64,000 nucleotides of DNA from Erysipelotrichaceae bacterium. GTDB lineage: Bacteria; Bacillota_I; Bacilli_A; Erysipelotrichales; Coprobacillaceae. Made by a program: the position numbers and the translations under genes. A model generated the notes under the pieces. It was not told where the DNA came from. It made no database searches and saw only the letters and a program-made list of their open reading frames with translations. Positions 1-64,000 of this stretch are shown here, one piece after another (position 1 is the stretch's first letter; every line of letters begins with the position of its first letter). The stretch lies in the NCBI GenBank assembly GCA_021770925.1, contig JAETPY010000001.1, forward strand, positions 1 to 64,000, written 5' to 3'.

Positions 1-201
1 ATCAAGAAATCTAACAACTCACCTCAAACAGAATAACCTTCCATTTGGGGAAAGGGGCTTTATGCACTTTTTTAGGTAAAACATTTATTTCCATTCTTAT
101 TTTTTATTCAGATTAACATCGCCTCATAAGACATTTTAACTTAATTATAATAATTAGACAATAAATCAAGATTAATTTTACTTAAGAAAGTTTAAGATGT
201 T
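1..201. other. left-edge stretch without a recognised gene
   Basis: I see no recognisable gene here. A 27-codon minus-strand ORF (positions 94 to 11) has no ribosome binding site and no family features, so I do not call it. The sequence is AT-rich apart from a short G-run near position 45. Confidence 0.5.
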
Positions 202-255
202 TTGTATACAATCTTAATATAAATTGTATACAATTTTATCGAATGATGTTATAAT
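202..255 (+). promoter_or_regulatory. citrate synthase promoter with two TTGTATACAA palindromes
   Basis: Two identical perfect 10-bp palindromes, TTGTATACAA, lie at 202-211 and 224-233, 22 bp apart centre to centre (about two helical turns). An extended -10 box, TGTTATAAT, ends at 255, and there is no good -35, so the second palindrome sits where the -35 would be. The ribosome binding site TAGGGGGTG precedes the ATG at 285. This looks like a repressor or activator site of GntR type (GTATAC core). The regulator is not in the window. Confidence 0.6.
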
Positions 256-284
256 GGTAATAATTAATTTTAGGGGGTGTTTAC

Positions 285-1625
285 ATGAGTGAATTTATAG
301 ATGGTTTTATTGAAAAAGCTAAAGAAAATAACAATAAAATTGATAACGAGTTATACTCAAAATATGATGTAAAAAAAGGATTGAGAAATGAAGATGGTAC
401 AGGCGTATTAGTTGGACTTACTAAAATAGCTGATGTAGTTGGTTATAAAAGAATCGATGATAAAAAGGTTGATTGTGAAGGGAAACTTTATTATCGAGGG
501 ATTAATGTTGCTGATATTATTAATAAAAGAGAATCGCATCAAAGATTTTTGTTTGAAGAAACATGTTTTTTGATTTTATTTGGCTATTTGCCTAGTGTCA
601 AGGAATTGGAAAACTTTAAAAAGGAGTTATCTGATCGTTATGAATTGCCACCACATTATCTTGAGTCAAAGATTTTAGGGTTTCCCTCTAAAAATCTGAT
701 GAATAAGTTACAACAGGAAGTTTTGATGCTTTATTCATATGATGATGATCCTGATAATATCAGCGCATCAGCAACTATGTATAAAGGATTAAATTTGATT
801 GCTAAAATTCCTTCAATTGTTTGTTATGCATATCGTAGTAAAGTACATTATTTTGATAAAGAAAGCTTATATATTCATCAAATTAGATCAGATTTGTCAA
901 TTGCTGAAAATATTTTATATCTTTTAAGAGATCATAAACAATTTACAGCAAAAGAAGCCGAAGTTCTTGATATGTGTCTAGTTTTACACGCTGATCATGG
1001 GGGTGGAAACAATTCAACATTTACTAATGTAGTAATTAGTTCTACTGGAACAGATATTTATTCAAGTTTTGCTGGAGCAATCGGCTCATTGAAGGGACCT
1101 AAACATGGAGGGGCCAATCTAGCAGTTATGAAGCAGATGAAATTAGTTATTGATGAAATCGGCCTAGATGCAGGCGATGAACAAATTGAAATGATTGTTA
1201 GAAAAATCTTAGATAAGAAATTTAATGATAATAGTGGACTGATTTATGGTATTGGGCATGCAGTTTATACTCTTAGTGATCCACGTTGTGTTATTTTAAG
1301 ACAGCAGTGTAAAGAATTAGCATTAGAAAAAGGTCGTGAAACTGAATTTGATTTTTACTATCGTTTTGAACAATTAGCAATAAAGGAAATAAAGAAGCGA
1401 AAAGGTATTACTGTTTGTGCTAATGTTGATTTTTACAGTGGCTTAATTTATGATATGTTATGTATTCCGACTGAATTATACACTTTAATGTTTGTGGTAG
1501 GGCGAGCAGTAGGATGGTTAGCTCATAATATTGAAAACAAATTATATTCTGGTCGTATTATCCGTCCAGCAGCTAAATATGTTGGAGAAACATATGAATA
1601 TATCCCGATAGATAAACGAAAATAA
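285..1625 (+). CDS. citrate synthase (citrate/2-methylcitrate synthase family)
   Basis: Condenses acetyl-CoA (or propionyl-CoA) with oxaloacetate in the cytoplasm. The 446-residue product has the family's key residues: H238 in HADHGGGN, H274 in GPKHGGAN, H325 in GIGHAVY and D382 in NVDFYSG, corresponding to the His/His/Asp catalytic and binding set. The N-terminus (about 60 residues before the core) is somewhat long, as in Gram-positive relatives. The ATG at 285 follows a clear ribosome binding site. It is monocistronic, with a terminator directly after the stop. No aconitase or isocitrate dehydrogenase lies nearby, so whether it feeds glutamate synthesis or a methylcitrate reaction cannot be told from this window. 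Confidence 0.95.
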   Translation: MSEFIDGFIEKAKENNNKIDNELYSKYDVKKGLRNEDGTGVLVGLTKIADVVGYKRIDDKKVDCEGKLYYRGINVADIINKRESHQRFLFEETCFLILFGYLPSVKELENFKKELSDRYELPPHYLESKILGFPSKNLMNKLQQEVLMLYSYDDDPDNISASATMYKGLNLIAKIPSIVCYAYRSKVHYFDKESLYIHQIRSDLSIAENILYLLRDHKQFTAKEAEVLDMCLVLHADHGGGNNSTFTNVVISSTGTDIYSSFAGAIGSLKGPKHGGANLAVMKQMKLVIDEIGLDAGDEQIEMIVRKILDKKFNDNSGLIYGIGHAVYTLSDPRCVILRQQCKELALEKGRETEFDFYYRFEQLAIKEIKKRKGITVCANVDFYSGLIYDMLCIPTELYTLMFVVGRAVGWLAHNIENKLYSGRIIRPAAKYVGETYEYIPIDKRK

Positions 1626-1645
1626 GCTTTTAGGCTTATTTTTAT
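1618..1645 (+). terminator. intrinsic terminator after citrate synthase
   Basis: Hairpin with arms AATAAGC and GCTTATT followed by a T-run. The stop codon lies in the 5' arm. Confidence 0.8.
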
Positions 1646-1724
1646 ATGGGTTTATTTTGATAAAAATTATAAAGTTAAAGCTATTATTTATATGACTAAG
1701 ATAAACACAATATACTAATGACTT

Positions 1725-1790
1725 AAAAAATGGTTAAAAGATGCAGGAATAATTGATGCATACTACACTAAGCTGATGGCAGAATTATAA
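1725..1790 (+). pseudogene. possible remnant of a C-terminal coding fragment
   Basis: A short open stretch reads LKKWLKDAGIIDAYYTKLMA and two more residues before a TAA at 1788-1790. It has no start codon or ribosome binding site, and a stop precedes it in frame. The composition looks protein-like (amphipathic, W, YY), unlike the neighbouring AT-rich spacer, so it could be the tail of a decayed gene. I do not recognise the family. It may equally be chance. Confidence 0.25.
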
Positions 1791-1820
1791 AAAAACAGAT
1801 CAGGTATGATCTGATCTGTA
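1789..1820 (-). terminator. intrinsic terminator of ilvE
   Basis: On the minus strand the hairpin has arms ACAGATCAG and CTGATCTGT with a short loop, followed by a run of T. Confidence 0.85.
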
Positions 1821-1833
1821 TATAATATTTTAA

Positions 1834-2898
1834 TTATTTAATATGACGTACCCAACCATATTTGTCTTCTAGTCGACCCCATTGAATTCCTGTTAAAGTA
1901 TCATAAAGTTTTTGTGTTAAATCCCCAGTTTTAAAGTTGTTAATAACAATTTCTTCTCCTTTATAATAAAGCTGGCCAACTGGTGAAATTACTGCAGCTG
2001 TACCTGTACCAAAAGCTTCAGTTAGTTTACCATTACGTCCTGCTTTCATTAATTCGTCGATACTAAGTTCACGTTCTTCAACTTTATATCCCCAATCTTT
2101 AAGAATATGGATAATTGAATCACGTGTAACCCCAGGTAATACAGATCCTTCAAGAGGAGCAGTAACAATAGTGTCGTTAATTACAAACATTACATTCATT
2201 GTTCCAACTTCTTCAACATATTTACGATGAACACCATCTAGCCATAAAACTTGAGTATAGCCATGAGATTCAGCTTTTACTTGGGCAGCTATGCTGGCAG
2301 CGTAGTTTCCACCACATTTAGTAAATCCAGTTCCGCCCTTAACAGCACGAACATATTCATCTTCAACCCAAATTTTTACTGGATTCACTCCTTCAGGATA
2401 ATAATTTCCTACAGGTGATAAAATAATTACAAATTTATATGTTTTAGCGGGATGAACCCCAACTCCTGCTTCACTAGAAAACATAAATGGTCGAATGTAT
2501 AATGATGTATCTTTAGCTGTAGGGATCCAGTCTTGTTCATACTTAACGATTGCTTCAACAGCTTCAACAAACATTTCTTCCGGTAATTCAGCCATGCAGA
2601 TACGTCTGTTTGAATTGATCATTCTTCGTGCGTTCATTTCTGGTCTAAATAATGTGATATTTCCTTCAGGATCACGATATGCTTTTAATCCTTCAAATGT
2701 CTCTTGGGCATAGTGTAATACCATAGTAGCTGGATCCATAGCAATAGGTCCGTAGGGAACGATTCTTGCATCATGCCAGCCTTTACCCTCAGTATAATCC
2801 ATCATAAACATATGATCGGTAAAATAGTTACCAAAGCCTAAATTATTTTGATCTGGTTTTTCTTTTAGCGTTTGAGCTCTTTCAATCTTAATTTCCAT
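1834..2898 (-). CDS. ilvE: branched-chain amino acid aminotransferase
   Basis: PLP enzyme of fold type IV that interconverts leucine, isoleucine and valine with their 2-oxo acids, using glutamate/2-oxoglutarate. The 354-residue protein belongs to the longer BCAT class. K194 in GTGFTKCGGNYAAS is the PLP lysine, and the phosphate-binding GTGTAAV region lies near the C-terminus. The ATG follows AAGGGGGT. It is a single-gene unit with its own promoter about 30 bases upstream and a strong terminator. The leader is too short for a T-box. No other branched-chain genes are in the window. Confidence 0.95.
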   Translation of the reverse strand: MEIKIERAQTLKEKPDQNNLGFGNYFTDHMFMMDYTEGKGWHDARIVPYGPIAMDPATMVLHYAQETFEGLKAYRDPEGNITLFRPEMNARRMINSNRRICMAELPEEMFVEAVEAIVKYEQDWIPTAKDTSLYIRPFMFSSEAGVGVHPAKTYKFVIILSPVGNYYPEGVNPVKIWVEDEYVRAVKGGTGFTKCGGNYAASIAAQVKAESHGYTQVLWLDGVHRKYVEEVGTMNVMFVINDTIVTAPLEGSVLPGVTRDSIIHILKDWGYKVEERELSIDELMKAGRNGKLTEAFGTGTAAVISPVGQLYYKGEEIVINNFKTGDLTQKLYDTLTGIQWGRLEDKYGWVRHIK

Positions 2899-2927
2899 TA
2901 TTAAAATACCCCCTTAATTTATCTATA

Positions 2928-2956
2928 AGTATACTCTTATTTGGGGTATGTTACAA
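2928..2956 (-). promoter_or_regulatory. sigma-A promoter of ilvE
   Basis: Read on the minus strand: -35 TTGTAA (2956-2951), a 17-bp spacer, then -10 TATACT (2933-2928). The distance to the ATG at 2898 is about 30 bases. Confidence 0.7.
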
Positions 2957-3052
2957 GATAGAATTTATCTAAGAAATGGGTATAAGATATGATTTTCATG
3001 AAAATGAGTGCTTAATTATAGATAAAACTATATTTTGCTGCTCTTTTTAATG

Positions 3053-3086
3053 AAAAATTAGACAGCTCTTTTTATAACCGCCTAAT
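3053..3086 (-). terminator. probable terminator of the isochorismatase-family gene
   Basis: On the minus strand a 7-bp stem (ATTAGGC with GTCTAAT, one G-U pair) is followed by five T. It is a weaker terminator than its neighbours. Confidence 0.5.
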
Positions 3087-3094
3087 CTATTAAA

Positions 3095-3613
3095 CTAAAT
3101 TATTTTTATGTGCAGGTTTTTCATTATATCGAGAGCTTTTTGCTCTAGGACAGGGTCATTGCTAGCAATTCCTTTTGTATCAATAATTATTGTTGATTCT
3201 GGTAGAGCAGCTTTAATAATTACAGCATTAGAAATAACACAAATATTAGAAACAACACCAGCTAAAGTTATTTCATCATAATTTTTGCTTTTTAAATAAT
3301 TGCCTAATTCTAGAGAGCCAAAAGATTCTTTTAAAATTTTTTTATCATTTACAGCTAGTTCATTTATTTTACCAAACAAATGCCATCCTTCACTGTTTTC
3401 AATACAATGAGTAATCGGTAAATTTTTACCCTCCTGGGTTTCTAAATAATTTTCTTGATGTGTGTCATATGTAAAAATAACATCGTCATTATTATGATGA
3501 TATTTATTGATTAAATTAACTAAATAATCCTCTAGTGTAACAGCTTTTTCAAATCCAAGACTACCATTTACAAAATCGTTTTGATAATCAATTACAACTA
3601 ATAATTTTTTCAT
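3095..3613 (-). CDS. isochorismatase-family cysteine hydrolase, probable nicotinamidase
   Basis: Predicted to hydrolyse nicotinamide to nicotinate for NAD salvage. The 172-residue protein carries the family triad D9 (VIDYQNDF), K95 (KESFGS) and C125 (GVVSNICV). D50, H52 and H69 sit where PncA-type nicotinamidases bind their metal, which favours nicotinamidase over isochorismatase. The ATG follows GGAGG. It is monocistronic. The substrate is inferred from the metal-site residues and could be another small amide. Confidence 0.8.
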   Translation of the reverse strand: MKKLLVVIDYQNDFVNGSLGFEKAVTLEDYLVNLINKYHHNNDDVIFTYDTHQENYLETQEGKNLPITHCIENSEGWHLFGKINELAVNDKKILKESFGSLELGNYLKSKNYDEITLAGVVSNICVISNAVIIKAALPESTIIIDTKGIASNDPVLEQKALDIMKNLHIKII

Positions 3614-3743
3614 CTCAAGCCTCCATCTTTTTGATTCATTTTAACATTATTAATTAGTAATGTAAATATACACAAATAAGAGATTATAACTTAAATAAAA
3701 GAAATAAAAAGTTTAGAGACTATAAAGATTTTATAATTTAGTA

Positions 3744-3882
3744 TATAATTTAACATAACTATTTAATAAATAGTTATGTTAAAATCGTTCGAATTAATAG
3801 ATGTTAATGAGGTACGTAATTTTATTAATGGGATAAAGGATGGATAGAAAGTCACAATTTGTGAACATCCTGTGACTTTTTT
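3744..3882 (+). ncRNA. candidate small transcription unit upstream of feoAB
   Basis: A -10-like TATAAT (3744-3749) runs into a 17-bp perfect inverted repeat with a one-base centre (3749-3783, arms around AACATAACTATTTA). A 24-codon ORF without a ribosome binding site follows (3776-3847), and then an intrinsic terminator (3848-3882). The palindrome could be an operator or the 5' hairpin of a small RNA of about 130 nt. No good -35 is visible. Function unknown. The position suggests a link to the iron-uptake operon, but nothing proves it. Confidence 0.35.
3848..3882 (+). terminator. intrinsic terminator upstream of the feoAB promoter
   Basis: Arms AAAGTCACA and TGTGACTTT with a 14-base loop, then six T. 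It lies before the feoAB promoter and so ends some upstream transcript. Confidence 0.75.
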
Positions 3883-3910
3883 ATATTTCAGTTTTATAAT
3901 ATAGAAGGAA

Positions 3911-3940
3911 TTGACTTATTTAGGTAATAAATCATATAAT
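3911..3940 (+). promoter_or_regulatory. feoAB promoter with inverted repeat in the spacer
   Basis: -35 TTGACT (3911-3916), an 18-bp spacer and -10 TATAAT (3935-3940). The spacer and flanks contain an imperfect inverted repeat, TGACTTATT-N5-AATAAATCA (3912-3934), with 8 of 9 positions paired, exactly where a repressor would block RNA polymerase. A Fur or DtxR-type iron regulator is the natural candidate by context. The sequence is not a textbook Fur box. The leader is about 125 nt. Confidence 0.6.
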
Positions 3941-4073
3941 AAGCAATGTATTATTAAATTAAAAATTTAATTTTAAAATAAAAATTATATACTAACGAAG
4001 TTAAATAATATTTTAACAGTAATATATATGTATCAGATGATTTAGGAGTGTATAAATTATAGGAGGGATTATA

Positions 4074-4310
4074 ATGACATTAGATAAATTAACACCTGGA
4101 ATGAGTGGTAAAATTACTGTTGTTCATGGAGAGGGACTACTACGACGACGTTTACTAGAAATGGGTTTAACCCCTAAAACAGTAGTTAAGGTTCGTAAAG
4201 TTGCTCCTATGGGAGATCCAATTGAATTATATTTACGTAGTTATGTTTTAACGATTAGAAAAGACGATGCGTCAATGATAGAAGTTGAGGAGATTAACAA
4301 TGATAAATAA
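4074..4310 (+). CDS. feoA: ferrous iron transport protein A
   Basis: Small cytoplasmic SH3-like partner of FeoB, needed for ferrous iron uptake. The 78 residues have the typical pattern, including GEGLLRRRLLEMGLTP and the PMGDPIELYLRSY strand region. The ATG follows AGGAGGG. It overlaps feoB by 11 bp, so translation is probably coupled. A promoter with an operator-like repeat lies about 130 bases upstream. Confidence 0.93.
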   Translation: MTLDKLTPGMSGKITVVHGEGLLRRRLLEMGLTPKTVVKVRKVAPMGDPIELYLRSYVLTIRKDDASMIEVEEINNDK

Positions 4311-6312
4311 AACAATTGCTTTAATTGGAAATCAAAATTGTGGGAAAACAACACTTTTTAATGCTTTGACTGGTTCTAATCAACATGTCGGTAATTTTCC
4401 TGGAGTTACAGTCGAACAAAAATCAGGAACTATAAAAAAGCATCCTGCCATTAAATTAGTTGATCTTCCAGGTATCTATTCATTAACCCCATATACAATG
4501 GAAGAAATTGTTTCTACTGATTTTTTAATCAAAGAAAAGCCATCGATGATTATTAATATTATTGATGCAACTAGTATTGAAAGAAATTTGTATTTAACAA
4601 TGCAGTTATTGGAATTGAATATTCCAATGATCTTAGCTTTAAATATGATGGATGAGGTTATCAGTAGTGGTAACTGTATTGATGTTGAAGGATTACAAGA
4701 TGCTTTAGGATTAAGGGTAATTCCTCTTTCAGCTAGTAAAAATGAAGGAATTGAAGAACTGATTGAAGCAATTGAATCGATATTAAAGGAAAATAACTGT
4801 TCACATTTAGATTTATGCAGGGGTGAGATTCATAAAGCAATTCATTCAATTAATCACTTAATTGAAGAAAACGCAATAAAAGCTGATCTTCCAAGACGTT
4901 TTGCAGTTACTAAAGTGATTGAAGGTGATCAGGAAATAATAAAACAGTTAAAACTAGATACTCAGCAGCTGCATATTATTGAACACATTATTAAAGATAT
5001 GGAGGAAAAGGAAGAACTTGATAAAGATGCTGCATTAGTAGAAATGCGTTATCAGATTATTGAGAATATTACAAGCAAAACAGTATTTAAGGAACAGGAA
5101 ACTACTGGGCAGGTACGTTCTGAAAAAATAGATGCTATTTTGACTCATAAGTATTTGGGAATACCAATCTTTATTATTATAATGCTGTTGATTTTCTTTT
5201 TAACATTTAATGTAATTGGGGCACCTTTACAATCTTTAATGGAAATAGGGGTGGATTTTATTGGTGAAACAATAATTACATTTTTGTCTAACCATCAAGT
5301 TGCTCCCTGGCTGATTTCTTTACTGGAAGATGGTGTGATTGCTGGAGTGGGTAGTGTTTTATCATTTTTACCATTGATTGTTGTCTTGTTTTTCTTTTTA
5401 TCGATGCTTGAAGATAGTGGTTATATGGCACGGGTTGCTTTTGTTATGGATAAATTATTAAGAAAAATCGGGTTATCCGGAAAATCATTTGTTCCGATGC
5501 TGATTGGATTTGGCTGTTCAGTTCCTGCAATTATGGCAACAAGAACTCTATCATCACAGCGAGATCGTAAGATGACAATAGTTGTGACCCCATTTATGTC
5601 TTGTAGTGCAAAATTACCGATTTATGGAATGATCATTGCTGCTTTTTTTAGTACTAAAGCACCATTTGTAATGATTACAATTTATTGTATAGGAATTTTA
5701 GTAGCTGTTTTTTCAGCGTTATTACTAAAAGCGACGATCTTTCCAGGGGATCCAATTCCGTTTGTAATGGAACTGCCAAGTTATCGAATTCCTACTGCTA
5801 AAAACGTTATTATGCATATGTGGGAAAAAGCAAAAGATTTTTTAAAGAAAGCTTTTACAATTATCTTTATTGCTTCTTTGCTGATTTGGTTTTTACAAAG
5901 TTTCAATTTTAGATTTGAAATGGTTAGTGACAGTTCAAAAAGTATTCTAGCTTTTATTGGAAATAAACTATCTTTTATATTTACTCCATTAGGTTTTTCA
6001 GATTGGCGTTTATCAACCTCATTGATTACTGGGGTTACTGCAAAAGAATCAGTTGTATCAACATTGTCGGTATTAACTAATTCAGGTACTCCAAATGCTT
6101 TATATCATGCTTTAAATGGATTACTTACACCTGCAAGTGCTTTTGCCTTTTTGACATTTACAGTTTTATATATGCCCTGTGTTGCGGCTTTTGCAGCAAC
6201 AAAAAGAGAATTAGGTTCGTGGATTCAGGCAATTTTAACAGCATTATATCAAACTGGCATAGCCTATGTTGTTGCTTTTATTGTTTATCATTTTGCTTTA
6301 TTGATTTCTTAG
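4300..6312 (+). CDS. feoB: ferrous iron transport protein B (GTPase-coupled permease)
   Basis: Membrane permease for ferrous iron with an N-terminal G domain. Visible motifs are G1 GNQNCGKTT, G2 in FPGVTVEQ, G3 DLPG, G4 NMMD and G5 SASK, then a helical insert, then about nine to eleven membrane segments with Gate motifs around FGCSVPAIMATRTL and PFMSCSAKLPIYG, both with the conserved Cys. I chose the ATG at 4300 (670 residues, start MINKTIAL). The in-frame TTG at 4285 lies within the GAGGAG ribosome binding site. No feoC follows; the next gene is 49 bases away. Confidence 0.95.
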   Translation: MINKTIALIGNQNCGKTTLFNALTGSNQHVGNFPGVTVEQKSGTIKKHPAIKLVDLPGIYSLTPYTMEEIVSTDFLIKEKPSMIINIIDATSIERNLYLTMQLLELNIPMILALNMMDEVISSGNCIDVEGLQDALGLRVIPLSASKNEGIEELIEAIESILKENNCSHLDLCRGEIHKAIHSINHLIEENAIKADLPRRFAVTKVIEGDQEIIKQLKLDTQQLHIIEHIIKDMEEKEELDKDAALVEMRYQIIENITSKTVFKEQETTGQVRSEKIDAILTHKYLGIPIFIIIMLLIFFLTFNVIGAPLQSLMEIGVDFIGETIITFLSNHQVAPWLISLLEDGVIAGVGSVLSFLPLIVVLFFFLSMLEDSGYMARVAFVMDKLLRKIGLSGKSFVPMLIGFGCSVPAIMATRTLSSQRDRKMTIVVTPFMSCSAKLPIYGMIIAAFFSTKAPFVMITIYCIGILVAVFSALLLKATIFPGDPIPFVMELPSYRIPTAKNVIMHMWEKAKDFLKKAFTIIFIASLLIWFLQSFNFRFEMVSDSSKSILAFIGNKLSFIFTPLGFSDWRLSTSLITGVTAKESVVSTLSVLTNSGTPNALYHALNGLLTPASAFAFLTFTVLYMPCVAAFAATKRELGSWIQAILTALYQTGIAYVVAFIVYHFALLIS

Positions 6313-6361
6313 TCAACAAATAATATAATAATCGTGTATATTTTTGAAAGGACTTACAATT

Positions 6362-7003
6362 ATGGACAAGAATTTGAAAGAAATTATTAAAATTAGAGAA
6401 GATAAAATGATTAGAGCTTTTAGTCAAAATAATATGCAAATAACTTTTGTAGATAATTTTGAACAGTTACATAATTATTTGAAAAGATATTTATGTAATA
6501 AAAAAACAGTTGCTTTAGGAGGATCAATGACTTTATTTGAAACAGGTGTTATTGATTTAATTAAACAAAGTGATGTGATTTTACATGATCGTTATCAGGA
6601 TGGATTATCAAGAGACCAAATGCAGGAAATATTTAGAAAAGCTTTTACAAGTGATATTTTTATTACTAGTACTAATGCATTGACAACAGACGGCTGCCTA
6701 TACAATGTTGATGGCAACGGCAATCGGGTGGCTGCAATGATTTATGGACCTAAAGAAGTTATTGTGATTGCTGGAAAAAATAAAATTTTTGAAACCGAAG
6801 CAGGAGCAATCAATCACATTAAAACAATTAGCGCCCCAGCTAATGCAGTTCGTTTAAATAAAAAAACACCATGTACTAAAACAGGTGAGTGCATGAATTG
6901 TTTATCGCCAGATCGTATTTGCAGCAGTTACGTAAAATTAGGATATCAGGGTAACATTGATCGAATTAAAATAGTCATTGTTAATCAGGATTTAGGATAT
7001 TAA
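6362..7003 (+). CDS. LUD-domain (lactate utilisation-like) protein
   Basis: 213 residues of the LUD fold, related to LutC and to lactate-utilisation proteins without the Fe-S domain. Typical elements are TVALGGSMTLFETGVIDL, SDIFITSTNALTTDG and the C-terminal Cys-containing TGECMNCLSP segment. Function is not established for this stand-alone type. The ATG at 6362 is preceded by GAAAGG; the upstream TTG at 6344 overlaps that site. malQ starts one base after its stop, so the three genes to 8931 form one transcription unit. Confidence 0.8.
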   Translation: MDKNLKEIIKIREDKMIRAFSQNNMQITFVDNFEQLHNYLKRYLCNKKTVALGGSMTLFETGVIDLIKQSDVILHDRYQDGLSRDQMQEIFRKAFTSDIFITSTNALTTDGCLYNVDGNGNRVAAMIYGPKEVIVIAGKNKIFETEAGAINHIKTISAPANAVRLNKKTPCTKTGECMNCLSPDRICSSYVKLGYQGNIDRIKIVIVNQDLGY

Positions 7004-7004
7004 T

Positions 7005-8420
7005 ATGAATGCTGGAATTTTATTTCCTCTATCTAGTTTTCCATCAAGTCATGGAATTGGTGATTTTGGGGAAAATGCTTATAGAATTGTTGATGCTTTG
7101 GCAAAAAATGGGGCAAAATATTTACAAATTTTACCATTTCATCCCTCAACTCAAGCAAATTCGCCATATCGTGGAGTAAGTACATTTGCAGGTGATGAAA
7201 TATATATTGATTTAAAACAATTAGTAGAAACAGGTCTTTTAGATGAGGTACCTGATTATTATGCTGATGCGAAAATGGTCTATTATGATAAAATAAGAGA
7301 ATTTAAGCATAAATATTTATTAAAAGCATATAAAAATTTTAGAGGCGATGATAAATATAATTACTTTTTGAAAAAATGTCCTTGGGTGTTTGATTATGCA
7401 GTATATTGTACTTTTGCTGTTGTTAACAAATCTTATGATTGGGCATCATGGCCTCAAGAATTCAAACAATTTCCTAAATTACATCAAGTTGATTTAACAA
7501 AATATGCAGATGAAATAGGATATTATCAATTTGTTCAGTATATTTTTTATTTACAATGGTTTAATTTTAAAAAATATGCTAATGAAAAAGGAATTAAAAT
7601 TATTGGAGATATGCCATTTTATGTAGATCATGGTTCAGTAGAAGTTTGGCTTGATAATGCATCTTTTATGTTGGATTCTGATGGATATCCAACAGATGTA
7701 GCAGGTGTACCGCCTGATTATTTTAGTGCTACAGGCCAATATTGGGGAAATCCAATTTATGACTGGCATCATTTACAAAATAATAGTTTTAAATTTTGGG
7801 TTGATCGTATAAATTGGGCATGTAAAATTTTTGATATTACAAGAATTGATCATTTTAGAGCCTTTGATTCATATTGGGATATTCCTGCATCATCGTCTAG
7901 TGCAATAGATGGTAGCTGGAAATATGCACCAGGATATGAATTATTTGATTGTCTTTATGAAAAGCTGGGCAATATTGAATTAGTAGCTGAGGATTTAGGG
8001 TATTTGAGAAAAGAAGTTGTTGAACTGAAGGATCATTATCATTTAAAAGGAATGAAGGTATTTCAGTTTATGGTTGATGAAGGATTCGATAAAGTAGATA
8101 ATAGTTATTTTTATCCTGGAACTCATGATAATGAGACAATCAAAGGCTGGATTGATGGTTTGAATCAGCAAACATGTGATAGAATAGTTGAAACTGTTGG
8201 CAATGAACTGCCTTTAAACCTTGCTGTTTTACATTATTGTCTGCATTCAGATGCTAGTGATGTAATTATTCCTATTTGGGATTTGTTAGAGGTAAATAAT
8301 GATCAGCGTTTTAATGTGCCTGGTGAAGTTAATGATACTAATTGGACTTATCGTGTACCTGATCTTTTAACTGTAGAAAAAGGAATAAACTTATTTGGTA
8401 AATTAAGAAAAGAGGATTAA
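7005..8420 (+). CDS. malQ: 4-alpha-glucanotransferase (GH77 amylomaltase)
   Basis: Transfers alpha-1,4-glucan segments between maltodextrins in the cytoplasm. The 471 residues include the N-terminal FPLSSFPSSHGIGDFG, SPYRGVSTFAGDEIYID, the nucleophile Asp in TRIDHFRAF, the acid/base Glu in LVAEDLG and the THDNE transition-state residue. The length is slightly under the usual 490-510. It is tightly packed between the LUD gene and the flavin reductase gene, with one base on either side. No other maltose or glycogen genes are in the window. Confidence 0.92.
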   Translation: MNAGILFPLSSFPSSHGIGDFGENAYRIVDALAKNGAKYLQILPFHPSTQANSPYRGVSTFAGDEIYIDLKQLVETGLLDEVPDYYADAKMVYYDKIREFKHKYLLKAYKNFRGDDKYNYFLKKCPWVFDYAVYCTFAVVNKSYDWASWPQEFKQFPKLHQVDLTKYADEIGYYQFVQYIFYLQWFNFKKYANEKGIKIIGDMPFYVDHGSVEVWLDNASFMLDSDGYPTDVAGVPPDYFSATGQYWGNPIYDWHHLQNNSFKFWVDRINWACKIFDITRIDHFRAFDSYWDIPASSSSAIDGSWKYAPGYELFDCLYEKLGNIELVAEDLGYLRKEVVELKDHYHLKGMKVFQFMVDEGFDKVDNSYFYPGTHDNETIKGWIDGLNQQTCDRIVETVGNELPLNLAVLHYCLHSDASDVIIPIWDLLEVNNDQRFNVPGEVNDTNWTYRVPDLLTVEKGINLFGKLRKED

Positions 8421-8421
8421 A

Positions 8422-8931
8422 ATGAGTTATAAAAAAATTGATATTAATGATATTGTCTTAAATCCATTTAAAACAATTGGTAAAGATTGGCTTTTAATCA
8501 GTGCTTTAAAAGCAGACAAAGTAAACACAATGACTGCTTCATGGGGTGGTATTGGTGTTATCTGGAATAAAAATGTTGTTACAGTTTATATTCGTCCACA
8601 GCGTTATACAAGAGAGTTTGTTGATGCATCTGATTATTTTACTTTGACTTTTTTTGACGGCTATAAAAAAGAATTAGGTGTGTTAGGCTCTAAATCAGGA
8701 CGTGATGGTGATAAAATAAAAGATGTTAATTTTGAAGTAGAGATGATTGAAGGACAGCCGGTTTTTAAACAAGGGAAGATGACTTTTATTTGTAAAAAGC
8801 TATATCAGAGCAAAATTGAACCAGCTGGTTTTGTTGATAGCAGCCTCGATGAAAAAAATTATCCTAATCAAGATTATCATTATGTTTATATTGGAGAAAT
8901 TGAAAGTGTTTATGTAAACGAAAAAGAATAA
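8422..8931 (+). CDS. flavin reductase-like (FMN-binding split barrel) protein
   Basis: 169 residues of the flavin reductase-like fold (DIM6/NTAB type). The TMTASWGGIGVIWNKNVVTVYIRPQRYT segment matches the FMN-binding region of this family, beginning after an NPF start motif. Probably binds FMN; substrate unknown. Last gene of the LUD-malQ unit, one base after malQ, and followed by a terminator. Confidence 0.8.
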   Translation: MSYKKIDINDIVLNPFKTIGKDWLLISALKADKVNTMTASWGGIGVIWNKNVVTVYIRPQRYTREFVDASDYFTLTFFDGYKKELGVLGSKSGRDGDKIKDVNFEVEMIEGQPVFKQGKMTFICKKLYQSKIEPAGFVDSSLDEKNYPNQDYHYVYIGEIESVYVNEKE

Positions 8932-8950
8932 TTCTTTTTCGTTTATTTTT
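8916..8950 (+). terminator. intrinsic terminator after the flavin reductase-like gene
   Basis: A 13-bp perfect stem (AAACGAAAAAGAA with TTCTTTTTCGTTT) that includes the stop codon, followed by T-rich sequence. Confidence 0.75.
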
Positions 8951-8983
8951 ATTAATTTAGACTATAATATTAATGGTGAGATT

Positions 8984-9679
8984 ATGCAAATATTAGAATA
9001 TATAATTATTCCGATTATATCTTTAATCGTGTTGTTTATTATTACTAAAATGATGGGTTATCGACAAGTAAGCCAGTTAAATATGTATGATTATATTAAT
9101 GGAATTACTATTGGTAGTATTGCAAGTGAATTAGTGATGGGGGGATTTGATAATATTTTACAACCTTTAATTGCCATGGCTGTTTATGCGATTGTAATAA
9201 TAACTTTATCTAAGTTAGCTGTTTCTTCTTTGAAATTAAGAAAAATTATTGATGGTGAAGCAGTTGTTTTATATGAAAATAATCAAATTTATAATGAGGA
9301 ATTAGAAAAAGCAAAATTAGATATTGATGAATTTTTAATGCAGTGTCGTATTGCTGGTTATTTTAATTTGAATGAATTGCAAACGGTAGTATTGGAAACC
9401 AATGGTAGTTTTAGTTTTTTTCCAAAAGAAAAATATCGGCCTGCTGTAGTAAATGATTTAAATATTAAAATTAATAAAGTTAAATTACCAACAGTATTAA
9501 TTAAAGAAGGAAAAATTTTTTATAATAATCTTAAGACTATTGGACAAGATGAAAAATGGCTTGAAAATGAATTAAATGTACAGGGAATACCACTTTCTGA
9601 TGTTATTTTAATGTTTCAAGAGGATAATAGTAATATTGTTACTTATACAATTAATGAGATAGAAAAAAATTTTGATTAA
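8984..9679 (+). CDS. DUF421 (YetF-like) membrane protein
   Basis: 231 residues. Three membrane helices in the first about 80 residues (IIIPIISLIVLFIITKMM and two more) are followed by the characteristic soluble DUF421 region with DEFLMQCRIAGYFNLNELQTVVLETNGSFSFFPK. YetF-type proteins occur in spore-formers, and some Bacillus relatives act in germination or spore membranes, but the biochemical role is unknown. The ATG at 8984 follows GGTGAG. Monocistronic, with a TATAAT at 8963 and no good -35. Confidence 0.82.
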   Translation: MQILEYIIIPIISLIVLFIITKMMGYRQVSQLNMYDYINGITIGSIASELVMGGFDNILQPLIAMAVYAIVIITLSKLAVSSLKLRKIIDGEAVVLYENNQIYNEELEKAKLDIDEFLMQCRIAGYFNLNELQTVVLETNGSFSFFPKEKYRPAVVNDLNIKINKVKLPTVLIKEGKIFYNNLKTIGQDEKWLENELNVQGIPLSDVILMFQEDNSNIVTYTINEIEKNFD

Positions 9680-9689
9680 AATATAGAAT

Positions 9690-9726
9690 AAAAGTGATTT
9701 TAGACTTAAGTTCTAAGATCACTTTT
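9690..9726. terminator. bidirectional terminator between DUF421 gene and coaX
   Basis: Stem AAAAGTGAT...ATCACTTTT extended by TTAGA/TCTAA, loop CTTAAGT, flanked by A-rich and T-rich ends, so it works for both convergent genes. Confidence 0.85.
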
Positions 9727-9730
9727 ATTT

Positions 9731-10504
9731 CTATATTTTCTTTTTATATTTATCATAAATGATTTTTAATCCTTTAAATGTAAGATCAGGATCATATATA
9801 TCAATTAACTTAGTTTCATTAAAAATAATTCGTCCTAATCCACCAGTTGAAATAACTGTTAGATCTTGACCATATTCTTTTTTTATTTTATTAATAATAT
9901 TTTCGGTTAAACCAATATAACCATAAACAATTCCTGACTGCATACTTGTAACTGTATTTTTAGCAATAATGTTTTTAGGTTTTTTTATTTCAATTTCTGG
10001 AAGTTTTGCAGCCTGACTTGAAAGAGCATTAATACTAATTCCAATTCCTGGAGCGGTAGCACCACCTAAAAAATCACCACTATCATTAACAACATCAAAA
10101 GTTGTTGCAGTACCAAAATCAATTACTAGACATGGTCCGCCATAAATATAGTAGGCACCAGCTGCATCAACTAATCGATCGGCACCTAATTCTTTAGGAT
10201 TATCGATTTTAATGCGAATACCCGTTTTAATGCCTGGTCCTACAATGATTGGTTCGCGGTTAAAATATTTTTTAATTGAATTAGTAAAAGAATACATGAT
10301 TTTTGGAACTACAGAGGCAATAATTATGTCTTCAATTTCATCGACAAGAATATTTGAAGCATTCAAGAAACTTAACAACATAAATCCATATTCATCAGAA
10401 GTACGTTCTAACTTAGTTGTTAAACGATAATTATCAATAATTACATCCTTATCAACTAATCCCATTGTAATATTTGTATTACCAATATCAATTACAATTA
10501 ACAT
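9731..10504 (-). CDS. coaX: type III pantothenate kinase
   Basis: Phosphorylates pantothenate with ATP, the first step of CoA synthesis. CoaX enzymes are not feedback-inhibited by CoA. The 257 residues show the phosphate motif DIGNTN (6-11), the adenosine/Asp motif region GADRLVDAAGAYYIYGG, DFGTATTFDVV and GGATAPGIGIS. It starts 7 bp inside the end of coaBC, with its own GGAGG. Last gene of the panT-coaBC-coaX unit. Confidence 0.95.
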   Translation of the reverse strand: MLIVIDIGNTNITMGLVDKDVIIDNYRLTTKLERTSDEYGFMLLSFLNASNILVDEIEDIIIASVVPKIMYSFTNSIKKYFNREPIIVGPGIKTGIRIKIDNPKELGADRLVDAAGAYYIYGGPCLVIDFGTATTFDVVNDSGDFLGGATAPGIGISINALSSQAAKLPEIEIKKPKNIIAKNTVTSMQSGIVYGYIGLTENIINKIKKEYGQDLTVISTGGLGRIIFNETKLIDIYDPDLTFKGLKIIYDKYKKKI

Positions 10505-11685
10505 GATTTTTCCTCCTTAATTTTAATCAATTTTTTTAAGATCAAATCACTTAAGTTATTTTTTGTCATTAATTCAATTTCCTGAATATCTTTTCCAGTT
10601 ATAAATGTTACTTTGTTAGTGTCGTTTTTAAATCCTGCACCAGGTTCTTTTAAATTATTAGCGACTAGTAAATCACAATTTTTATGATTAAATTTTTCTT
10701 TAGCATTCTTTATTAGGTTTTCTGTCTCCATTGCAAAACCACAAATAATCTGATTAGTTTTATGTTTTCCTAAATAAGCTAAAATATCATCATTTTTTAC
10801 CAATTCTAAAGTTAAGGTTTGTTCTTTCTTCTTTATTTTATCTTTAGATATTTCTTTGATACGATAATCACCAACAGCAGCAGCTTTAATAATAAAATCC
10901 TGCTTTTGATAGTATTCTTTAACTGCTTCAAACATTTCTAAAGCTGATTCAACTTTAATAATTTTTACACCATATGGAAAATCAAGGGTAGTAGGACCAG
11001 TAATTAGAGTTACTTTAGCCCCTAATTCAAAAGCTCTCTTGGCAAGAGCGTATCCCATTTTACCACTTGAATGATTAGTGATATATCTTACTGGATCAAG
11101 AGCTTCTTGCGTTGGTCCAGCAGTTATTAAAACTTTTTTATTTTTTAATGGTTTATCACTTAAACAATATTCAATCATTGCGATAATTTGATTTAAATCT
11201 GCAAGTTTACCTCTTCCAGTATCCCCACATGCTAAAAGCCCGTATCCAGGTTCTACGAATTTAATCCCATATGTTTTACACCTTTCAATGTTGCGTTGTG
11301 TTGCTAGATTATCATACATATTAACGTTCATGGCTGGCGCAATTAATTTAGGGCAGGTGGCTGCAATAAAAGATGATGTCAAGACATCATCACAGATACC
11401 ATTTGCTATTTTACCAATAATGTTAGCAGTTGCAGGAATAATAACAAAACAATCAGCTTTTTTAGCATAACTAATATGCTTAATTTCATAACCATCATCA
11501 TCAAAATCATCAATTAAAACTGGTTTATTAATTAAAGCTCCTAAAGTAAGGGGACTAATAAATTTTGTTGCATTATTTGTCATAATTACTTCTACATCAT
11601 ATTCTTTCTTTTTTAAAGCTCTGACGAGTTCACAAGCTTTATATGCGGCGATACTGCCACTAATTCCTACAACTATCGTCTTCAT
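10498..11685 (-). CDS. coaBC: bifunctional phosphopantothenoylcysteine decarboxylase / phosphopantothenate-cysteine ligase
   Basis: Ligates cysteine to 4'-phosphopantothenate and decarboxylates the product, steps two and three of CoA synthesis. The 395 residues have an N-terminal flavoprotein CoaC domain (GISGSIAAYK; PATANIIGKIANG; PAMNVNMYDN; GLLACGDTGRGKL with the catalytic Cys) and a C-terminal CoaB domain beginning near 185 (ITAGPTQEALDPVRYITNHSSGKMG). It follows the ECF gene by one base and overlaps coaX. Confidence 0.96.
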   Translation of the reverse strand: MKTIVVGISGSIAAYKACELVRALKKKEYDVEVIMTNNATKFISPLTLGALINKPVLIDDFDDDGYEIKHISYAKKADCFVIIPATANIIGKIANGICDDVLTSSFIAATCPKLIAPAMNVNMYDNLATQRNIERCKTYGIKFVEPGYGLLACGDTGRGKLADLNQIIAMIEYCLSDKPLKNKKVLITAGPTQEALDPVRYITNHSSGKMGYALAKRAFELGAKVTLITGPTTLDFPYGVKIIKVESALEMFEAVKEYYQKQDFIIKAAAVGDYRIKEISKDKIKKKEQTLTLELVKNDDILAYLGKHKTNQIICGFAMETENLIKNAKEKFNHKNCDLLVANNLKEPGAGFKNDTNKVTFITGKDIQEIELMTKNNLSDLILKKLIKIKEEKSC

Positions 11686-11686
11686 T

Positions 11687-12295
11687 TTAATTTCCTTTCT
11701 TTGTAAACATTAATAAAGGCTGGCAAACAAGAACTGCAATCACTGTTCCTACAGCTGCCTCTAATAAACCACTGCTAGTAACAATTCCAATTAAATAAGT
11801 CATCAATAAATTAAAATCCTGACCAATTGCCTGAGCATAGCTATGACCAAAAATCACATAAATTCCACTTAATACTAAGATAGTATTAGTTAATGCACCT
11901 GCCAAACTAGCAATGATCATTCCTGCATATTTATTCCATTTATGTTTGGTAACCTGTTCAAAAATAAAGCCAGTAACAAAACCAATCATTACTCTAGGTA
12001 AAACTGCAATTACAGCACTTAAAATGTTTCCACTAATAAATGGTGAAAAAACAAATGAGGTTACAGTTGGATTGATCGTATTGTAAAACAAACTGCTTAA
12101 TCCAAAAACCAGTCCGATAATCGACCCGCCTTTTTTACCTAAAATAATTCCGGCAATAATCACTGGAATATGCAATGTTGTTGCACGCAATGGACCAATT
12201 GGAATATATCCTAAAAATGGAATAAATACAAGCAGCATTTCAATTGCAATAAACATTGCATACAAAACAAGATCTTTAGTTTTTTTATTTTTCAT
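11687..12295 (-). CDS. ECF transporter S component, probably pantothenate-specific (PanT-like)
   Basis: Substrate-binding membrane subunit of an energy-coupling factor vitamin transporter. The 202 residues form about six membrane helices, with an N-terminal ALPHA-type segment LVLYAMFIAIEMLLVFIPFLG and RATTLHIPVIIAGIILGKKGG. Pantothenate is inferred from its place directly ahead of coaBC-coaX, the usual setting of PanT. The shared EcfAAT module is not in the window. The ATG at 12295 lies 5 bases after GGAGG; the GTG at 12307 overlaps that site, so I reject it. Confidence 0.82.
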   Translation of the reverse strand: MKNKKTKDLVLYAMFIAIEMLLVFIPFLGYIPIGPLRATTLHIPVIIAGIILGKKGGSIIGLVFGLSSLFYNTINPTVTSFVFSPFISGNILSAVIAVLPRVMIGFVTGFIFEQVTKHKWNKYAGMIIASLAGALTNTILVLSGIYVIFGHSYAQAIGQDFNLLMTYLIGIVTSSGLLEAAVGTVIAVLVCQPLLMFTKKGN

Positions 12296-12364
12296 CTTTT
12301 CCTCCACTACCGTTCATTTAGATACGGTGCTAATAATATTTTTGTTATAAAATAATTAGATAGT

Positions 12365-12436
12365 TAATACCTGGTTATTACTAAATTTTTATCTTAATAA
12401 CAAGGTTATTATAGTATGATATTGCTCGTTTTTCAA
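12365..12436 (-). promoter_or_regulatory. panT-coaBC-coaX promoter with two palindromic boxes
   Basis: Minus strand: -35 TTGAAA (12436-12431), 17-bp spacer, -10 TATAAT (12413-12408). A perfect palindrome, TAATAAC-AAG-GTTATTA (12395-12411), overlaps the -10 and the start point. A related imperfect copy ending in GTTATTA (12365-12380) lies 31 bp further downstream, about three helical turns. The arrangement is that of a repressor site acting on this pantothenate/CoA operon. The regulator is unknown. Confidence 0.6.
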
Positions 12437-12494
12437 TCATTAAGATAATGCATTTTGATTAGTTTAGTGGTAAAATGTTAGTCAAGGAGGTTTT

Positions 12495-13052
12495 ATGATG
12501 AAAAAAATAGCAGTTTTATTTCGTGATGGATTTGAAGAACTTGAAGCATTGTCAGTAGTAGATGTAATGCGTCGGGCTAATATTGAATGTACCATGGTTG
12601 GGATGGATAAATTAGAAGTAACTAGTAGTCATCAGATAAAAATATCAATGGATTGTCAATATGATAAAACAATTGAAACATATGATGCTGTAGTTATTCC
12701 TGGAGGAATGCCTGGAGCTGTTAATTTAAGAAATGATCCAAGGGTAATTGAATTAATACAAAAATTTAATGGTGATGATAAAATTATTGGAGCGATTTGT
12801 GCTGGGCCGATTGTTTTAGAAAAAGCGGGAGTAATTAAGGGAAAGACAGTTACCTGCTATCCTGGTTTTGAAACCCAATTAATTAGTGCTAATTATCAAG
12901 AGGCACTTGTCTTAAAAGATGAAAATATTGTTACTGGCAAGGGACCCGCTGCTGCCTTGGCTTTTGCTTATACTCTTTTAGAAGCTCTTGGAATTAACAG
13001 TTCAGAGATTAAAGAAGGGATGCAGTATAAATACTTGGAAGAAAATATTTAA
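12495..13052 (+). CDS. DJ-1/PfpI family protein
   Basis: 185 residues of the DJ-1/ThiJ/PfpI fold. The nucleophile elbow is GAICAGP with its Cys near 100, and an acidic residue near the N-terminus in FRDGFEELEALSVVDV matches the DJ-1 Glu. Members act as deglycases, chaperones or redox sensors; the role here is not known. Two ATGs (12495 and 12498) follow AAGGAGG; the second has the better spacing. It stands alone between the two pantothenate operons and is divergent from panT. Confidence 0.88.
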   Translation: MMKKIAVLFRDGFEELEALSVVDVMRRANIECTMVGMDKLEVTSSHQIKISMDCQYDKTIETYDAVVIPGGMPGAVNLRNDPRVIELIQKFNGDDKIIGAICAGPIVLEKAGVIKGKTVTCYPGFETQLISANYQEALVLKDENIVTGKGPAAALAFAYTLLEALGINSSEIKEGMQYKYLEENI

Positions 13053-13065
13053 AAAAGATTTATTT

Positions 13066-13091
13066 GGAGATGTCCATAGGTCATCTCTTTT
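13066..13091 (+). terminator. intrinsic terminator after the DJ-1 gene
   Basis: Arms GAGATG and CATCTC with an inner CC/GG pair, followed by TTTT. Confidence 0.75.
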
Positions 13092-13095
13092 AATA

Positions 13096-13125
13096 TTGAC
13101 AAATAATTATTAACATGCTTATAAT
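13096..13125 (+). promoter_or_regulatory. consensus sigma-A promoter of the panD leader
   Basis: -35 TTGACA (13096-13101), 18-bp spacer, -10 TATAAT (13120-13125). The predicted start is near 13132, exactly where the structured leader begins. Confidence 0.85.
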
Positions 13126-13126
13126 G

Positions 13127-13288
13127 AGCGGCGGAGATAGTATTTGGTAACAAAACTATACTCTATCTGATTCGCTGTTATTTCATATAAAATATATTGA
13201 TAAAGAGCTTATATTTTTAAAAATGGGACTCGAGAAATACAAATAGAGTTTAAGCATTTCAGGGTAGTACCCTGGTAAATGCTTTTTT
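13127..13288 (+). promoter_or_regulatory. structured panD-panC leader RNA with terminator (candidate pan-motif riboswitch)
   Basis: The transcript opens with a folded element: outer AGCG/CGCT pairing, inner AGATAG/CTATCT pairing and an apical TTTG-GTAA-CAAA hairpin (13127-13176). An intrinsic terminator ends just before panD (13252-13288; arms AAGCATTT/AAATGCTT and CAGGGT/ACCCTG, six T). ACTCTAT at 13160-13166, in the 3' side of the first element, is complementary to ATAGAGT at 13243-13249 just before the terminator, which could give an alternative pairing. A 'pan' RNA motif is known upstream of panB, panC and panD in Firmicutes; I cannot check its consensus here. Confidence 0.6.
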
Positions 13289-13309
13289 AATTAAGAAAGG
13301 ATATATGAA

Positions 13310-13702
13310 ATGACGATAGAAATGTTAAAAGGAAAGATTCATCGGGCTACAGTTGTTCAAGCTGAACTAGACTATGTAGGAAGTATTACGATTGATGAAG
13401 AATTGCTTGAAGCAGCTGGAATTTTGGAATATGAAAAAGTCCAGATTGTAGATATTAATAATGGCAGCAGATTTGAAACATATACTATCTGTGCTAAAAG
13501 AGGCAGTGGTATGATTTGTTTAAATGGAGGGGCTGCAAGATGTGTAAATACTGGGGATAAAGTTATTATTATGGCTTATGGAAACTATGATCTAGAGGAA
13601 GCCAGATCGCATAAACCAGCAGTTGTCTTTGTGGATGAGGAGAATAGGATTAGTCGTGTAACTAATTATGAAAAACATGGCTTATTAAAAGATATGAAAT
13701 AG
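13310..13702 (+). CDS. panD: aspartate 1-decarboxylase precursor
   Basis: Makes beta-alanine from aspartate. The 130-residue pro-enzyme self-cleaves at Gly24-Ser25 (YVGSITID), the same position as in E. coli, to give the pyruvoyl group. [21 protein letters not shown] and [20 protein letters not shown] are typical. The ATG follows GAAAGGA. First gene of panD-panC-panS, preceded by a long leader with a terminator, so attenuation is likely. panC begins 62 bases downstream. Confidence 0.96.
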
Positions 13703-13764
13703 TCAGCAGTGAAATCAGTTAAGAGTACTATCTCTAAATCCATAAGAAAGAAGAGAGTTTAAAG

Positions 13765-14604
13765 ATGCAGATAACAAAAACAGTAGAACAAACAAGAAAA
13801 CTTGTTAAAGAATGGAAAAAAGAAGGGAAGACAATTGGTTTAGTACCAACAATGGGATTTCTTCATGAAGGACATTCTAGTTTGATTAAGAAATGTCGTG
13901 AAGGAAATGATATTGTTGTAGTATCTATTTTTGTCAATCCTACACAGTTTGGTCCAAATGAAGATTTAGAAGCATATCCACGTGATTTTAAATGTGATAG
14001 CAAACTATGTGAACGTTTAGGAGTAGATTTGATTTTTCATCCAGAACCTGAAAATATGTATTGTGATCCTCATGCATATGTGAATATTGATTTACTTTCA
14101 GCAACACTTTGTGGTAAATCAAGGCCAGTTCATTTTCAAGGTGTTTGTACAGTAGTAGCAAAACTATTTAACATTGTTACACCTAACAAAGCATATTTTG
14201 GTCAAAAAGATGCTCAACAATTAGCGATTATTCGTAAAATGGTACAGGATTTAAATTTTGATATTGAGATTATTGGATGTCCAATTATTCGTGAAGAAGA
14301 CGGTCTTGCAAAATCTTCTCGAAACACATATCTTAATTTTGAAGAAAGAAAAGCAGCACAATGTTTATCAAAAGCTGTAAAAGAAGGTCGAAAAGTTATT
14401 TATCAAGGATGTTTGGTTAGAGATGTTTTAGATGCAATGGAAAATATTATTAAGGAACAGCCTTTAGCAAAGATTGATTATATTTCAATAGTTGATGCAT
14501 TGACTATGCAGCCAGTCGAAAAAGTTGATCGAAATGTTCTTGTTGCAATGGCGGTTTATATTGGTAAGACTCGTTTAATTGATAATTTTTCATATGAGGT
14601 ATAG
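13765..14604 (+). CDS. panC: pantothenate synthetase (pantoate-beta-alanine ligase)
   Basis: Joins pantoate and beta-alanine with ATP to form pantothenate. The 279 residues include the nucleotidyltransferase signature LVPTMGFLHEGHSSLI, FVNPTQFGPNEDLEAYPR, VAKLFNIVTPNKAYFGQKDAQQ and the KSSRN loop. The pantoate-forming enzymes panB and panE are absent from the window, so pantoate must come from elsewhere, either made by distant genes or imported by the next gene's product if that were intact. Confidence 0.96.
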   Translation: MQITKTVEQTRKLVKEWKKEGKTIGLVPTMGFLHEGHSSLIKKCREGNDIVVVSIFVNPTQFGPNEDLEAYPRDFKCDSKLCERLGVDLIFHPEPENMYCDPHAYVNIDLLSATLCGKSRPVHFQGVCTVVAKLFNIVTPNKAYFGQKDAQQLAIIRKMVQDLNFDIEIIGCPIIREEDGLAKSSRNTYLNFEERKAAQCLSKAVKEGRKVIYQGCLVRDVLDAMENIIKEQPLAKIDYISIVDALTMQPVEKVDRNVLVAMAVYIGKTRLIDNFSYEV

Positions 14605-14607
14605 CCA

Positions 14608-15588
14608 ATGGAAAAGATAATAGAAAAAATAGGGAAGAGCAGTTCGCTGTTAACAAAATATATTGGAGTTATTATTATTTGTTTTTCTATATTAGCTTTT
14701 TTTATTCCAAAAGGGTTTGCCTGGACAACAGATTATACTTCTATTTTTCTAGGGGCAGCAATGTTTGGAATGGGATTGACGATTAAAATGAATGATTTTC
14801 AAATTGTTTTTTCACGACCTAAAGAGGTTATTATTGGCTGTGTGGCACAGTATACAATTATGCCTTTAGCAGCATGACTATTAGCAGTCGGATTTCAATT
14901 GCCAGAAGATTTAGCAATAGGAGTTATTCTTGTGGGATGCTGTCCAGGAGGAACAGCTAGTAATGTTATCACTTATATTGCAGGTGGTGATGTACCTCTT
15001 TCAGTTGGGATGACAATTGTATCAACTTTGATTGCACCGCTTATGACACCTTTTTTAGTATATATTTTAGCAGGAGCATGGGTAGAGGTGACATTCTGGT
15101 CAATGGTTCTATCAGTTGTAAAAGTTATTTTGATTCCTGTCTTGCTAGGTATTTTGATTCGTGGTTTATTGGAAAAACAAATTCAAAAAATTTCTAAAAT
15201 TTTACCTCTTATTTCAGTAGTATCGATTGTAATGATTATTTCTGGGATTGTTGCAATTAATGCTCAAAAAATAGTTAGCTGTGGTGTTTTGGTATTATGT
15301 ATAGTTGTTCTTCATAATTTATTTGGGATGATACTTGGTCTTATTGCTGCAAAAATTTTGAAAGTAGAATATTCTAAAGCAACTGCAATCGCAATTGAAG
15401 TAGGAATGCAAAACAGTGGCTTAGCAGTATCACTAGCAACAGCAAATTTTGCTGCAAACCCACTTGCCACACTTCCAGGAGCAGTCTTTAGTGTTTGGCA
15501 TAATATTTCTGGTTCTATATTTGCAAGTATCAGATGTCGTTCTTTAAATAAGGATGAAGCTATAGAATTAAACTATAAAATTAAATGA
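14608..15588 (+). pseudogene. PanS-like BASS-family carrier interrupted by an in-frame TGA
   Basis: Reading through a TGA at 14875-14877 gives one continuous 326-residue bile acid:sodium symporter (BASS) family protein of about ten membrane helices. Family motifs occur on both sides: GAAMFGMGLTIKMNDF before, ILVGCCPGGTASNVITYIAGGD and GMQNSGLAVSLATANF after. The flanking residues read MPLAA-stop-LLAVGF, so TGG to TGA (Trp) is the simplest change. It starts three bases after panC. The BASS protein PanS of Salmonella is a pantoate transporter, which fits this operon. The second half has a Met at 14899 but no ribosome binding site. A sequencing error is possible. Confidence 0.85.
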
Positions 15589-15688
15589 AACATTAATTAT
15601 TGATGATTATTCCATTTACTTATTATTGATCAAAGATCAAAAAGATATGAACAACCAGACTCTTGCTAGATAATGAATAATTAAAAAT

Positions 15689-15737
15689 GAGGGATTTCTA
15701 ACTGCTGTTTTATCAGTGGTATAAGAAATCTCTTTTT
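15689..15737 (+). terminator. terminator of the panD-panC-panS operon
   Basis: Long hairpin: outer GGATTTCT/AGAAATCT and inner CTGCTG/CAGTGG with wobble pairs, followed by TTTTT. It lies 100 bases after panS. Confidence 0.75.
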
Positions 15738-15788
15738 ATATTTATGCTAGAGTAAAAAAGCAGCGTTAAACTGTTTTTGTTATCTAAT

Positions 15789-15808
15789 AAAGTAATAAAA
15801 ATTACTTT
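15789..15808. promoter_or_regulatory. 8-bp-arm inverted repeat upstream of the DUF5714 gene
   Basis: Perfect inverted repeat AAAGTAAT-AAAA-ATTACTTT, about 65 bases upstream of the DUF5714 start. It could be an operator. It is pure AT-rich sequence apart from one G/C pair, so chance is possible. Confidence 0.3.
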
Positions 15809-15871
15809 TAGTATAAATTTATCCATGTTAAAATGAATAATAATATTAAGATTTGTAAGGAGATAAAAAAT

Positions 15872-16567
15872 ATGAGTGAAGAATGTTTAATTTGCAAAGC
15901 ACCATTAGAATATCTTGAAGCGGATACATTGATGGAATGTGCACTTTGTCATAATAAAGAATATAGTGAAACAAGGTGTATAAATGGACATTATGTATGT
16001 GATGAATGTCATACTAAAGGTATAGATACTATGATTGAAATATGTTTAAATGAAACTTCAACTAATCCAATCATAATAATAGAAAAATTAATGAATCTGA
16101 ATTTTTGTCATATGCATGGACCAGAACATCATATAATGGTTGGTTCAGCATTGTTAACCGCTTATAAAAATGCTGGTGGTGATCTAGATTTAGGAAGTGC
16201 ATTATTAGAAATGCAAAATCGAGGAAGAAAGATCCCTGGAGGTGTTTGCGGTTTTTGGGGCGCTTGTGGAGCCGGCATAAGCAGTGGAATGTTTATTTCT
16301 ATTGTTACAAAATCAACACCGCTATCTAATAGAGGATGGGGTCTTTCAAATCAAATGACATCTTATTCATTACAGAAAATTGGAGAACTTGCAGGGCCTA
16401 GATGTTGTAAACGTAATTCATACCTTGCTGTTCTAGCGGCAATTAAATTTGTTAAAGAAAATTTAGATATTGAAATGCAAAGTAGCGAAATCATTTGTGA
16501 ACGTTCTTCAATGAATAATCAGTGTATTAAAAAAAGATGTCCATTTTCAAAATTAAATCATATATAA
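15872..16567 (+). CDS. DUF5714 protein with N-terminal zinc ribbon
   Basis: 231 residues. The first 55 hold paired Cys motifs (CLIC; CALC; CINGHYVCDECH) of a zinc-ribbon type. The rest is the DUF5714 domain with HMHGPEHHIMVGSALLTAYKNAGG, PGGVCGFWGACGAGISSGMF, WGLSNQM and GPRCCKR, rich in conserved Cys and His that suggest metal or cofactor binding. Function unknown; in other genomes the domain is found with methyltransferase-like genes. I chose the ATG at 15872 after AAGGAGAT; an upstream ATG at 15833 would span that site. Monocistronic. Confidence 0.75.
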   Translation: MSEECLICKAPLEYLEADTLMECALCHNKEYSETRCINGHYVCDECHTKGIDTMIEICLNETSTNPIIIIEKLMNLNFCHMHGPEHHIMVGSALLTAYKNAGGDLDLGSALLEMQNRGRKIPGGVCGFWGACGAGISSGMFISIVTKSTPLSNRGWGLSNQMTSYSLQKIGELAGPRCCKRNSYLAVLAAIKFVKENLDIEMQSSEIICERSSMNNQCIKKRCPFSKLNHI

Positions 16568-16672
16568 TGGTTTTTTGTTATGAAAATATTCATGGTGTAC
16601 AAAAGATAAATTTGTTTAATTGTTAACTATATAATTTATTTAGGGTACAGTGAATTAAAACAGGAGGTTTAA

Positions 16673-17185
16673 ATGAATTTAAGATTGGCTACTATATCTG
16701 ATTTACCACAAATTATTAAAATGTATAAAAAAATTGTAGCAAAAATGTATGATAATAATATCTATATTTGGGATGAAATTTATCCATGTAGATACTTTGA
16801 AAACGATATCAAAAATAATCAGCTTTATCTTTTAATAAATAATAATGAAATAATTTCGGCATTTGCTTTATGCCATTTGAAAGATACTGCAAAGAGTGTA
16901 AACTGGATGGATAAAAATGCAAAGGCTCTATATATTGAGCGATTAGGGGTAAATATTAATTATTTAAGAAATGGAATCGGATATACTGCAGTTAATAAAG
17001 CAATTGTTCTTGCTGGACAAATGGATGCTGAGTATTTAAGATTATTTGTAGTAGATAATAATTATGCTGCTATAAATCTTTATCAAAAAGCTGGTTTTAA
17101 AAAGACTGATGGTATTTATGAAGAAGTAATTGATTATGATTTAACCCTTCATGAATTAGGCTTTGAAATCAAGATAAAATCATAA
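16673..17185 (+). CDS. GNAT family N-acetyltransferase
   Basis: 170 residues of the GNAT fold. ALYIERLGVNINYLRNGIGYTAVNKAI is the acetyl-CoA-binding region (R-N-G-I-G-Y), and YLRLFVVDNNYAAINLYQKAGFKK is the C-terminal motif. The substrate cannot be predicted. The ATG follows AGGAGG. Single gene, with a strong terminator downstream. Confidence 0.88.
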   Translation: MNLRLATISDLPQIIKMYKKIVAKMYDNNIYIWDEIYPCRYFENDIKNNQLYLLINNNEIISAFALCHLKDTAKSVNWMDKNAKALYIERLGVNINYLRNGIGYTAVNKAIVLAGQMDAEYLRLFVVDNNYAAINLYQKAGFKKTDGIYEEVIDYDLTLHELGFEIKIKS

Positions 17186-17244
17186 AAAGTATATTATCTT
17201 GATTAAGAAAATATAATATAGAGATTTTGTATAAATATTAAGCT

Positions 17245-17271
17245 GACACTTCATTAATGAAGTGTCTTTTT
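17245..17271 (+). terminator. intrinsic terminator after the GNAT gene
   Basis: Perfect 11-bp arms, GACACTTCATT/AATGAAGTGTC, followed by TTTTT. Confidence 0.85.
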
Positions 17272-17300
17272 GCAAAAATAAAATGATTGTTTTATCATGT

Positions 17301-17753
17301 TTATTTGTTTAATTTTTCCATAATAAAATTTGTAAGAAAAATCCCCTGTCGTTCTACGCATTGTTCTTTTATAACTTTGTACCCTCTTTTTTCAAAAAAA
17401 GATTTTGCAGTAATAGAAGAATGGGTAAGGATACTTCCATAAACTGCCTGTTCTAACTGGTTGCAAATAGCTGTAGCGATTCCCTTTCCTTGATAATCAG
17501 CATGAACGAATAGATGGTCAAGATAACCTGTTTTATCTATATCTCCAAAACCTACGATAATTCCATTATCAATTGCAACAAGACTGTAATTTTTTTGAAG
17601 TGATTGATCCCATTTTTTCAAATTCGTCTGTTTTGTTGCCCATATATCTAACTGTTCTTTTGTATAATCTTTGGCATTAATTGTATGAACTGTATTGTAA
17701 AATAATTCGGTCAATTCTTTGCAGTCTAGCGACTTATATTCTCTAATAATCAT
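17301..17753 (-). CDS. GNAT family N-acetyltransferase
   Basis: 150 residues. LDHLFVHADYQGKGIATAICNQLE carries the Q-x-K-G-I-A acetyl-CoA loop, and SFFEKRGYKVIKEQ the C-terminal GNAT motif. Resembles YafP-type small acetyltransferases; the acceptor is unknown. The ATG follows AGGAGG. Convergent with the GNAT gene at 16673 but only distantly similar to it, so this is not a recent duplication. Confidence 0.85.
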   Translation of the reverse strand: MIIREYKSLDCKELTELFYNTVHTINAKDYTKEQLDIWATKQTNLKKWDQSLQKNYSLVAIDNGIIVGFGDIDKTGYLDHLFVHADYQGKGIATAICNQLEQAVYGSILTHSSITAKSFFEKRGYKVIKEQCVERQGIFLTNFIMEKLNK

Positions 17754-17989
17754 TTTTCCTCCTAATGAATATTTCTTTTATTCTTTCAATATTATTAAAA
17801 AATAATTTTGTTCTTTTTTACTTTATTATGCATTCCTAAATATCTAAATATCTTTTAGAAGATTTATAAATATTTTTTGTATATTTAAATATTTTTTATC
17901 TTTAATTCCTGAATTTATATATTCAACAGAAATTTATAGTAGTAAAAATGATATTTTATATATGTAAGTTTATTATATTTTGAATTTTA

Positions 17990-18511
17990 TTAGAAATATT
18001 TATCAATCATTTTTAAAGGCAGCATTATTATAAAAATAAAAAATAATTCAATAATACTATTAATTACACCAAACATAATAATAAACATGCATAATATTAA
18101 AATCAATCTGTGAAATATTATATTTATCTTTTTGTAAAAACCAAAGTCAATTAACATAGTACGATTAATTAATATTTGAATTATTATTAATAAAGATATG
18201 GCTCCTAAAGATGAAAGAATAATATGGAGCATAGAAATAATATTTTCATTATCAGGATGATAGGGTAAAAAAGAGCCTATTAATATTGTTGAAAAACTAA
18301 ATATTACTAATAACTTATTTAAACTGGTTGAATAAGTTATTTTTTTGAATAACTTATTTATTTTATATAGTAAAAAGCAGGAAATAATTGTAATCCAAAT
18401 AAGATAGTGGATTCGCATCTCATTTTGATAAGATAAGTAAGTAAAATTATTATATGTCCAGGAAGTTTTTAATGATAATAAAAACGTATAAATAAATATT
18501 AAATAGTACAT
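17990..18511 (-). CDS. hypothetical membrane protein, five predicted helices
   Basis: 173 residues, nearly all hydrophobic, with helices near 1-15, 35-52, 68-85, 92-112 and 128-170. The GSFLPYHPDNENIISMLHIILSSLGA stretch is reminiscent of DUF998-type membrane proteins, which have a Pro/His-rich loop before a helix. I do not recognise a function. Good GGAGG before the ATG. Divergent from the SecB-like gene at 18617. The 230 bases between its end and the GNAT start hold nothing I can name. Confidence 0.55.
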   Translation of the reverse strand: MYYLIFIYTFLLSLKTSWTYNNFTYLSYQNEMRIHYLIWITIISCFLLYKINKLFKKITYSTSLNKLLVIFSFSTILIGSFLPYHPDNENIISMLHIILSSLGAISLLIIIQILINRTMLIDFGFYKKINIIFHRLILILCMFIIMFGVINSIIELFFIFIIMLPLKMIDKYF

Positions 18512-18616
18512 TTTTTAACCTCCATGACTAACATTTTAATAAAATCGAAAAAAAATGTAAATAATAAAAGAAAAATCATTTTTTTAAATGTAAAAAATAA
18601 TGAGGAGGAAATTAAA

Positions 18617-18934
18617 ATGAAAATTAGATTAAAAAGTATTCATGGAAATGTCGTTAATGATAAGGAGAATTATGTATCCAAAAATGTTAAGGCACATATT
18701 GAAGTAGGTTACAGTTATAATCAAAAAAGAAATTTAAGTCTTAATTATCAAATTAAGGTGGGTGAGGCAAAAAAACAGTTTTTTGTAGTTAAATGTGTTT
18801 TTGACATTGAAAATTATGATCATGATATAGATGAAAAAATAATTCTTGATCAGGCAGTTGAAATACTTCAAGAACGAATTGAAATTATTTTAGGATTAAT
18901 TAGTGAGGAAATGGGAATTGAGTTACAAGGTTGA
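18617..18934 (+). CDS. small SecB-like protein, function unknown
   Basis: 105 residues: alternating strands (VKAHIEVGYSY, LSLNYQIKV, KKQFFVVKCVFDIENY) followed by a long helix (ILDQAVEILQERIEIILGLISEEMG). This order of four strands then helices resembles the SecB chaperone fold, but the similarity is by pattern only. I chose the ATG at 18617 because GAGGAGG lies 8 bases before it; the open frame extends upstream to 18524 without another such site. The stop codon sits inside a 13-bp hairpin. It lies directly ahead of the sigma-K-type dipicolinate promoter. Confidence 0.6.
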   Translation: MKIRLKSIHGNVVNDKENYVSKNVKAHIEVGYSYNQKRNLSLNYQIKVGEAKKQFFVVKCVFDIENYDHDIDEKIILDQAVEILQERIEIILGLISEEMGIELQG

Positions 18935-18955
18935 TGAAATTTATCAACCTTGTAA
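18923..18955 (+). terminator. 13-bp hairpin over the stop codon, upstream of dpaA
   Basis: Perfect arms TTACAAGGTTGAT/ATCAACCTTGTAA with a 7-base loop. No T-run follows, so it is a weak intrinsic terminator at best. It could stabilise the upstream mRNA end or insulate the dipicolinate operon. Confidence 0.5.
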
Positions 18956-18981
18956 CAAACTTAGATTATTATCATATTTTA
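18955..18981 (+). promoter_or_regulatory. sigma-K-type promoter of the dipicolinate operon
   Basis: -35 element AC (18955-18956), 16-bp spacer, -10 CATATTTTA (18973-18981), matching the known sigma-K pattern AC-N16-CATA-NNN-TA. It lies about 15 bases before the dpaA start. In Bacillus subtilis the spoVF operon is sigma-K dependent, and an intact sigK is present in this window. Confidence 0.65.
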
Positions 18982-18996
18982 TAATAGAGGTGGAAT

Positions 18997-19749
18997 ATGT
19001 TGATCTATATTAATGGAACTGATAATCGTTGTAAATATTTAGCTAAGCTGATGGCTAAAGATGGTTATCAGATAGAGGATGATAAAAACTATATATCATC
19101 TTGTCAAATTGTATATTTGGGAAAAGATGGTAAAGGCTTTGAACAAGTAGATTTTGCTTGTAATGCAGTTGTATTGACATTATTAAAAAATCAGCGATTA
19201 TGTTATTTAAGTAAACTAAAAGGTTTTAAGTATGATTATTTGTATCACGATGAGCAATTTGTTAATGAAAATACCTACATCAGTGATGAAGCTTTGATTG
19301 CCTACATGATTATTGATAATAATATCAGTCTATCTAATTCAAATATTCTAATATTAGGCTATGGTCATTGCGGTAAAGATTTAGCAAATAAATTAGAACA
19401 GTTTAATGCTAAAATTACTGTTTCTAATCGTAATGATCATTATCATGATGAGGTAGTAGCTAAAGGATATCGCTACATTCGTTTAAATGAGCTTACGTTA
19501 GAAGGATATGATTTTATTATTAATACTATTCCATGTAATATTATTAGTGATGAAATGTTGAAAACAAAAGATGACAGGTGCCAAATTTATGATGTGGCTT
19601 CTAAACCATATGGTCTACAAAGTAATAAAAGAGATACTAGTTATCATTTGTTGAAACAATTACCAACAAAATATGCTTATCAAAGCAGCGCTTTAGCTTT
19701 ATTCAAAGCAATTAAAAGGGCGGTTGATTATAAGAATGTTAAAAAATAA
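18997..19749 (+). CDS. dpaA: dipicolinate synthase subunit A
   Basis: Subunit A (SpoVFA) of dipicolinate synthase, which makes the spore-core dipicolinic acid from the lysine pathway intermediate HTPA in the mother cell. The 250 residues have the Rossmann NAD(P)-binding segment ILILGYGHCGKDLANKL near 120, then FIINTIPCNIIS and IYDVASKPYG. The usual length is 290-300, so the N-terminal part is shortened. The ATG follows AGAGGTG. First gene of a four-gene overlapping operon. Confidence 0.88.
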   Translation: MLIYINGTDNRCKYLAKLMAKDGYQIEDDKNYISSCQIVYLGKDGKGFEQVDFACNAVVLTLLKNQRLCYLSKLKGFKYDYLYHDEQFVNENTYISDEALIAYMIIDNNISLSNSNILILGYGHCGKDLANKLEQFNAKITVSNRNDHYHDEVVAKGYRYIRLNELTLEGYDFIINTIPCNIISDEMLKTKDDRCQIYDVASKPYGLQSNKRDTSYHLLKQLPTKYAYQSSALALFKAIKRAVDYKNVKK

Positions 19750-20326
19750 AAAAATTGGAGTTGGAATTACTGGTTCTTTTTGCTCATTAAAAAAAACAAT
19801 AAACGTTTTAAATGAATTAGCAAAACAAGAATGTGACTTATATATATTTGTTAGTGAAAAGATTTTAACCTGTAACACGCGTTTTGATCAGGCTGATGAA
19901 TTAATTGAGGAAATCGAAAAGATAGCTAAGCGTAAAGTTATTACTGATGTTGTAAATGCAGAAATTTTTGGTCCTAAAATCCCATTAGATTTAATGCTGG
20001 TCATGCCATGTAGCGGAAATACATTAGGTAAAATTGCCCATGGAATCAATGATAATGCTGTAACTATGGCATGTAAATCAACTTTGCGTAATGAACATGA
20101 CGTTGTTTTAGCGATTGCAACAAACGATGCATTAAGTAATTCAGGTAAAAATATGATGCAGATTTTAAATACCAAACACTTTTATTTAGTGCCAATGTAT
20201 CAGGATGATTGTATTAAAAAACCAAATAGTATGTTATTTGATGAGACTTTAGTAATACAAACACTAATTAATGCCTTGAATAATAAACAAATCCAACCGG
20301 TGTTTGAAGGTAGTAAAGATGTATAA
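19736..20326 (+). CDS. dpaB: dipicolinate synthase subunit B
   Basis: Flavoprotein-fold subunit (SpoVFB) of dipicolinate synthase. The 196 residues begin KKIGVGITGSFCSLKK, the flavoprotein P-loop-like start, with LMLVMPCSGNTLGKIAHGINDNAVTMACK and LRNEHDVVLAIATNDALS. The ATG at 19736 overlaps dpaA by 14 bp. The TTG at 19724 lies further inside dpaA with no better ribosome binding site. It overlaps the aspartate kinase gene by 8 bp. Confidence 0.9.
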   Translation: MLKNKKIGVGITGSFCSLKKTINVLNELAKQECDLYIFVSEKILTCNTRFDQADELIEEIEKIAKRKVITDVVNAEIFGPKIPLDLMLVMPCSGNTLGKIAHGINDNAVTMACKSTLRNEHDVVLAIATNDALSNSGKNMMQILNTKHFYLVPMYQDDCIKKPNSMLFDETLVIQTLINALNNKQIQPVFEGSKDV

Positions 20327-21380
20327 AGTTTTAAAATTTGGTGGTACATCTTTACGTGATAAAAAAACATTGGGATCTGTAATTGAAATAATAAAAAAAA
20401 ATCTAGATCATAAATTGATTATTGTTGTTAGTGCAATGGGACGTTATCCTGATCCATATGCTACTGATACATTAAAAGAATTGGTTTCCTGGCAGTTATC
20501 ATTTGATGAATATAGTCGCATCGTAAGCTGTGGGGAGACAATCAGTAGTGTTGTTTTATCAAGTGAACTAAGAAAAAAGGATATTAATGCGATTTCTCTT
20601 TCTTGTTTACAAGCAGGTTTAAAAGTTAGAGGAAACCGTTTAGTTGATTTCAATAAGAAAAAAGTGCTTGAATATTTAAGAAAATATGATGTAGTGATAA
20701 TACCAGGTTTTCAGGGAATTGATAAGTTTAAAAATATTCGAATTCTAGAAAAGGGTGACAGTGATTATAGTGCTGTTTATATTGCTCGAAGAATGAATTT
20801 AAATGAGGTATTTATATACAGTGATGTTTGTGGAATATATACTGGGGATCCTAAATATATAAACGATGCTCGTTTAATTAAACATGTCGGCTATCGTCAG
20901 GCAATGGATTTAGCGAAACATAAAGCACGGATAATTTGTTATAAAGCATTATTAGAGGGTTATAAAAAAGATGGGTTTAAAATTAATTTGCGTTCTATCT
21001 ACAATAATGATATTGGTACTTTAATTAATCATGATGAGACAAAAATAAAAACTATGTCAATTGATTTTAATTACTGGTTAATTCGTTTTGATGAAGAAAT
21101 AGCAAAAAAAGATTTTGGTTATTTATATGATAAATGTGAAAATGATTATCTTGTTTTAGAAGAAAATCTTCATAAATTAGATACCAAATATACTAAAATA
21201 GATGCTTATACAAAAGTTCATTTTGTCGGATGTGAGTTAGAAAATGATGATATTTATCGAAATTTCTTAGAAAAATTTGCTCTTACATCAACCAAAGAAA
21301 TAGATAGTTATTATGTTAAAGTTAAAACGCAAAAGCAGGATTTAAATTTACTGCATGATTTAATTGTTCGAAGTGATTAG
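20319..21380 (+). CDS. aspartate kinase (DapG-like, dipicolinate operon)
   Basis: Phosphorylates aspartate, committing it to the lysine/DPA branch. The 353 residues have KFGGTS (6-11), VVSAMGR, SCGE, ILEKGDSDYSAV and VFIYSDVCGIYTGDP of the kinase domain. The C-terminal regulatory ACT part (after about 250) is short and divergent. In Bacillus, dapG sits in the same spoVF operon, hence the DapG comparison. The ATG at 20319 overlaps dpaB by 8 bp. It lacks the asd gene that lies before dapG in Bacillus. Confidence 0.85.
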   Translation: MYKVLKFGGTSLRDKKTLGSVIEIIKKNLDHKLIIVVSAMGRYPDPYATDTLKELVSWQLSFDEYSRIVSCGETISSVVLSSELRKKDINAISLSCLQAGLKVRGNRLVDFNKKKVLEYLRKYDVVIIPGFQGIDKFKNIRILEKGDSDYSAVYIARRMNLNEVFIYSDVCGIYTGDPKYINDARLIKHVGYRQAMDLAKHKARIICYKALLEGYKKDGFKINLRSIYNNDIGTLINHDETKIKTMSIDFNYWLIRFDEEIAKKDFGYLYDKCENDYLVLEENLHKLDTKYTKIDAYTKVHFVGCELENDDIYRNFLEKFALTSTKEIDSYYVKVKTQKQDLNLLHDLIVRSD

Positions 21381-21382
21381 AG

Positions 21383-22174
21383 ATGAAGATTTTTACCAAT
21401 CTAGTTACTCCGTTTAAAGAAGATGGAATTATTGATTATCAGGCAGTTGATATTTTAATTAAACGTTTAGCGTTTCAAAAAAATCATTGCTTTATTATTG
21501 GCAGTCTTACTGGGGAAGGGATGTTTTTAAATCCTTTGGAGCTTAAACATTTAACACAATATATTTGTCGTCGTTATGAACTTGAGGTTTATGTCTATAT
21601 TTTACAGGAAAGTACCAAAAAGGCAATTGAACAAATTAATGAATTAAATGATATTAAGGGCTTATCAGGTTATATTATTAAAGTTCCTGATATGGTTAGA
21701 TATTCAAATATTAGTATTTATAAACATCTTGATTTAATTTCAGTAGTAACTAATAAAAAGATCATCGTTGATTTTTATCATCAAGATATCTTAGAAAATA
21801 AATTTATTGAAGATTTATTAAAAAAGCATAAAAATATGACTGGGGTAATAGTTGATAAAGATTTTAAAAATTTACTGAATGTAAAAAAATATGTTCGAGA
21901 TGAATTTGTTTTAAAAATGGATAATAATTATGATGGAATAGTTAGTGATATAAGCAATATTGATTATCAGTCTGTTAGTTTATTAAATGATAGTGAGATA
22001 AATAGAGATTATTTTAGTCTATTAGTTAAATATTTTTATCGTGAAAATATTTCCAGCAGTTTAAAATATATTTTATTTAAAAAAGGTTATATTGTTTATA
22101 AACTTCGTTTACCATTAATGAAAATAGATAGTAATTTACAAAAACAGTTAAATAAACTGATGGAAAAATATTAA
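21383..22174 (+). CDS. DapA-like protein lacking the Schiff-base lysine
   Basis: 263 residues with the start of dihydrodipicolinate synthase (TNLVTPFKEDGIIDYQAV, IIGSLTGEGMFLNPLE) but a degraded active site. The canonical GIKEAT region reads GVIVDKD, so the Schiff-base Lys is replaced by V157 (a Lys follows at 159). The YYN catalytic Tyr region reads PDMVRY, and the first Thr of GTTGES is Leu. It is about 30 residues shorter than usual. It ends the dipicolinate operon, two bases after the kinase, followed by a terminator. It may be a non-catalytic subunit or a decaying copy. Confidence 0.75.
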   Translation: MKIFTNLVTPFKEDGIIDYQAVDILIKRLAFQKNHCFIIGSLTGEGMFLNPLELKHLTQYICRRYELEVYVYILQESTKKAIEQINELNDIKGLSGYIIKVPDMVRYSNISIYKHLDLISVVTNKKIIVDFYHQDILENKFIEDLLKKHKNMTGVIVDKDFKNLLNVKKYVRDEFVLKMDNNYDGIVSDISNIDYQSVSLLNDSEINRDYFSLLVKYFYRENISSSLKYILFKKGYIVYKLRLPLMKIDSNLQKQLNKLMEKY

Positions 22175-22194
22175 CTTTGATATTAATATGTTAT

Positions 22195-22238
22195 AAAAAG
22201 TTAGAATATTACAAATTTATGTTATTCTAACTTTTTTT
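22195..22238 (+). terminator. terminator of the dipicolinate operon
   Basis: Arms AAAAAGTTAGAAT/ATTCTAACTTTTT with a 15-base loop, followed by T. Confidence 0.85.
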
Positions 22239-22470
22239 ATTATTTTTCTATCAAGATAGTAAAAAATAAGATAAAGAGGACATAATTTATTTAAAAGAAC
22301 AAATGCTCAACGATAATACTAAAAGAGATATTAATTTTATTTCTCTTTTTCTTTAATTTTTGTTACAATGTTTTTAGAAAGTATTAGCCAACCATACTTT
22401 GATGTGGTAATATATTAAAGATTGTTTTTATACCTATTTTAGATAATATAAAATAATAATGGAGGAAAAG
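22239..22470. other. spacer upstream of the RNase J gene
   Basis: Contains a weak hairpin, AAAAGAGA/TCTCTTTT, near 22320-22350 followed by T-rich sequence, and a TACAAT box near 22362. I see no gene. The hairpin could be an attenuator in the rnj leader, but evidence is thin. Confidence 0.35.
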
Positions 22471-24165
22471 ATGAGAAAAGATATTATAAAGATTTTACCT
22501 CTTGGTGGACAAGCTGAGATGGGTAAAAGTATGTACTGCATCGAAATAAAAGATAAAATTTTTATTTTAGATGCTGGATTTAGATTTCCTGAAATAAATA
22601 AATTAGGAGTAGATATTATTATTCCTAGTTTTGATTATTTAAAAGAAAACGAAGAACGAGTAGCAGCAATAATTGTAACTCATGGACATGATGATGTAAT
22701 GGCAGCATTACCATATTTATTAGAAAATATAAACGCTCCTGTGTATGCACCTGCTTTAACTGCTGATTTGATTGACCAGATGATGAGACGACATAAAAAA
22801 CATAATAATTTAAAACTTAATTATCAGCTTATAAAAGTTAAACGCAATGATTCAATTAATATTGCTGGAGTACCAGTAGAATTTTTTCCAGTAACTCATT
22901 CAATTCCAGGTAGTGTTGGAGTTGCTTTGTGGACTAGAGATGGTTATATTGTGTACAGTGGTGAATTTATTATTGATTTTGGAGCACCAGAAGGTTTTAG
23001 ATGTGATATTCAAAAAATGATGGAAATTGGTAAAAAAGGGGTTTTAGTACTGTTGTGTGAATCGTCATATTCTAAAAACACCGGATATACTTCACCAAAA
23101 CATAAGTTAACAGAAAAAATTGATAATATTTTTGAAGATAGTGAAGGAAGAATTATTATTTCATCATATGCCCAAAATATTTTTAGAACTAAAGAAATTG
23201 TTGAATTAACTAAAAAATATAATCGTAAAATTGTTTTCTATGGTCGTGATAAATATGACAGTACAAATAGTATTGTAAGGATAGGGCAGCGTTTGAAAAA
23301 AGCTGTGATTCAAGTTCCTAAAGAATTAATTGCTTTTTCTACTGATATTGGAAAAAGAGCTGTTGATGATAATCTAGTAGTTTTATTAAGTGGTAAACCA
23401 CAACGTATTTATCATGATATAAGTGATATTATTGATGGTGGTGATGAGTATTTAAAACTTAATGAAAAAGATACTTTTATTGTTGCTTCACCAGTAATTC
23501 CAGGTACTGAAAAAATTGCTAATAAGGCAGTTAATGAATTATATAAGACTGATTCTAAGATTTATGTTTTAAAAAATAAGGAATTATTTTCAATGCATGC
23601 ATCTCAGGAAGATATAAAGGTAATTATTCAAATTTTTAATCCAACTTATTTTGTACCGATCAAAGGGGAATATCAACATTTTATTTCTAATATGGAAGTT
23701 GCTAAGAACATGGGTATAGCAATTGAAAATATTCCAATTATTGATAATGGAGAATTTTTAAGCTTTAAAAATGGAAAGTTAGAAGATTATCGTGATACGA
23801 TTGAAGTTGAAGATGTGATGATTGATGGTATTGGTGTTGGAGATGTTGGAGATAAGGTTATTGATGATCGAATTCAGCTTTCAAATGATGGAGTTGTTAT
23901 AATTGGTGTGACTATCGATAGTAATAGCCGAGAAATTATTGCTAATACTGATGTTCAGTCACGAGGATTTGTCTACTTAAGAGATTCTGAGCATATTATT
24001 AAAGGAGTAATTGATATTGCTGAAAAGTGTGTTGCCCAAATGAAGAATGATCCAAATTTAGAAGCAATTGAGGTACGTCAGGAAATCAAAGAAAAGTCTA
24101 ATAAATTTATTGTTAAAGAAACAGGCAAAAGGCCTGTCATTCTACCAATTATTATCGAAATTTAA
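22471..24165 (+). CDS. rnjB: ribonuclease J family protein, J2-like
   Basis: Metallo-beta-lactamase/beta-CASP RNase of mRNA and rRNA processing. The 564 residues start KILPLGGQAEMGKSMYCIE. Two metal ligands differ from active RNase J1: the HxHxDH motif reads H71-G-H73-D-D75-V76 (last His replaced by Val) and the GDFKFD Asp is E165. H143 (THSIPGS) and the later SMHASQE His are kept. Such changes are typical of RNase J2, which has weak activity and partners J1. The ATG at 22471 has GGAGG 5 bases upstream; the ATG at 22459 overlaps that site. Confidence 0.88.
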   Translation: MRKDIIKILPLGGQAEMGKSMYCIEIKDKIFILDAGFRFPEINKLGVDIIIPSFDYLKENEERVAAIIVTHGHDDVMAALPYLLENINAPVYAPALTADLIDQMMRRHKKHNNLKLNYQLIKVKRNDSINIAGVPVEFFPVTHSIPGSVGVALWTRDGYIVYSGEFIIDFGAPEGFRCDIQKMMEIGKKGVLVLLCESSYSKNTGYTSPKHKLTEKIDNIFEDSEGRIIISSYAQNIFRTKEIVELTKKYNRKIVFYGRDKYDSTNSIVRIGQRLKKAVIQVPKELIAFSTDIGKRAVDDNLVVLLSGKPQRIYHDISDIIDGGDEYLKLNEKDTFIVASPVIPGTEKIANKAVNELYKTDSKIYVLKNKELFSMHASQEDIKVIIQIFNPTYFVPIKGEYQHFISNMEVAKNMGIAIENIPIIDNGEFLSFKNGKLEDYRDTIEVEDVMIDGIGVGDVGDKVIDDRIQLSNDGVVIIGVTIDSNSREIIANTDVQSRGFVYLRDSEHIIKGVIDIAEKCVAQMKNDPNLEAIEVRQEIKEKSNKFIVKETGKRPVILPIIIEI

Positions 24166-24185
24166 GTTAATATATTTCTGTTTAA

Positions 24186-24220
24186 AAAATTCCGCTTTCA
24201 TATATAGAAAGTGGAATTTT
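24186..24220 (+). terminator. intrinsic terminator after the RNase J gene
   Basis: Arms AAAATTCCGCTTTC/GAAAGTGGAATTTT with one G-T wobble and a 7-base loop; the T-run is short. Confidence 0.7.
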
Positions 24221-24488
24221 GTTTACAAAGAATATTAATCAAAACATTAAATAATTAAGTTTTATTAATAATTAAAATAGATTTTTGATTTAAATTATGT
24301 ATCTTTAAGTATGATTAAATATTTCTTTATTCATTGACTGTGTATAATAGAAAAAATAATAAAATTTATTTTTCTTATCATGAACTAAATTTAGGTAAAA
24401 AGACATAATTAGACACAATTAACAGATAATCTATTTGCAATCAATTATATTATTAATATTTAAGAATAATTAACCAGCTTTTTTTCTT
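24221..24488. other. AT-rich spacer upstream of ftsK
   Basis: No gene recognised. A TATAAT near 24344 and an AT-only inverted repeat (AGAAAAA...TTTTTCT, 24348-24378) lie here. Both are weak and may be compositional. Confidence 0.3.
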
Positions 24489-24516
24489 TTGTTATAATAA
24501 TGTGTTATGATATAAT
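24489..24516 (+). promoter_or_regulatory. probable promoter of ftsK/spoIIIE
   Basis: -35 TTGTTA (24489-24494), 16-bp spacer, -10 TATAAT (24511-24516), followed by GGGAGTG before the ATG at 24545. Confidence 0.55.
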
Positions 24517-24544
24517 GGTTGAGTTAGAATAGGGAGTGTGAGTC

Positions 24545-26812
24545 ATGGCTAAAACGAGTCGATCAAAAAAATCCAAGCAAGAACAACTTAGTGAAGATTT
24601 AAAGGTCAGAATTATTGCTGTCACAGGTTTGTTTTTAGTTATTGTAGCGGCGATGAAATTGGGACCGATAGGAGAACAGTTAAATTTTCTTTGTACATAT
24701 ATATTAGGAAATTTTGTAGGAATTGGTTATGTAACATTAATTATAATTAGTATATATGTAATTTATTATGCTAAATTACCACGTTTTAACGGTCCTAACG
24801 CAATTGGATTTTATTTATTATCTGGAGCAGTCTTAACATTCATGTCATCACTTAGTGATGATAATATGACTGGGATGAAAGTAATTAATCAATATATTAA
24901 TCAGGCACCATGTAATCGTGGTGGTTTTATAGGTGCTTTATTATATGGAATGCTTAGTATGTTGTTTGATAAAACTGGAGCAATTATTGCTGCTGGCTTT
25001 ATTCTTATAATTAGTCTAGCCTTATTAGGAAGTAAATTTTATGTAGAGCATCGAAAAAAATCGCGACCTAAGATAACGTCTAAAAAGAAAAAAGAGAAAG
25101 AAAAGAATCAAAATTCAAGTAGATTTATTGATTTTTTTACTAAAAAAAGAGATATTGCTTTTTTTCCAGATGATATATTTGAAATAGATGAAGAAAAACC
25201 TGAAAAGAAAACGTCTGCAAGGATTCATACTGCTCATTTAGAAGAAGATGATAATATTTCTTCAGCATTAGAATTTGATGAAAAATCAATGACTTTAGAA
25301 ATAAAAGAAAAGGAGCCTAAAGTTCACGAAAATGATAATTCAAAACCAAAACAGAAAATTAATAAAAATTATCGATTACCAGCATTATCTTTATTAAAAA
25401 ATCCGATTTCAAAAAAATCCGGTGATAATAAAGGCAATGCTTTAGAAAAAGCAGAAGCTTTAACCAATGTTCTTCATGAATTTGGAGTCAATGCTTCAAT
25501 TAGTGATATTTTTATCGGACCTTCTGTTACTAAATATGAATTAAAACTTGAAACAGGAACTAGGGTTAATAAAATTCTCCAATTACAAGATGATATTAAA
25601 TTAGCTTTAGCTGCAAAGGATATTAGAATTGAAGCACCAATTCCTGGTAAACCAGCGGTTGGTGTAGAAATTCCTAATAGTGTAGCTACTATGGTTACTT
25701 TTAAAGAAGTTATTAAAGATATTCCTAAAGAACTTCAAGCAAATAAATTATTAGTTCCTTTGGGTAAAGATGTTAGTGGGAAAACCATTTATGCACAATT
25801 GAATAAGATGCCCCATTTATTAATTGCCGGAGCTACAGGAAGTGGTAAATCGGTTTGTGTAAATACTATTATATGTAGTATCTTGATGCGAGCAAGGCCA
25901 GATGAAGTTAAATTTATTTTAGTTGATCCTAAAAAAGTAGAACTTACTAATTATAATGGAATTCCTCATTTATTAGCACCAGTAGTAACTGATCCTAAAA
26001 AAGCAGCTGCAGTTTTACAAGAGGTTGTTGTGGAGATGGAACGACGTTATGATTTATTTGCAGGAGCAAATGTTAGAAATATTGAAGGGTATAATAAATA
26101 TGTCCATAAAAAAAATGAAGATCTGCCATTAGATGAACAGTTAGAAGTGCTACCGTTTCATGTTATTATCTTAGATGAAGTAGCTGATTTAATGATGGTT
26201 GCTAGTAAACAGGTTGAAGACTGTATTATGAGAATTGCCCAAATGGCCAGAGCAGCTGGAATTCATTTAATTGTTGCGACTCAAAGACCATCTACCGATA
26301 TTATTACAGGGGTTATTAAAGCTAATATACCTTCTAGAATTGCTTTTGCAGTATCATCAGGAATTGATTCTAGAACTATTTTAGATACTTCAGGAGCTGA
26401 AAAATTACTAGGTAAAGGTGATATGCTTTTTTCACCAATGGGTTCGAGTTCCCCAATCAGAGTTCAAGGTGCTTTTGTATCAGATGAAGAAGTTAATGCA
26501 ATTACTCATCATACAGCAAATCAGCAGGAAGCTAACTATGATGAAAAATATATTAATGTTAAACTGAATACATCTTCAGCAGGTGCTGCTTCTAAAGAGG
26601 AAGAAGAGGATGAGGAATATGAAATGTGTCGAAGCTTTGTTATTAATGCTCAAAAAGCTAGTACATCATTATTACAAAGACAGTTTAGAATTGGATATAA
26701 TAAAGCGGCACGGATTATTGACCAGCTGGAAGCTGATGGCGTGATTGGACCTCAAATAGGTTCAAAGCCTCGTGAAGTATACATACGCGGTTATCAAGAA
26801 GAAGATATCTGA
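24545..26812 (+). CDS. FtsK/SpoIIIE family DNA translocase
   Basis: Septal ATPase that pumps DNA during division or sporulation. The 755 residues have membrane helices in the first 170, a charged linker (about 180-280), the alpha domain, and the RecA-like motor with Walker A GATGSGKS and Walker B FHVIILDEVADLMM. The C-terminal gamma winged helix (SFVINAQKASTSLLQRQFRIGYNKAARIIDQLE) reads KOPS-type sites. Only this copy is visible, so the FtsK versus SpoIIIE role is open. Ends with TGA. Confidence 0.94.
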   Translation: MAKTSRSKKSKQEQLSEDLKVRIIAVTGLFLVIVAAMKLGPIGEQLNFLCTYILGNFVGIGYVTLIIISIYVIYYAKLPRFNGPNAIGFYLLSGAVLTFMSSLSDDNMTGMKVINQYINQAPCNRGGFIGALLYGMLSMLFDKTGAIIAAGFILIISLALLGSKFYVEHRKKSRPKITSKKKKEKEKNQNSSRFIDFFTKKRDIAFFPDDIFEIDEEKPEKKTSARIHTAHLEEDDNISSALEFDEKSMTLEIKEKEPKVHENDNSKPKQKINKNYRLPALSLLKNPISKKSGDNKGNALEKAEALTNVLHEFGVNASISDIFIGPSVTKYELKLETGTRVNKILQLQDDIKLALAAKDIRIEAPIPGKPAVGVEIPNSVATMVTFKEVIKDIPKELQANKLLVPLGKDVSGKTIYAQLNKMPHLLIAGATGSGKSVCVNTIICSILMRARPDEVKFILVDPKKVELTNYNGIPHLLAPVVTDPKKAAAVLQEVVVEMERRYDLFAGANVRNIEGYNKYVHKKNEDLPLDEQLEVLPFHVIILDEVADLMMVASKQVEDCIMRIAQMARAAGIHLIVATQRPSTDIITGVIKANIPSRIAFAVSSGIDSRTILDTSGAEKLLGKGDMLFSPMGSSSPIRVQGAFVSDEEVNAITHHTANQQEANYDEKYINVKLNTSSAGAASKEEEEDEEYEMCRSFVINAQKASTSLLQRQFRIGYNKAARIIDQLEADGVIGPQIGSKPREVYIRGYQEEDI

Positions 26813-26833
26813 AAGGATATCTTCTTTATTTTT
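26801..26833 (+). terminator. intrinsic terminator of ftsK
   Basis: Arms GAAGATATC/GATATCTTC spanning the stop codon, followed by T-rich sequence. Confidence 0.8.
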
Positions 26834-26916
26834 ATCTTGTATATTTAATACTGGAAATGGATATAATTTTGATAAATAATCGAGATTAATTTATATATGT
26901 AAAGGAGAAAATAAAA

Positions 26917-28011
26917 ATGAAAAAAACATTAATCATATTACTAACATTTTCATTTTTATTAGTAGGATGTGCAGGCAATGGGGATGAATTTGAAATTGCA
27001 TTAATTACTGATGCTGGTGACATCAATGATAAATCTTTTAACCAGGCAGCCTGGCAAGCAATAGAAATGTTTGGAAGAGAAGAAAACATTACTTATAAAT
27101 ATTATAAGCCGGCTACATTTGATGCTGCAGGCTATAAAGCTCAAATTGAAGAAGCTGTGTATAATGGTGCAAAAATAATTATCTGTCCAGGTTTTAAGTT
27201 TGGCAATGTGATTGGTGAGGTACAAGAAGAATATGCAGAGGTTAAGTTCATTTTGATTGATGCAACGCCAACACTTTCTGACGAAAAGGACAGTACAAAA
27301 ACAAAAGCAATAGAACCTAGTAATAACGTATATTGTGCCTTATATAATGAAGCACAGGCGGGATATTTGGCTGGGTATGCAGTAGTAAAAGCAGGTTATA
27401 CTAAACTTGGGTTTATGGGAGGAATTACCTTACCAGCAGTAGTCAACTACGGATATGGATTTATTCAAGGTGCTAATGATGCAGCTTTACAATCAGGAGT
27501 TAATATCGATATGATGTATACTTATACTGGAACTTTTAGTGAAGATCCTACAATCAAAACAAAAGCAGCTAAATGGTATGATGCAAAAACTGAAGTTATT
27601 TTTTCCTGTGGTGGAGGAATTTGTAATTCCATTTTTTCAGCAGCTAAAGAAGCCGGAAAATATGCCATAGGTGTAGACAGCAATCAAAATGATAATACTA
27701 CAGGAGTAGTTATTACATCAGCATTGAAGAATGTTAATAAAACTGTTTATGATAAACTTACTGATTATAAAAATGATAAATTTACTGGGAAAATTGAAAT
27801 ACTTGATGCCGCAGGAGAATATGTGGGATTACCTAAAGATTTTAATCGTTTAGGTGATTTTAATGAGGAAGCATATGATGAAATTTTTACAAAAATAGCT
27901 AATGGAATTATTCAAATTAAAACTATGGAAGATATAGATACTAATAATAAAGATAGTGGAAATCCCACTAAATTAAAAGTAACAAATGTCAATATCACAT
28001 ATGATAAATAA
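26917..28011 (+). CDS. BMP-family nucleoside-binding lipoprotein
   Basis: Substrate-binding lipoprotein (Bmp/Med/TmpC family) of a purine nucleoside ABC importer. The 364 residues begin with a signal peptide and the lipobox LVGC (Cys18). IALITDAGDINDKSFNQAAW is the typical ligand-binding start, with GYLAGYAVVKAGYTKLGFMGG and IFSCGGGICNSIFSAAKEAG further on. The ATG follows AAAGGAG. First of four genes that make a complete transporter (binding protein, ATPase, two permeases). Nucleoside specificity is known for the family, not shown here. Confidence 0.9.
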   Translation: MKKTLIILLTFSFLLVGCAGNGDEFEIALITDAGDINDKSFNQAAWQAIEMFGREENITYKYYKPATFDAAGYKAQIEEAVYNGAKIIICPGFKFGNVIGEVQEEYAEVKFILIDATPTLSDEKDSTKTKAIEPSNNVYCALYNEAQAGYLAGYAVVKAGYTKLGFMGGITLPAVVNYGYGFIQGANDAALQSGVNIDMMYTYTGTFSEDPTIKTKAAKWYDAKTEVIFSCGGGICNSIFSAAKEAGKYAIGVDSNQNDNTTGVVITSALKNVNKTVYDKLTDYKNDKFTGKIEILDAAGEYVGLPKDFNRLGDFNEEAYDEIFTKIANGIIQIKTMEDIDTNNKDSGNPTKLKVTNVNITYDK

Positions 28012-28055
28012 AAGCAGGAATACTCACTTTTATTTAAGATAATGGGAGCAAATTT

Positions 28056-29588
28056 ATGGATTATGCAATTGAAATGTTAAATATTACTAAAGAATTTCCT
28101 GGTGTTAAAGCAAATGATCATATTACTTTACGCGTAAAAAAAGGTGAAATTCATGCTTTGTTAGGTGAAAATGGAGCAGGTAAATCAACTTTAATGTCTA
28201 TTTTATTTGGATTATATCAGCCAGATAGTGGATATATAAAAATAGATGGCAAAAAAGTAAAAATTAATAATCCTGGTGATGCCAATGAATTTAAAATTGG
28301 GATGGTTCATCAGCATTTTAAGTTAATTAATACTTTTAGTATATTAGATAATATAATTTTAGGTGTAGAAGAAACTAAAAATGGTTTTTTAACAAAAAAT
28401 AGTGCTCGCAAAAAAATTATTGAATTATCAAACCAATATCATTTAAATATTGATCCAGATCTTTTAATTAAAGATATTACAGTAGGAATGCAGCAAAGAG
28501 TAGAAATTTTAAAAATGCTGTTTAGAAATAATGAAATATTGATTTTTGATGAACCTACTGCAGTACTGACTTTACAAGAGATTGAAGAACTTTTAAAGAT
28601 TATGAAAAGGTTAGTTAATGAAGGTAAATCAATTATTTTCATAACACATAAATTAAATGAAATTAAAGCTGTGGCTAATCGCTGTACGATTATTCGTAAA
28701 GGAAAATATGTTGATACAGTGAATATTGATGAGGTTTCTAAAGAACAATTATCAAAAATGATGGTTGGTCGTAATATAAATTTAGTCTTTGAAAAACAAA
28801 GAGCTGATTTAAAAGAGACAGTTTTAAAAGTGGAAAATCTTAATTATTTAAAAAAAGGTGCTGCTAAAAATACTTTAACGAATATTAATTTTGGTGTTAG
28901 ACGTGGCGAAATTGTTGGTATTGCAGGAATTGAAGGTAATGGCCAAAGTGAGCTAATATCAGCTCTTACAGGAATGCTAAATGGTTATACAGGTAAAATT
29001 ATTTTAAATAATCAAGATATTACTAGTTGTTCTATTAAAGATCGTATTTTAAAAGGAATTTCATACATTCCAGAAGATCGCCATAAATATGGATTAGTAC
29101 TTGATTATAATATTGCTGAGAATATGATTTTAAAAAATTATAATCATAAAAAAAATCAAAAATATGGTTTTTTGCAGTTTGATTATATTTATGATCATAC
29201 AGAAGAATTAATTAAGAAATTTGATATTCGTTCTAATCAGGGAGCTCATTCAATTATTCGTGGAATGTCAGGAGGTAACCAGCAAAAAATAATTATTGCT
29301 CGTGAAATTGATAGTAATCGAGATTTGTTGATTGCAGTGCAGCCAACTCGTGGTTTAGATATAGGAGCAATTGAATTTATTCATAAGCAGCTTCTCCAAC
29401 AAAGAGAAAAAGGACATGCACTACTACTGGTCAGTCTAGAATTGGATGAAATTATGAATATAAGTGATCGTATTTTAGTAATGTATGAAGGTAAAATTGT
29501 TGCTAATCTTAATCCTAAAGAAATTAACATTGAAGAATTAGGTCTTTATATGGCAGGTTCAAAGCGAGGTACAGAGTGTGAAAAATAA
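28056..29588 (+). CDS. nucleoside/simple-sugar ABC transporter ATP-binding protein (NupO-like)
   Basis: 510 residues with two ABC domains in tandem. The first has Walker A GENGAGKST, signature VGMQQRVEIL and Walker B ILIFDEPTAVLT. The second has the degenerate Walker A GIEGNGQSE usual in this carbohydrate/nucleoside type, signature MSGGNQQK and VQPTRGLD. Energises uptake through the two following permeases. The ATG follows GGGAGC. It overlaps the next gene by 11 bp. Confidence 0.93.
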   Translation: MDYAIEMLNITKEFPGVKANDHITLRVKKGEIHALLGENGAGKSTLMSILFGLYQPDSGYIKIDGKKVKINNPGDANEFKIGMVHQHFKLINTFSILDNIILGVEETKNGFLTKNSARKKIIELSNQYHLNIDPDLLIKDITVGMQQRVEILKMLFRNNEILIFDEPTAVLTLQEIEELLKIMKRLVNEGKSIIFITHKLNEIKAVANRCTIIRKGKYVDTVNIDEVSKEQLSKMMVGRNINLVFEKQRADLKETVLKVENLNYLKKGAAKNTLTNINFGVRRGEIVGIAGIEGNGQSELISALTGMLNGYTGKIILNNQDITSCSIKDRILKGISYIPEDRHKYGLVLDYNIAENMILKNYNHKKNQKYGFLQFDYIYDHTEELIKKFDIRSNQGAHSIIRGMSGGNQQKIIIAREIDSNRDLLIAVQPTRGLDIGAIEFIHKQLLQQREKGHALLLVSLELDEIMNISDRILVMYEGKIVANLNPKEINIEELGLYMAGSKRGTECEK

Positions 29589-30672
29589 GATATGGGTTAA
29601 ATCGTTTGTCTCATCTTTAATTGCAGTTTTTTGTGGCCTTATTTTTGGCTTGATCATTATGTTTTTAGTAATTCCTAATCGAGCATTAGAAGGTTTTTCA
29701 ATCTTACTTAGAGGAGGTTTTTATCGAGGAATAAAAAGTGCTGGCGAAGTTTTATATTTGTCGGTTCCAATCATGATGACAGGACTTTCAGTGGCATTTG
29801 CATTTAAATGCGGCTTATTTAATATTGGCACCCCAGGACAATATATTATAGGTGCATTTGTCTCGATGTTTGTGGCTTTTAATACTACTTTCATTTCAGA
29901 TTCATTTCGTTGGTTATTTGCAATTTTAATTGGAGGACTAGCGGGAGCTTTGTGGGCCGCTATTCCTGGTGTTTTAAAAGCTTATTGCAATGTAAATGAG
30001 GTGATATCTGGCATAATGATGAATTATACAGGAATGTTGCTTGTAATTGAGGGGGTTAAACGATTTATGTATAATTCAGCAGGTGGCGAGTCTTATGCGA
30101 TTTCAAAAAGTCTTGCGATTCCTAAACTAGGTCTAGATAAAATTTTTAGAGGATCAAGTATTAATGCAGGAACTCTGATTGCAATTGGGATATGTTTTGC
30201 TGCTCATATAATTATGAATAAAACGGTTTTTGGCTATGAATTGAAAGCGGCTGGTTATAATTTAGATGCTAGTAAATATGCTGGTATGAATGAAAAGAAA
30301 AGTATTGTTTTAACAATGATGGCAGCAGGTTTTTTTGCTGGTCTTGGGGGAGCACTGGTTTATCTTGCTGGTACTGGAAGAACGATTAGTACAGCAGAAA
30401 TATTGGCAACTGAAGGATTTAACGGAATTTCAGTTGCTCTATTAGGTTTTAATAATCCATTAGGGGTGATTTTTGCATCTTTATTTGTTGCTTATATCAA
30501 TTTAGGTGGAAATTATATTCAGGCAGTACATATTGCAATTGAAATTATTGATATAATTGTTGCTGCTATTATCTATTTTAGTTCATTTACATTATTCATT
30601 AATTTAGCCTTGGAAAAAAGATATCGACGTAAATATAATGATCGAATAGTGATGATAGGAGAGGAAAAATAA
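29578..30672 (+). CDS. nucleoside ABC transporter permease (NupP-like)
   Basis: 364 residues of the BPD_transp_2 family with about ten membrane helices. FGLIIMFLVIPNRALEGFSILLRGG near the start and GLFNIGTPGQYIIGAF, AAIPGVLKAYCNVNEVISGIMMNY are typical. Starts with GTG at 29578 inside the ATPase gene, with GAGGT about 10 bases upstream. Ends in a TAATG overlap with the second permease. Confidence 0.9.
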   Translation: MKNKIWVKSFVSSLIAVFCGLIFGLIIMFLVIPNRALEGFSILLRGGFYRGIKSAGEVLYLSVPIMMTGLSVAFAFKCGLFNIGTPGQYIIGAFVSMFVAFNTTFISDSFRWLFAILIGGLAGALWAAIPGVLKAYCNVNEVISGIMMNYTGMLLVIEGVKRFMYNSAGGESYAISKSLAIPKLGLDKIFRGSSINAGTLIAIGICFAAHIIMNKTVFGYELKAAGYNLDASKYAGMNEKKSIVLTMMAAGFFAGLGGALVYLAGTGRTISTAEILATEGFNGISVALLGFNNPLGVIFASLFVAYINLGGNYIQAVHIAIEIIDIIVAAIIYFSSFTLFINLALEKRYRRKYNDRIVMIGEEK

Positions 30673-31634
30673 TGGATTTATTTTATTTTTTGTTTAGACA
30701 AAGTTTAATGTTTTCCATCCCTCTATTAATCGTTGCTTTAGGCGGGTTGTTTAGTGAACGTACAGGAGTTATTAATATTGCTTTGGAAGGAATTATGATT
30801 TTTAGTGCCTTTTTTGGAATTTGGTTTATGTATACTGCTCAAAATAATCATTGGTTAAATGGTCAAAAATTATTTTTTGGATCATTGTTGATTTCAGGGA
30901 TAGTTGGTGGAATGTTTTCTTTACTACATGCATTTGCTTCAATTAATATGAAAGCCAATCAAACTATTTCTGGAACTGCCTTAAATTTATTTGCACCAGC
31001 GTTTGGCATCTTTGTTACCAAAACAATGTTTGGTGGAGTTAAAAGCATTCCTTTTACTAATGAATTTTTAATAAAAAAAGTGCCTGGTTTGTCTGATATT
31101 CCAGTTATTGGTAAAATGTTTTTTACAGATTTTTATTTATCAACATTTATAGGAATCATAGTTCTAATTATTACATATATTTTTTTGTATAAAACTAAAA
31201 CCGGTTTAAGAATTAGAGCCTGTGGCGAAAATCCTCAGGCTGTTGATGCTGCAGGCATTAGTGTTTATAAAATCCGCTATATTGGTGTTGTTTTATCAGG
31301 AATATTATCAGGTGTGGGTGGGGTGATTTATGTTATTCCAATTACTAGTGAATATTCTAGCACAGTGGCTGGTTATGGATTTTTAGCTTTAGCTGTATTG
31401 ATTTTTGGGAACTGGAAACCTTGGCAAATTGCAATTTCCGCTGTATTTTTTGCTCTTGCAAAAACTTTGGCGGTTACTTATGCTTCAATTCCATTTTTAT
31501 TAAACTTGGGTATTCCAGGAATGATTTTTAAGATATTTCCATATACAGCAACATTAGTACTATTAGCATTTACTTCAAAAAATTCTGCTGTTCCAAAGGC
31601 TTTGGGTGAGCCATTTGATAAAAGTAAACGTTAA
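30672..31634 (+). CDS. nucleoside ABC transporter permease (NupQ-like)
   Basis: 320 residues, second BPD_transp_2 permease. IVALGGLFSERTGVINIALEGIMIFSAFFG and GLRIRACGENPQAVDAAGISVYKIRY are the conserved segments; about nine membrane helices. The ATG overlaps the stop of the first permease (TAATG), so translation is coupled. It ends the operon, with a terminator-like hairpin downstream. Confidence 0.9.
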   Translation: MDLFYFLFRQSLMFSIPLLIVALGGLFSERTGVINIALEGIMIFSAFFGIWFMYTAQNNHWLNGQKLFFGSLLISGIVGGMFSLLHAFASINMKANQTISGTALNLFAPAFGIFVTKTMFGGVKSIPFTNEFLIKKVPGLSDIPVIGKMFFTDFYLSTFIGIIVLIITYIFLYKTKTGLRIRACGENPQAVDAAGISVYKIRYIGVVLSGILSGVGGVIYVIPITSEYSSTVAGYGFLALAVLIFGNWKPWQIAISAVFFALAKTLAVTYASIPFLLNLGIPGMIFKIFPYTATLVLLAFTSKNSAVPKALGEPFDKSKR

Positions 31635-31655
31635 TTTTTTTAGTTTTATTGTAAT

Positions 31656-31703
31656 AAAAAGTGTTAAAATTAAAAAAATATCACAACGTGACACTTTTTT
31701 AGT
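31656..31703 (+). terminator. terminator-like hairpin after the ABC transporter operon
   Basis: Arms AAAAAGTGT/ACACTTTTT with a long AT-rich loop that holds a small TCAC-AAC-GTGA repeat; T-run follows. Confidence 0.55.
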
Positions 31704-31826
31704 TGTTTTAAATACGAATAGTTTTTTACTATTAATAGTATTTTATGGTAATAAAATGGGGTTTTAATTTTATTTTTTGAATTTTAGTGTATAATATATA
31801 CATTAGATTTATAGAAGGAGTGTCAT

Positions 31827-33089
31827 ATGAAAAAAAGTTATCAGCTTTTGGGATATACATTACATGTAATTCCAACTAGGAAATTCAAAAATATAACAAT
31901 GTCTTTAAAACTTGAGAATAAATTAACGAGAGAAAACGTTACCAAAAGATCGTTACTGGCATTTATGTTAACAGGTGGAACTAAGGAATATCCATCTACT
32001 CAAGCTCTATCTAGTCATTTAGAAGATTTGTATGGAATGAACTTTGGTACTAATTTAGCGACTAAAGGATTATCACAAGTATTAAATATTTCTAGTGTCT
32101 GCATTAATGAAGCTTTTTTGCCATATCAGGAAGATTTATTAAAACAACAAATTAAATTATTTAATGATGTTCTTTATAATCCTAATGTTAAAGATGGCAA
32201 ATTTGATGAACAAACTTTTAATATTAAGAAAAAAGAGTTAAGAGAACGTTTAATTGTTCAAAATGATGATAAGTTTATGTATGGGTTGAATCAGTTATTT
32301 ATAAATATGGGAGAAGGGGGATTTTTATCAATTTGTAATAATGGGTACATTGAAGAACTAGATAAGATAACTAATGAAGAATTGTATCAATATTTATTAG
32401 AATGTGTTAAAAATGATGTTAAACATTTATATGTTGTTGGAGATGTGGATGAGAGTATTGTTGAGGTTTTTAAAGAAAATTTAAGTTTTGATACTAATCC
32501 GCCTTCAAATGAGGTTGTAACTAATTTTAACTCAACAAAAAAAGAAGTCCTTGAAGTAATTGAAAAACAAGACATAACCCAGGCTAAGTTGAATTTAGGC
32601 TTTGTTGTGGATTGTAACTTTTTAGATGAAGGTACTTATGCAATGACAGTTTTTAATGCTATTTTTGGTGGTTTTTCACAATCAAGATTATTTAAAGTTG
32701 TTAGAGAAGAACATAGCCTTTGTTATTATATTTCCTCTAGTTATGGCGCTTTTAGTGGAATCATGACAGTTAATGCAGGAATTGAGGGAAGCAATTATCA
32801 AAAGGCTAAAGAACTTATTATGGATGAATTGGCTAAAATTCAAAATGGTGATTTTAGTGAGGATGAAATTAATTTAGCAAAATTAATGTTAAAAAGTTCA
32901 CTTATAAAAACGAAAGATGAGCCAATGAGTTTAATTGCATTAGCTTATAATCGTGATTTAACTAATAAACAAGAAACTAATGATGAATATCTTGAAAATA
33001 TTTTAAAAGTAACAAAAGAAGAAATTATCGCAGCAAGTAAAAAGGTTTATTTAGATACTATTTTCTTGCTTACAGGGAGTGATAAATAA
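31827..33089 (+). CDS. M16-family peptidase-like protein, non-catalytic partner (YmfF-like)
   Basis: 420 residues of the insulinase fold without the HxxEH zinc motif at the expected place: the region reads TKRSLLAFMLTGGTKEYPSTQ. FSQSRLFKVVREEHSLCYYISSSYG is the second-domain motif with the R/Y pair. Pairs with the catalytic M16 protein that follows. The Bacillus counterparts ymfF-ymfH are adjacent in the same order. The ATG follows AAGGAGTG. The TAATG overlap joins the two genes. Physiological substrate unknown. Confidence 0.85.
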   Translation: MKKSYQLLGYTLHVIPTRKFKNITMSLKLENKLTRENVTKRSLLAFMLTGGTKEYPSTQALSSHLEDLYGMNFGTNLATKGLSQVLNISSVCINEAFLPYQEDLLKQQIKLFNDVLYNPNVKDGKFDEQTFNIKKKELRERLIVQNDDKFMYGLNQLFINMGEGGFLSICNNGYIEELDKITNEELYQYLLECVKNDVKHLYVVGDVDESIVEVFKENLSFDTNPPSNEVVTNFNSTKKEVLEVIEKQDITQAKLNLGFVVDCNFLDEGTYAMTVFNAIFGGFSQSRLFKVVREEHSLCYYISSSYGAFSGIMTVNAGIEGSNYQKAKELIMDELAKIQNGDFSEDEINLAKLMLKSSLIKTKDEPMSLIALAYNRDLTNKQETNDEYLENILKVTKEEIIAASKKVYLDTIFLLTGSDK

Positions 33090-34369
33090 TGGAAAAAATA
33101 TATTTTGAAACTTTAAAAGAAACCTTATATCATGAAAAGATGGATAATGGTCTAGAAGTTTATTTACTTCCAAAACCTGGTTTTGAAAAAACCTATGGCT
33201 TGTTTTCAACCAGATTTGGAGCAATCGATACTAAGTTTGTACCAATTGATCAAGATCAAATGATTAAGGTAGAAGATGGAATTGCTCATTTTCTTGAACA
33301 TAAAATGTTTGATATGAATGGCAGTGATGCTTCAGATGAATTTGCAAAATTAGGAGCAAGTACCAACGCCTTTACTTCATCAAGTAGAACTGCTTATTTG
33401 TTTAGTACAACTACTAATGAATATCCATGCATTGAATTATTATTAGATTTTGTTCAAAAGTTAGAAATCACTCCAGAAAGTGTTGAAAAAGAGAAAGGAA
33501 TCATTGGTCAAGAAATCAAAATGTACGATGATGATCCAGATTGGCAGGTTTATTTTGGTTCGATTCAAAATCTATATAATAATCATCCTGTCGCTGTTGA
33601 TATTGCAGGAACAGTAGAAACTGTTAATAATACGACTAAAGAAATGTTGGAGCTTTGTTATAACACTTTTTATCATCCAAGTAATATGATGATTTTTATT
33701 GTTGGAAACATTGAGGCTAATAAAGCAATGTCAGTAATTAAAGAAAACCAGTCTAAAAAGAATTTTAATTTTGCTAAAAAGATTGTTTGTCAGAAAAATA
33801 TTGAACCTTGTAACATCAAGACTAAGGAAAATATTTTAACTATGGATGTTGAAATGAATAAAATCATTGTTTCAATTAAAATAAATGAGATTTTAGATGA
33901 TCCTAAATTAAAGATCAAACGAGAATTGGCAATTAATCTGTTGTTTGATTTATTATTTTCAAAGAGTGCCAAATTATATAATGAGTGGTTAAATAAGGGA
34001 ATAATAAATGATTCTTTTAGTGCCAATTTTACTCAAGAACGTGATTATGCTTTTATTCAGATAGGTTGTGATTGTGATGATTATGAGACATTAAAAGAAC
34101 ATATATTTGATTTGATTAGAAATTTGAAGAATATTGAAATTTCTAAAAATGATTTTGAAAGAATTAAAAAGAAAAATATCGGACTATTTATAAATTTGTT
34201 TAATGGTCCTGAAAGTATTGCAAATTTATTTAGCCGTTATTATTTTGAAGGAACGATTGCATTAGACTTAATTGATGAAATTGCTGAGATTTCACTTGAG
34301 GATATTTATGATATGTTTAAATATTTTGATTTAGAATATACTAGTGTATGTATTGTTAAAAAAAAGTAA
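33089..34369 (+). CDS. M16-family zinc metallopeptidase (YmfH-like)
   Basis: 426 residues. HFLEH in EDGIAHFLEHKMFD is the inverted zinc motif, and a distal Glu follows in EKEKGIIGQEIKMYDDDPDW. This is the active partner of the preceding inactive subunit. It probably degrades or processes peptides in the cytoplasm, since no signal peptide is seen. Last gene of the pair; the 6S RNA promoter begins about 30 bases after the stop. Confidence 0.88.
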   Translation: MEKIYFETLKETLYHEKMDNGLEVYLLPKPGFEKTYGLFSTRFGAIDTKFVPIDQDQMIKVEDGIAHFLEHKMFDMNGSDASDEFAKLGASTNAFTSSSRTAYLFSTTTNEYPCIELLLDFVQKLEITPESVEKEKGIIGQEIKMYDDDPDWQVYFGSIQNLYNNHPVAVDIAGTVETVNNTTKEMLELCYNTFYHPSNMMIFIVGNIEANKAMSVIKENQSKKNFNFAKKIVCQKNIEPCNIKTKENILTMDVEMNKIIVSIKINEILDDPKLKIKRELAINLLFDLLFSKSAKLYNEWLNKGIINDSFSANFTQERDYAFIQIGCDCDDYETLKEHIFDLIRNLKNIEISKNDFERIKKKNIGLFINLFNGPESIANLFSRYYFEGTIALDLIDEIAEISLEDIYDMFKYFDLEYTSVCIVKKK

Positions 34370-34400
34370 AATTATGTTAAATAACGTGGGTGAATAATAG

Positions 34401-34428
34401 TTGACACTTGTCATGCTTATGTTATAAT
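34401..34428 (+). promoter_or_regulatory. strong sigma-A promoter of the 6S RNA
   Basis: -35 TTGACA (34401-34406), 16-bp spacer, -10 TATAAT (34423-34428). The predicted start near 34435 falls on the first base of the closing stem. Confidence 0.8.
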
Positions 34429-34434
34429 AACGTT

Positions 34435-34589
34435 GGTTAGAGAGTAAATAAATTTCCACATCATAGATAAGGGAACCTGATCTAAATCACGGTGTTGAAA
34501 ACCTATCATAGAATAGGGATCCTAAAGTGTATTTAAAGGTGCCCACCTGTATAAAACAGGGAAATATCTAAAGCTCTCTACCTTTTTTT
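34435..34589 (+). ncRNA. ssrS: 6S RNA
   Basis: About 155 nt with the 6S rod. The closing stem pairs GG-TAGAGAG with CTCTCTA-CC, then ATTTCC with GGAAAT. A large central bubble follows, with a small hairpin CCTGT-ATAAA-ACAGG on its 3' side. The upper rod pairs GGG/CCC, ACCT/AGGT, AAAT/ATTT and CAC/GTG and ends in CCTAT-CATAGA-ATAGG. Seven T after the closing stem make a terminator, and a consensus promoter lies just upstream. 6S RNA binds the sigma-A holoenzyme. It is shorter than the usual 180-200 nt. The call rests on architecture, not a covariance search. Confidence 0.8.
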
Positions 34590-34603
34590 ATATAAGGAGA
34601 AAG

Positions 34604-34837
34604 ATGATGAGCAATATAGATCCAAAATTGATTGCAAGAATTAATGAGTTAGCTAAAAAGAAAAAAGATGGTATAATTACTCCCGCTGAATTGAAAGAAC
34701 AGAAAAAGTTGAGAGAAGAATATTTGAAAGCATTTAGAAATGGTTTTAAACAACAATTGATGGGAATTAAAGTAGTTGATGCTAAAGGAAATGATATAAC
34801 TCCACAGAAATTAAAGGATGAAAAATTAAAAAATTAA
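34604..34837 (+). CDS. DUF896 (YnzC-like) protein
   Basis: 77 residues. IDPKLIARINELAKKKKDG and LTPAELKEQKKLREEYLKAFR-type segments are the DUF896 hallmark: two helices, highly charged, cytoplasmic. Function unknown. Sits before tkt as ynzC does in Bacillus. Two ATGs (34604, 34607) follow AAGGAG. Transcribed just after the 6S RNA terminator, so readthrough from the 6S promoter is one possible source; no separate promoter is clear. Confidence 0.85.
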   Translation: MMSNIDPKLIARINELAKKKKDGIITPAELKEQKKLREEYLKAFRNGFKQQLMGIKVVDAKGNDITPQKLKDEKLKN

Positions 34838-34925
34838 AGATATTTGCAGAAACTTATTCAAATTTAGGCTTTTTTGTGTATAATAAGAATAAGTTTTTTA
34901 TGTGCAAAAGGAGAATTAGAAATAA

Positions 34926-36902
34926 ATGGAAACGTCAAGTTTATCAATTGCAGCTATTCGTGCTCTAGGTATTGATACTATCAATAAAGCTAATTCTGGA
35001 CATCCTGGAATGGTTTTAGGTTCAGCACCAGCTGTCTATACATTATTTACTAAAGAAATGAATTTTTATCATAAACAGTCAAAGTGGTTTAATCGTGATC
35101 GATTTGTTTTAGCCTCTGGTCATGCTTCAGCATTATTATATGCTGTATTACATCTATCTGGATATCAGATTTCAATGGATGATTTAAAAAACTTTAGACA
35201 ATGGGGTTCAATAACACCAGGACATCCTGAATGTAATCTTACGGATGGTGTAGATGCTTCATCTGGACCACTTGGACAGGGAATTCCGATGGCAGCAGGA
35301 ATGGCTTTAGCTGAAAAATTTTTAGCTGCTAAATACAATCGTGAGAATTACGATATTGTTGATCACTATACATTTGCATTATGTGGTGATGGTGATATGC
35401 AAGAAGGGGTGACTTATGAAGCTGCATCACTTGCAGGACATTTGTCACTAGGAAAATTAATTGTTTTATATGATGCTAATCAGGTTACTCTTGATGGTCC
35501 TTTGTCAATGTCATTTAGTGAAGATGTAAAAAAACGATATGAAGCAATTGGATGGCAGGTAATCAATGTCAAAGATGGTAACGATATTAATGAGATTCAA
35601 AAAGCGATTCGTAAAGGTAAAAAGGAACTGTATAAACCTACTTTAATTATTGTTAATACAGTTATTGGATATGGTTCAAATAATCAGGGAACAAATAAAG
35701 TTCACGGAAGTCCATTAGGCAGAGAAGATGGAAGAAACGCAAAATTGTCTTATGGATTTGACCATGAGGAATTTTATGTACCTGAAGAAGTTTATGAGGA
35801 TTTTGCTAATAGTTGTGTTAAACGTGGTAAAAATCGTTATAATAAATGGAATCGTTTATTTAAAGATTATGAAAAAGCTTTTCCAGAATTAGCTCATGAA
35901 CTAAATAAGGCAATCGAGGGAAAATATTCTTTAGATATTGATGAAATTACTAAAAAGTATATAGCTGGATTTAGTGATGCAACAAGGAATACTTCATTAG
36001 AATTGATTCAGGAGACCGCAAGACAAAATCCTACATTTATGTCTGGAACTGCTGATTTAGCATGTTCAACTAAAACTGAGATTGCTAATGAAAAAGCTTT
36101 TAGCGTTGAAAATTATGATGGACGTAATTTAGTTTTTGGAATTCGTGAATTTGCGATGGTAGCGATGATGAACGGAATAGCTTTACATACAGGAATTAAA
36201 GTCTCTGCTGGTGGTTTTTTAGTTTTCTCTGATTATTTTAAAGCAGCTTTAAGAATGTCATGTTTAATGGAATTACCAATTATTATTCCTTTATCACATG
36301 ATTCTATTGCTGTTGGCGAAGATGGACCAACACATCAGCCGGTTGAACAATTAGCAATGCTTCGATCTTTACCTAATATTCAGGTCTTAAGACCAGCAGA
36401 TGCAATTGAAACTGCTGCAGCATGGAAGTTAGCAATCGAGTCAACTAAAAAACCAACTGCGTTGATTTTAACTAGACAAAATGTAACAACGATGGAAAAT
36501 ACTTCATGTGAAGGTGTTAGTAAAGGAGCTTATATCGTTGGTAAAGAAGTTGAACGTCTTGATGCAATAATTATTGCTACAGGTAGTGAAGTTAATCTAG
36601 CAATGAAAGCTAAAGCAGCTCTATTAAATGAGAATATTGATGTTCGTGTTATTTCTATGCCATCGATGGAATTATTTGAGGAACAAGAAGAGGCATATAA
36701 GGAATCTGTTCTTCCTCGTAATATGAGAGCACGTCTAGTGATTGAAATGGCTAGTGATTTTGGATGGCATAAATATGCTGGAATTGACGGGAGAGTAATG
36801 TCAGTAAGTACATTTGGTTCTAGTGCTCCAGCTAATGTGGTAATTGAGAATTATGGTTTTACAGTAGAAAATATTATTAAAAATATTAAAGAAGTTTTAT
36901 AA
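34926..36902 (+). CDS. tkt: transketolase
   Basis: Thiamine diphosphate enzyme of the non-oxidative pentose phosphate pathway. The 658 residues include the N-terminal ANSGHPGMVLGSAP, the cofactor motif CGDGDMQEG...YDAN, the middle domain GIREFAMVAMMNG and the VGEDGPTHQPVEQ active-site loop, then the C-terminal domain from about 530. The AAGGAG lies about 12 bases before the ATG, a slightly long spacing. Followed by a strong terminator. Confidence 0.97.
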   Translation: METSSLSIAAIRALGIDTINKANSGHPGMVLGSAPAVYTLFTKEMNFYHKQSKWFNRDRFVLASGHASALLYAVLHLSGYQISMDDLKNFRQWGSITPGHPECNLTDGVDASSGPLGQGIPMAAGMALAEKFLAAKYNRENYDIVDHYTFALCGDGDMQEGVTYEAASLAGHLSLGKLIVLYDANQVTLDGPLSMSFSEDVKKRYEAIGWQVINVKDGNDINEIQKAIRKGKKELYKPTLIIVNTVIGYGSNNQGTNKVHGSPLGREDGRNAKLSYGFDHEEFYVPEEVYEDFANSCVKRGKNRYNKWNRLFKDYEKAFPELAHELNKAIEGKYSLDIDEITKKYIAGFSDATRNTSLELIQETARQNPTFMSGTADLACSTKTEIANEKAFSVENYDGRNLVFGIREFAMVAMMNGIALHTGIKVSAGGFLVFSDYFKAALRMSCLMELPIIIPLSHDSIAVGEDGPTHQPVEQLAMLRSLPNIQVLRPADAIETAAAWKLAIESTKKPTALILTRQNVTTMENTSCEGVSKGAYIVGKEVERLDAIIIATGSEVNLAMKAKAALLNENIDVRVISMPSMELFEEQEEAYKESVLPRNMRARLVIEMASDFGWHKYAGIDGRVMSVSTFGSSAPANVVIENYGFTVENIIKNIKEVL

Positions 36903-36927
36903 AGTGATGATTTTCATCACTTTTTTC
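36901..36927 (+). terminator. intrinsic terminator of tkt
   Basis: Arms AAAGTGATG/CATCACTTT with a 5-base loop, starting at the stop codon, followed by T. Confidence 0.88.
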
Positions 36928-36990
36928 TTTTTAAACATATTTTGACAATTTTTATCATTTGATTTTGTTAAGCTTATAGGGGTGATAAAA

Positions 36991-37371
36991 ATGAATACAT
37001 ATAAAATATATAAATTAAATCCAAATGTTATGGATCTGTTTGAACAATATCCAGAAATAAAAGAAAAGGTTATTGAGTTAGAACCAAAAAATATTTTTTT
37101 TACTAAACAAATGGAATGCCTTTTTGGCAGTAATGAAGGAGTTAGTGATTTTATCGAGTATAAATTAAATAAACGTTATGACTATTTACGTGATAACAAT
37201 ATCCATGTTATTGATAATCAATTAACAAAAGAAAAAATAACATGTAAGGTTTTCGATTATTATATAATTATTGAAGCTGCTAAAAAAACCAATATATTCT
37301 TAGATATTTTATATCAAATTTCAAAAAGTTATGTTATAATTAATGAGCAAGCAAAAAAATTGGAGGTATAA
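36991..37371 (+). CDS. SirA-like protein (sporulation inhibitor of replication), by position and pattern
   Basis: 126 residues, no signal or membrane segment. The start NTYKIYKLNPNVMDLFEQYPE and the C-terminal ILYQISKSYVIIN recall the Bacillus SirA (YneE) layout, and the gene lies between tkt and yneF exactly as sirA does. SirA binds DnaA domain I and blocks re-initiation in sporulating cells. Overall similarity is weak, so the assignment leans on synteny. The ATG at 36991 follows AGGGGTGAT; the GTG at 36982 overlaps it. yneF starts two bases after the stop. Confidence 0.55.
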   Translation: MNTYKIYKLNPNVMDLFEQYPEIKEKVIELEPKNIFFTKQMECLFGSNEGVSDFIEYKLNKRYDYLRDNNIHVIDNQLTKEKITCKVFDYYIIIEAAKKTNIFLDILYQISKSYVIINEQAKKLEV

Positions 37372-37373
37372 AT

Positions 37374-37577
37374 ATGGTCTTAAATATAATTATAGGGGTA
37401 ATTATTGGAGCCGTTATCGGTTTCTTTGGAGCTCGTTATATGTTTAAAAAACAATTACAGAAAAATCCACCAATCAATGAAAAAATGATTCGTGCAATGT
37501 ATATGGAGATGGGTCGTAAGCCTAGTGAAGTACAAATAAAAAAAATCATGTCATCTATCATGGCACAATATAAATAA
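37374..37577 (+). CDS. YneF family (UPF0154) membrane protein
   Basis: 67 residues: one N-terminal helix (LNIIIGVIIGAVIGFFGARYMF), then NPPINEKMIRAMYMEMGRKPSEVQIKKIM, the signature of the family. Function unknown. Co-transcribed with the SirA-like gene; a terminator starts at its stop codon. Confidence 0.9.
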   Translation: MVLNIIIGVIIGAVIGFFGARYMFKKQLQKNPPINEKMIRAMYMEMGRKPSEVQIKKIMSSIMAQYK

Positions 37578-37598
37578 GGGGATTCCCTTATTTTTACT
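37572..37598 (+). terminator. intrinsic terminator after yneF
   Basis: Arms AAATAAGGG/CCCTTATTT with a 4-base loop, then T. It ends only a few bases before the next ATG. Confidence 0.8.
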
Positions 37599-37600
37599 TT

Positions 37601-38221
37601 ATGAGATTATTTATTACACGACATTCAAAAACATTGTGGAATCAAGAAAAAAGGCTTCAGGGATGGAAGGATTCTCCTTTAACAAATCAGGGAATTAAAG
37701 ATGCTTTATTATTAAAAGAACGAATTAAAACTCTATCAATTGATTATTGTTATAGCAGTCCTATCAATCGTGCAAAACAAACAAGTGAAATTTTATTTGA
37801 TCAGGTTATTTTAGACGAACGTTTAAAAGAAATGAATTTTGGCATTTATGAAGGAAAAAAAATTGAAGAGATATTGAATGATAAACAGTATGATGATTTA
37901 TGGAATCATCCTGATGACCAGGTTAGATTAACTGATGGGGAATCATATCTTGAAGTTCAAACAAGATTGAAAGATTTTATTGATGATATTTATCAAAAAC
38001 ATCCTGATAAAAATGTTTTTATTACAATTCATGGAATGTTATTTATTATTTTACATGGTTTAATGCTTAATTATAAAACTAGTGATCTAACCAAAATTAA
38101 CCAGCATGTTGTCCGTGGATGCTCACTTAGCGAGATTGAATATGATGGCAAAAGTTTTACCATCAAATATATTGGAGATGCCGCACATTTAAAAAATGAG
38201 GAAACTATAAGCTATAAATAA
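37601..38221 (+). CDS. histidine phosphatase superfamily protein
   Basis: 206 residues. The phosphohistidine motif reads TRHSKTLWN rather than the common RHGET; further motifs are LTNQGIKDA, YSSPINRAKQTSEI, EMNFGIYEGK and the second His in ITIHGMLF. Probably a small-molecule phosphatase of the PhoE/GpmB type; substrate unknown. No ribosome binding site is visible, because the yneF terminator stem occupies that place. Translation may be leaderless or inefficient, or the start may differ. Confidence 0.83.
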   Translation: MRLFITRHSKTLWNQEKRLQGWKDSPLTNQGIKDALLLKERIKTLSIDYCYSSPINRAKQTSEILFDQVILDERLKEMNFGIYEGKKIEEILNDKQYDDLWNHPDDQVRLTDGESYLEVQTRLKDFIDDIYQKHPDKNVFITIHGMLFIILHGLMLNYKTSDLTKINQHVVRGCSLSEIEYDGKSFTIKYIGDAAHLKNEETISYK

Positions 38222-38224
38222 AAT

Positions 38225-38254
38225 AAAATCAGTCATATTATGCGACTGATTTTA
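38225..38254. terminator. bidirectional terminator between the phosphatase gene and plsY
   Basis: Perfect 10-bp arms AAAATCAGTC/GACTGATTTT with A-rich and T-rich flanks. Confidence 0.85.
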
Positions 38255-38854
38255 TTACATCCAGCTTATTTTATTTTCTGTTCCATGCCTGATTCGTTTT
38301 AAATTTTCTCGATGACGGTAAACTAACAATGAGATTATTCCAAAAGTAGTTAATTTTCCAGCTAAAGGCATATTCAAAAATGGAATAGCTGCTAAAACTG
38401 ATAAAGAAGCTAAAACTGATGAAAGTGATACATATTTACTGATCTTTAAAACAATAAAGAAAACAACTAATGCAAGGATAGCTCCTAAAGGATTAACAGC
38501 AAAAAAATAACCAATTGCAGTTGATACTGCTTTTCCACCTTTGAAATTTGCAAAAATTGGATAACAGTGTCCTATTACACAAAATAGAGCACATATGTAA
38601 GGTAAATCTGTGTTTAATGAAAATAATGAGCATAAATATCTAGCTAGAAGCATTACTAATAAAGCTTTTGAAGCATCTAAAACAATTACTGCAATCCCAG
38701 CTTTTTTTCCTAACACTCTACCAGTATTAGTTCCACCTAAATTACCTGACCCATAATTTCGAACATCTGTTTTATAAAAAAGCTTTCCAATTACTAAAGC
38801 AAAAGGAATAGACCCATAAAGATATGCTAAAATTATTAAAATTATTGAAATCAT
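38255..38854 (-). CDS. plsY: acyl-phosphate:glycerol-3-phosphate acyltransferase
   Basis: Membrane enzyme that makes lysophosphatidic acid from acyl-phosphate. The 199 residues have about five helices and the family motifs YGSGNLGGTNTGRVLG, GHCYPIFANFKGGKAVST and the C-terminal RHRENLKRIRHGTENK. I chose the ATG at 38854 after AAGGTGAT; the ATG at 38869 precedes that site. Monocistronic and divergent from parE. Confidence 0.94.
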   Translation of the reverse strand: MISIILIILAYLYGSIPFALVIGKLFYKTDVRNYGSGNLGGTNTGRVLGKKAGIAVIVLDASKALLVMLLARYLCSLFSLNTDLPYICALFCVIGHCYPIFANFKGGKAVSTAIGYFFAVNPLGAILALVVFFIVLKISKYVSLSSVLASLSVLAAIPFLNMPLAGKLTTFGIISLLVYRHRENLKRIRHGTENKISWM

Positions 38855-39041
38855 ATTTATCACCTTCATTTATTATATATTATTAGTTTAAAAAAGCAAT
38901 CTTTTATTCTTAAAACTTTAGTTAATAGAAGATCATATTAGATGATTATTTTTATATAAATTGTTAAAAATACAATAACCTTTGAAAAAAACAGATAATT
39001 TAGTTATAATGACAAAAGTGATTAAAGGAGGCAATTGATTA

Positions 39042-40970
39042 ATGACAGCTAAAAGTAATTATGATGAATCAAACATTCAAATTCTAGAAGGATTAGAGGC
39101 AGTTAGAAAAAGGCCTGGAATGTATATCGGTTCAACTGATGGTCGAGGATTGCATCATTTGGTTTGGGAAATTGTTGATAATGCTATTGATGAAGCACTT
39201 AGCGGATTTGGTGATAATATTCAAGTAACAATTTGTAAAGATAATAGTATTGAAGTTAGTGATCATGGTCGTGGGATGCCAACGGGAATGCATGCTTCAG
39301 GTAGACCCGCAACAGAAGTGATTTTAACTGTTCTTCATGCTGGCGGTAAATTTAGTGAGGATGGCGGATATAAAACATCAGGAGGTCTACATGGAGTAGG
39401 GGCATCAGTTGTTAATGCTTTATCTTCATGGCTGGAAGTAACGATCCATCGTGATGGAAAAATCTGGTATCAAAGATTTGAAAATGGTGGTAGTAAAATC
39501 AGTAAATTAAAAGTGGTTGGAAAGACGAATAAAACTGGTACAACAATTCATTTTTTGCCTGATCCTAATATTTTTTCTGTTTGTGAATATAATTTTTCTA
39601 CAATTAGTGAAAGATTAATGGAAAGTGCTTTTTTGTTAAAAGGAATTAGAATTGATTTGAAAGATGATCGGACTAATAAAGAAGTGTCTTACCAATATGA
39701 AAATGGTTTAACTGCTTTTGTTGAATATTTAAATTATGAAAAAGAAACATTGAACCCAATTATTAATATTGAAGGTACCAGCAATGAAATTGAAATAGAT
39801 GTTGCTATGCAGTTTACTTCTGGTTACCAAGAAAATACATTATCATTTGTTAATCTAGTTAGAACCGGTGATGGAGGAACTCATGAAACAGGATTTAAAT
39901 CTGCTTTAACTAGAACTTTTAATGAATATGCTCGAAAATATGGTTTATTAAAAGAAAAAGATAAAAATTTAGAAGGAAATGATGTTCGTGAGGGGTTGTC
40001 TGCCATTATTTCAATAAAAGTACCAGAACATTTTTTACAGTTTGAGGGTCAAACAAAATCAAAATTAGGAACTCCAGAAGCTCGAAATGTTGTTGACAAT
40101 ATCGTCTATGAAAAACTATCTTTTTATTTAGAAGAAAATAAAGAGATAGCGGATATACTAACTAAAAAAATGATTAAAGCAGCTCAAGTTCGAGATGCTG
40201 CTAGAAAAGCTCGGGAGGCTGCTAGAAAAGGTAAAGGATCTAAGCAGGAAAAGATATTAAGCGGTAAACTTGCACCTGCTCAATCTAAAGATAAAAAACG
40301 TAAAGAGCTGTATTTAGTCGAAGGAGATTCAGCGGGTGGAAGCGCTAAACAAGGGCGTGATAGAAAATATCAGGCTATTTTACCACTTAGAGGTAAAGTA
40401 GTTAATACTGAAAAAGCGGCAATGAGTGATATTTTAAAAAATGAAGAAATTGCTACTATTATCAACACCATTGGAGCTGGTGTTGGAGCAGATTTTAATG
40501 AAAAAGATAGTAATTATAATAAAGTTATTATTATGACTGATGCTGACACTGATGGAGCTCATATTCAAATTCTTTTATTAACTTTTTTCTATCGCTACAT
40601 GCGAGATTTAATTACAGCAGGAAAAGTATACATTGCTTTGCCGCCATTATATAAAATATCAAAGAAAAATGGGAAAAAAGAAGAAGCTATTTATGCTTGG
40701 GAGGATGATGAGTTGGAGGAAGCAAAGAAAAAGATTGGTCGTGGATATACTGTTCAGCGCTACAAAGGTCTAGGAGAAATGAATGCCGGCCAGCTGTGGG
40801 AAACAACAATGAATCCAGAAACGAGGACTTTAATTCAGGTGTCAATTGATGATGCTGCAATTGTAGAACGTCGGGTCTCTGTCTTAATGGGGGATAAAGT
40901 AGAGCCACGTCGAGAATGGATTGAGCAAAATGTTCAATTTACATTAGAAGATAATTTTGCAATTGATTAA
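39042..40970 (+). CDS. parE: DNA topoisomerase IV subunit B
   Basis: ATPase subunit of topoisomerase IV. The 642 residues begin with the GHKL domain (GLEAVRKRPGMYIGSTDGRG, EIVDNAIDEAL, DHGRGMPTG, GGLHGVGASVVNALS), then the transducer, the TOPRIM EGDSAGGSAKQGRD, the MTDADTDGAHI metal site and the C-terminal YKGLGEMNAGQLWETTM. No GyrB-type insert is seen, and the parC partner follows after 13 bases. The ATG follows AAAGGAGG. Confidence 0.96.
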   Translation: MTAKSNYDESNIQILEGLEAVRKRPGMYIGSTDGRGLHHLVWEIVDNAIDEALSGFGDNIQVTICKDNSIEVSDHGRGMPTGMHASGRPATEVILTVLHAGGKFSEDGGYKTSGGLHGVGASVVNALSSWLEVTIHRDGKIWYQRFENGGSKISKLKVVGKTNKTGTTIHFLPDPNIFSVCEYNFSTISERLMESAFLLKGIRIDLKDDRTNKEVSYQYENGLTAFVEYLNYEKETLNPIINIEGTSNEIEIDVAMQFTSGYQENTLSFVNLVRTGDGGTHETGFKSALTRTFNEYARKYGLLKEKDKNLEGNDVREGLSAIISIKVPEHFLQFEGQTKSKLGTPEARNVVDNIVYEKLSFYLEENKEIADILTKKMIKAAQVRDAARKAREAARKGKGSKQEKILSGKLAPAQSKDKKRKELYLVEGDSAGGSAKQGRDRKYQAILPLRGKVVNTEKAAMSDILKNEEIATIINTIGAGVGADFNEKDSNYNKVIIMTDADTDGAHIQILLLTFFYRYMRDLITAGKVYIALPPLYKISKKNGKKEEAIYAWEDDELEEAKKKIGRGYTVQRYKGLGEMNAGQLWETTMNPETRTLIQVSIDDAAIVERRVSVLMGDKVEPRREWIEQNVQFTLEDNFAID

Positions 40971-40983
40971 GGAGAAATGAAGC

Positions 40984-43599
40984 GTGGATAAAAAAATAGT
41001 TATGTCATTAGAAACCATCATGGGTGATCGCTTTGGAAAATATTCTAAATATATTATTCAGGATCGTGCTTTACCTGATGTTCGCGATGGTTTAAAACCA
41101 GTACAGCGAAGAATTTTATATTCAATGTATAAAGAAGGAAATTTATATACAAAACCATATCGTAAATCAGCAAAAACAGTCGGTAATGTAATTGGTAATT
41201 ATCATCCTCATGGCGATACTTCAGTTTATGATGCTATGGTGCGTTTATCACAAGAATGGAAAATGCGAATTCCTTTAGTTGATATGCAGGGAAACAATGG
41301 TTCAGTTGATAATGATCCTGCTGCTGCAATGCGTTATACAGAAGCAAGGCTTTCAGCAATTGCTGTTGAATTATTAAAAGACTTAGATAAAGATACAGTG
41401 CTGATGTCATTAAATTTTGATGATACTGAATATGAACCAACAGTTTTACCAGCTGCTTATCCTAATTTATTAGTAAATGGAGCTACCGGAATCTCTGCTG
41501 GTTATGCAACTGATATTCCTCCTCATAATTTAGAAGAGGTTATTGATGCTACGATTTATCGAATTAAACATGCTAACTGTTCGTTAGAAAAAATTATGGA
41601 ATATGTAAAAGGACCAGATTTTCCGACAGGAGCAATTGTTGAAGGGAAACAAGGAATTTTAAATGCTTTTAAGACAGGACGTGGGAAGGTGATCGTTCGT
41701 AGTAAAACAGAAATTTTGGAAGAAAAAACAATGAATAAGATCGTGGTAACTGAAATTCCTTATGAAGTAAACAAAGCAGAGTTAGTAAGAAAAATAGATG
41801 AAATCCGTTTTAATCGCAATGTGGATGGAATAATTGAAGTTCGTGATGAATCTGATCGAGATGGTTTGAGAATTGTAATTGACTTAAAAAAAGATATTTC
41901 AGTAAAAAATACATTGAATTATTTATATAAAAATACTGATTTACAAAAAAATTATAATTATAATATGGTGGCAATTAAAGATAAGCGGCCAGTACTAATG
42001 GGAATTATGGATATATTAGATGGTTATATTGATCATCAAATTGATGTAGTTACTAGAAGTTCAATTTATGATTTAAATAAAGCTAAAGATCGAAAACATA
42101 TTGTTAGCGGTTTAATTAAAGCTATTTCTATTTTAGATGATGTTGTAAAGACGATTAGGCAATCTAAAGATAAAAGTGATGCTAAAAATAATTTGATTAC
42201 TAAATTTGGTTTTAGTGAAAAACAAGCTGAAGCAATTGTGATGTTACAATTATATCGTTTGACTAATACTGATATTGTAACATTAGAAAATGAAAATGAT
42301 GAATTAGATAAAAAAATCACTTATTTAAACAATATTTTAAATAGTGATGATGTTTTAAGAAAAGTAATTATTGATCAATTAAAAACAATTAAGAAGAAAT
42401 ACCCAATGCCTAGGTTATCTAAAATTCGTGATGAGATTCAAGAAATCAAGATAGATGAAAAAGCAATGATTTTATCCGAAGATGTTAATATTTCGATTAC
42501 AAGAGACGGTTATATTAAACGAATCAGTAACCGTTCAATCAAAGCCAGTGGGTCAATACCATTTGGTAAAAAAGAAAATGATTATTTAGTATCAATGTAT
42601 CAGGCAAATACTTTAGATCATTTATTATTATTTACCGATGCTGGTAATTATTTATTTATTCCTGTTCATAAAATTGAAGAATTTAAATGGAAAGATGCAG
42701 GGAAACATGTTAGTTATTTAGTTAAAGTTAATTCGAGTGAAAAAATCATTGGCAGTATTTTAGTAAAAGATTTTAATTTACCTTTCTATGTAATGATGGC
42801 AACTAAGAACGGCCAAATAAAACGTACTTTATTAAAAGATTTTGAAGTAACCCGTTTTTCAAAACCATTAAAATGTATGGGGCTTAAAAATGACGATAAG
42901 GTCATCGGGGTTAAATTAACAGATAATAATCAGGGCGTTGTTTTAACAACTAGAGCTGGTTATGGAGCAATGTATTCAGAACAGGAAATATCGGTTGTTG
43001 GAATCAAGGCATCAGGAATCAAAGCTGTTAATCTTAAAAATGATCAATTAATAAGTTTGAATATTTTTGATCCAATGACTAGCTGTTCATTAATGGTAAT
43101 TAGTGAAGATGGCGGGATAAAACGTATTAAGATCAGTGATATTCCTCCATGTAATCGAGCTACTAAAGGGACACCGTTATATAAAAATCCTAAAAGTAAA
43201 GTTATTTATGTAAAAAAAGCTGTTGTTGTTGATAATTTTCAGCAGATAGTTTTAACTTTGAATGACCAAACAACCTTTAAATTTAAAGCAACTGATTATA
43301 ATAACGCTTCACTTGAACAAAAACCTGCACCATTTACAAAAATTAAAACTGGTCAATCCATTGATGATGTGTATATAGATACCCCAATTTCAACTAGTAA
43401 TTACTGTAATCAAAATTCAAAAAATATTATTCCTGATGTTTTTAAACAGCCTAAAGAACATACTTTATTAGATGAAATTGAAGAACCATTAATAGAAAAC
43501 AAAACAGTAAAAAAGAAAAAATCTCTAGTAAAAAAATCTAAACCTGTTAAATATGAAAAAATAAGTTTAGAAGATATACTAAATGAAGATGAATTTTAA
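40984..43599 (+). CDS. parC: DNA topoisomerase IV subunit A
   Basis: Breakage-reunion subunit. 871 residues, starting with GTG at 40984 after AAGGAG. Catalytic Tyr118 lies in AAMRYTEARLS. The quinolone-determining region reads HPHGDTSVYDA with T79 and D83 at the positions of pneumococcal S79 and D83. The C-terminal beta-pinwheel (about 500-800) is followed by a Lys-rich tail (TVKKKKSLVKKSKPVK). Shares a terminator with the convergent sigK. Confidence 0.95.
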   Translation: MDKKIVMSLETIMGDRFGKYSKYIIQDRALPDVRDGLKPVQRRILYSMYKEGNLYTKPYRKSAKTVGNVIGNYHPHGDTSVYDAMVRLSQEWKMRIPLVDMQGNNGSVDNDPAAAMRYTEARLSAIAVELLKDLDKDTVLMSLNFDDTEYEPTVLPAAYPNLLVNGATGISAGYATDIPPHNLEEVIDATIYRIKHANCSLEKIMEYVKGPDFPTGAIVEGKQGILNAFKTGRGKVIVRSKTEILEEKTMNKIVVTEIPYEVNKAELVRKIDEIRFNRNVDGIIEVRDESDRDGLRIVIDLKKDISVKNTLNYLYKNTDLQKNYNYNMVAIKDKRPVLMGIMDILDGYIDHQIDVVTRSSIYDLNKAKDRKHIVSGLIKAISILDDVVKTIRQSKDKSDAKNNLITKFGFSEKQAEAIVMLQLYRLTNTDIVTLENENDELDKKITYLNNILNSDDVLRKVIIDQLKTIKKKYPMPRLSKIRDEIQEIKIDEKAMILSEDVNISITRDGYIKRISNRSIKASGSIPFGKKENDYLVSMYQANTLDHLLLFTDAGNYLFIPVHKIEEFKWKDAGKHVSYLVKVNSSEKIIGSILVKDFNLPFYVMMATKNGQIKRTLLKDFEVTRFSKPLKCMGLKNDDKVIGVKLTDNNQGVVLTTRAGYGAMYSEQEISVVGIKASGIKAVNLKNDQLISLNIFDPMTSCSLMVISEDGGIKRIKISDIPPCNRATKGTPLYKNPKSKVIYVKKAVVVDNFQQIVLTLNDQTTFKFKATDYNNASLEQKPAPFTKIKTGQSIDDVYIDTPISTSNYCNQNSKNIIPDVFKQPKEHTLLDEIEEPLIENKTVKKKKSLVKKSKPVKYEKISLEDILNEDEF

Positions 43600-43625
43600 A
43601 CCGTAAAAATTATTTTACGGTTTTT
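43598..43625. terminator. bidirectional terminator between parC and sigK
   Basis: Arms AAACCGTAAAA/TTTTACGGTTT with T-run; the stops of both genes lie in or next to the stem. Confidence 0.85.
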
Positions 43626-44301
43626 CTTTCATATGTTCTTTTAATAACTTTATTAATGCTCTTTTTTCAAGCCGGGATACATAAGAACGTGAGATATTTA
43701 GTTTTTTGGCAATTTCTTTTTGAGTATATTTTCTGGTGTTATTTAGTCCATAACGCATAATTAACGTTTCTTTTTCACGTGGTTCTAATATATTGAAATA
43801 ATTAGTAAATTTATCTAATGTATCTTTTTTATCGACGATATCTATAAATTCCTCTTGTTTGGCGGCTATAGTATCACCTAAGACGATTTCACTGCCATCT
43901 TTATCAATTCCAATAGTTTCATTTAAAGAAACGTCTAAACTAGTTTTTTTATTAGTTCTTAAATGCATCAGGATTTCATTTTCTATGCATCTTGATGCAT
44001 AAGTGGCCAATTTTGTTTTATGGTTTTGTTTATAGCTGTCAACTGCTTTAATTAAACCGATCGTTCCAATTGAAATTAAATCTTCTTGTAGATCTTTACT
44101 GTTTTCGTATTTTTTAGCAATATGTGCAACGAGTCGAAGATTTCTTTCAATTAAAATATTTCTCGCTTCTTGATCACCATTAAAAAATAATTCAAGATAT
44201 TTTTCTTCTTCTTTTGGTGTTAAGGGAATCTCAAAAGATTTTGATTTAATATATGATAGAAAAAAGCCGTTTGTTAGTAATGATAGAATTGTTGAAAACA
44301 T
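43615..44301 (-). CDS. sigK: RNA polymerase sporulation sigma factor SigK
   Basis: Late mother-cell sigma factor. The 228 residues start with a hydrophobic pro-sequence (FSTILSLLTNGFFLSYIK) of the kind removed by SpoIVFB, then region 2 (ARNILIERNLRLVAHIAKKY, DLISIGTIGLIKAVDSY) and region 4 (LEPREKETLIMRYGL, SRSYVSRLEKRALIKL). The gene is whole, with no skin-like insertion. I chose the ATG at 44301 after AGGGGTG; the GTG at 44310 is too close to that site. Its likely target in this window is the dipicolinate operon. Confidence 0.92.
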   Translation of the reverse strand: MFSTILSLLTNGFFLSYIKSKSFEIPLTPKEEEKYLELFFNGDQEARNILIERNLRLVAHIAKKYENSKDLQEDLISIGTIGLIKAVDSYKQNHKTKLATYASRCIENEILMHLRTNKKTSLDVSLNETIGIDKDGSEIVLGDTIAAKQEEFIDIVDKKDTLDKFTNYFNILEPREKETLIMRYGLNNTRKYTQKEIAKKLNISRSYVSRLEKRALIKLLKEHMKEKP

Positions 44302-44435
44302 GAATTTCACCCCTGATACATATATATTGTAAATCTTTTATTTTAGGACAAAATATTTATGAATTGTTCATTTTATTTACTTTAAAAGTAGCGCAAAATA
44401 AGGTACAATGGGTATAGTTTTGAAAAGGAGATTGT

Positions 44436-45533
44436 ATGAGTAAAGAAATAAGATGTTTTGGCTGTGGAGCTATAATCCAAAGTGAAGATGAAAAGAAAAT
44501 CGGTTTTGTACCAAAAAATGCTTTAAATAATGAATCAGTTTTATGTAAGCGATGTTTTCGTTTAAAGAATTATCATGAATTACAAAAAACTAGTCTTACA
44601 AGTGATGATTTTTTAAATATTCTTCAAAAAATAGGTGATCAGAATTGTTTGGTTGTATACTTAATTGATTTATTTGATTATAATGGTAGTTTGATCAATG
44701 GATTACCTAGACATTTAAATAATAATGATATTTTAGTAGTTGGAAATAAACGTGATATTTTACCTAAATCTTTAAAAGATATTAAAATAATTCATTGGCT
44801 GCGTCGACAATTAAAAGAAGTTGGAATTAAACCAGTTGATGTGATATTATCTAGTGGAGTGAAAAACTACAATTTAGATTTGTTAATTGATAGGATTAAT
44901 GAATATCGTCATGGACGTGATGTTTATATTGTTGGTGTTACTAATGTGGGAAAATCCTCGTTGATCAATGCTTTATTAAAACATTATGGAGCAGGCAGTA
45001 ATAATTTAATTACAACAAGTGAATTTCCTGGTACAACTTTAGATTTGATTGAAATTCCATTAGATGATAAAAGTTATTTGTATGATTCTCCAGGAATTAT
45101 CAATTCCCATCAAATGGCTCATTTAGTAAAAGATGATGATCTTAATGTGATTATTCCTAAAAGTGAATTAAGACCAATTAATTTTCAATTAGATGATCAA
45201 CAGAGTCTATATTTTGCTGGTCTTGCAAGAATGGATTTTGTAAAAGGAAAACATGCTTCATTTACATGCTATTTTCCTAAGTCAGTAAAGATTCATCGGA
45301 CTAAATTAGAAAAAAGCGATAGTTTATATAATCGTCATATGACTTTAAAACCAGAAATTGAAACAATTAAAGATATTAATGAAATGAAAGTTTATGATTT
45401 TAAATTACCAGATTATAAAGTAGATCTTGTTATTTCTGGTTTGGGGTTCATTAGTGTTAAATGTTTGAATGCTAGAATAAAAATTCATGCTCCTAAAGGG
45501 GTTGGGGTATTTATTAGAGAAGCATTAATTTAG
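44436..45533 (+). CDS. yqeH: ribosome biogenesis GTPase YqeH
   Basis: Circularly permuted GTPase for 30S assembly. 365 residues: an N-terminal zinc finger (CFGCG...CKRCFRLKNY), then G4 (NKRD), G5, and afterwards G1 (GVTNVGKSSLIN), G2 (PGTT) and G3 (DSPG), the permuted order, followed by the C-terminal beta-rich domain. The ATG follows AAAGGAG. First gene of a dense cluster (yhbY, nadD/yqeK, rsfS, yqeM) found in the same order in Bacillus. Confidence 0.95.
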   Translation: MSKEIRCFGCGAIIQSEDEKKIGFVPKNALNNESVLCKRCFRLKNYHELQKTSLTSDDFLNILQKIGDQNCLVVYLIDLFDYNGSLINGLPRHLNNNDILVVGNKRDILPKSLKDIKIIHWLRRQLKEVGIKPVDVILSSGVKNYNLDLLIDRINEYRHGRDVYIVGVTNVGKSSLINALLKHYGAGSNNLITTSEFPGTTLDLIEIPLDDKSYLYDSPGIINSHQMAHLVKDDDLNVIIPKSELRPINFQLDDQQSLYFAGLARMDFVKGKHASFTCYFPKSVKIHRTKLEKSDSLYNRHMTLKPEIETIKDINEMKVYDFKLPDYKVDLVISGLGFISVKCLNARIKIHAPKGVGVFIREALI

Positions 45534-45547
45534 AAAGGATTTAAGAT

Positions 45548-45835
45548 ATGTTAACAGGAAAACAAAAAAGATATTTAAGAGGATTAGGACATAATTTAAA
45601 TGCAATTTTTCAAATTGGTAAAGATGGTGTCCATCAAACACAAATAGAAGGAATTGATGCAGCTTTAGAGGCTCATGAATTAATAAAAATTAAAATTTTA
45701 GAATCTTGCAGTGAAACTAAAAACGAAGTAGCAATTGAAATAAGTATGAAAACAAAAGCTGATGTTGTTCAAATTTTAGGAAGAACAATTCTTTTATATC
45801 GACCAAGTGAAAAAGGAATTTATAAATTACCATGA
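45548..45835 (+). CDS. yhbY: YhbY family RNA-binding protein (CRM domain)
   Basis: 95 residues of the CRM fold, with LTGKQKRYLRGLGHNLNAIFQIGKDG and HELIKIKILESC, ending in the GRTILLYRPSE strand. Associates with pre-50S subunits in other bacteria. Overlaps the next gene by the ATGA sequence, so coupled translation is expected. Ends with TGA. Confidence 0.93.
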   Translation: MLTGKQKRYLRGLGHNLNAIFQIGKDGVHQTQIEGIDAALEAHELIKIKILESCSETKNEVAIEISMKTKADVVQILGRTILLYRPSEKGIYKLP

Positions 45836-46932
45836 TGAAAATAGGTATTTTTGGTGGCAGCTTTGATCCCGTTCATCGCTCTCATATAAGAGTAATTGAA
45901 GAAGCATTGAAACAATTACAGCTAGATAAAATCTTAATTATTCCAACTGCTAATAATCCTTGGAAAGATTCTACTGGTGCTAATAAACAACAGCGTTTAG
46001 AAATGCTGAATATTGCTTTACAACGATATCATAGTGTTGAAATTTGTCGTTATGAAATAGATCAGGATGGAAATGATAAGAATTATACAATTGATACTAT
46101 CAATTATTTAAAATCTGTTTATCCTAATGATTGTTTATATTTCATCATGGGAATGGATCAGGCAAGTCTTTTCCATAAGTGGAAAGATGCAAAAAAAATA
46201 AGTGAGTTAGTATCGTTAGTTGTATTTGAACGCGTTGGTTATCAAATAAATGAAAATTTAATTAAATATAATTTTATTAAATTAAATCTTATCGCTAGTG
46301 ATGATGCTAGCAGTGATATTAGAAATGGTAAATTACATGCTTTGACACCAGATGTTTTGAAATATATCGTAATGAACGGAATTTATTTAGAGACAATCGT
46401 TAAAACTAAAATGTCAAGGAAAAGATATCTGCACACTGTAAGTATGGCAAAATTAGCTAAAGATATTGCAATAAGTAATGGTTTAAACGAAACAAAAGCT
46501 TATGTAGCTGGAATGTTACATGATATAGCTAAAGAAATGCCTCATGCTCAGGCATTAGCTTTGATGAAAAAGTATTTTCCTGATTATGTAGATAAACCAG
46601 AGCCGGTTTGGCATCAATGGTTATCTGCATATGTGGCAAAAAATGAATATTTAGTAGATGATTTAGAAATTTTGCAAGCTATTAGACATCATACCACTGC
46701 TTCAATCAATATGTCTAAATTAGATATGTGTATATATGAAGCTGATAAATACGATCCTAGTCGTGACTATGATTCTTCTCAAGAAATTGCGTTGTGTAAA
46801 AAAGATGTAGTAGCAGGGTTTAAGGCTTGTTTAAAAGATTTTTATGATTTTTCAAGCAAAAAAGGACGAAAAATAGATGAATGTTTTTTTGAAATTTATA
46901 ACAAATATGTAAAAGGAGATATCAATGAATAA
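45832..46932 (+). CDS. nadD: fused nicotinate-nucleotide adenylyltransferase / YqeK HD hydrolase
   Basis: 366 residues in two parts. Residues 1 to about 190 are NadD (IGIFGGSFDPVHRSHIRVIEEAL, FIMGMDQASLFHKWK, SSDIR), which adenylylates nicotinate mononucleotide; the HxGH motif reads HRSH. From about 192 follows YqeK (RYLHTVSMAKLAKDIA, GMLHDIAKEM, IRHHTTA), an HD-domain hydrolase whose Bacillus homologue splits Ap4A. In Bacillus these are neighbouring separate genes. ATG at 45832 or 45835. Overlaps rsfS by 8 bp. Confidence 0.93.
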   Translation: MMKIGIFGGSFDPVHRSHIRVIEEALKQLQLDKILIIPTANNPWKDSTGANKQQRLEMLNIALQRYHSVEICRYEIDQDGNDKNYTIDTINYLKSVYPNDCLYFIMGMDQASLFHKWKDAKKISELVSLVVFERVGYQINENLIKYNFIKLNLIASDDASSDIRNGKLHALTPDVLKYIVMNGIYLETIVKTKMSRKRYLHTVSMAKLAKDIAISNGLNETKAYVAGMLHDIAKEMPHAQALALMKKYFPDYVDKPEPVWHQWLSAYVAKNEYLVDDLEILQAIRHHTTASINMSKLDMCIYEADKYDPSRDYDSSQEIALCKKDVVAGFKACLKDFYDFSSKKGRKIDECFFEIYNKYVKGDINE

Positions 46933-47269
46933 ATTAGAAATTATTGTAAAAGCTTTAGATGATAAATTGGGAGAAGATATTGTGGCTATTAATATGGAAA
47001 TGGCAAGTCCGATTTATGATACCTTTGTAATCTGTTCAGCTGCTAATGAACGTTTGATGAACGCTCTTAGAGACAGCGTAGAAGAAAATATGACAATCAA
47101 TGGATTTGAGGTAAAAAAAATAGAAGGACGTCGTAATAGTAAATGGCTATTGATGGATTATGGTGATATTATTGTTCATATTTTTGATCAAGATGAACGA
47201 ACAAACTATAATCTTGAAAAATTGTGGTCTGATATGCCAAGAATTGATGTTTCAGGGTATTTAAAATAA
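46925..47269 (+). CDS. rsfS: ribosomal silencing factor RsfS
   Basis: 114 residues of the RsfS/Iojap family. VKALDDKLGEDIVAINM, YDTFVICSAANERLMNALRDSVEE and GRRNSKWLLMDYGDIIVHIFDQDER are conserved. Binds uL14 on the 50S subunit and blocks subunit joining in starved cells. Starts within the nadD/yqeK fusion and shares a base with the following methyltransferase gene. Confidence 0.95.
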   Translation: MNKLEIIVKALDDKLGEDIVAINMEMASPIYDTFVICSAANERLMNALRDSVEENMTINGFEVKKIEGRRNSKWLLMDYGDIIVHIFDQDERTNYNLEKLWSDMPRIDVSGYLK

Positions 47270-47991
47270 TGTCATACGAAAATTTTGCTTATTATTATGA
47301 TAGTTTGATGGATGAACAGTTTTATGATGATTATTATAAATTTATTAATGATCAGGCAGATTTCAAAAGTGTTTTAGAACTTGGCTGTGGTACTGGAGAA
47401 ATTGCTATCCGTTTGGCTAATGATAACAAGGAAGTTTATGCTACTGACCTCTCAAAAGATATGTTAGAAGTTGCAAGACTAAAAGCTTTAGAAGCTAATG
47501 TTGATCTGATGCTTGGTAGAGTTGATATGAGTGATTTTAAGACAGATAAAGCAGTGGATTTAATTATTTGTTTATGTGATTCAATAAACTATCTTTTAAG
47601 TAAGAAAAAGGTTATTCAAACATTTAAAAATGTATATGAATCATTGAAATATAATGGAACATTTATCTTTGATGTTGATAGTCTTTATAAAATGGACCAA
47701 ATTCTTGATGGCTATTTTGAAGAAGAAGACGAAGATGATTTTTATTTTAAATGGGATGTTAAAAAAACGGCATATGGAGAAATTGAACATTTAGTTGAAA
47801 TAATTGATAAAGAAAATAATGAACATATAAAAGAATTTCATCATCAACAAACTTATAGTATTGAAACATATCTAGAAATGCTAAAACAGGCTGGTTTTAA
47901 TGATGTAAAATACTATGGTGAATTTGAAATGTATCATGATAAATCACAAAGAATTATTTTTGTTTGCCATAAAAGAAGGGAAGATAAGTAA
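47269..47991 (+). CDS. class I SAM-dependent methyltransferase (YqeM-like)
   Basis: 240 residues. VLELGCGTGEIAIRLA is the SAM-binding motif I, followed by VYATDLSKDMLEVARLKA and VDLIICLCDSINYLLS. The substrate is unknown. Position after rsfS matches yqeM in Bacillus. Overlaps rsfS by one base, and mtnN starts directly after its stop. Confidence 0.88.
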   Translation: MSYENFAYYYDSLMDEQFYDDYYKFINDQADFKSVLELGCGTGEIAIRLANDNKEVYATDLSKDMLEVARLKALEANVDLMLGRVDMSDFKTDKAVDLIICLCDSINYLLSKKKVIQTFKNVYESLKYNGTFIFDVDSLYKMDQILDGYFEEEDEDDFYFKWDVKKTAYGEIEHLVEIIDKENNEHIKEFHHQQTYSIETYLEMLKQAGFNDVKYYGEFEMYHDKSQRIIFVCHKRREDK

Positions 47992-48681
47992 ATGATCGGA
48001 ATTATTGGTGCAATGGAAGAAGAAGTAGCTGCAATTAAGGAGTATATGAATATTATAGACACTAAAACAATTCTAGATTGTACCTTTTATCAAGGAACGA
48101 TTGAAAATAAAGAAATTGTTTTATTACAAGGTGGAATTGGAAAAGTAAATGCTGCTATTTGTACTACACTGCTATTAACAAATTATAAAATTGATTTTGT
48201 AATAAATATAGGTTCAGCAGGTGGATTATGTTTAAATCAAGAAGTTGGTGATATTGTTATTTCTGATGAAGTATGTCAATATGATTTTGATGTTACGGCT
48301 TTTGCTAATAGGGTATTAGGTGAAGTTCCTGGCCTGCCGCCTAAAATTAAAGCTGATCAAGAGTTAATTGATAAAGCAAAAAAGGTTTTAGAGAATTTAA
48401 AACTTAACTGTGAAGTTGGTTTGATCGTTTCAGGGGATAAATTTGTTGCTGATAAAAATATTGTTGATTATATAAAGAATAATTTTGCGGAAGCAAAATG
48501 CTGTGAGATGGAAGCAGCAGCAGTAGGACAAACATGCTATAAATTTAATACTAGATTTATTATTGCACGTTCGTTAAGCGATGTTTTTAATAAAGGTGAT
48601 TCAACGGTTCAATTTGATGAATATCTAAATAAAGCTGCTAAAGCTTCTGCTTTAATGTGTGTAGCATTAATTAAGGATTAA
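47992..48681 (+). CDS. mtnN: 5'-methylthioadenosine/S-adenosylhomocysteine nucleosidase
   Basis: Cleaves adenine from methylthioadenosine and S-adenosylhomocysteine, recycling products of SAM use. The 229 residues show IGAMEEEVAAIKEYM, LLQGGIGKVNAAICTT, NIGSAGGL, SGDKFVADK, CEMEAAAVGQ and ARSLSD with the catalytic Asp. It starts right after the methyltransferase gene stop, a sensible pairing with SAM-using enzymes. Confidence 0.95.
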   Translation: MIGIIGAMEEEVAAIKEYMNIIDTKTILDCTFYQGTIENKEIVLLQGGIGKVNAAICTTLLLTNYKIDFVINIGSAGGLCLNQEVGDIVISDEVCQYDFDVTAFANRVLGEVPGLPPKIKADQELIDKAKKVLENLKLNCEVGLIVSGDKFVADKNIVDYIKNNFAEAKCCEMEAAAVGQTCYKFNTRFIIARSLSDVFNKGDSTVQFDEYLNKAAKASALMCVALIKD

Positions 48682-48683
48682 TT

Positions 48684-51020
48684 ATGAAAAGGCAAATAGA
48701 ATTATTAGCACCTGCTGGAAGCTATGAGGCTTTGATAGCCGCAATTCAAAATGGAGCAAATGCTGTATATTTAGGCGGTAATGAATTTAGCGCTCGGGCA
48801 TTTGCTACCAATTTTAATCGTGATGAACTAAAACAGGCAATAAATTATAGTCATTTAAGAAATGTAAAAGTTTATGTTACTGTAAATACATTGTATGAAG
48901 ATAATCAATTTGAGCGTTTAAAAGATTATCTTTTGTTTTTATCTTCAATAAATGTTGATGCTTTAATTATTCAAGATATTGGTTTAATGGCTTATGTAAA
49001 AAAGCATTTTTCTAATTTTGAAATCCATATGTCAACTCAAACTAGTTTATATAATTTAAATGCTGTTAAATATTTTGAGCAAATTGGTATTGAGCGGGTT
49101 GTTTTGGCTCGTGAAAATAGTCTAGATGAAATAAAAGATATTTGTACTAATACTAATCTGGATGTTGAAGTGTTTGTTCACGGAGCTTTATGTATGTCAT
49201 ATTCTGGACAATGTTTGATGTCGAGCATGATTGCTAAAAGAAGTGGAAATAAAGGTGCCTGTGGACAGCCATGCCGTTTGGCTTATAAATTGCAAAAAGA
49301 TGATAAAAATCTTAACCAAATACCGACTTATTTATTATCCCCCAAAGATCTTTGTACGATAGAAAATATTGGTAAATTGATTGAAGCTGGAATTACTTCT
49401 TTTAAAATAGAAGGACGAATGAAACGTCCTGAATATGTGGCTATAATCGTTAGACAATATCGTGAAGCAATTGATGCTTATTTTCATAAACAAAAATTAA
49501 CGGATTTTTCTAACCGGATCATTGAAATGAAGCAGATGTTTAATCGTGGCTTTACAGGCGGCTTTTTATTACAGAATAAAAGTATTATGGCTAATGAATA
49601 TCCTGGGAATCGTGGAATCAATCTTGGAACAGTTCTTGATTATGACAAAAAAAGAAAAGTAGTCAAAATTAAGTTGATCAATAAAATCAAACAGGGAGAT
49701 CGAATAAATTTTGAAAGTGTCGATTATACTAGAACAATTACGAAATTATTTTTAAATCAGAAATTAGTAAATCAAGCTGGTTTAAATGATATTGTGGAAA
49801 TTGAATTAAATACACCAGTAAAAAAAGGAGAATCTGTATACAAGATTATTGATATAGATTTGATTGAAAAAGCTCATGCCAGTTATCGAAAAGAACAAAT
49901 AAAAAATCCTGTTGAAATGTATTTTACTAGTCAGATGTATGACCATCCAATTCTCAGTATTACATATTGTGGCAAAACAGTTTCTGTTACTTCAAAACAA
50001 ATTATTGAGCCGGCAAGTAAAAGTCCTTTGACAAGTGAGAGAATCAAAGCACAACTTGCTAAATTAGGTAATACTGTTTTTAAAGCCGAAAATATAATTG
50101 TTGAAATTCCCCCTAATGCTTTTTTTAGTCTTAAAGAAATTAATGAAATGCGTCGCCAGGTAATTAATAAATTAAGTGATTCTTTAATAACTACTAAAAC
50201 TACAAATATATTCATAGAAGAAGAGAAAAAGGAACATCTAAGTAAAAAAATTAAAGGAATTTATGTTCGCATTTATTCTTTAACGCAATTAAATGCCTTA
50301 ATTGATGAAGACATTGAAGGATATTATTTTCCAATATTTAAACAGTTAAGAGAAGCAATTGAACTTGCTGCTAAATATGATAAAAAAATTATCCCATTTA
50401 CTGGATTTTTAACTAACCACCACCAACTAATTAACTTTAAAAATAGTAATTTATATCAAAAAGTTGATGAAATACTAGTTGGAGACTATGGCGCTTTAGA
50501 AATATTTAATGATAAAAAATGTATTCTTGATACAACATTTAATCTTTATAATAGTTATGCTTTAAACTATTTAAGAAATCATGATGCAATTCTTTCTTTA
50601 GAAATGAGTAAAAAACAGATCAACAATTTATCAAATATTCATCAAAATATAACAATGACAGCCTATGGTAAAACAATCAATATGCATTTAAAGCATTGTA
50701 TAATTAGTGGTCATTATTTTAAAGAAAAAAAGATAGGCTGTAATATGTGTAAAAAAGGAAATTATTGTTTAATTGATCGTAAAGGAGAAAAATTTAGAAT
50801 TTTAACCGATAGTAATTGTAATAATTTAGTTTTTAATAGTCATTGTTTATATTTAAATAAACTTAATAATCTGGATGTTGATTATATTTTATTATCTTTT
50901 AGTGATGAAAATGTTGAGATGGTAAAATTGGTTTATCAAGAATTTAAACAGATTTTATTAGATAAAAAAAATCAAATTCCTACTTTTATTAATCATACAA
51001 ACGGATATTTTTATGATTAA
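48684..51020 (+). CDS. U32 family peptidase/hydroxylase-like protein
   Basis: 778 residues. The U32 signature VEVFVHGALCMSYSGQCLMSS lies near 165-185, with further Cys in KGACGQPCRL; the C-terminal DUF3656-type region has a second Cys cluster (GCNMCKKGNYC). The family includes RlhA, the 23S rRNA C2501 hydroxylase, and uncharacterised peptidase-like proteins. The long form with DUF3656 is RlhA-like. Starts two bases after mtnN. Confidence 0.82.
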   Translation: MKRQIELLAPAGSYEALIAAIQNGANAVYLGGNEFSARAFATNFNRDELKQAINYSHLRNVKVYVTVNTLYEDNQFERLKDYLLFLSSINVDALIIQDIGLMAYVKKHFSNFEIHMSTQTSLYNLNAVKYFEQIGIERVVLARENSLDEIKDICTNTNLDVEVFVHGALCMSYSGQCLMSSMIAKRSGNKGACGQPCRLAYKLQKDDKNLNQIPTYLLSPKDLCTIENIGKLIEAGITSFKIEGRMKRPEYVAIIVRQYREAIDAYFHKQKLTDFSNRIIEMKQMFNRGFTGGFLLQNKSIMANEYPGNRGINLGTVLDYDKKRKVVKIKLINKIKQGDRINFESVDYTRTITKLFLNQKLVNQAGLNDIVEIELNTPVKKGESVYKIIDIDLIEKAHASYRKEQIKNPVEMYFTSQMYDHPILSITYCGKTVSVTSKQIIEPASKSPLTSERIKAQLAKLGNTVFKAENIIVEIPPNAFFSLKEINEMRRQVINKLSDSLITTKTTNIFIEEEKKEHLSKKIKGIYVRIYSLTQLNALIDEDIEGYYFPIFKQLREAIELAAKYDKKIIPFTGFLTNHHQLINFKNSNLYQKVDEILVGDYGALEIFNDKKCILDTTFNLYNSYALNYLRNHDAILSLEMSKKQINNLSNIHQNITMTAYGKTINMHLKHCIISGHYFKEKKIGCNMCKKGNYCLIDRKGEKFRILTDSNCNNLVFNSHCLYLNKLNNLDVDYILLSFSDENVEMVKLVYQEFKQILLDKKNQIPTFINHTNGYFYD

Positions 51021-51134
51021 TTATCAAATTTTAGAAATAATTGTTGCTATAATACGAAAAAAATTATAAAAATGCAAAATTTTATTGAAGGTAAGTAAGG
51101 AAAATGCTAAAATTTATTTATCGGAGGTATAAAG

Positions 51135-51464
51135 ATGATAGATAAAGATTTAGCAGCCAGATTAAAATCCTATCGTAATTTTAAGCACCTTACTCAAAAA
51201 GAAGTGGCCAAGTATTTAAAAGTTCCACATTCTGCTATCTCTGACATTGAAAATGGTAAAAGGGATATTACAGTTGGAGAACTTAAAATTTTTTCTAATT
51301 TATATGGTCGCAGTGTTGAAGAAATTATGAGCGGCAAAAAGTATGATTATTATAATATTGCTAATATTGCACGACTTTTAACAGAATTACCAGATGAGGA
51401 TTTAAAAGAAGTTATGTTTATTATTGAATACAAGCGTAAACGTAATGAAGAAAGAGAAAAATAG
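51135..51464 (+). CDS. XRE-family helix-turn-helix regulator
   Basis: 109 residues. LKSYRNFKHLTQKEVAKYLKVPHSAISDIENGKRDITVGELKIFSNLYGRSVEEIM is a complete HTH_3 domain; the tail (about 70-109) is helical and probably for dimerisation. Target unknown. The ATG follows CGGAGG. Single gene with a perfect terminator after it. Confidence 0.9.
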   Translation: MIDKDLAARLKSYRNFKHLTQKEVAKYLKVPHSAISDIENGKRDITVGELKIFSNLYGRSVEEIMSGKKYDYYNIANIARLLTELPDEDLKEVMFIIEYKRKRNEEREK

Positions 51465-51488
51465 AGTGAGATTTTCTCACTCTATTTT
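51458..51488. terminator. bidirectional terminator between XRE gene and phosphodiesterase gene
   Basis: Perfect 13-bp arms AAAATAGAGTGAG/CTCACTCTATTTT with a 5-base loop. Confidence 0.88.
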
Positions 51489-52025
51489 AATGCTTTTAAA
51501 CTTTTCTAACATAAGTTTGCCATCATTCAAGACTAAATCGGTACATTCTTCAAAAGTTGAACTATGATAGAATTTAACATCAATATTATCTTTAATAATT
51601 GACACTATTGCAAAAGTTCCAAAACCATAGCTCCCACGATTGATCATTACACTACCAGGATTAATAATATATTTATTTTCAATAACACTGCACACAGGAA
51701 CATGGGTATGACCATGAAAGGCTATATCAATATGCTTTTTTTTCATAAAAGTAATTAATTGATCATTTCCATAATAAATATTGAATTTATTACCATGTGT
51801 AATTAAACAACGATATTTTTCAGCTTTAAAAATTATATTTATATTAAAAGTTCCTAACTGATCATGATTTCCATTAGCAGTAAGATATTTTGTTAACAGG
51901 GGGTTATTATTTTTTAACGAAGAATCACCACAATGAATATAGTAATCCATATTGGGATATCTATCAGTTATTTTTTTTAAAAGATCATTTTGTAAATGTG
52001 TATCACTAAGAACTAAAAGCTGCAT
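51477..52025 (-). CDS. YfcE/MJ0936-type metallophosphodiesterase
   Basis: 182 residues of the calcineurin-like phosphoesterase fold. LLVLSDTHLQND (D-x-H), YYIHCGDSS, TANGNHDQ, CLITHGNKF and HGHTHVP carry the metal ligands. Related enzymes hydrolyse phosphodiesters; the substrate here is unknown. I chose the ATG at 52025 after AAAGGAAG; the longer frame to 52058 adds residues that the family lacks. Confidence 0.88.
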   Translation of the reverse strand: MQLLVLSDTHLQNDLLKKITDRYPNMDYYIHCGDSSLKNNNPLLTKYLTANGNHDQLGTFNINIIFKAEKYRCLITHGNKFNIYYGNDQLITFMKKKHIDIAFHGHTHVPVCSVIENKYIINPGSVMINRGSYGFGTFAIVSIIKDNIDVKFYHSSTFEECTDLVLNDGKLMLEKFKSIKIE

Positions 52026-52141
52026 ATAGCTCACTTCCTTTGTTAATAATTTTATCATATTAGGAAAATTTATTATATATATTAAGTAAAAAAAGTATCG
52101 ATTAAAGCATAAAATTTAAATTTTAGTTTTAAAAAGATTTA

Positions 52142-52155
52142 AGAAAGTGTTTACA
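52142..52155 (+). promoter_or_regulatory. cre-like site upstream of the PTS IIB genes
   Basis: AGAAAGTGTTTACA agrees with the CcpA operator consensus TGWAARCGYTWNCW at 12 of 14 positions. It lies about 24 bases before a TATAAT (52179-52184) and 56 bases before the first IIB ATG, consistent with carbon catabolite control. Confidence 0.5.
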
Positions 52156-52210
52156 TCCAATAATATTCGTTGTAGAATTATAATAAGTAAAAAAGGAGTG
52201 TGTACATTAT

Positions 52211-52525
52211 ATGAAAACTATTTTATTAGTGTGTTCAGCTGGTATGTCAACTAGCTTATTAGTAACAAAAATGGAGGGTGCTGCTAAAGAAGCTGGTGTT
52301 GAATGTAAAATTTTTGCATTGCCTTTCTCAGATGCACCAAGAGTATTAGAAGAAGTCGATTGTATCTTACTTGGACCTCAAGTTAGATTTCAAAAAGCTG
52401 CTATCGAAAAATTAGCTGCAGGACGTAAAGCAGGGGCAATTCCTGTAGATGTGATTGATATGAGAGATTATGGGACAATGAATGGTAAAGCTGTATTTGA
52501 AACTGCAATGAAAATGATTGGTTAA
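52211..52525 (+). CDS. PTS lactose/cellobiose-type EIIB
   Basis: 104 residues, a stand-alone IIB domain. Cys8 in LLVCSAGMSTSLL is the phospho-acceptor; DCILLGPQVRF and DMRDYGTMNGKAVF are typical of the lactose/cellobiose family. No IIA or IIC gene lies nearby. The next gene is a close paralogue. Ends before a terminator, which may reduce expression of the second copy. Confidence 0.92.
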   Translation: MKTILLVCSAGMSTSLLVTKMEGAAKEAGVECKIFALPFSDAPRVLEEVDCILLGPQVRFQKAAIEKLAAGRKAGAIPVDVIDMRDYGTMNGKAVFETAMKMIG

Positions 52526-52553
52526 AAGAAGAGCTTGGCTGAAAAGGTAAAAC

Positions 52554-52577
52554 GGGCGTTTTTATAATGCCCTTTTT
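52554..52577 (+). terminator. terminator/attenuator between the two IIB genes
   Basis: Arms GGGCGTT/AATGCCC (one wobble) with a 5-base loop, then TTTTT. Confidence 0.7.
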
Positions 52578-52606
52578 ATATGAAATATAATGAAGGAGAG
52601 AAAATT

Positions 52607-52924
52607 ATGAAAACTAGAATTATGTTAATATGCGCTGCAGGGATGTCAACCAGCTTATTAGTAACAAAAATGGAAAAGGCTGCTAAAGAGGCTGGAGATG
52701 AAGTGGAAATCTTTGCATTGCCTTTAACTGAAGGGGGAAAACTTATTAATACAGTTGATTGTGTATTACTTGGACCTCAAGTTAGATATGCTAAAACAGA
52801 AGTTGAAAAACTTATTAAAGAAACTGGAAAAGATATTCCTCTTGATATAATTGAAATGAAAGATTATGGCATGATGAATGGTAAAGCTGTTTATGAATAT
52901 GCTAAAAAATTAATGAATCAATAA
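52607..52924 (+). CDS. PTS lactose/cellobiose-type EIIB, tandem paralogue
   Basis: 105 residues, with Cys9 in LICAAGMSTSLL. Long identical stretches to the preceding gene (GMSTSLLVTKME, LLGPQVRY/F, DYGMMNGKAVY) show a duplication. I chose the ATG at 52607 after GAAGGAGAG; the ATG at 52580 lies before that site. Ends at a terminator. Transport role depends on IIA and IIC encoded elsewhere. Confidence 0.92.
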   Translation: MKTRIMLICAAGMSTSLLVTKMEKAAKEAGDEVEIFALPLTEGGKLINTVDCVLLGPQVRYAKTEVEKLIKETGKDIPLDIIEMKDYGMMNGKAVYEYAKKLMNQ

Positions 52925-52939
52925 TTCATTAAAATATAT

Positions 52940-52963
52940 GAGACTGGTTAGCAGTCTCTTTTT
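52940..52963 (+). terminator. intrinsic terminator after the second IIB gene
   Basis: Arms GAGACTG/CAGTCTC with a 5-base loop, then TTTTT. Confidence 0.85.
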
Positions 52964-52990
52964 ATTATTTTTGAATTTTGCTCTTTTTTG

Positions 52991-53012
52991 TTGTATACAA
53001 TTATGCTATAAT
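52991..53012 (+). promoter_or_regulatory. ACT-DUF711 promoter with a TTGTATACAA palindrome
   Basis: The palindrome TTGTATACAA (52991-53000) lies 6 bases before an extended -10, TGCTATAAT (ending 53012). It is the same 10-mer as the two copies at the citrate synthase promoter, and all three are followed by T. A shared regulator is plausible. Confidence 0.55.
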
Positions 53013-53038
53013 AACCTAAATAATTAGGAGGTTATTGT

Positions 53039-53311
53039 ATGCAAAAGGGGATTATTACAGTAGTAGGTAAAGATCAAGTTGGAATTATTGCTAAAGTATG
53101 TACTTATTTAGCAACTAAACAGGTAAATATTTTAGATATTTCGCAAACTATTATTCAAGGTTATTTTAATATGATGATGATTGTGGAATTAAGTTCGATA
53201 ACTGATGAATTTGGTACTATCTGTGAGGAATTAGATAAATTAGGTATTGAAATAGGTGTTAATATTAAATTGCAGCATGAAAATATTTTTAATAAAATGC
53301 ACCGTATTTAA
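53039..53311 (+). CDS. ACT domain protein (UPF0237 type)
   Basis: 90 residues forming a single ACT domain: [35 protein letters not shown], then MMMIVELS and [20 protein letters not shown]. Likely binds a small ligand, as in GcvR-like proteins. In Firmicutes it nearly always precedes the DUF711 gene, as here, with a 14-base gap. The ATG follows TAGGAGG. Confidence 0.93.
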
Positions 53312-53325
53312 GGAGAATTTGTAAA

Positions 53326-54690
53326 ATGATTAATTTATTTGAAGTAGCAGAAACAAATAAAATGATTGAACAGGAGAACCTTGATGTAAGAACTATTACT
53401 TTAGGAATTAGTTTATTAGACTGTATGGATCATGATGTTAATGTTTTATGCGAAAATATTTATAAAAAAATTACTACTATAGCTAAAGATTTGGTTTCAA
53501 CGGGAAAACAAATTGAAATGAAGTATGGGATACCAATCGTTAATAAACGGATTTCAGTTACACCAATTGGTTTTATAGGTTCTAACGCATGTAAAACTAC
53601 AGATGATTTTGTTAAAATTGCAAAAGTTTTAGATAAATGTGCACATGAAACAGGTGTAAATTTTATAGGTGGTTATAGTGCTATCGTATCTAAAGGAATG
53701 ACTAAAGCTGAGGAGTTATTGATTAGATCAATTCCTGAAGCAATGAAAGTAACTAGCAACGTATGTAGTTCTGTCAATGTTGGTTCAACTAAAACTGGTA
53801 TCAATATGGATGCTGTTAAATTGATGGGAGAAATTATTAAAGAAACTGCAGTTTTAACAAAAGAAAATGATTCGATTGGATGTGCCAAGCTGGTTGTTTT
53901 ATGCAATGCACCTGATGATAATCCATTTATGGCTGGAGCTTTTCATGGTGTAAGCGAAGCTGATGCAATTATTAATGTTGGAGTTAGTGGTCCTGGAGTA
54001 GTTAAAACGGCAATTGAAAATGCTAAGGGTAAAGATTTTGGAAAGTTATGTGAAATCATTAAAAAAACAGCTTTTAAAATTACCCGTGTTGGTCAATTGG
54101 TAGCATTGGAAGCATCAGAAAGATTAGGTATTCCATTTGGTATAATTGATTTATCATTGGCACCTACTCCTGCAATTGGTGATAGCATTGCTGATTGTCT
54201 TGAAGGAATGGGGTTAGATAGTGTAGGTGCACCAGGAACAACTGCAGCTCTTGCAATTTTAAATGATCAAGTAAAAAAAGGTGGAGTTATGGCTTCTTCA
54301 TATGTTGGAGGATTAAGTGGTGCTTTTATTCCCGTTAGTGAAGATCAAGGTATGATCAATGCTGTAAACAATGGAGCTTTGACACTTGAAAAATTAGAAG
54401 CTATGACATGTGTGTGTTCAGTTGGTCTTGATATGATTGCTATTCCAGGTAGTGTTGAAGCAACTACTATTTCTGGGATAATAGCTGATGAAATGGCGAT
54501 TGGAATGATCAATCAAAAAACAACAGCTGTTAGAATTATTCCTGTTATTGGAAAAGATGTTGGAGAAGTCGTAGAATTTGGAGGATTATTAGGATATGCT
54601 CCAATTATGCCAGTAAACAATTTTGGATGTGCTGAATTTATTAATCGCGGTGGAAGAATTCCTGCACCAATTCACAGTTTTAAAAATTAA
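53326..54690 (+). CDS. DUF711 (UPF0210, PFL-like) family protein
   Basis: 454 residues of the DUF711 family, distantly like pyruvate-formate lyase in fold. [65 protein letters not shown] and [20 protein letters not shown] are typical. Enzymatic role unknown. Co-transcribed with the ACT domain gene, and ends at a strong terminator. Confidence 0.92.
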
Positions 54691-54712
54691 AAGACGAATT
54701 TTCGTCTTTTTA
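54689..54712 (+). terminator. intrinsic terminator after the DUF711 gene
   Basis: Arms AAAAGACGAA/TTCGTCTTTT overlapping the stop codon, followed by T. Confidence 0.85.
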
Positions 54713-54958
54713 ATTGTTTAGATAATTAATTATATGAAAATTAAGTTATTTTATAAAATTCAAAGTGAATTAAAATATTTGTTAACGACTAATAATTTCA
54801 AAAATAGAATATGACAAGAATTTATAAAAGAGTTGATTTTAGAAAGAAGCTGATTAAAGATGCATCTATTCTAAATAAAATCTAACGAAAGGAAAATGTA
54901 TATCAAATGATGAAATAAAATAGATATCACATTTGTAATATACTAGGAAAATTATAGT
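54713..54958. other. AT-rich spacer upstream of the DUF815 gene
   Basis: I see no gene, repeat or strong promoter in this stretch. A weak AGGAAA lies 8 bases before the next ATG. Confidence 0.4.
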
Positions 54959-56188
54959 ATGAATGATTTAATAGTTTTTTTTCCATTATGCCAGAATGAT
55001 GATATAGAAGAGTGCTTCAAATTATACGATGAAATTATTAGAAATGATAATTTGGAAAATGCTAGTTATTTTGTATCGTTATTAATTAAATTAGCAGAAA
55101 AATATAATTTATATGATAATTTGTTTAATAGTTTGTTAACGCACTTATTAATCAATAATGAAAATTCATTTACTTTGGCATTAGAAAGAAAAAAAGAAAT
55201 TTCTGAAAATTTAAAAAAAGTAGTTATTAATGATTTTAAAATCATTTTTAAAATGTTTAATACCGATTTTAGCTCTTTAACATCTTTACAGCAAGATTTA
55301 ATTACTAATTTTATTCCATCAAAACCTATAATTAATCAAGAGTTATTTGATATTTTTGGTTCCTTACAAAACAGGTTATCTAATTGTAAAAATGTTGATG
55401 AATTTTATAATACTCTAGAAAAATTCTTTTTAAATTATGGGGTAGGAAAATTTGGATTAAATAAAGCATTTCGTTATGAAAACAATCAAATATGTCCTAT
55501 AATACATATAGGTAATGGACGATTAAATCAATTAATAGGATATGAAAGTCAAAAACAAAAACTTACCCAAAATACAGAAGCATTTTTATCTGGAAAAAAA
55601 GCTAATAATGTTCTTTTATATGGAGATAGCGGTACTGGAAAATCAAGCAGTATCAAAGCTTTATTAAATGAATATTATAAAGAAGGATTAAGAATGGTCG
55701 AAATTTACAAACATCAATTCAAATACTTACCAAGTATCACTCAAGAATTACAATCTCGTAATTATAAATTTATTTTATTTATGGATGATTTATCATTTGA
55801 AGAGTTTGAGATCGAATACAAATACTTAAAAGCTGTTATTGAAGGCGGTTTAGAAAAAAAACCAGACAATATTTTAATTTACGCAACTAGCAATCGTCGT
55901 CATTTAGTTAAACAGACATGGAGTGATCGTCAAGGTCAAGATGAAGTTAATATAAATGACGCTAAACAAGAGAAAACATCATTAAGCTCTAGATTTGGGG
56001 TAAAAATATTATATACACATCCAAATCGTCAAAATTACTTAGATATTGTAGATGGGCTGGCTAAACAATATGATCTACATATGTCTCAAGAAGAATTACA
56101 TCAAAAGGCTCTAGCCTGGGAAATACGTTATGGTGGATTTTCAGGAAGAACGGCTAAACAATTTATTAATGCTATGTTAGGAAGATAA
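54959..56188 (+). CDS. DUF815 family AAA ATPase
   Basis: 409 residues. Walker A GDSGTGKSS (222-230) and Walker B-like FILFMDDLSFEEFE. ILIYATSNRRHLVKQTWSDRQ and SLSSRFGVKILYTHPNRQNYLDIV with the Arg finger are typical of DUF815. An N-terminal helical region of about 170 residues precedes the ATPase. Cellular role unknown. The start has only a weak ribosome binding site. The next gene starts 11 bases after its stop. Confidence 0.87.
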   Translation: MNDLIVFFPLCQNDDIEECFKLYDEIIRNDNLENASYFVSLLIKLAEKYNLYDNLFNSLLTHLLINNENSFTLALERKKEISENLKKVVINDFKIIFKMFNTDFSSLTSLQQDLITNFIPSKPIINQELFDIFGSLQNRLSNCKNVDEFYNTLEKFFLNYGVGKFGLNKAFRYENNQICPIIHIGNGRLNQLIGYESQKQKLTQNTEAFLSGKKANNVLLYGDSGTGKSSSIKALLNEYYKEGLRMVEIYKHQFKYLPSITQELQSRNYKFILFMDDLSFEEFEIEYKYLKAVIEGGLEKKPDNILIYATSNRRHLVKQTWSDRQGQDEVNINDAKQEKTSLSSRFGVKILYTHPNRQNYLDIVDGLAKQYDLHMSQEELHQKALAWEIRYGGFSGRTAKQFINAMLGR

Positions 56189-56199
56189 ATAGGTGTTAT

Positions 56200-57927
56200 A
56201 TGCAAAAATTATTATTGAGAGATTATAATAAAATTAAATCATATCTAGATGATGCTAATTATGAAGGTTATAATTCAAATTTTGTAACAATGATGATGTG
56301 GGATCATGAATATGAGATTTTCTATGAAATTAAAGATAATTTTATGATTATGTTACATACTTATATGAATGAAAAGTTTTTTGCTATGCCATTTTGTAAA
56401 CCTGAATATTATCAAGAAGCTCTTGACTATATGATAGAATATGCTAATCAACACAATTTTCTATTTAAAATTGATTTAGCAGTAGAAAAATCAAAACAAT
56501 TAATTCAGGAATTGTATGGTGATAAATTTTTATATCTTCACAATGAAGATTTTGATGACTACATTTATAATAAATCTTCTTTAGAAACATTATCAGGTAA
56601 AAAAATGCAAAAAAGACGAAATCATTTTAATGCTTTTCTTAAAGAAAATCCTAATTATGTCTATAAAGAAATTGAAGATAATGATATCGACAATGTACTT
56701 CAATGTTTAAAAAAATGGGACTTTTCAAGACGGATTGAAGAAAGTGTAATTTCTGAATATATTGGAATTGTTTATTTATTAGTACATCGCCATGAATTAA
56801 ATATTAAAACTGGATGTATTTATATTAATGATAAATTAGAAGCATTTATTATTGGATCACCATTAAAACATAATACTGTTCAAATTCATGTTGAAAAAGC
56901 AAATAAAGATATTAGAGGACTTTATGTTGCAATTGGAAAATTTTTTTTAGAGAAAAACTTTGAAGGGTATGAGTTTGTAAATCGTGAGGAGGATATGGGT
57001 TTAGAAACATTACGTAAAGCTAAACAAATGCTTCATCCAGTAAAAATGTTAAAAAAATACACTATTGTTTTAAATAATCAATCAATTAGCCAAGCTGGTG
57101 ATAAAGATTTACATAATGTTATCGATTTATGGCGCAATAGTTTTGAAGATGAGGATGAAATGTCTACGAATTTTTATTTTATAAATAGATATCAAAAAGA
57201 AAATACTTATCTTTTAAAAAATAATAATCAGATAGTTTCTATGTTGCAAATTGTTCCATATACTATTCTTTTAAACAATAAAGAAGAGCGGGTATATTTC
57301 ATCTTAGGGGTAGCAACTAATAAAGATTATCAGAGACAAGGATTAATGAAAAAACTTATGCATTATGTTTTAACGTTACCAAAATATCAAAACGCTAAAA
57401 TAATGTTACAGGCGTATCATCCAGAGTTATATTATCAATTTGGATTTAATGAAGATTATTTTCATAAAGTTACAAAAGTAGATAAACAATCATATTTAAC
57501 AAAGTCTAAACTTAAAATAATTGAAAATTATGATTACAACAAATTAGTAAATTTATATGATTGTTTTTGTAATAAATTTACAGGATATCGTAAAAGAAAT
57601 ATTGATTATTACAAAAAATATTTAATTCCACGCTGTGTGGCTTTTAGGGAAGAAATTGAAGTTTTTTATCGTGATGCAAAAACAGTTGGATATGCTGTAT
57701 ACAGCGAAGATGGTACAACTATTAAAATATCCGAAATTATTTATTTAGATCAAAATGATCTAGATGACATACTTAGTTATTTTGTTAGTTATGATAAAGA
57801 AATAATTGTCGAAAGTGATCTAAAAGCCAAAATAGATGGTGAATGTACTTTTGTTTGTACAATGCTAACCAATTTCTTAAAAAATAATTGTCAAGATAAT
57901 AATTTTTATATAAATGAATGCTTATAA
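56200..57927 (+). CDS. DUF2156-GNAT fusion protein
   Basis: 575 residues in two parts. Residues 1 to about 290 are a DUF2156 (LPG synthase C-terminal-like) aminoacyl/acyl-transferase fold (MQKRRNHFNAFLKENPNY, YEFVNREEDMGLETLRKAKQMLHPVKMLKKY). From about 295 follows a GNAT with VYFILGVATNKDYQRQGLMKKLMHYVL and LQAYHPELYYQFGF, of the Eis-like kind. No membrane segments. The combination suggests aminoacyl or acyl transfer, perhaps to a cell-wall or small-molecule substrate; this is inference. Confidence 0.78.
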   Translation: MQKLLLRDYNKIKSYLDDANYEGYNSNFVTMMMWDHEYEIFYEIKDNFMIMLHTYMNEKFFAMPFCKPEYYQEALDYMIEYANQHNFLFKIDLAVEKSKQLIQELYGDKFLYLHNEDFDDYIYNKSSLETLSGKKMQKRRNHFNAFLKENPNYVYKEIEDNDIDNVLQCLKKWDFSRRIEESVISEYIGIVYLLVHRHELNIKTGCIYINDKLEAFIIGSPLKHNTVQIHVEKANKDIRGLYVAIGKFFLEKNFEGYEFVNREEDMGLETLRKAKQMLHPVKMLKKYTIVLNNQSISQAGDKDLHNVIDLWRNSFEDEDEMSTNFYFINRYQKENTYLLKNNNQIVSMLQIVPYTILLNNKEERVYFILGVATNKDYQRQGLMKKLMHYVLTLPKYQNAKIMLQAYHPELYYQFGFNEDYFHKVTKVDKQSYLTKSKLKIIENYDYNKLVNLYDCFCNKFTGYRKRNIDYYKKYLIPRCVAFREEIEVFYRDAKTVGYAVYSEDGTTIKISEIIYLDQNDLDDILSYFVSYDKEIIVESDLKAKIDGECTFVCTMLTNFLKNNCQDNNFYINECL

Positions 57928-57930
57928 ATA

Positions 57931-57959
57931 TTGACTATACCTTTAATACATTATAAAAT
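57931..57959 (+). promoter_or_regulatory. promoter of purF
   Basis: -35 TTGACT (57931-57936), 17-bp spacer, -10 TAAAAT (57954-57959), about 30 bases before the purF ATG. The leader is too short for a purine riboswitch. Confidence 0.7.
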
Positions 57960-57988
57960 GTAATGGAATTGAAGGAGGTCAGCAATTA

Positions 57989-59410
57989 ATGTTTTTACAA
58001 GATCAAGAATTGCATGAAGAGTGTGGGGTGTTTGCAGTGTGCGGCTATGAACATGCTGCAGCAATGTGTTATTATGGTTTACATAGTTTACAACATCGTG
58101 GACAGGAAGCAGCTGGAATTATTGTAAAGGATAAAGAGGCTTTATCTATTCAAAAAGGTGAAGGTTTAGTCTCTGAAGTCTTTAATCAAGAAAAAATCAA
58201 TAAAATGAAAGGTGATTATGCAATTGGACATGTTCGTTATTCTACTGCTGGAGGTGGCGGAATTGCTAATGTTCAGCCATTATTATTTAGAACTTTAAAT
58301 GGTTCTTTAGGAATTGCTCATAATGGTAATATTGTTAATGCTAATATTTTAAAAGCTGAATTAGAAAAAAAGGGTAGTATCTTTTCTAGTACATCAGATA
58401 CTGAAATTTTAGGCCATTTGATCATGCGTGAAGAAGGGCGAATGATTGACCGCATTTGTAATTCATTAAATCGATTAGATGGGGCTTTTGCATTTTTAAT
58501 TTTAATTGAAAATGCTCTTTATGTTGCACGTGATAAATATGGTCTAAGACCTGTTTCAATTGGTCAACTGCCTAATGGTGCCTATATTTTTTCATCAGAA
58601 ACATGCGCTTTTGAAGTAGTTGGTGCTAAATTTGTTCGTGATTTAGAACCTGGAGAAATTGTTAGAGTAAAAAACGGAAAATTAAAATCTAAATTATATA
58701 CAGATGATGTTACAGATAAAATATGTGCTATGGAGTATATATATTTTTCACGTCCTGATAGCAATTTAGATGGTATTAACGTACATACTACAAGAAAATT
58801 AGCTGGAAAACAATTATATAAAGAGGCTCCAGTAGATGCTGATTTAGTAATTGGGGTTCCTGATTCTTCGATATCTGCAGCTATTGGTTATTCTGAGGCA
58901 TCTGGTATTCCTTATGAAATGGGGCTAATAAAAAACAAGTATGTTGGAAGAACATTTATTCAGCCTACTCAAGAAATGAGAGAACAAGGGGTAAGAATGA
59001 AGCTTTCTGCAGTTTCATCAATTGTATGTGATAAAAGAGTTATTATGATTGATGATTCAATTGTTCGAGGTACTACTTCAAAGCGAATTGTTCGTTTATT
59101 AAAAGAAGCTGGTGCTAAAGAAGTTCATGTAAGAATTGCATCTCCAGCAATCAAATGGCCATGTTTTTATGGTGTAGATATGTCAACAATGGATGAATTG
59201 ATTTCTAATAGGCTTTCAGTTGAAGAATTATGTAAATATATTGAAGCTGATTCGTTAGCTTTCATTAGTGAAGAAGGAATTGATAAATCAATTCACTACA
59301 ATAAAGAAAAACATAAATGTAGTTTGTGTTTGGCTTGCTTTAATGGAGATTACGTTACTAAATTATATGATTCATTTGAAAATGATAAGATAAAAAAAGG
59401 AAAAGAGTAA
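57989..59410 (+). CDS. purF: amidophosphoribosyltransferase
   Basis: First committed step of purine synthesis: PRPP and glutamine to phosphoribosylamine. 473 residues. An 11-residue propeptide precedes the nucleophile Cys12 (ECGVFAV), as in Bacillus PurF. The PRPP-binding motif is VIMIDDSIVRGTTS. Cys in KICAMEYIYF, WPCFYG and CSLCLAC match the four 4Fe-4S ligands of the Bacillus type. It stands alone here with its own promoter and terminator, not in a purine operon. The ATG follows GAAGGAGG. Confidence 0.96.
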   Translation: MFLQDQELHEECGVFAVCGYEHAAAMCYYGLHSLQHRGQEAAGIIVKDKEALSIQKGEGLVSEVFNQEKINKMKGDYAIGHVRYSTAGGGGIANVQPLLFRTLNGSLGIAHNGNIVNANILKAELEKKGSIFSSTSDTEILGHLIMREEGRMIDRICNSLNRLDGAFAFLILIENALYVARDKYGLRPVSIGQLPNGAYIFSSETCAFEVVGAKFVRDLEPGEIVRVKNGKLKSKLYTDDVTDKICAMEYIYFSRPDSNLDGINVHTTRKLAGKQLYKEAPVDADLVIGVPDSSISAAIGYSEASGIPYEMGLIKNKYVGRTFIQPTQEMREQGVRMKLSAVSSIVCDKRVIMIDDSIVRGTTSKRIVRLLKEAGAKEVHVRIASPAIKWPCFYGVDMSTMDELISNRLSVEELCKYIEADSLAFISEEGIDKSIHYNKEKHKCSLCLACFNGDYVTKLYDSFENDKIKKGKE

Positions 59411-59431
59411 AGCACCATCTGGTGCTTTTTA
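59409..59431 (+). terminator. intrinsic terminator of purF
   Basis: Arms AAAGCACC/GGTGCTTT with a 4-base loop, then T. Confidence 0.88.
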
Positions 59432-59528
59432 TATTATATTTAACTTCGCATAATACATATTATGTAATTATTTATGTTTATAAATAGTATAATAATGCTT
59501 AAAATAAATAATTCAAAAAACCTTGAAT

Positions 59529-59553
59529 AAAAAAAGAAGTTTAAAACTTCTTT
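59529..59553 (-). terminator. terminator of the deoB operon
   Basis: Minus strand: AAAGAAGTTT/AAACTTCTTT followed by seven T. Overlaps the stop of the small membrane protein gene. Confidence 0.8.
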
Positions 59554-59824
59554 ATAAAAACAAATTATTAATAAATGCAGCTAAATTAATAATAATAAAG
59601 ATAAAACCAACTAAAAATAAATATAAATACAGTTTGATTTGTTTTTCTCTTCTATAATTATTAAATAAAGCCAGCATTGCGCAGATAATTAATATCATAG
59701 CAATGATATAAAAAGTGACAATACTAATAAATGATTTAGTTAAAAGTCCTGCAGCAAAAATGAATGTTCCTACTGCATAAGCTAAAATTGAAGTGATTAT
59801 TAAACGCTTACTATTTTCTTCCAT
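59552..59824 (-). CDS. small membrane protein, function unknown
   Basis: 90 residues with three hydrophobic helices (IITSILAYAVGTFIFAAGLL, IVTFYIIAMILIICAMLAL, LYLYLFLVGFIFIIINLAAF) separated by short basic loops (NNYRREKQIK). I do not recognise a family. The ATG at 59824 follows GGAG, 11 bases after the deoB stop, so it is probably the last gene of the dinB-to-deoB run. Confidence 0.6.
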   Translation of the reverse strand: MEENSKRLIITSILAYAVGTFIFAAGLLTKSFISIVTFYIIAMILIICAMLALFNNYRREKQIKLYLYLFLVGFIFIIINLAAFINNLFL

Positions 59825-59835
59825 AAAATTCTCCA

Positions 59836-61017
59836 TTAAATTAATTTATCTAAAATTGAACTACCAATTGATGGTAAAGAAACTTCAAAATTATCAGCAA
59901 TAGTTGCACCAATAACAGCAAAAGAATCCATTTCGTCTAATTGACATGGTCTAAGCATTTCTTTTGAATAAATTATTAATGGTACTTGTTCACGAGTATG
60001 ATCAGTACCTCTATATGTAGGATCATTACCATGATCAGCAGTTATCATCAATAAATCATCATGTCTTAAATATTTCATCAATTCTTCTAGCTGAGTATCA
60101 AATTCTTTAATTGCCTTACCATATCCTTTTGGATCGCGACGATGACCATAAACAGCATCAAAATCAACTAAATTAATAAAACACAGTCCTGTAAAGTTAG
60201 TTTTGGCTAATTCGATTGTTTTTTCCATTCCATCATGATTATTAACAGTTTTTACCTTTCTGGTAATTCCTTGATTATCAAAAATATCAGGTATTTTGCC
60301 AACACCAATTACATCATAATTATGATTTTTCAATGTATCTAAAACAGTTTGATCAGACGGCGCTAATGCCAAATCATGCCGATTTGCTGTTCTCTTAAAT
60401 TTCCCTGCTTTTTTTCCTATGTATGGTCGTGCGATTATCCGCCCTACTTTCCAACGCTCATCCATTGCTAACTCACGAGCAATTTTACAAGCATCATATA
60501 ATTCTTGTAAAGAAATAATTTCTTCGTTAGCAGCTATTTGAAATACCGAATCAGCTGAAGTATAAACGATCCAGTCTCCTGTTTTAATTTGATGTTCACC
60601 ATATTCATCAAGTATTTCTGTACCACTAGCTGCCTTATTACCAACGCATTTACGACCTGTTTTTTCTTCAAACAATTTAATAAATTCATCAGGGAAACCG
60701 GTTTCTGTAAAGGTAACAAATGGTTTTTCAGTTTTTAACCCCATTATTTCCCAATGACCTGTCATAGTATCTTTACCATTGGAAACTTCATTTAATGCTA
60801 AAGTATAGCCAAGCTGTAATCTTAAGGGATGTATTCCTCTAAAGTTACCGAGATTACCTAACCCTAATCCTTCTAAATTTGGTAGATCAAGTCCATTACA
60901 ATAATCGCAGATATGTTTTAATGTGTTAGCACCTTTATCATTGAAAGAAATGGCATCTTTTGCATTACCAATTCCTAAAGAATCACATACAATTAAAAAA
61001 ATCCGTTTATATTTCAT
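59836..61017 (-). CDS. deoB: phosphopentomutase
   Basis: Interconverts (deoxy)ribose 1- and 5-phosphate in nucleoside catabolism; alkaline phosphatase-like fold with two Mn. The 393 residues have CDSLGIGNAKDA at the start, KDTMTGHWEIMG around the phosphothreonine, LVDFDAVYGHRRDP and MITADHGNDPTYRGTDHTRE. The ATG follows GGAGG. Position after xerD is as in Bacillus (ripX-drm). Fits with the nucleoside importer at 26.9 kb. Confidence 0.96.
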   Translation of the reverse strand: MKYKRIFLIVCDSLGIGNAKDAISFNDKGANTLKHICDYCNGLDLPNLEGLGLGNLGNFRGIHPLRLQLGYTLALNEVSNGKDTMTGHWEIMGLKTEKPFVTFTETGFPDEFIKLFEEKTGRKCVGNKAASGTEILDEYGEHQIKTGDWIVYTSADSVFQIAANEEIISLQELYDACKIARELAMDERWKVGRIIARPYIGKKAGKFKRTANRHDLALAPSDQTVLDTLKNHNYDVIGVGKIPDIFDNQGITRKVKTVNNHDGMEKTIELAKTNFTGLCFINLVDFDAVYGHRRDPKGYGKAIKEFDTQLEELMKYLRHDDLLMITADHGNDPTYRGTDHTREQVPLIIYSKEMLRPCQLDEMDSFAVIGATIADNFEVSLPSIGSSILDKLI

Positions 61018-61058
61018 TTTTCCTCCATTTCCTGCATAATCTATGCAATTATTTTTAT

Positions 61059-61958
61059 CTAAATTTTTTTAGTTCGTGGATGAAACTGCTGGTATTCATT
61101 TTTTATCTTTTGATTTGAAATATGAGTATATATTGTTGTTGTACTAATATCGCTATGTCCTAACAGTTCTTGGATTGAACGTAAATCAGCCCCATTTTCT
61201 AAAAGATGAGTAGCAAAACTATGGCGAATAGTATGTGGAGATACTTTTTTATTTATTGATGTTTGGTTAATAATCTGCTTTAAAATAAGATAAAATTCCT
61301 CTCGACTTAATTTATTACCATGATTATTAAAAAATAATAAAGAAGATTCTTTTTTTATAAATTTTTCACGGTAGTGATTTAAATACTCATCCAATATCTT
61401 TTTAGCAATATCACCAATAGGAATAATTCGTTCTTTATCTCCTTTTCCAATAACTTTTATATATCCCATATAAATATTCACTGAGCCTACATTTAAATTA
61501 ATTAATTCAGATACACGTAGTCCTGTAGCATACATTAATTCTAACATGCAACGGTTACGTGAACTTAAATGATTATCAACAGTAATACTATCTAAAACTT
61601 CCTGCATTTCCTGGATACTTAAAACTACAGGTAATTTTTTATCAACTTTAGGTAAATCAAAACTGTTTATAATATTAACATCAATAATTTTTTCTTTCAT
61701 TAAAAAAGTAAAAAACATCCTTAATGAAACCAGTTTCCTTGTTATTGAAGCCGCGCTGTTACTTTTTGATAATTCTTTTAAATAAAGGCGGATATGTTCT
61801 TTAGAAATATTTTCTATTTCATTAATTTGATGGATATTTTTTAAATAATCAGAAAACCTATTTAAATCATTTAAATAAGCTATGATAGTATTTTTACTTA
61901 GACCTTTTTCAACGATCAAATATTGTTTATATTCATTTAAACTATCTTTTAACAGCAC
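61059..61958 (-). CDS. xerD: tyrosine recombinase XerD
   Basis: Resolves chromosome dimers at dif with XerC. 299 residues. An N-terminal SAM-like domain, then the catalytic set: Arg in TGLRVSEL, Lys in VIGKGDKERIIP, HTIRHSFATH, LLGHSDISTT and Tyr in TIYTHI. GTG start at 61958 after GAGGTG. Bacillus has the same spoIIM-xerD-deoB order. Confidence 0.92.
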   Translation of the reverse strand: MLLKDSLNEYKQYLIVEKGLSKNTIIAYLNDLNRFSDYLKNIHQINEIENISKEHIRLYLKELSKSNSAASITRKLVSLRMFFTFLMKEKIIDVNIINSFDLPKVDKKLPVVLSIQEMQEVLDSITVDNHLSSRNRCMLELMYATGLRVSELINLNVGSVNIYMGYIKVIGKGDKERIIPIGDIAKKILDEYLNHYREKFIKKESSLLFFNNHGNKLSREEFYLILKQIINQTSINKKVSPHTIRHSFATHLLENGADLRSIQELLGHSDISTTTIYTHISNQKIKNEYQQFHPRTKKI

Positions 61959-62027
61959 TTATATTCACCTCATTTATCGTAATCAATTATATCACGATTA
62001 AAATTAAAATTTCCATTAATTTGGTAA

Positions 62028-62591
62028 CTAAAGTGCATAAACCTTAAAGGCCATCGATAGAGTTACAATAATTAAAATAATTATTACATAATCTAAAATA
62101 TAATTAATTATCTTTCGACTATTAAAAACTTCTCTAGTAATAAATGAGATTGTAAGACAGTTCAACGACAACCTCAAAGATATTATTGAAATGACATATG
62201 TTAAAATAAGCTCGATAAATAACTGTGGTATATATCCTAAAAAGAACATACCTATTTTAAAATCATTTAAAGTGAAATAAAAAATGGTTGCTAGAGTAAA
62301 CTGCATTCCTTTGGTAAAAATAATAAAACTATTAAAGAAAACACCTAGAAAACTTGTTGAAATTAACAAAGATAAAAATATGTATATACCAGTAATTGTC
62401 ATATATAAATTATAATTATTGGTAATTTCATTATCTTTACAAAAAAATATATATTTACATAAATCAATTAGGCTTTCACTGCCATAAAAATAATAAATAA
62501 TTCCAAATATAACACCACAGCTTAATAAAACAAAAGAAAAAAGATTAATTAATAATTTTTCATTTTTAAAAATTTTATTTAAAATGCCCAT
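62028..62591 (-). CDS. stage II sporulation protein M-like membrane protein
   Basis: 187 residues with five membrane helices (for example LINLFSFVLLSCGVIFGIIYYFY and IYIFLSLLISTSFLGVFFNSFIIFTKGMQ). The FFLGYIPQLFIELILTY stretch matches the position of the P-Q motif region of SpoIIM, which in the DMP complex drives engulfment peptidoglycan hydrolysis. Similarity is modest. Position upstream of xerD, as in Bacillus, is the main support. The ATG follows GGAGG. Confidence 0.7.
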   Translation of the reverse strand: MGILNKIFKNEKLLINLFSFVLLSCGVIFGIIYYFYGSESLIDLCKYIFFCKDNEITNNYNLYMTITGIYIFLSLLISTSFLGVFFNSFIIFTKGMQFTLATIFYFTLNDFKIGMFFLGYIPQLFIELILTYVISIISLRLSLNCLTISFITREVFNSRKIINYILDYVIIILIIVTLSMAFKVYAL

Positions 62592-62641
62592 AAATTGTCC
62601 TCCGTTTATACAACTTATGAGCAGGATAATTATTTATTCAT

Positions 62642-63841
62642 TTATTTTAAATATTTCTTTTGAATTACTTTATTTGAAATAGCAGAAGCTTTAGTTACAA
62701 TTGGTTTTTCAAATTTATTATTGATGTCTTCTAAAATGCTTTGTATTGTTTCTTTGTCATTATTATTTTTAGAGGAATCAAAAATAGTTAATTGTTCTTT
62801 ATAATTTTTTTTATTAATTGTATTGTTTAAACTAATTCCTAATAATCGTACTGGTCTGCCATCATAATTGCTGTCAAAAAGCATTTTTGCAACAGAAAGA
62901 ATCGTTTCGTAATCATTTATATAAGAATTAATTGTGGTTTGCCGATTAACACTTTCAAAACGGGTATATTTAATAGTAATTGAAATAGAATTAGAAATAA
63001 GATTTCTTTTTATTGCACGTATCGAAACCTGTCTAGCTAATCGTTTTAAAGTATCTCTTAAAATAATTTCATCTAAAGTATCGTAAGGTAATGTTGTAGA
63101 ATTACCAACGGATTTTAATTCGTTTTGCTTAGCATTAACGGTTCGATTATCAATGCCATTAGCTTTACGATATAATAATAAGGCATTTTTACCAATAATT
63201 TGCCGTAATTTGTTATAATTATTATAATTTGCGATATCACCAATTGTTTTGATTCCAACCTCTTTTAAACGAGGCTGTGTCTTTTTTCCAATTCCAAACA
63301 TATCCTTGATATCTAAGGGCCACATCAGCTCTTTTATATTTGAACGGGTTAAAACTGTAATACCCATTGGTTTTTTCATATCACTAGCCATTTTTGCTAA
63401 AAATTTATTTGGTGAAATACCAATTGAACATTTAAGATTCAACTGATGATAAACCTTTTCTTGTATCTCTTTAGCTAATTGTATAGGATGACAGTTTCTT
63501 TTTTGTATTACTTTAGTAACATCTACATAACATTCATCAATACTGGCAACTTCTAAAATTTCACTATATGATGCAATAATATTAAAAAATTCATTAGATA
63601 AGCGATGATATAATTCAAAATCTGCAGGAAGAACAATTAGATGTTTGCATTTTTGATATGCTTGAAATAAGGGCATTGCTGAATGGATGCCTAATTTACG
63701 AGCTTCATATGAAGCAGTAGTAATGATACTACGTTTTGATTTACCAGAAATTACAAGCGGCTTTCCTTCTAAACTAGGATTTCGAGATATTTCAGCACTA
63801 GCATAAAATGCATTTAAATCAATATGAAAAATTATTTGCAT
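62642..63841 (-). CDS. dinB: DNA polymerase IV
   Basis: Y-family translesion polymerase. 399 residues. IDLNAFYASAEISRNPSLEGKPLVISG, TTASYEARKLGIHSAM and ASIDECYVDVT carry the acidic catalytic residues; GISPNKFLAKMASDMKKP and the little-finger domain follow. The C-terminal beta-clamp-binding peptide may be QLTIFD near 358. The ATG follows AGGAGG. No LexA box was seen upstream, since the upstream DNA is the end of azlD. Confidence 0.94.
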   Translation of the reverse strand: MQIIFHIDLNAFYASAEISRNPSLEGKPLVISGKSKRSIITTASYEARKLGIHSAMPLFQAYQKCKHLIVLPADFELYHRLSNEFFNIIASYSEILEVASIDECYVDVTKVIQKRNCHPIQLAKEIQEKVYHQLNLKCSIGISPNKFLAKMASDMKKPMGITVLTRSNIKELMWPLDIKDMFGIGKKTQPRLKEVGIKTIGDIANYNNYNKLRQIIGKNALLLYRKANGIDNRTVNAKQNELKSVGNSTTLPYDTLDEIILRDTLKRLARQVSIRAIKRNLISNSISITIKYTRFESVNRQTTINSYINDYETILSVAKMLFDSNYDGRPVRLLGISLNNTINKKNYKEQLTIFDSSKNNNDKETIQSILEDINNKFEKPIVTKASAISNKVIQKKYLK

Positions 63842-63853
63842 TGCATATACCTC

Positions 63854-64000
63854 CTAAATAAAGATTAACTGCACACAAATCATATAGCTGGCTGTTCCAG
63901 CAATAATAGATAACAAAGTATTATTTTTAAATAAATGAACTATAATCGTAACAAAAATAGCTATAATCTCTGGTAAACCATGATTTGAATTAAAGAAATC
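63854..64000 (-). CDS. AzlD-family branched-chain amino acid exporter subunit (partial)
   Basis: The last 48 residues run in from the right edge: GLPEIIAIFVTIIVHLFKNN and LLSIIAGTASYMICVQLIF, then TAG. The alternation of two C-terminal helices around a K-N-N turn and AGT motif fits AzlD, the small partner of the AzlC branched-chain amino acid exporter. The start lies outside the window. It ends 13 bases before dinB. Confidence 0.65.
   Translation of the reverse strand, partial: DFFNSNHGLPEIIAIFVTIIVHLFKNNTLLSIIAGTASYMICVQLIFI

Follow-up and report, generated by a model that had tools for sequence, protein, structure and literature searches.

The panD-panC locus

The window, meaning the whole 64,000-nucleotide stretch of DNA that was analysed, carries on its forward strand a panD-panC-panS operon preceded by a structured leader. 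In this leader a pan element is placed between a promoter matching the consensus at 12/12 positions and a strong intrinsic terminator, 5' of panD-panC-panS, and both the promoter and the terminator are compatible with a transcribed pan element in the predicted 5' leader. The features of the locus are as follows.

13096 to 13125, + strand: promoter of the sigma-70 type, TTGACA - 18 nt - TATAAT (12/12 consensus match)
13134 to 13163, + strand: pan hairpin 1, GAG-AUAGU-[A]-UUU...AAA-ACUAU-[A]-CUC, with one bulged A per strand (Rfam RF01749)
13164 to 13204, + strand: linker between the two pan hairpins, recurring in relatives
13177 to 13189, + strand: linker arm GUUAUUUCAUAUA of the start-codon helix (from folding, own versus swapped partners, slides and two-sided changes)
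13205 to 13231, + strand: pan hairpin 2, GAG-CUUAU-[A]-UU...AA-AUGGG-[A]-CUC (Rfam RF01749)
13252 to 13289, + strand: intrinsic terminator, stem at 13252-13284 plus a U6 tail (-14.9 kcal/mol, z = -4.4)
13295 to 13302, + strand: panD ribosome binding site GAAAGGAU (from sequence)
13302 to 13314, + strand: panD start region UAUAUGAAAUGAC, 3' arm of the start-codon helix, with the start codon at 13310-13312 (same tests as the linker arm)
13310 to 13702, + strand: panD, aspartate 1-decarboxylase (Pfam PF02261, E = 5e-53)
13765 to 14604, + strand: panC, pantoate-beta-alanine ligase (Pfam PF02569, E = 1e-111)
14608 to 15588, + strand: panS-like BASS-family transporter gene with an in-frame TGA at 14875-14877 (Pfam PF01758, E = 5e-51 with the TGA read through)

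The consensus promoter reported in the initial annotation is borne out, and its match is unique within 12300-15700 in a promoter scan. The coincidence of the transcript start with a folded element, also reported there, holds as well, the start being predicted at about 13132, 1-2 nt 5' of pan hairpin 1. A -10-like box is found about 7-8 nt 5' of this hairpin throughout the 14 leaders examined, so that the transcript is expected to begin at its foot.

PanS is a carrier of ketopantoate as well as pantoate, and a relative binds pantoate (PMC10645422, PMC12570885); a BASS transporter therefore fits a pantoate-dependent operon. At the position of the in-frame TGA relatives have Trp, and the same gene is frameshifted in strain VE202-01 (L005) and intact in T. 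saccharogumia (L015); the TGA may reflect either recent loss of the transporter or an assembly error. A CoA gene neighbourhood is present on the minus strand at 9731-12307, comprising an ECF transporter S component (11687-12307), coaBC and a type III pantothenate kinase; the promoter of this group, at 12436-12408, matches the consensus at 11/12 positions, and its leader gave no pan match. On the reverse strand of L004, about 60-90 nt 5' of a gene for an ECF S component resembling that at 11687-12307, there is a weak pan match (32 bits, below the cut-off) with a single pan-like hairpin, CAG-CCTTG-A-TC...GA-CAGGG-A-CTG, which may be due to chance.

A pan RNA with two non-equivalent hairpins

The leader is a genuine pan RNA. 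The initial annotation had mentioned a pan motif ahead of pantothenate genes and suggested a search with the Rfam covariance model; that search matches RF01749 to 13134-13235 (model positions 1-92) with 43.7 bits, above the gathering cut-off of 36.2 bits. This is the sole Rfam match at the gathering level in the window and the sole pan match in its genome; a SNORD51 match at 12487-12542, under its cut-off and of the wrong kind, was rejected. The hairpins are in tandem (13134-13163 and 13205-13231), two bulged A residues interrupt the stem of each, and panD-panC lie downstream, as described for a motif found upstream of panB, panC or panD operons. Each stem consists of 3 bp, 5 bp and distal pairs, and on both strands the 5-bp helix is followed, on its 3' side, by the bulged A. 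A bare descriptor of the pan hairpin is unspecific, giving about 15 chance hits per strand per 64 kb; specificity comes from the tandem arrangement together with its sequence and the Rfam score.

Hairpin 1 folds beyond chance (z = -4.4), and in an alignment of 10 leaders 100% of its cells are paired, with 7/10 pairs invariant. Hairpin 2 is weak alone (-4.2 kcal/mol); in the same 10 leaders 98% of its cells are paired and 4/10 pairs have two-sided changes, for example CUUAU/AUGGG versus CCUGU/ACAGG. The two halves of the element are thus not equivalent, hairpin 1 being near-constant while hairpin 2 varies with compensation. In Lachnospiraceae MAG UBA3316 (L013), a Clostridiales-1 RNA (RF01699, 57 bits, cut-off 48) occupies positions 2116-2276, mostly within the loop of pan hairpin 1 as if inserted there, with its 3' end extending beyond the hairpin.

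Hairpin 2, the other half of the element, had been overlooked in the initial annotation. The pairings that had been nested within the folded element are replaced by others: AGCG of the proposed AGCG/CGCT pair (13127-13130) lies 5' of the predicted transcript start and neither half is conserved in the sister species, while AGATAG/CTATCT represents a different register from the conserved GAG-AUAGU/ACUAU-A-CUC and is broken in L005 and L015 (CGATCT). Covariation among leaders, which had been suggested as a check, is found in hairpin 2 and in the linker-start helix described below; the pairings originally proposed are not conserved.

Distribution and evolution

The genome of the window belongs to the genus Thomasclavelia, and its closest PanC relatives outside its own genome (86%) are those of T. 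saccharogumia DSM 17460 (L015) and strain VE202-01 (L005), followed by those of Lachnospiraceae such as Blautia and Faecalicatena (72-80%). In the PanC tree, the three Thomasclavelia sequences are nested in a Lachnospiraceae clade (support 100/99 for the 13-row clade, with weak branching within it). Both panD and the pan RNA are confined to the same 3/9 Thomasclavelia genomes. This co-occurrence and the placement of PanC fit a scenario in which operon and leader were gained together by horizontal transfer, and such a joint gain would mildly favour a self-contained sensor, an operon-encoded sensor or a housekeeping protein. As panB was found in none of the nine Thomasclavelia genomes, pantoate and beta-alanine appear to be the compounds from which the operon completes pantothenate. 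Pantoate is presumably imported, and the pantothenate pathway of these bacteria is apparently partial and horizontally acquired, tying the pan element to the vitamin B5 economy of gut bacteria.

Searches of mobile elements yielded one truncated pan hairpin and no PanD or PanC in viral contigs, an Enterococcus faecium panBCD and no close leader in plasmids, and no usable pan leader in phage records. Searches of genomes of the order, class and phylum returned almost no further pan RNAs, such large searches being visibly less sensitive (one missed G004 and G005, which were found in another search).

What the hairpins may sense

The pan motif was described by Weinberg et al. in 2010, who gave its riboswitch status as "?" and took its simple structure and dimeric arrangement to suggest a dimeric protein-binding motif (PMC2864571); the statement in the initial annotation that pan had been proposed as a riboswitch is therefore too strong. 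Two transcriptome papers list pan 5' of panBCD and give no mechanism (PMC5670726, PMC4342826), and a search of the literature found no mechanism for pan RNAs.

We give about an even chance to a protein sensor, in which the tandem hairpins with their bulged A residues would be read by a dimeric RNA-binding protein that relays the status of the pathway. The stems are simple and usually in tandem, and their 5-bp helix has an A bulged from each of its strands (PMC2864571), and the sequence of hairpin 1 is nearly invariant, as a protein site would be. However, the hairpins are not equivalent, since hairpin 1 keeps its sequence whereas hairpin 2 keeps its pairing alone, and the RNA and the operon appear to have entered Thomasclavelia together, most relatives there having neither, so that a dedicated chromosomal regulator would have to pre-exist, be encoded by the operon or be a housekeeping protein.

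The same non-equivalence, together with the recurring linker and the inheritance of the pan element and operon as a unit, would suit a riboswitch in which the hairpins fold jointly into an aptamer for pantothenate, pantoate, beta-alanine, CoA or a relative, and CoA was named in a 2022 review among the cofactors that have no known riboswitch (PMC9971707). This reading is tentative, with somewhat less than an even chance of being correct: the two short hairpins leave little room for a pocket, the original authors did not rate the motif beyond a question mark, no report of ligand binding was found for pan in the literature, and in place of the complex conserved architecture of an aptamer there are two simple bulged hairpins.

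A helix between the linker and the panD start region

In the window, 13177-13189 pairs with 13302-13314 in 13 consecutive pairs that include the panD start codon. The linker-start helix spans hairpin 2 and the terminator in the folded leaders, and it is part of the minimum-energy fold of 8/12 panD-first leaders, window included, the 12 leaders representing about 9 independent groups. The initial annotation, which had pointed to two alternative folds in this leader, overlooked it.

The register of the helix was set from the window and then tested on the other leaders, whose linkers were aligned by eye, by homology to the window. Across 9 groups, the leaders' own partners form 80 pairs in the window register versus a mean of 70.6 when partners are swapped (exact p = 0.0029); 71 Watson-Crick pairs form in this register, compared with 29-39 at every other slide. 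Two-sided compensatory changes are present at 8/14 pairs of the helix in 10 leaders, with 68.6% of cells paired; Blautia, for instance, has AUCUUAUAUA/UAUAUAAGAU in place of AUUUCAUAUA/UAUAUGAAAU of the window, AUUUC/GAAAU of the window being AUCUU/AAGAU there. The whole structure of these 10 leaders was matched or beaten by 0/500 shuffles, and its pairing dropped from 86.5% to at most 48% when slid. When linkers were shuffled singly, significance was reached only for the window and its close relatives L005, L015, L006 and L009, and when registers were scanned without bias, what set the helix apart was its high pairing together with a high z, the z alone not being unique.

In the model of the full leader, the start codon is paired with a probability of 1.00 and the linker-start helix forms with 0.98, the former falling to 0.38 when the linker is forced open. 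A covarying helix that covers the start codon or ribosome binding site, the mark of a translational switch, is found here. Among panD-first leaders, the helix is not shown by L007 or L011 and is present only out of register in L013. In the panC-first leaders L008 and L017, where panD has been lost from before panC, the pan element and terminator are retained directly 5' of panC, the linker mismatches the start region and the linker-start pairing is absent. Judged by sequence comparison, the linker-start helix is the best-supported regulatory pairing in the leader; it seems to be a feature of panD-first leaders of Thomasclavelia and Lachnospiraceae, and is new here.

The terminator and candidate antiterminators

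The strong intrinsic terminator that had been noted just before the panD ribosome binding site is real; it was missed by a simple terminator scanner and found by folding. Terminators are present in 11/14 leaders folded; the exceptions are L007 and L014, which have none, and L013, which has no convincing one. In models of transcripts cut at the apex of the terminator, pairing between the linker and the 5' arm of the terminator is predicted at 7/10 loci, the candidate antiterminator often being CUGA just 3' of hairpin 1 with UCAG of the terminator. Because this pairing is not above swapped (p = 0.76) or shuffled controls, we infer the antiterminator step from predicted folds of the nascent RNA, in which it is without statistical support. 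A scan of hairpin 1, the linker, hairpin 2 and the spacer against the 5' arm of the terminator found no covarying antiterminator, and a 4-bp pairing of hairpin 2 with the terminator was borderline (p = 0.014-0.05). The sequence AAUAC recurs after hairpin 2 and is complementary to the invariant GUAUU of hairpin 1, a possible pairing that was set aside because one side never varies. Pairing of the linker with the terminator would compete with the linker-start helix, since both together would make a pseudoknot, and through this competition one strand, the linker, would do the switching.

The inference of the initial annotation that the leader attenuates panD-panC survives in part, terminator-based attenuation being plausible and the antiterminator pairing proposed for it being unsupported. 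That pan acts by attenuation of transcription alone, through an antiterminator and with the linker-start complementarity incidental, is unlikely. The presence of terminators in most leaders of the clade, including the panC-first L008 and L017 that have no start helix, would agree with it, as would the predicted pairing between linker and terminator 5' arm in the truncated transcripts, but it is the linker-start helix that has two-sided changes and beats swapped partners, whereas the linker-terminator pairing fails against the same kind of control, and three leaders (L007, L013 and L014) have no convincing terminator. Distinctly doubtful is the broader idea that pan is a self-contained, mobile element that senses the pantothenate/CoA pathway and has a linker shared by an antiterminator and the start-masking helix, so that a single event at the hairpins would set transcription and translation together; were such a pan to bind a metabolite of the pathway directly, the RNA sensor that is missing for the CoA route would have been found. 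The switch originally proposed, in which ACTCTAT (13160-13166) pairs with ATAGAGT (13243-13249) as an antiterminator, is highly improbable, for although the 7-bp complementarity exists and is transiently predicted in one intermediate (a transcript ending at 13250, peak probability 0.44), ATAGAGT is missing from the sister species L005 and L015, the pairing has a probability of 0.000 in the full-leader model, and it would form upstream of the terminator stem with no overlap.

Proposed mechanism and comparison with known systems

The leader probably regulates panD-panC(-panS) in cis as a pan element, through an expression platform of two tiers in which a terminator is combined with masking of the start codon; we hold this reading with moderate confidence. 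Its computed parts are the pan membership, the terminator and the linker-start helix with its compensatory changes. Given the compensation in the helix and the excess of pairing with own over swapped partners, an OFF platform of two tiers seems to exist in this clade. Transcription would begin at the foot of pan hairpin 1, and the two bulged-A hairpins would act as the putative sensor. The linker would pair with the panD start region, masking the start codon and enclosing hairpin 2 and the terminator; because the helix encloses the terminator, the OFF state would have the terminator formed and the start codon masked, so that any transcript reading through would carry a masked start codon, which would be expected to lower translation. 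In the ON state, the linker would be held elsewhere, possibly against the 5' arm of the terminator or by whatever binds the hairpins. The sensor may respond to the supply of pantothenate or CoA, with OFF as the likely direction when supply is ample. The linker-start helix allows a mutation-plus-compensation approach that does not depend on the identity of the ligand, and it points to the part of the RNA that must move upon occupation of the sensor.

The pan motif has been known since 2010, and the clade-specific two-tier output was not found described in the literature; the linker-start pairing is not mentioned in the main text of PMC2864571 or, supplements aside, in later pan papers. The element resembles other members of RF01749 in scoring above the cut-off, in having two stems in tandem, both with a pair of bulged A residues, and in its position in the 5' leader of panD/panC. 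It differs in that the linker in the window would be part of the output, pairing with the panD start codon across the terminator.

Attenuators of the T-box, PyrR and TRAP types are leader RNAs of biosynthetic operons in which a terminator is opposed by a competing fold. The present leader likewise has a terminator and a competing fold and precedes a biosynthetic operon, but has no covarying antiterminator that could be found, and no match to T-box, PyrR or any other Rfam leader is present in the window. Some riboswitches and protein-binding leaders combine a terminator with masking of the start site, and the pan leader resembles these as a single leader that could act on both transcription and translation. 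Unlike in those leaders, the masking strand in the window would come from between the two sensor hairpins, more than 110 nt upstream, and would enclose the terminator.
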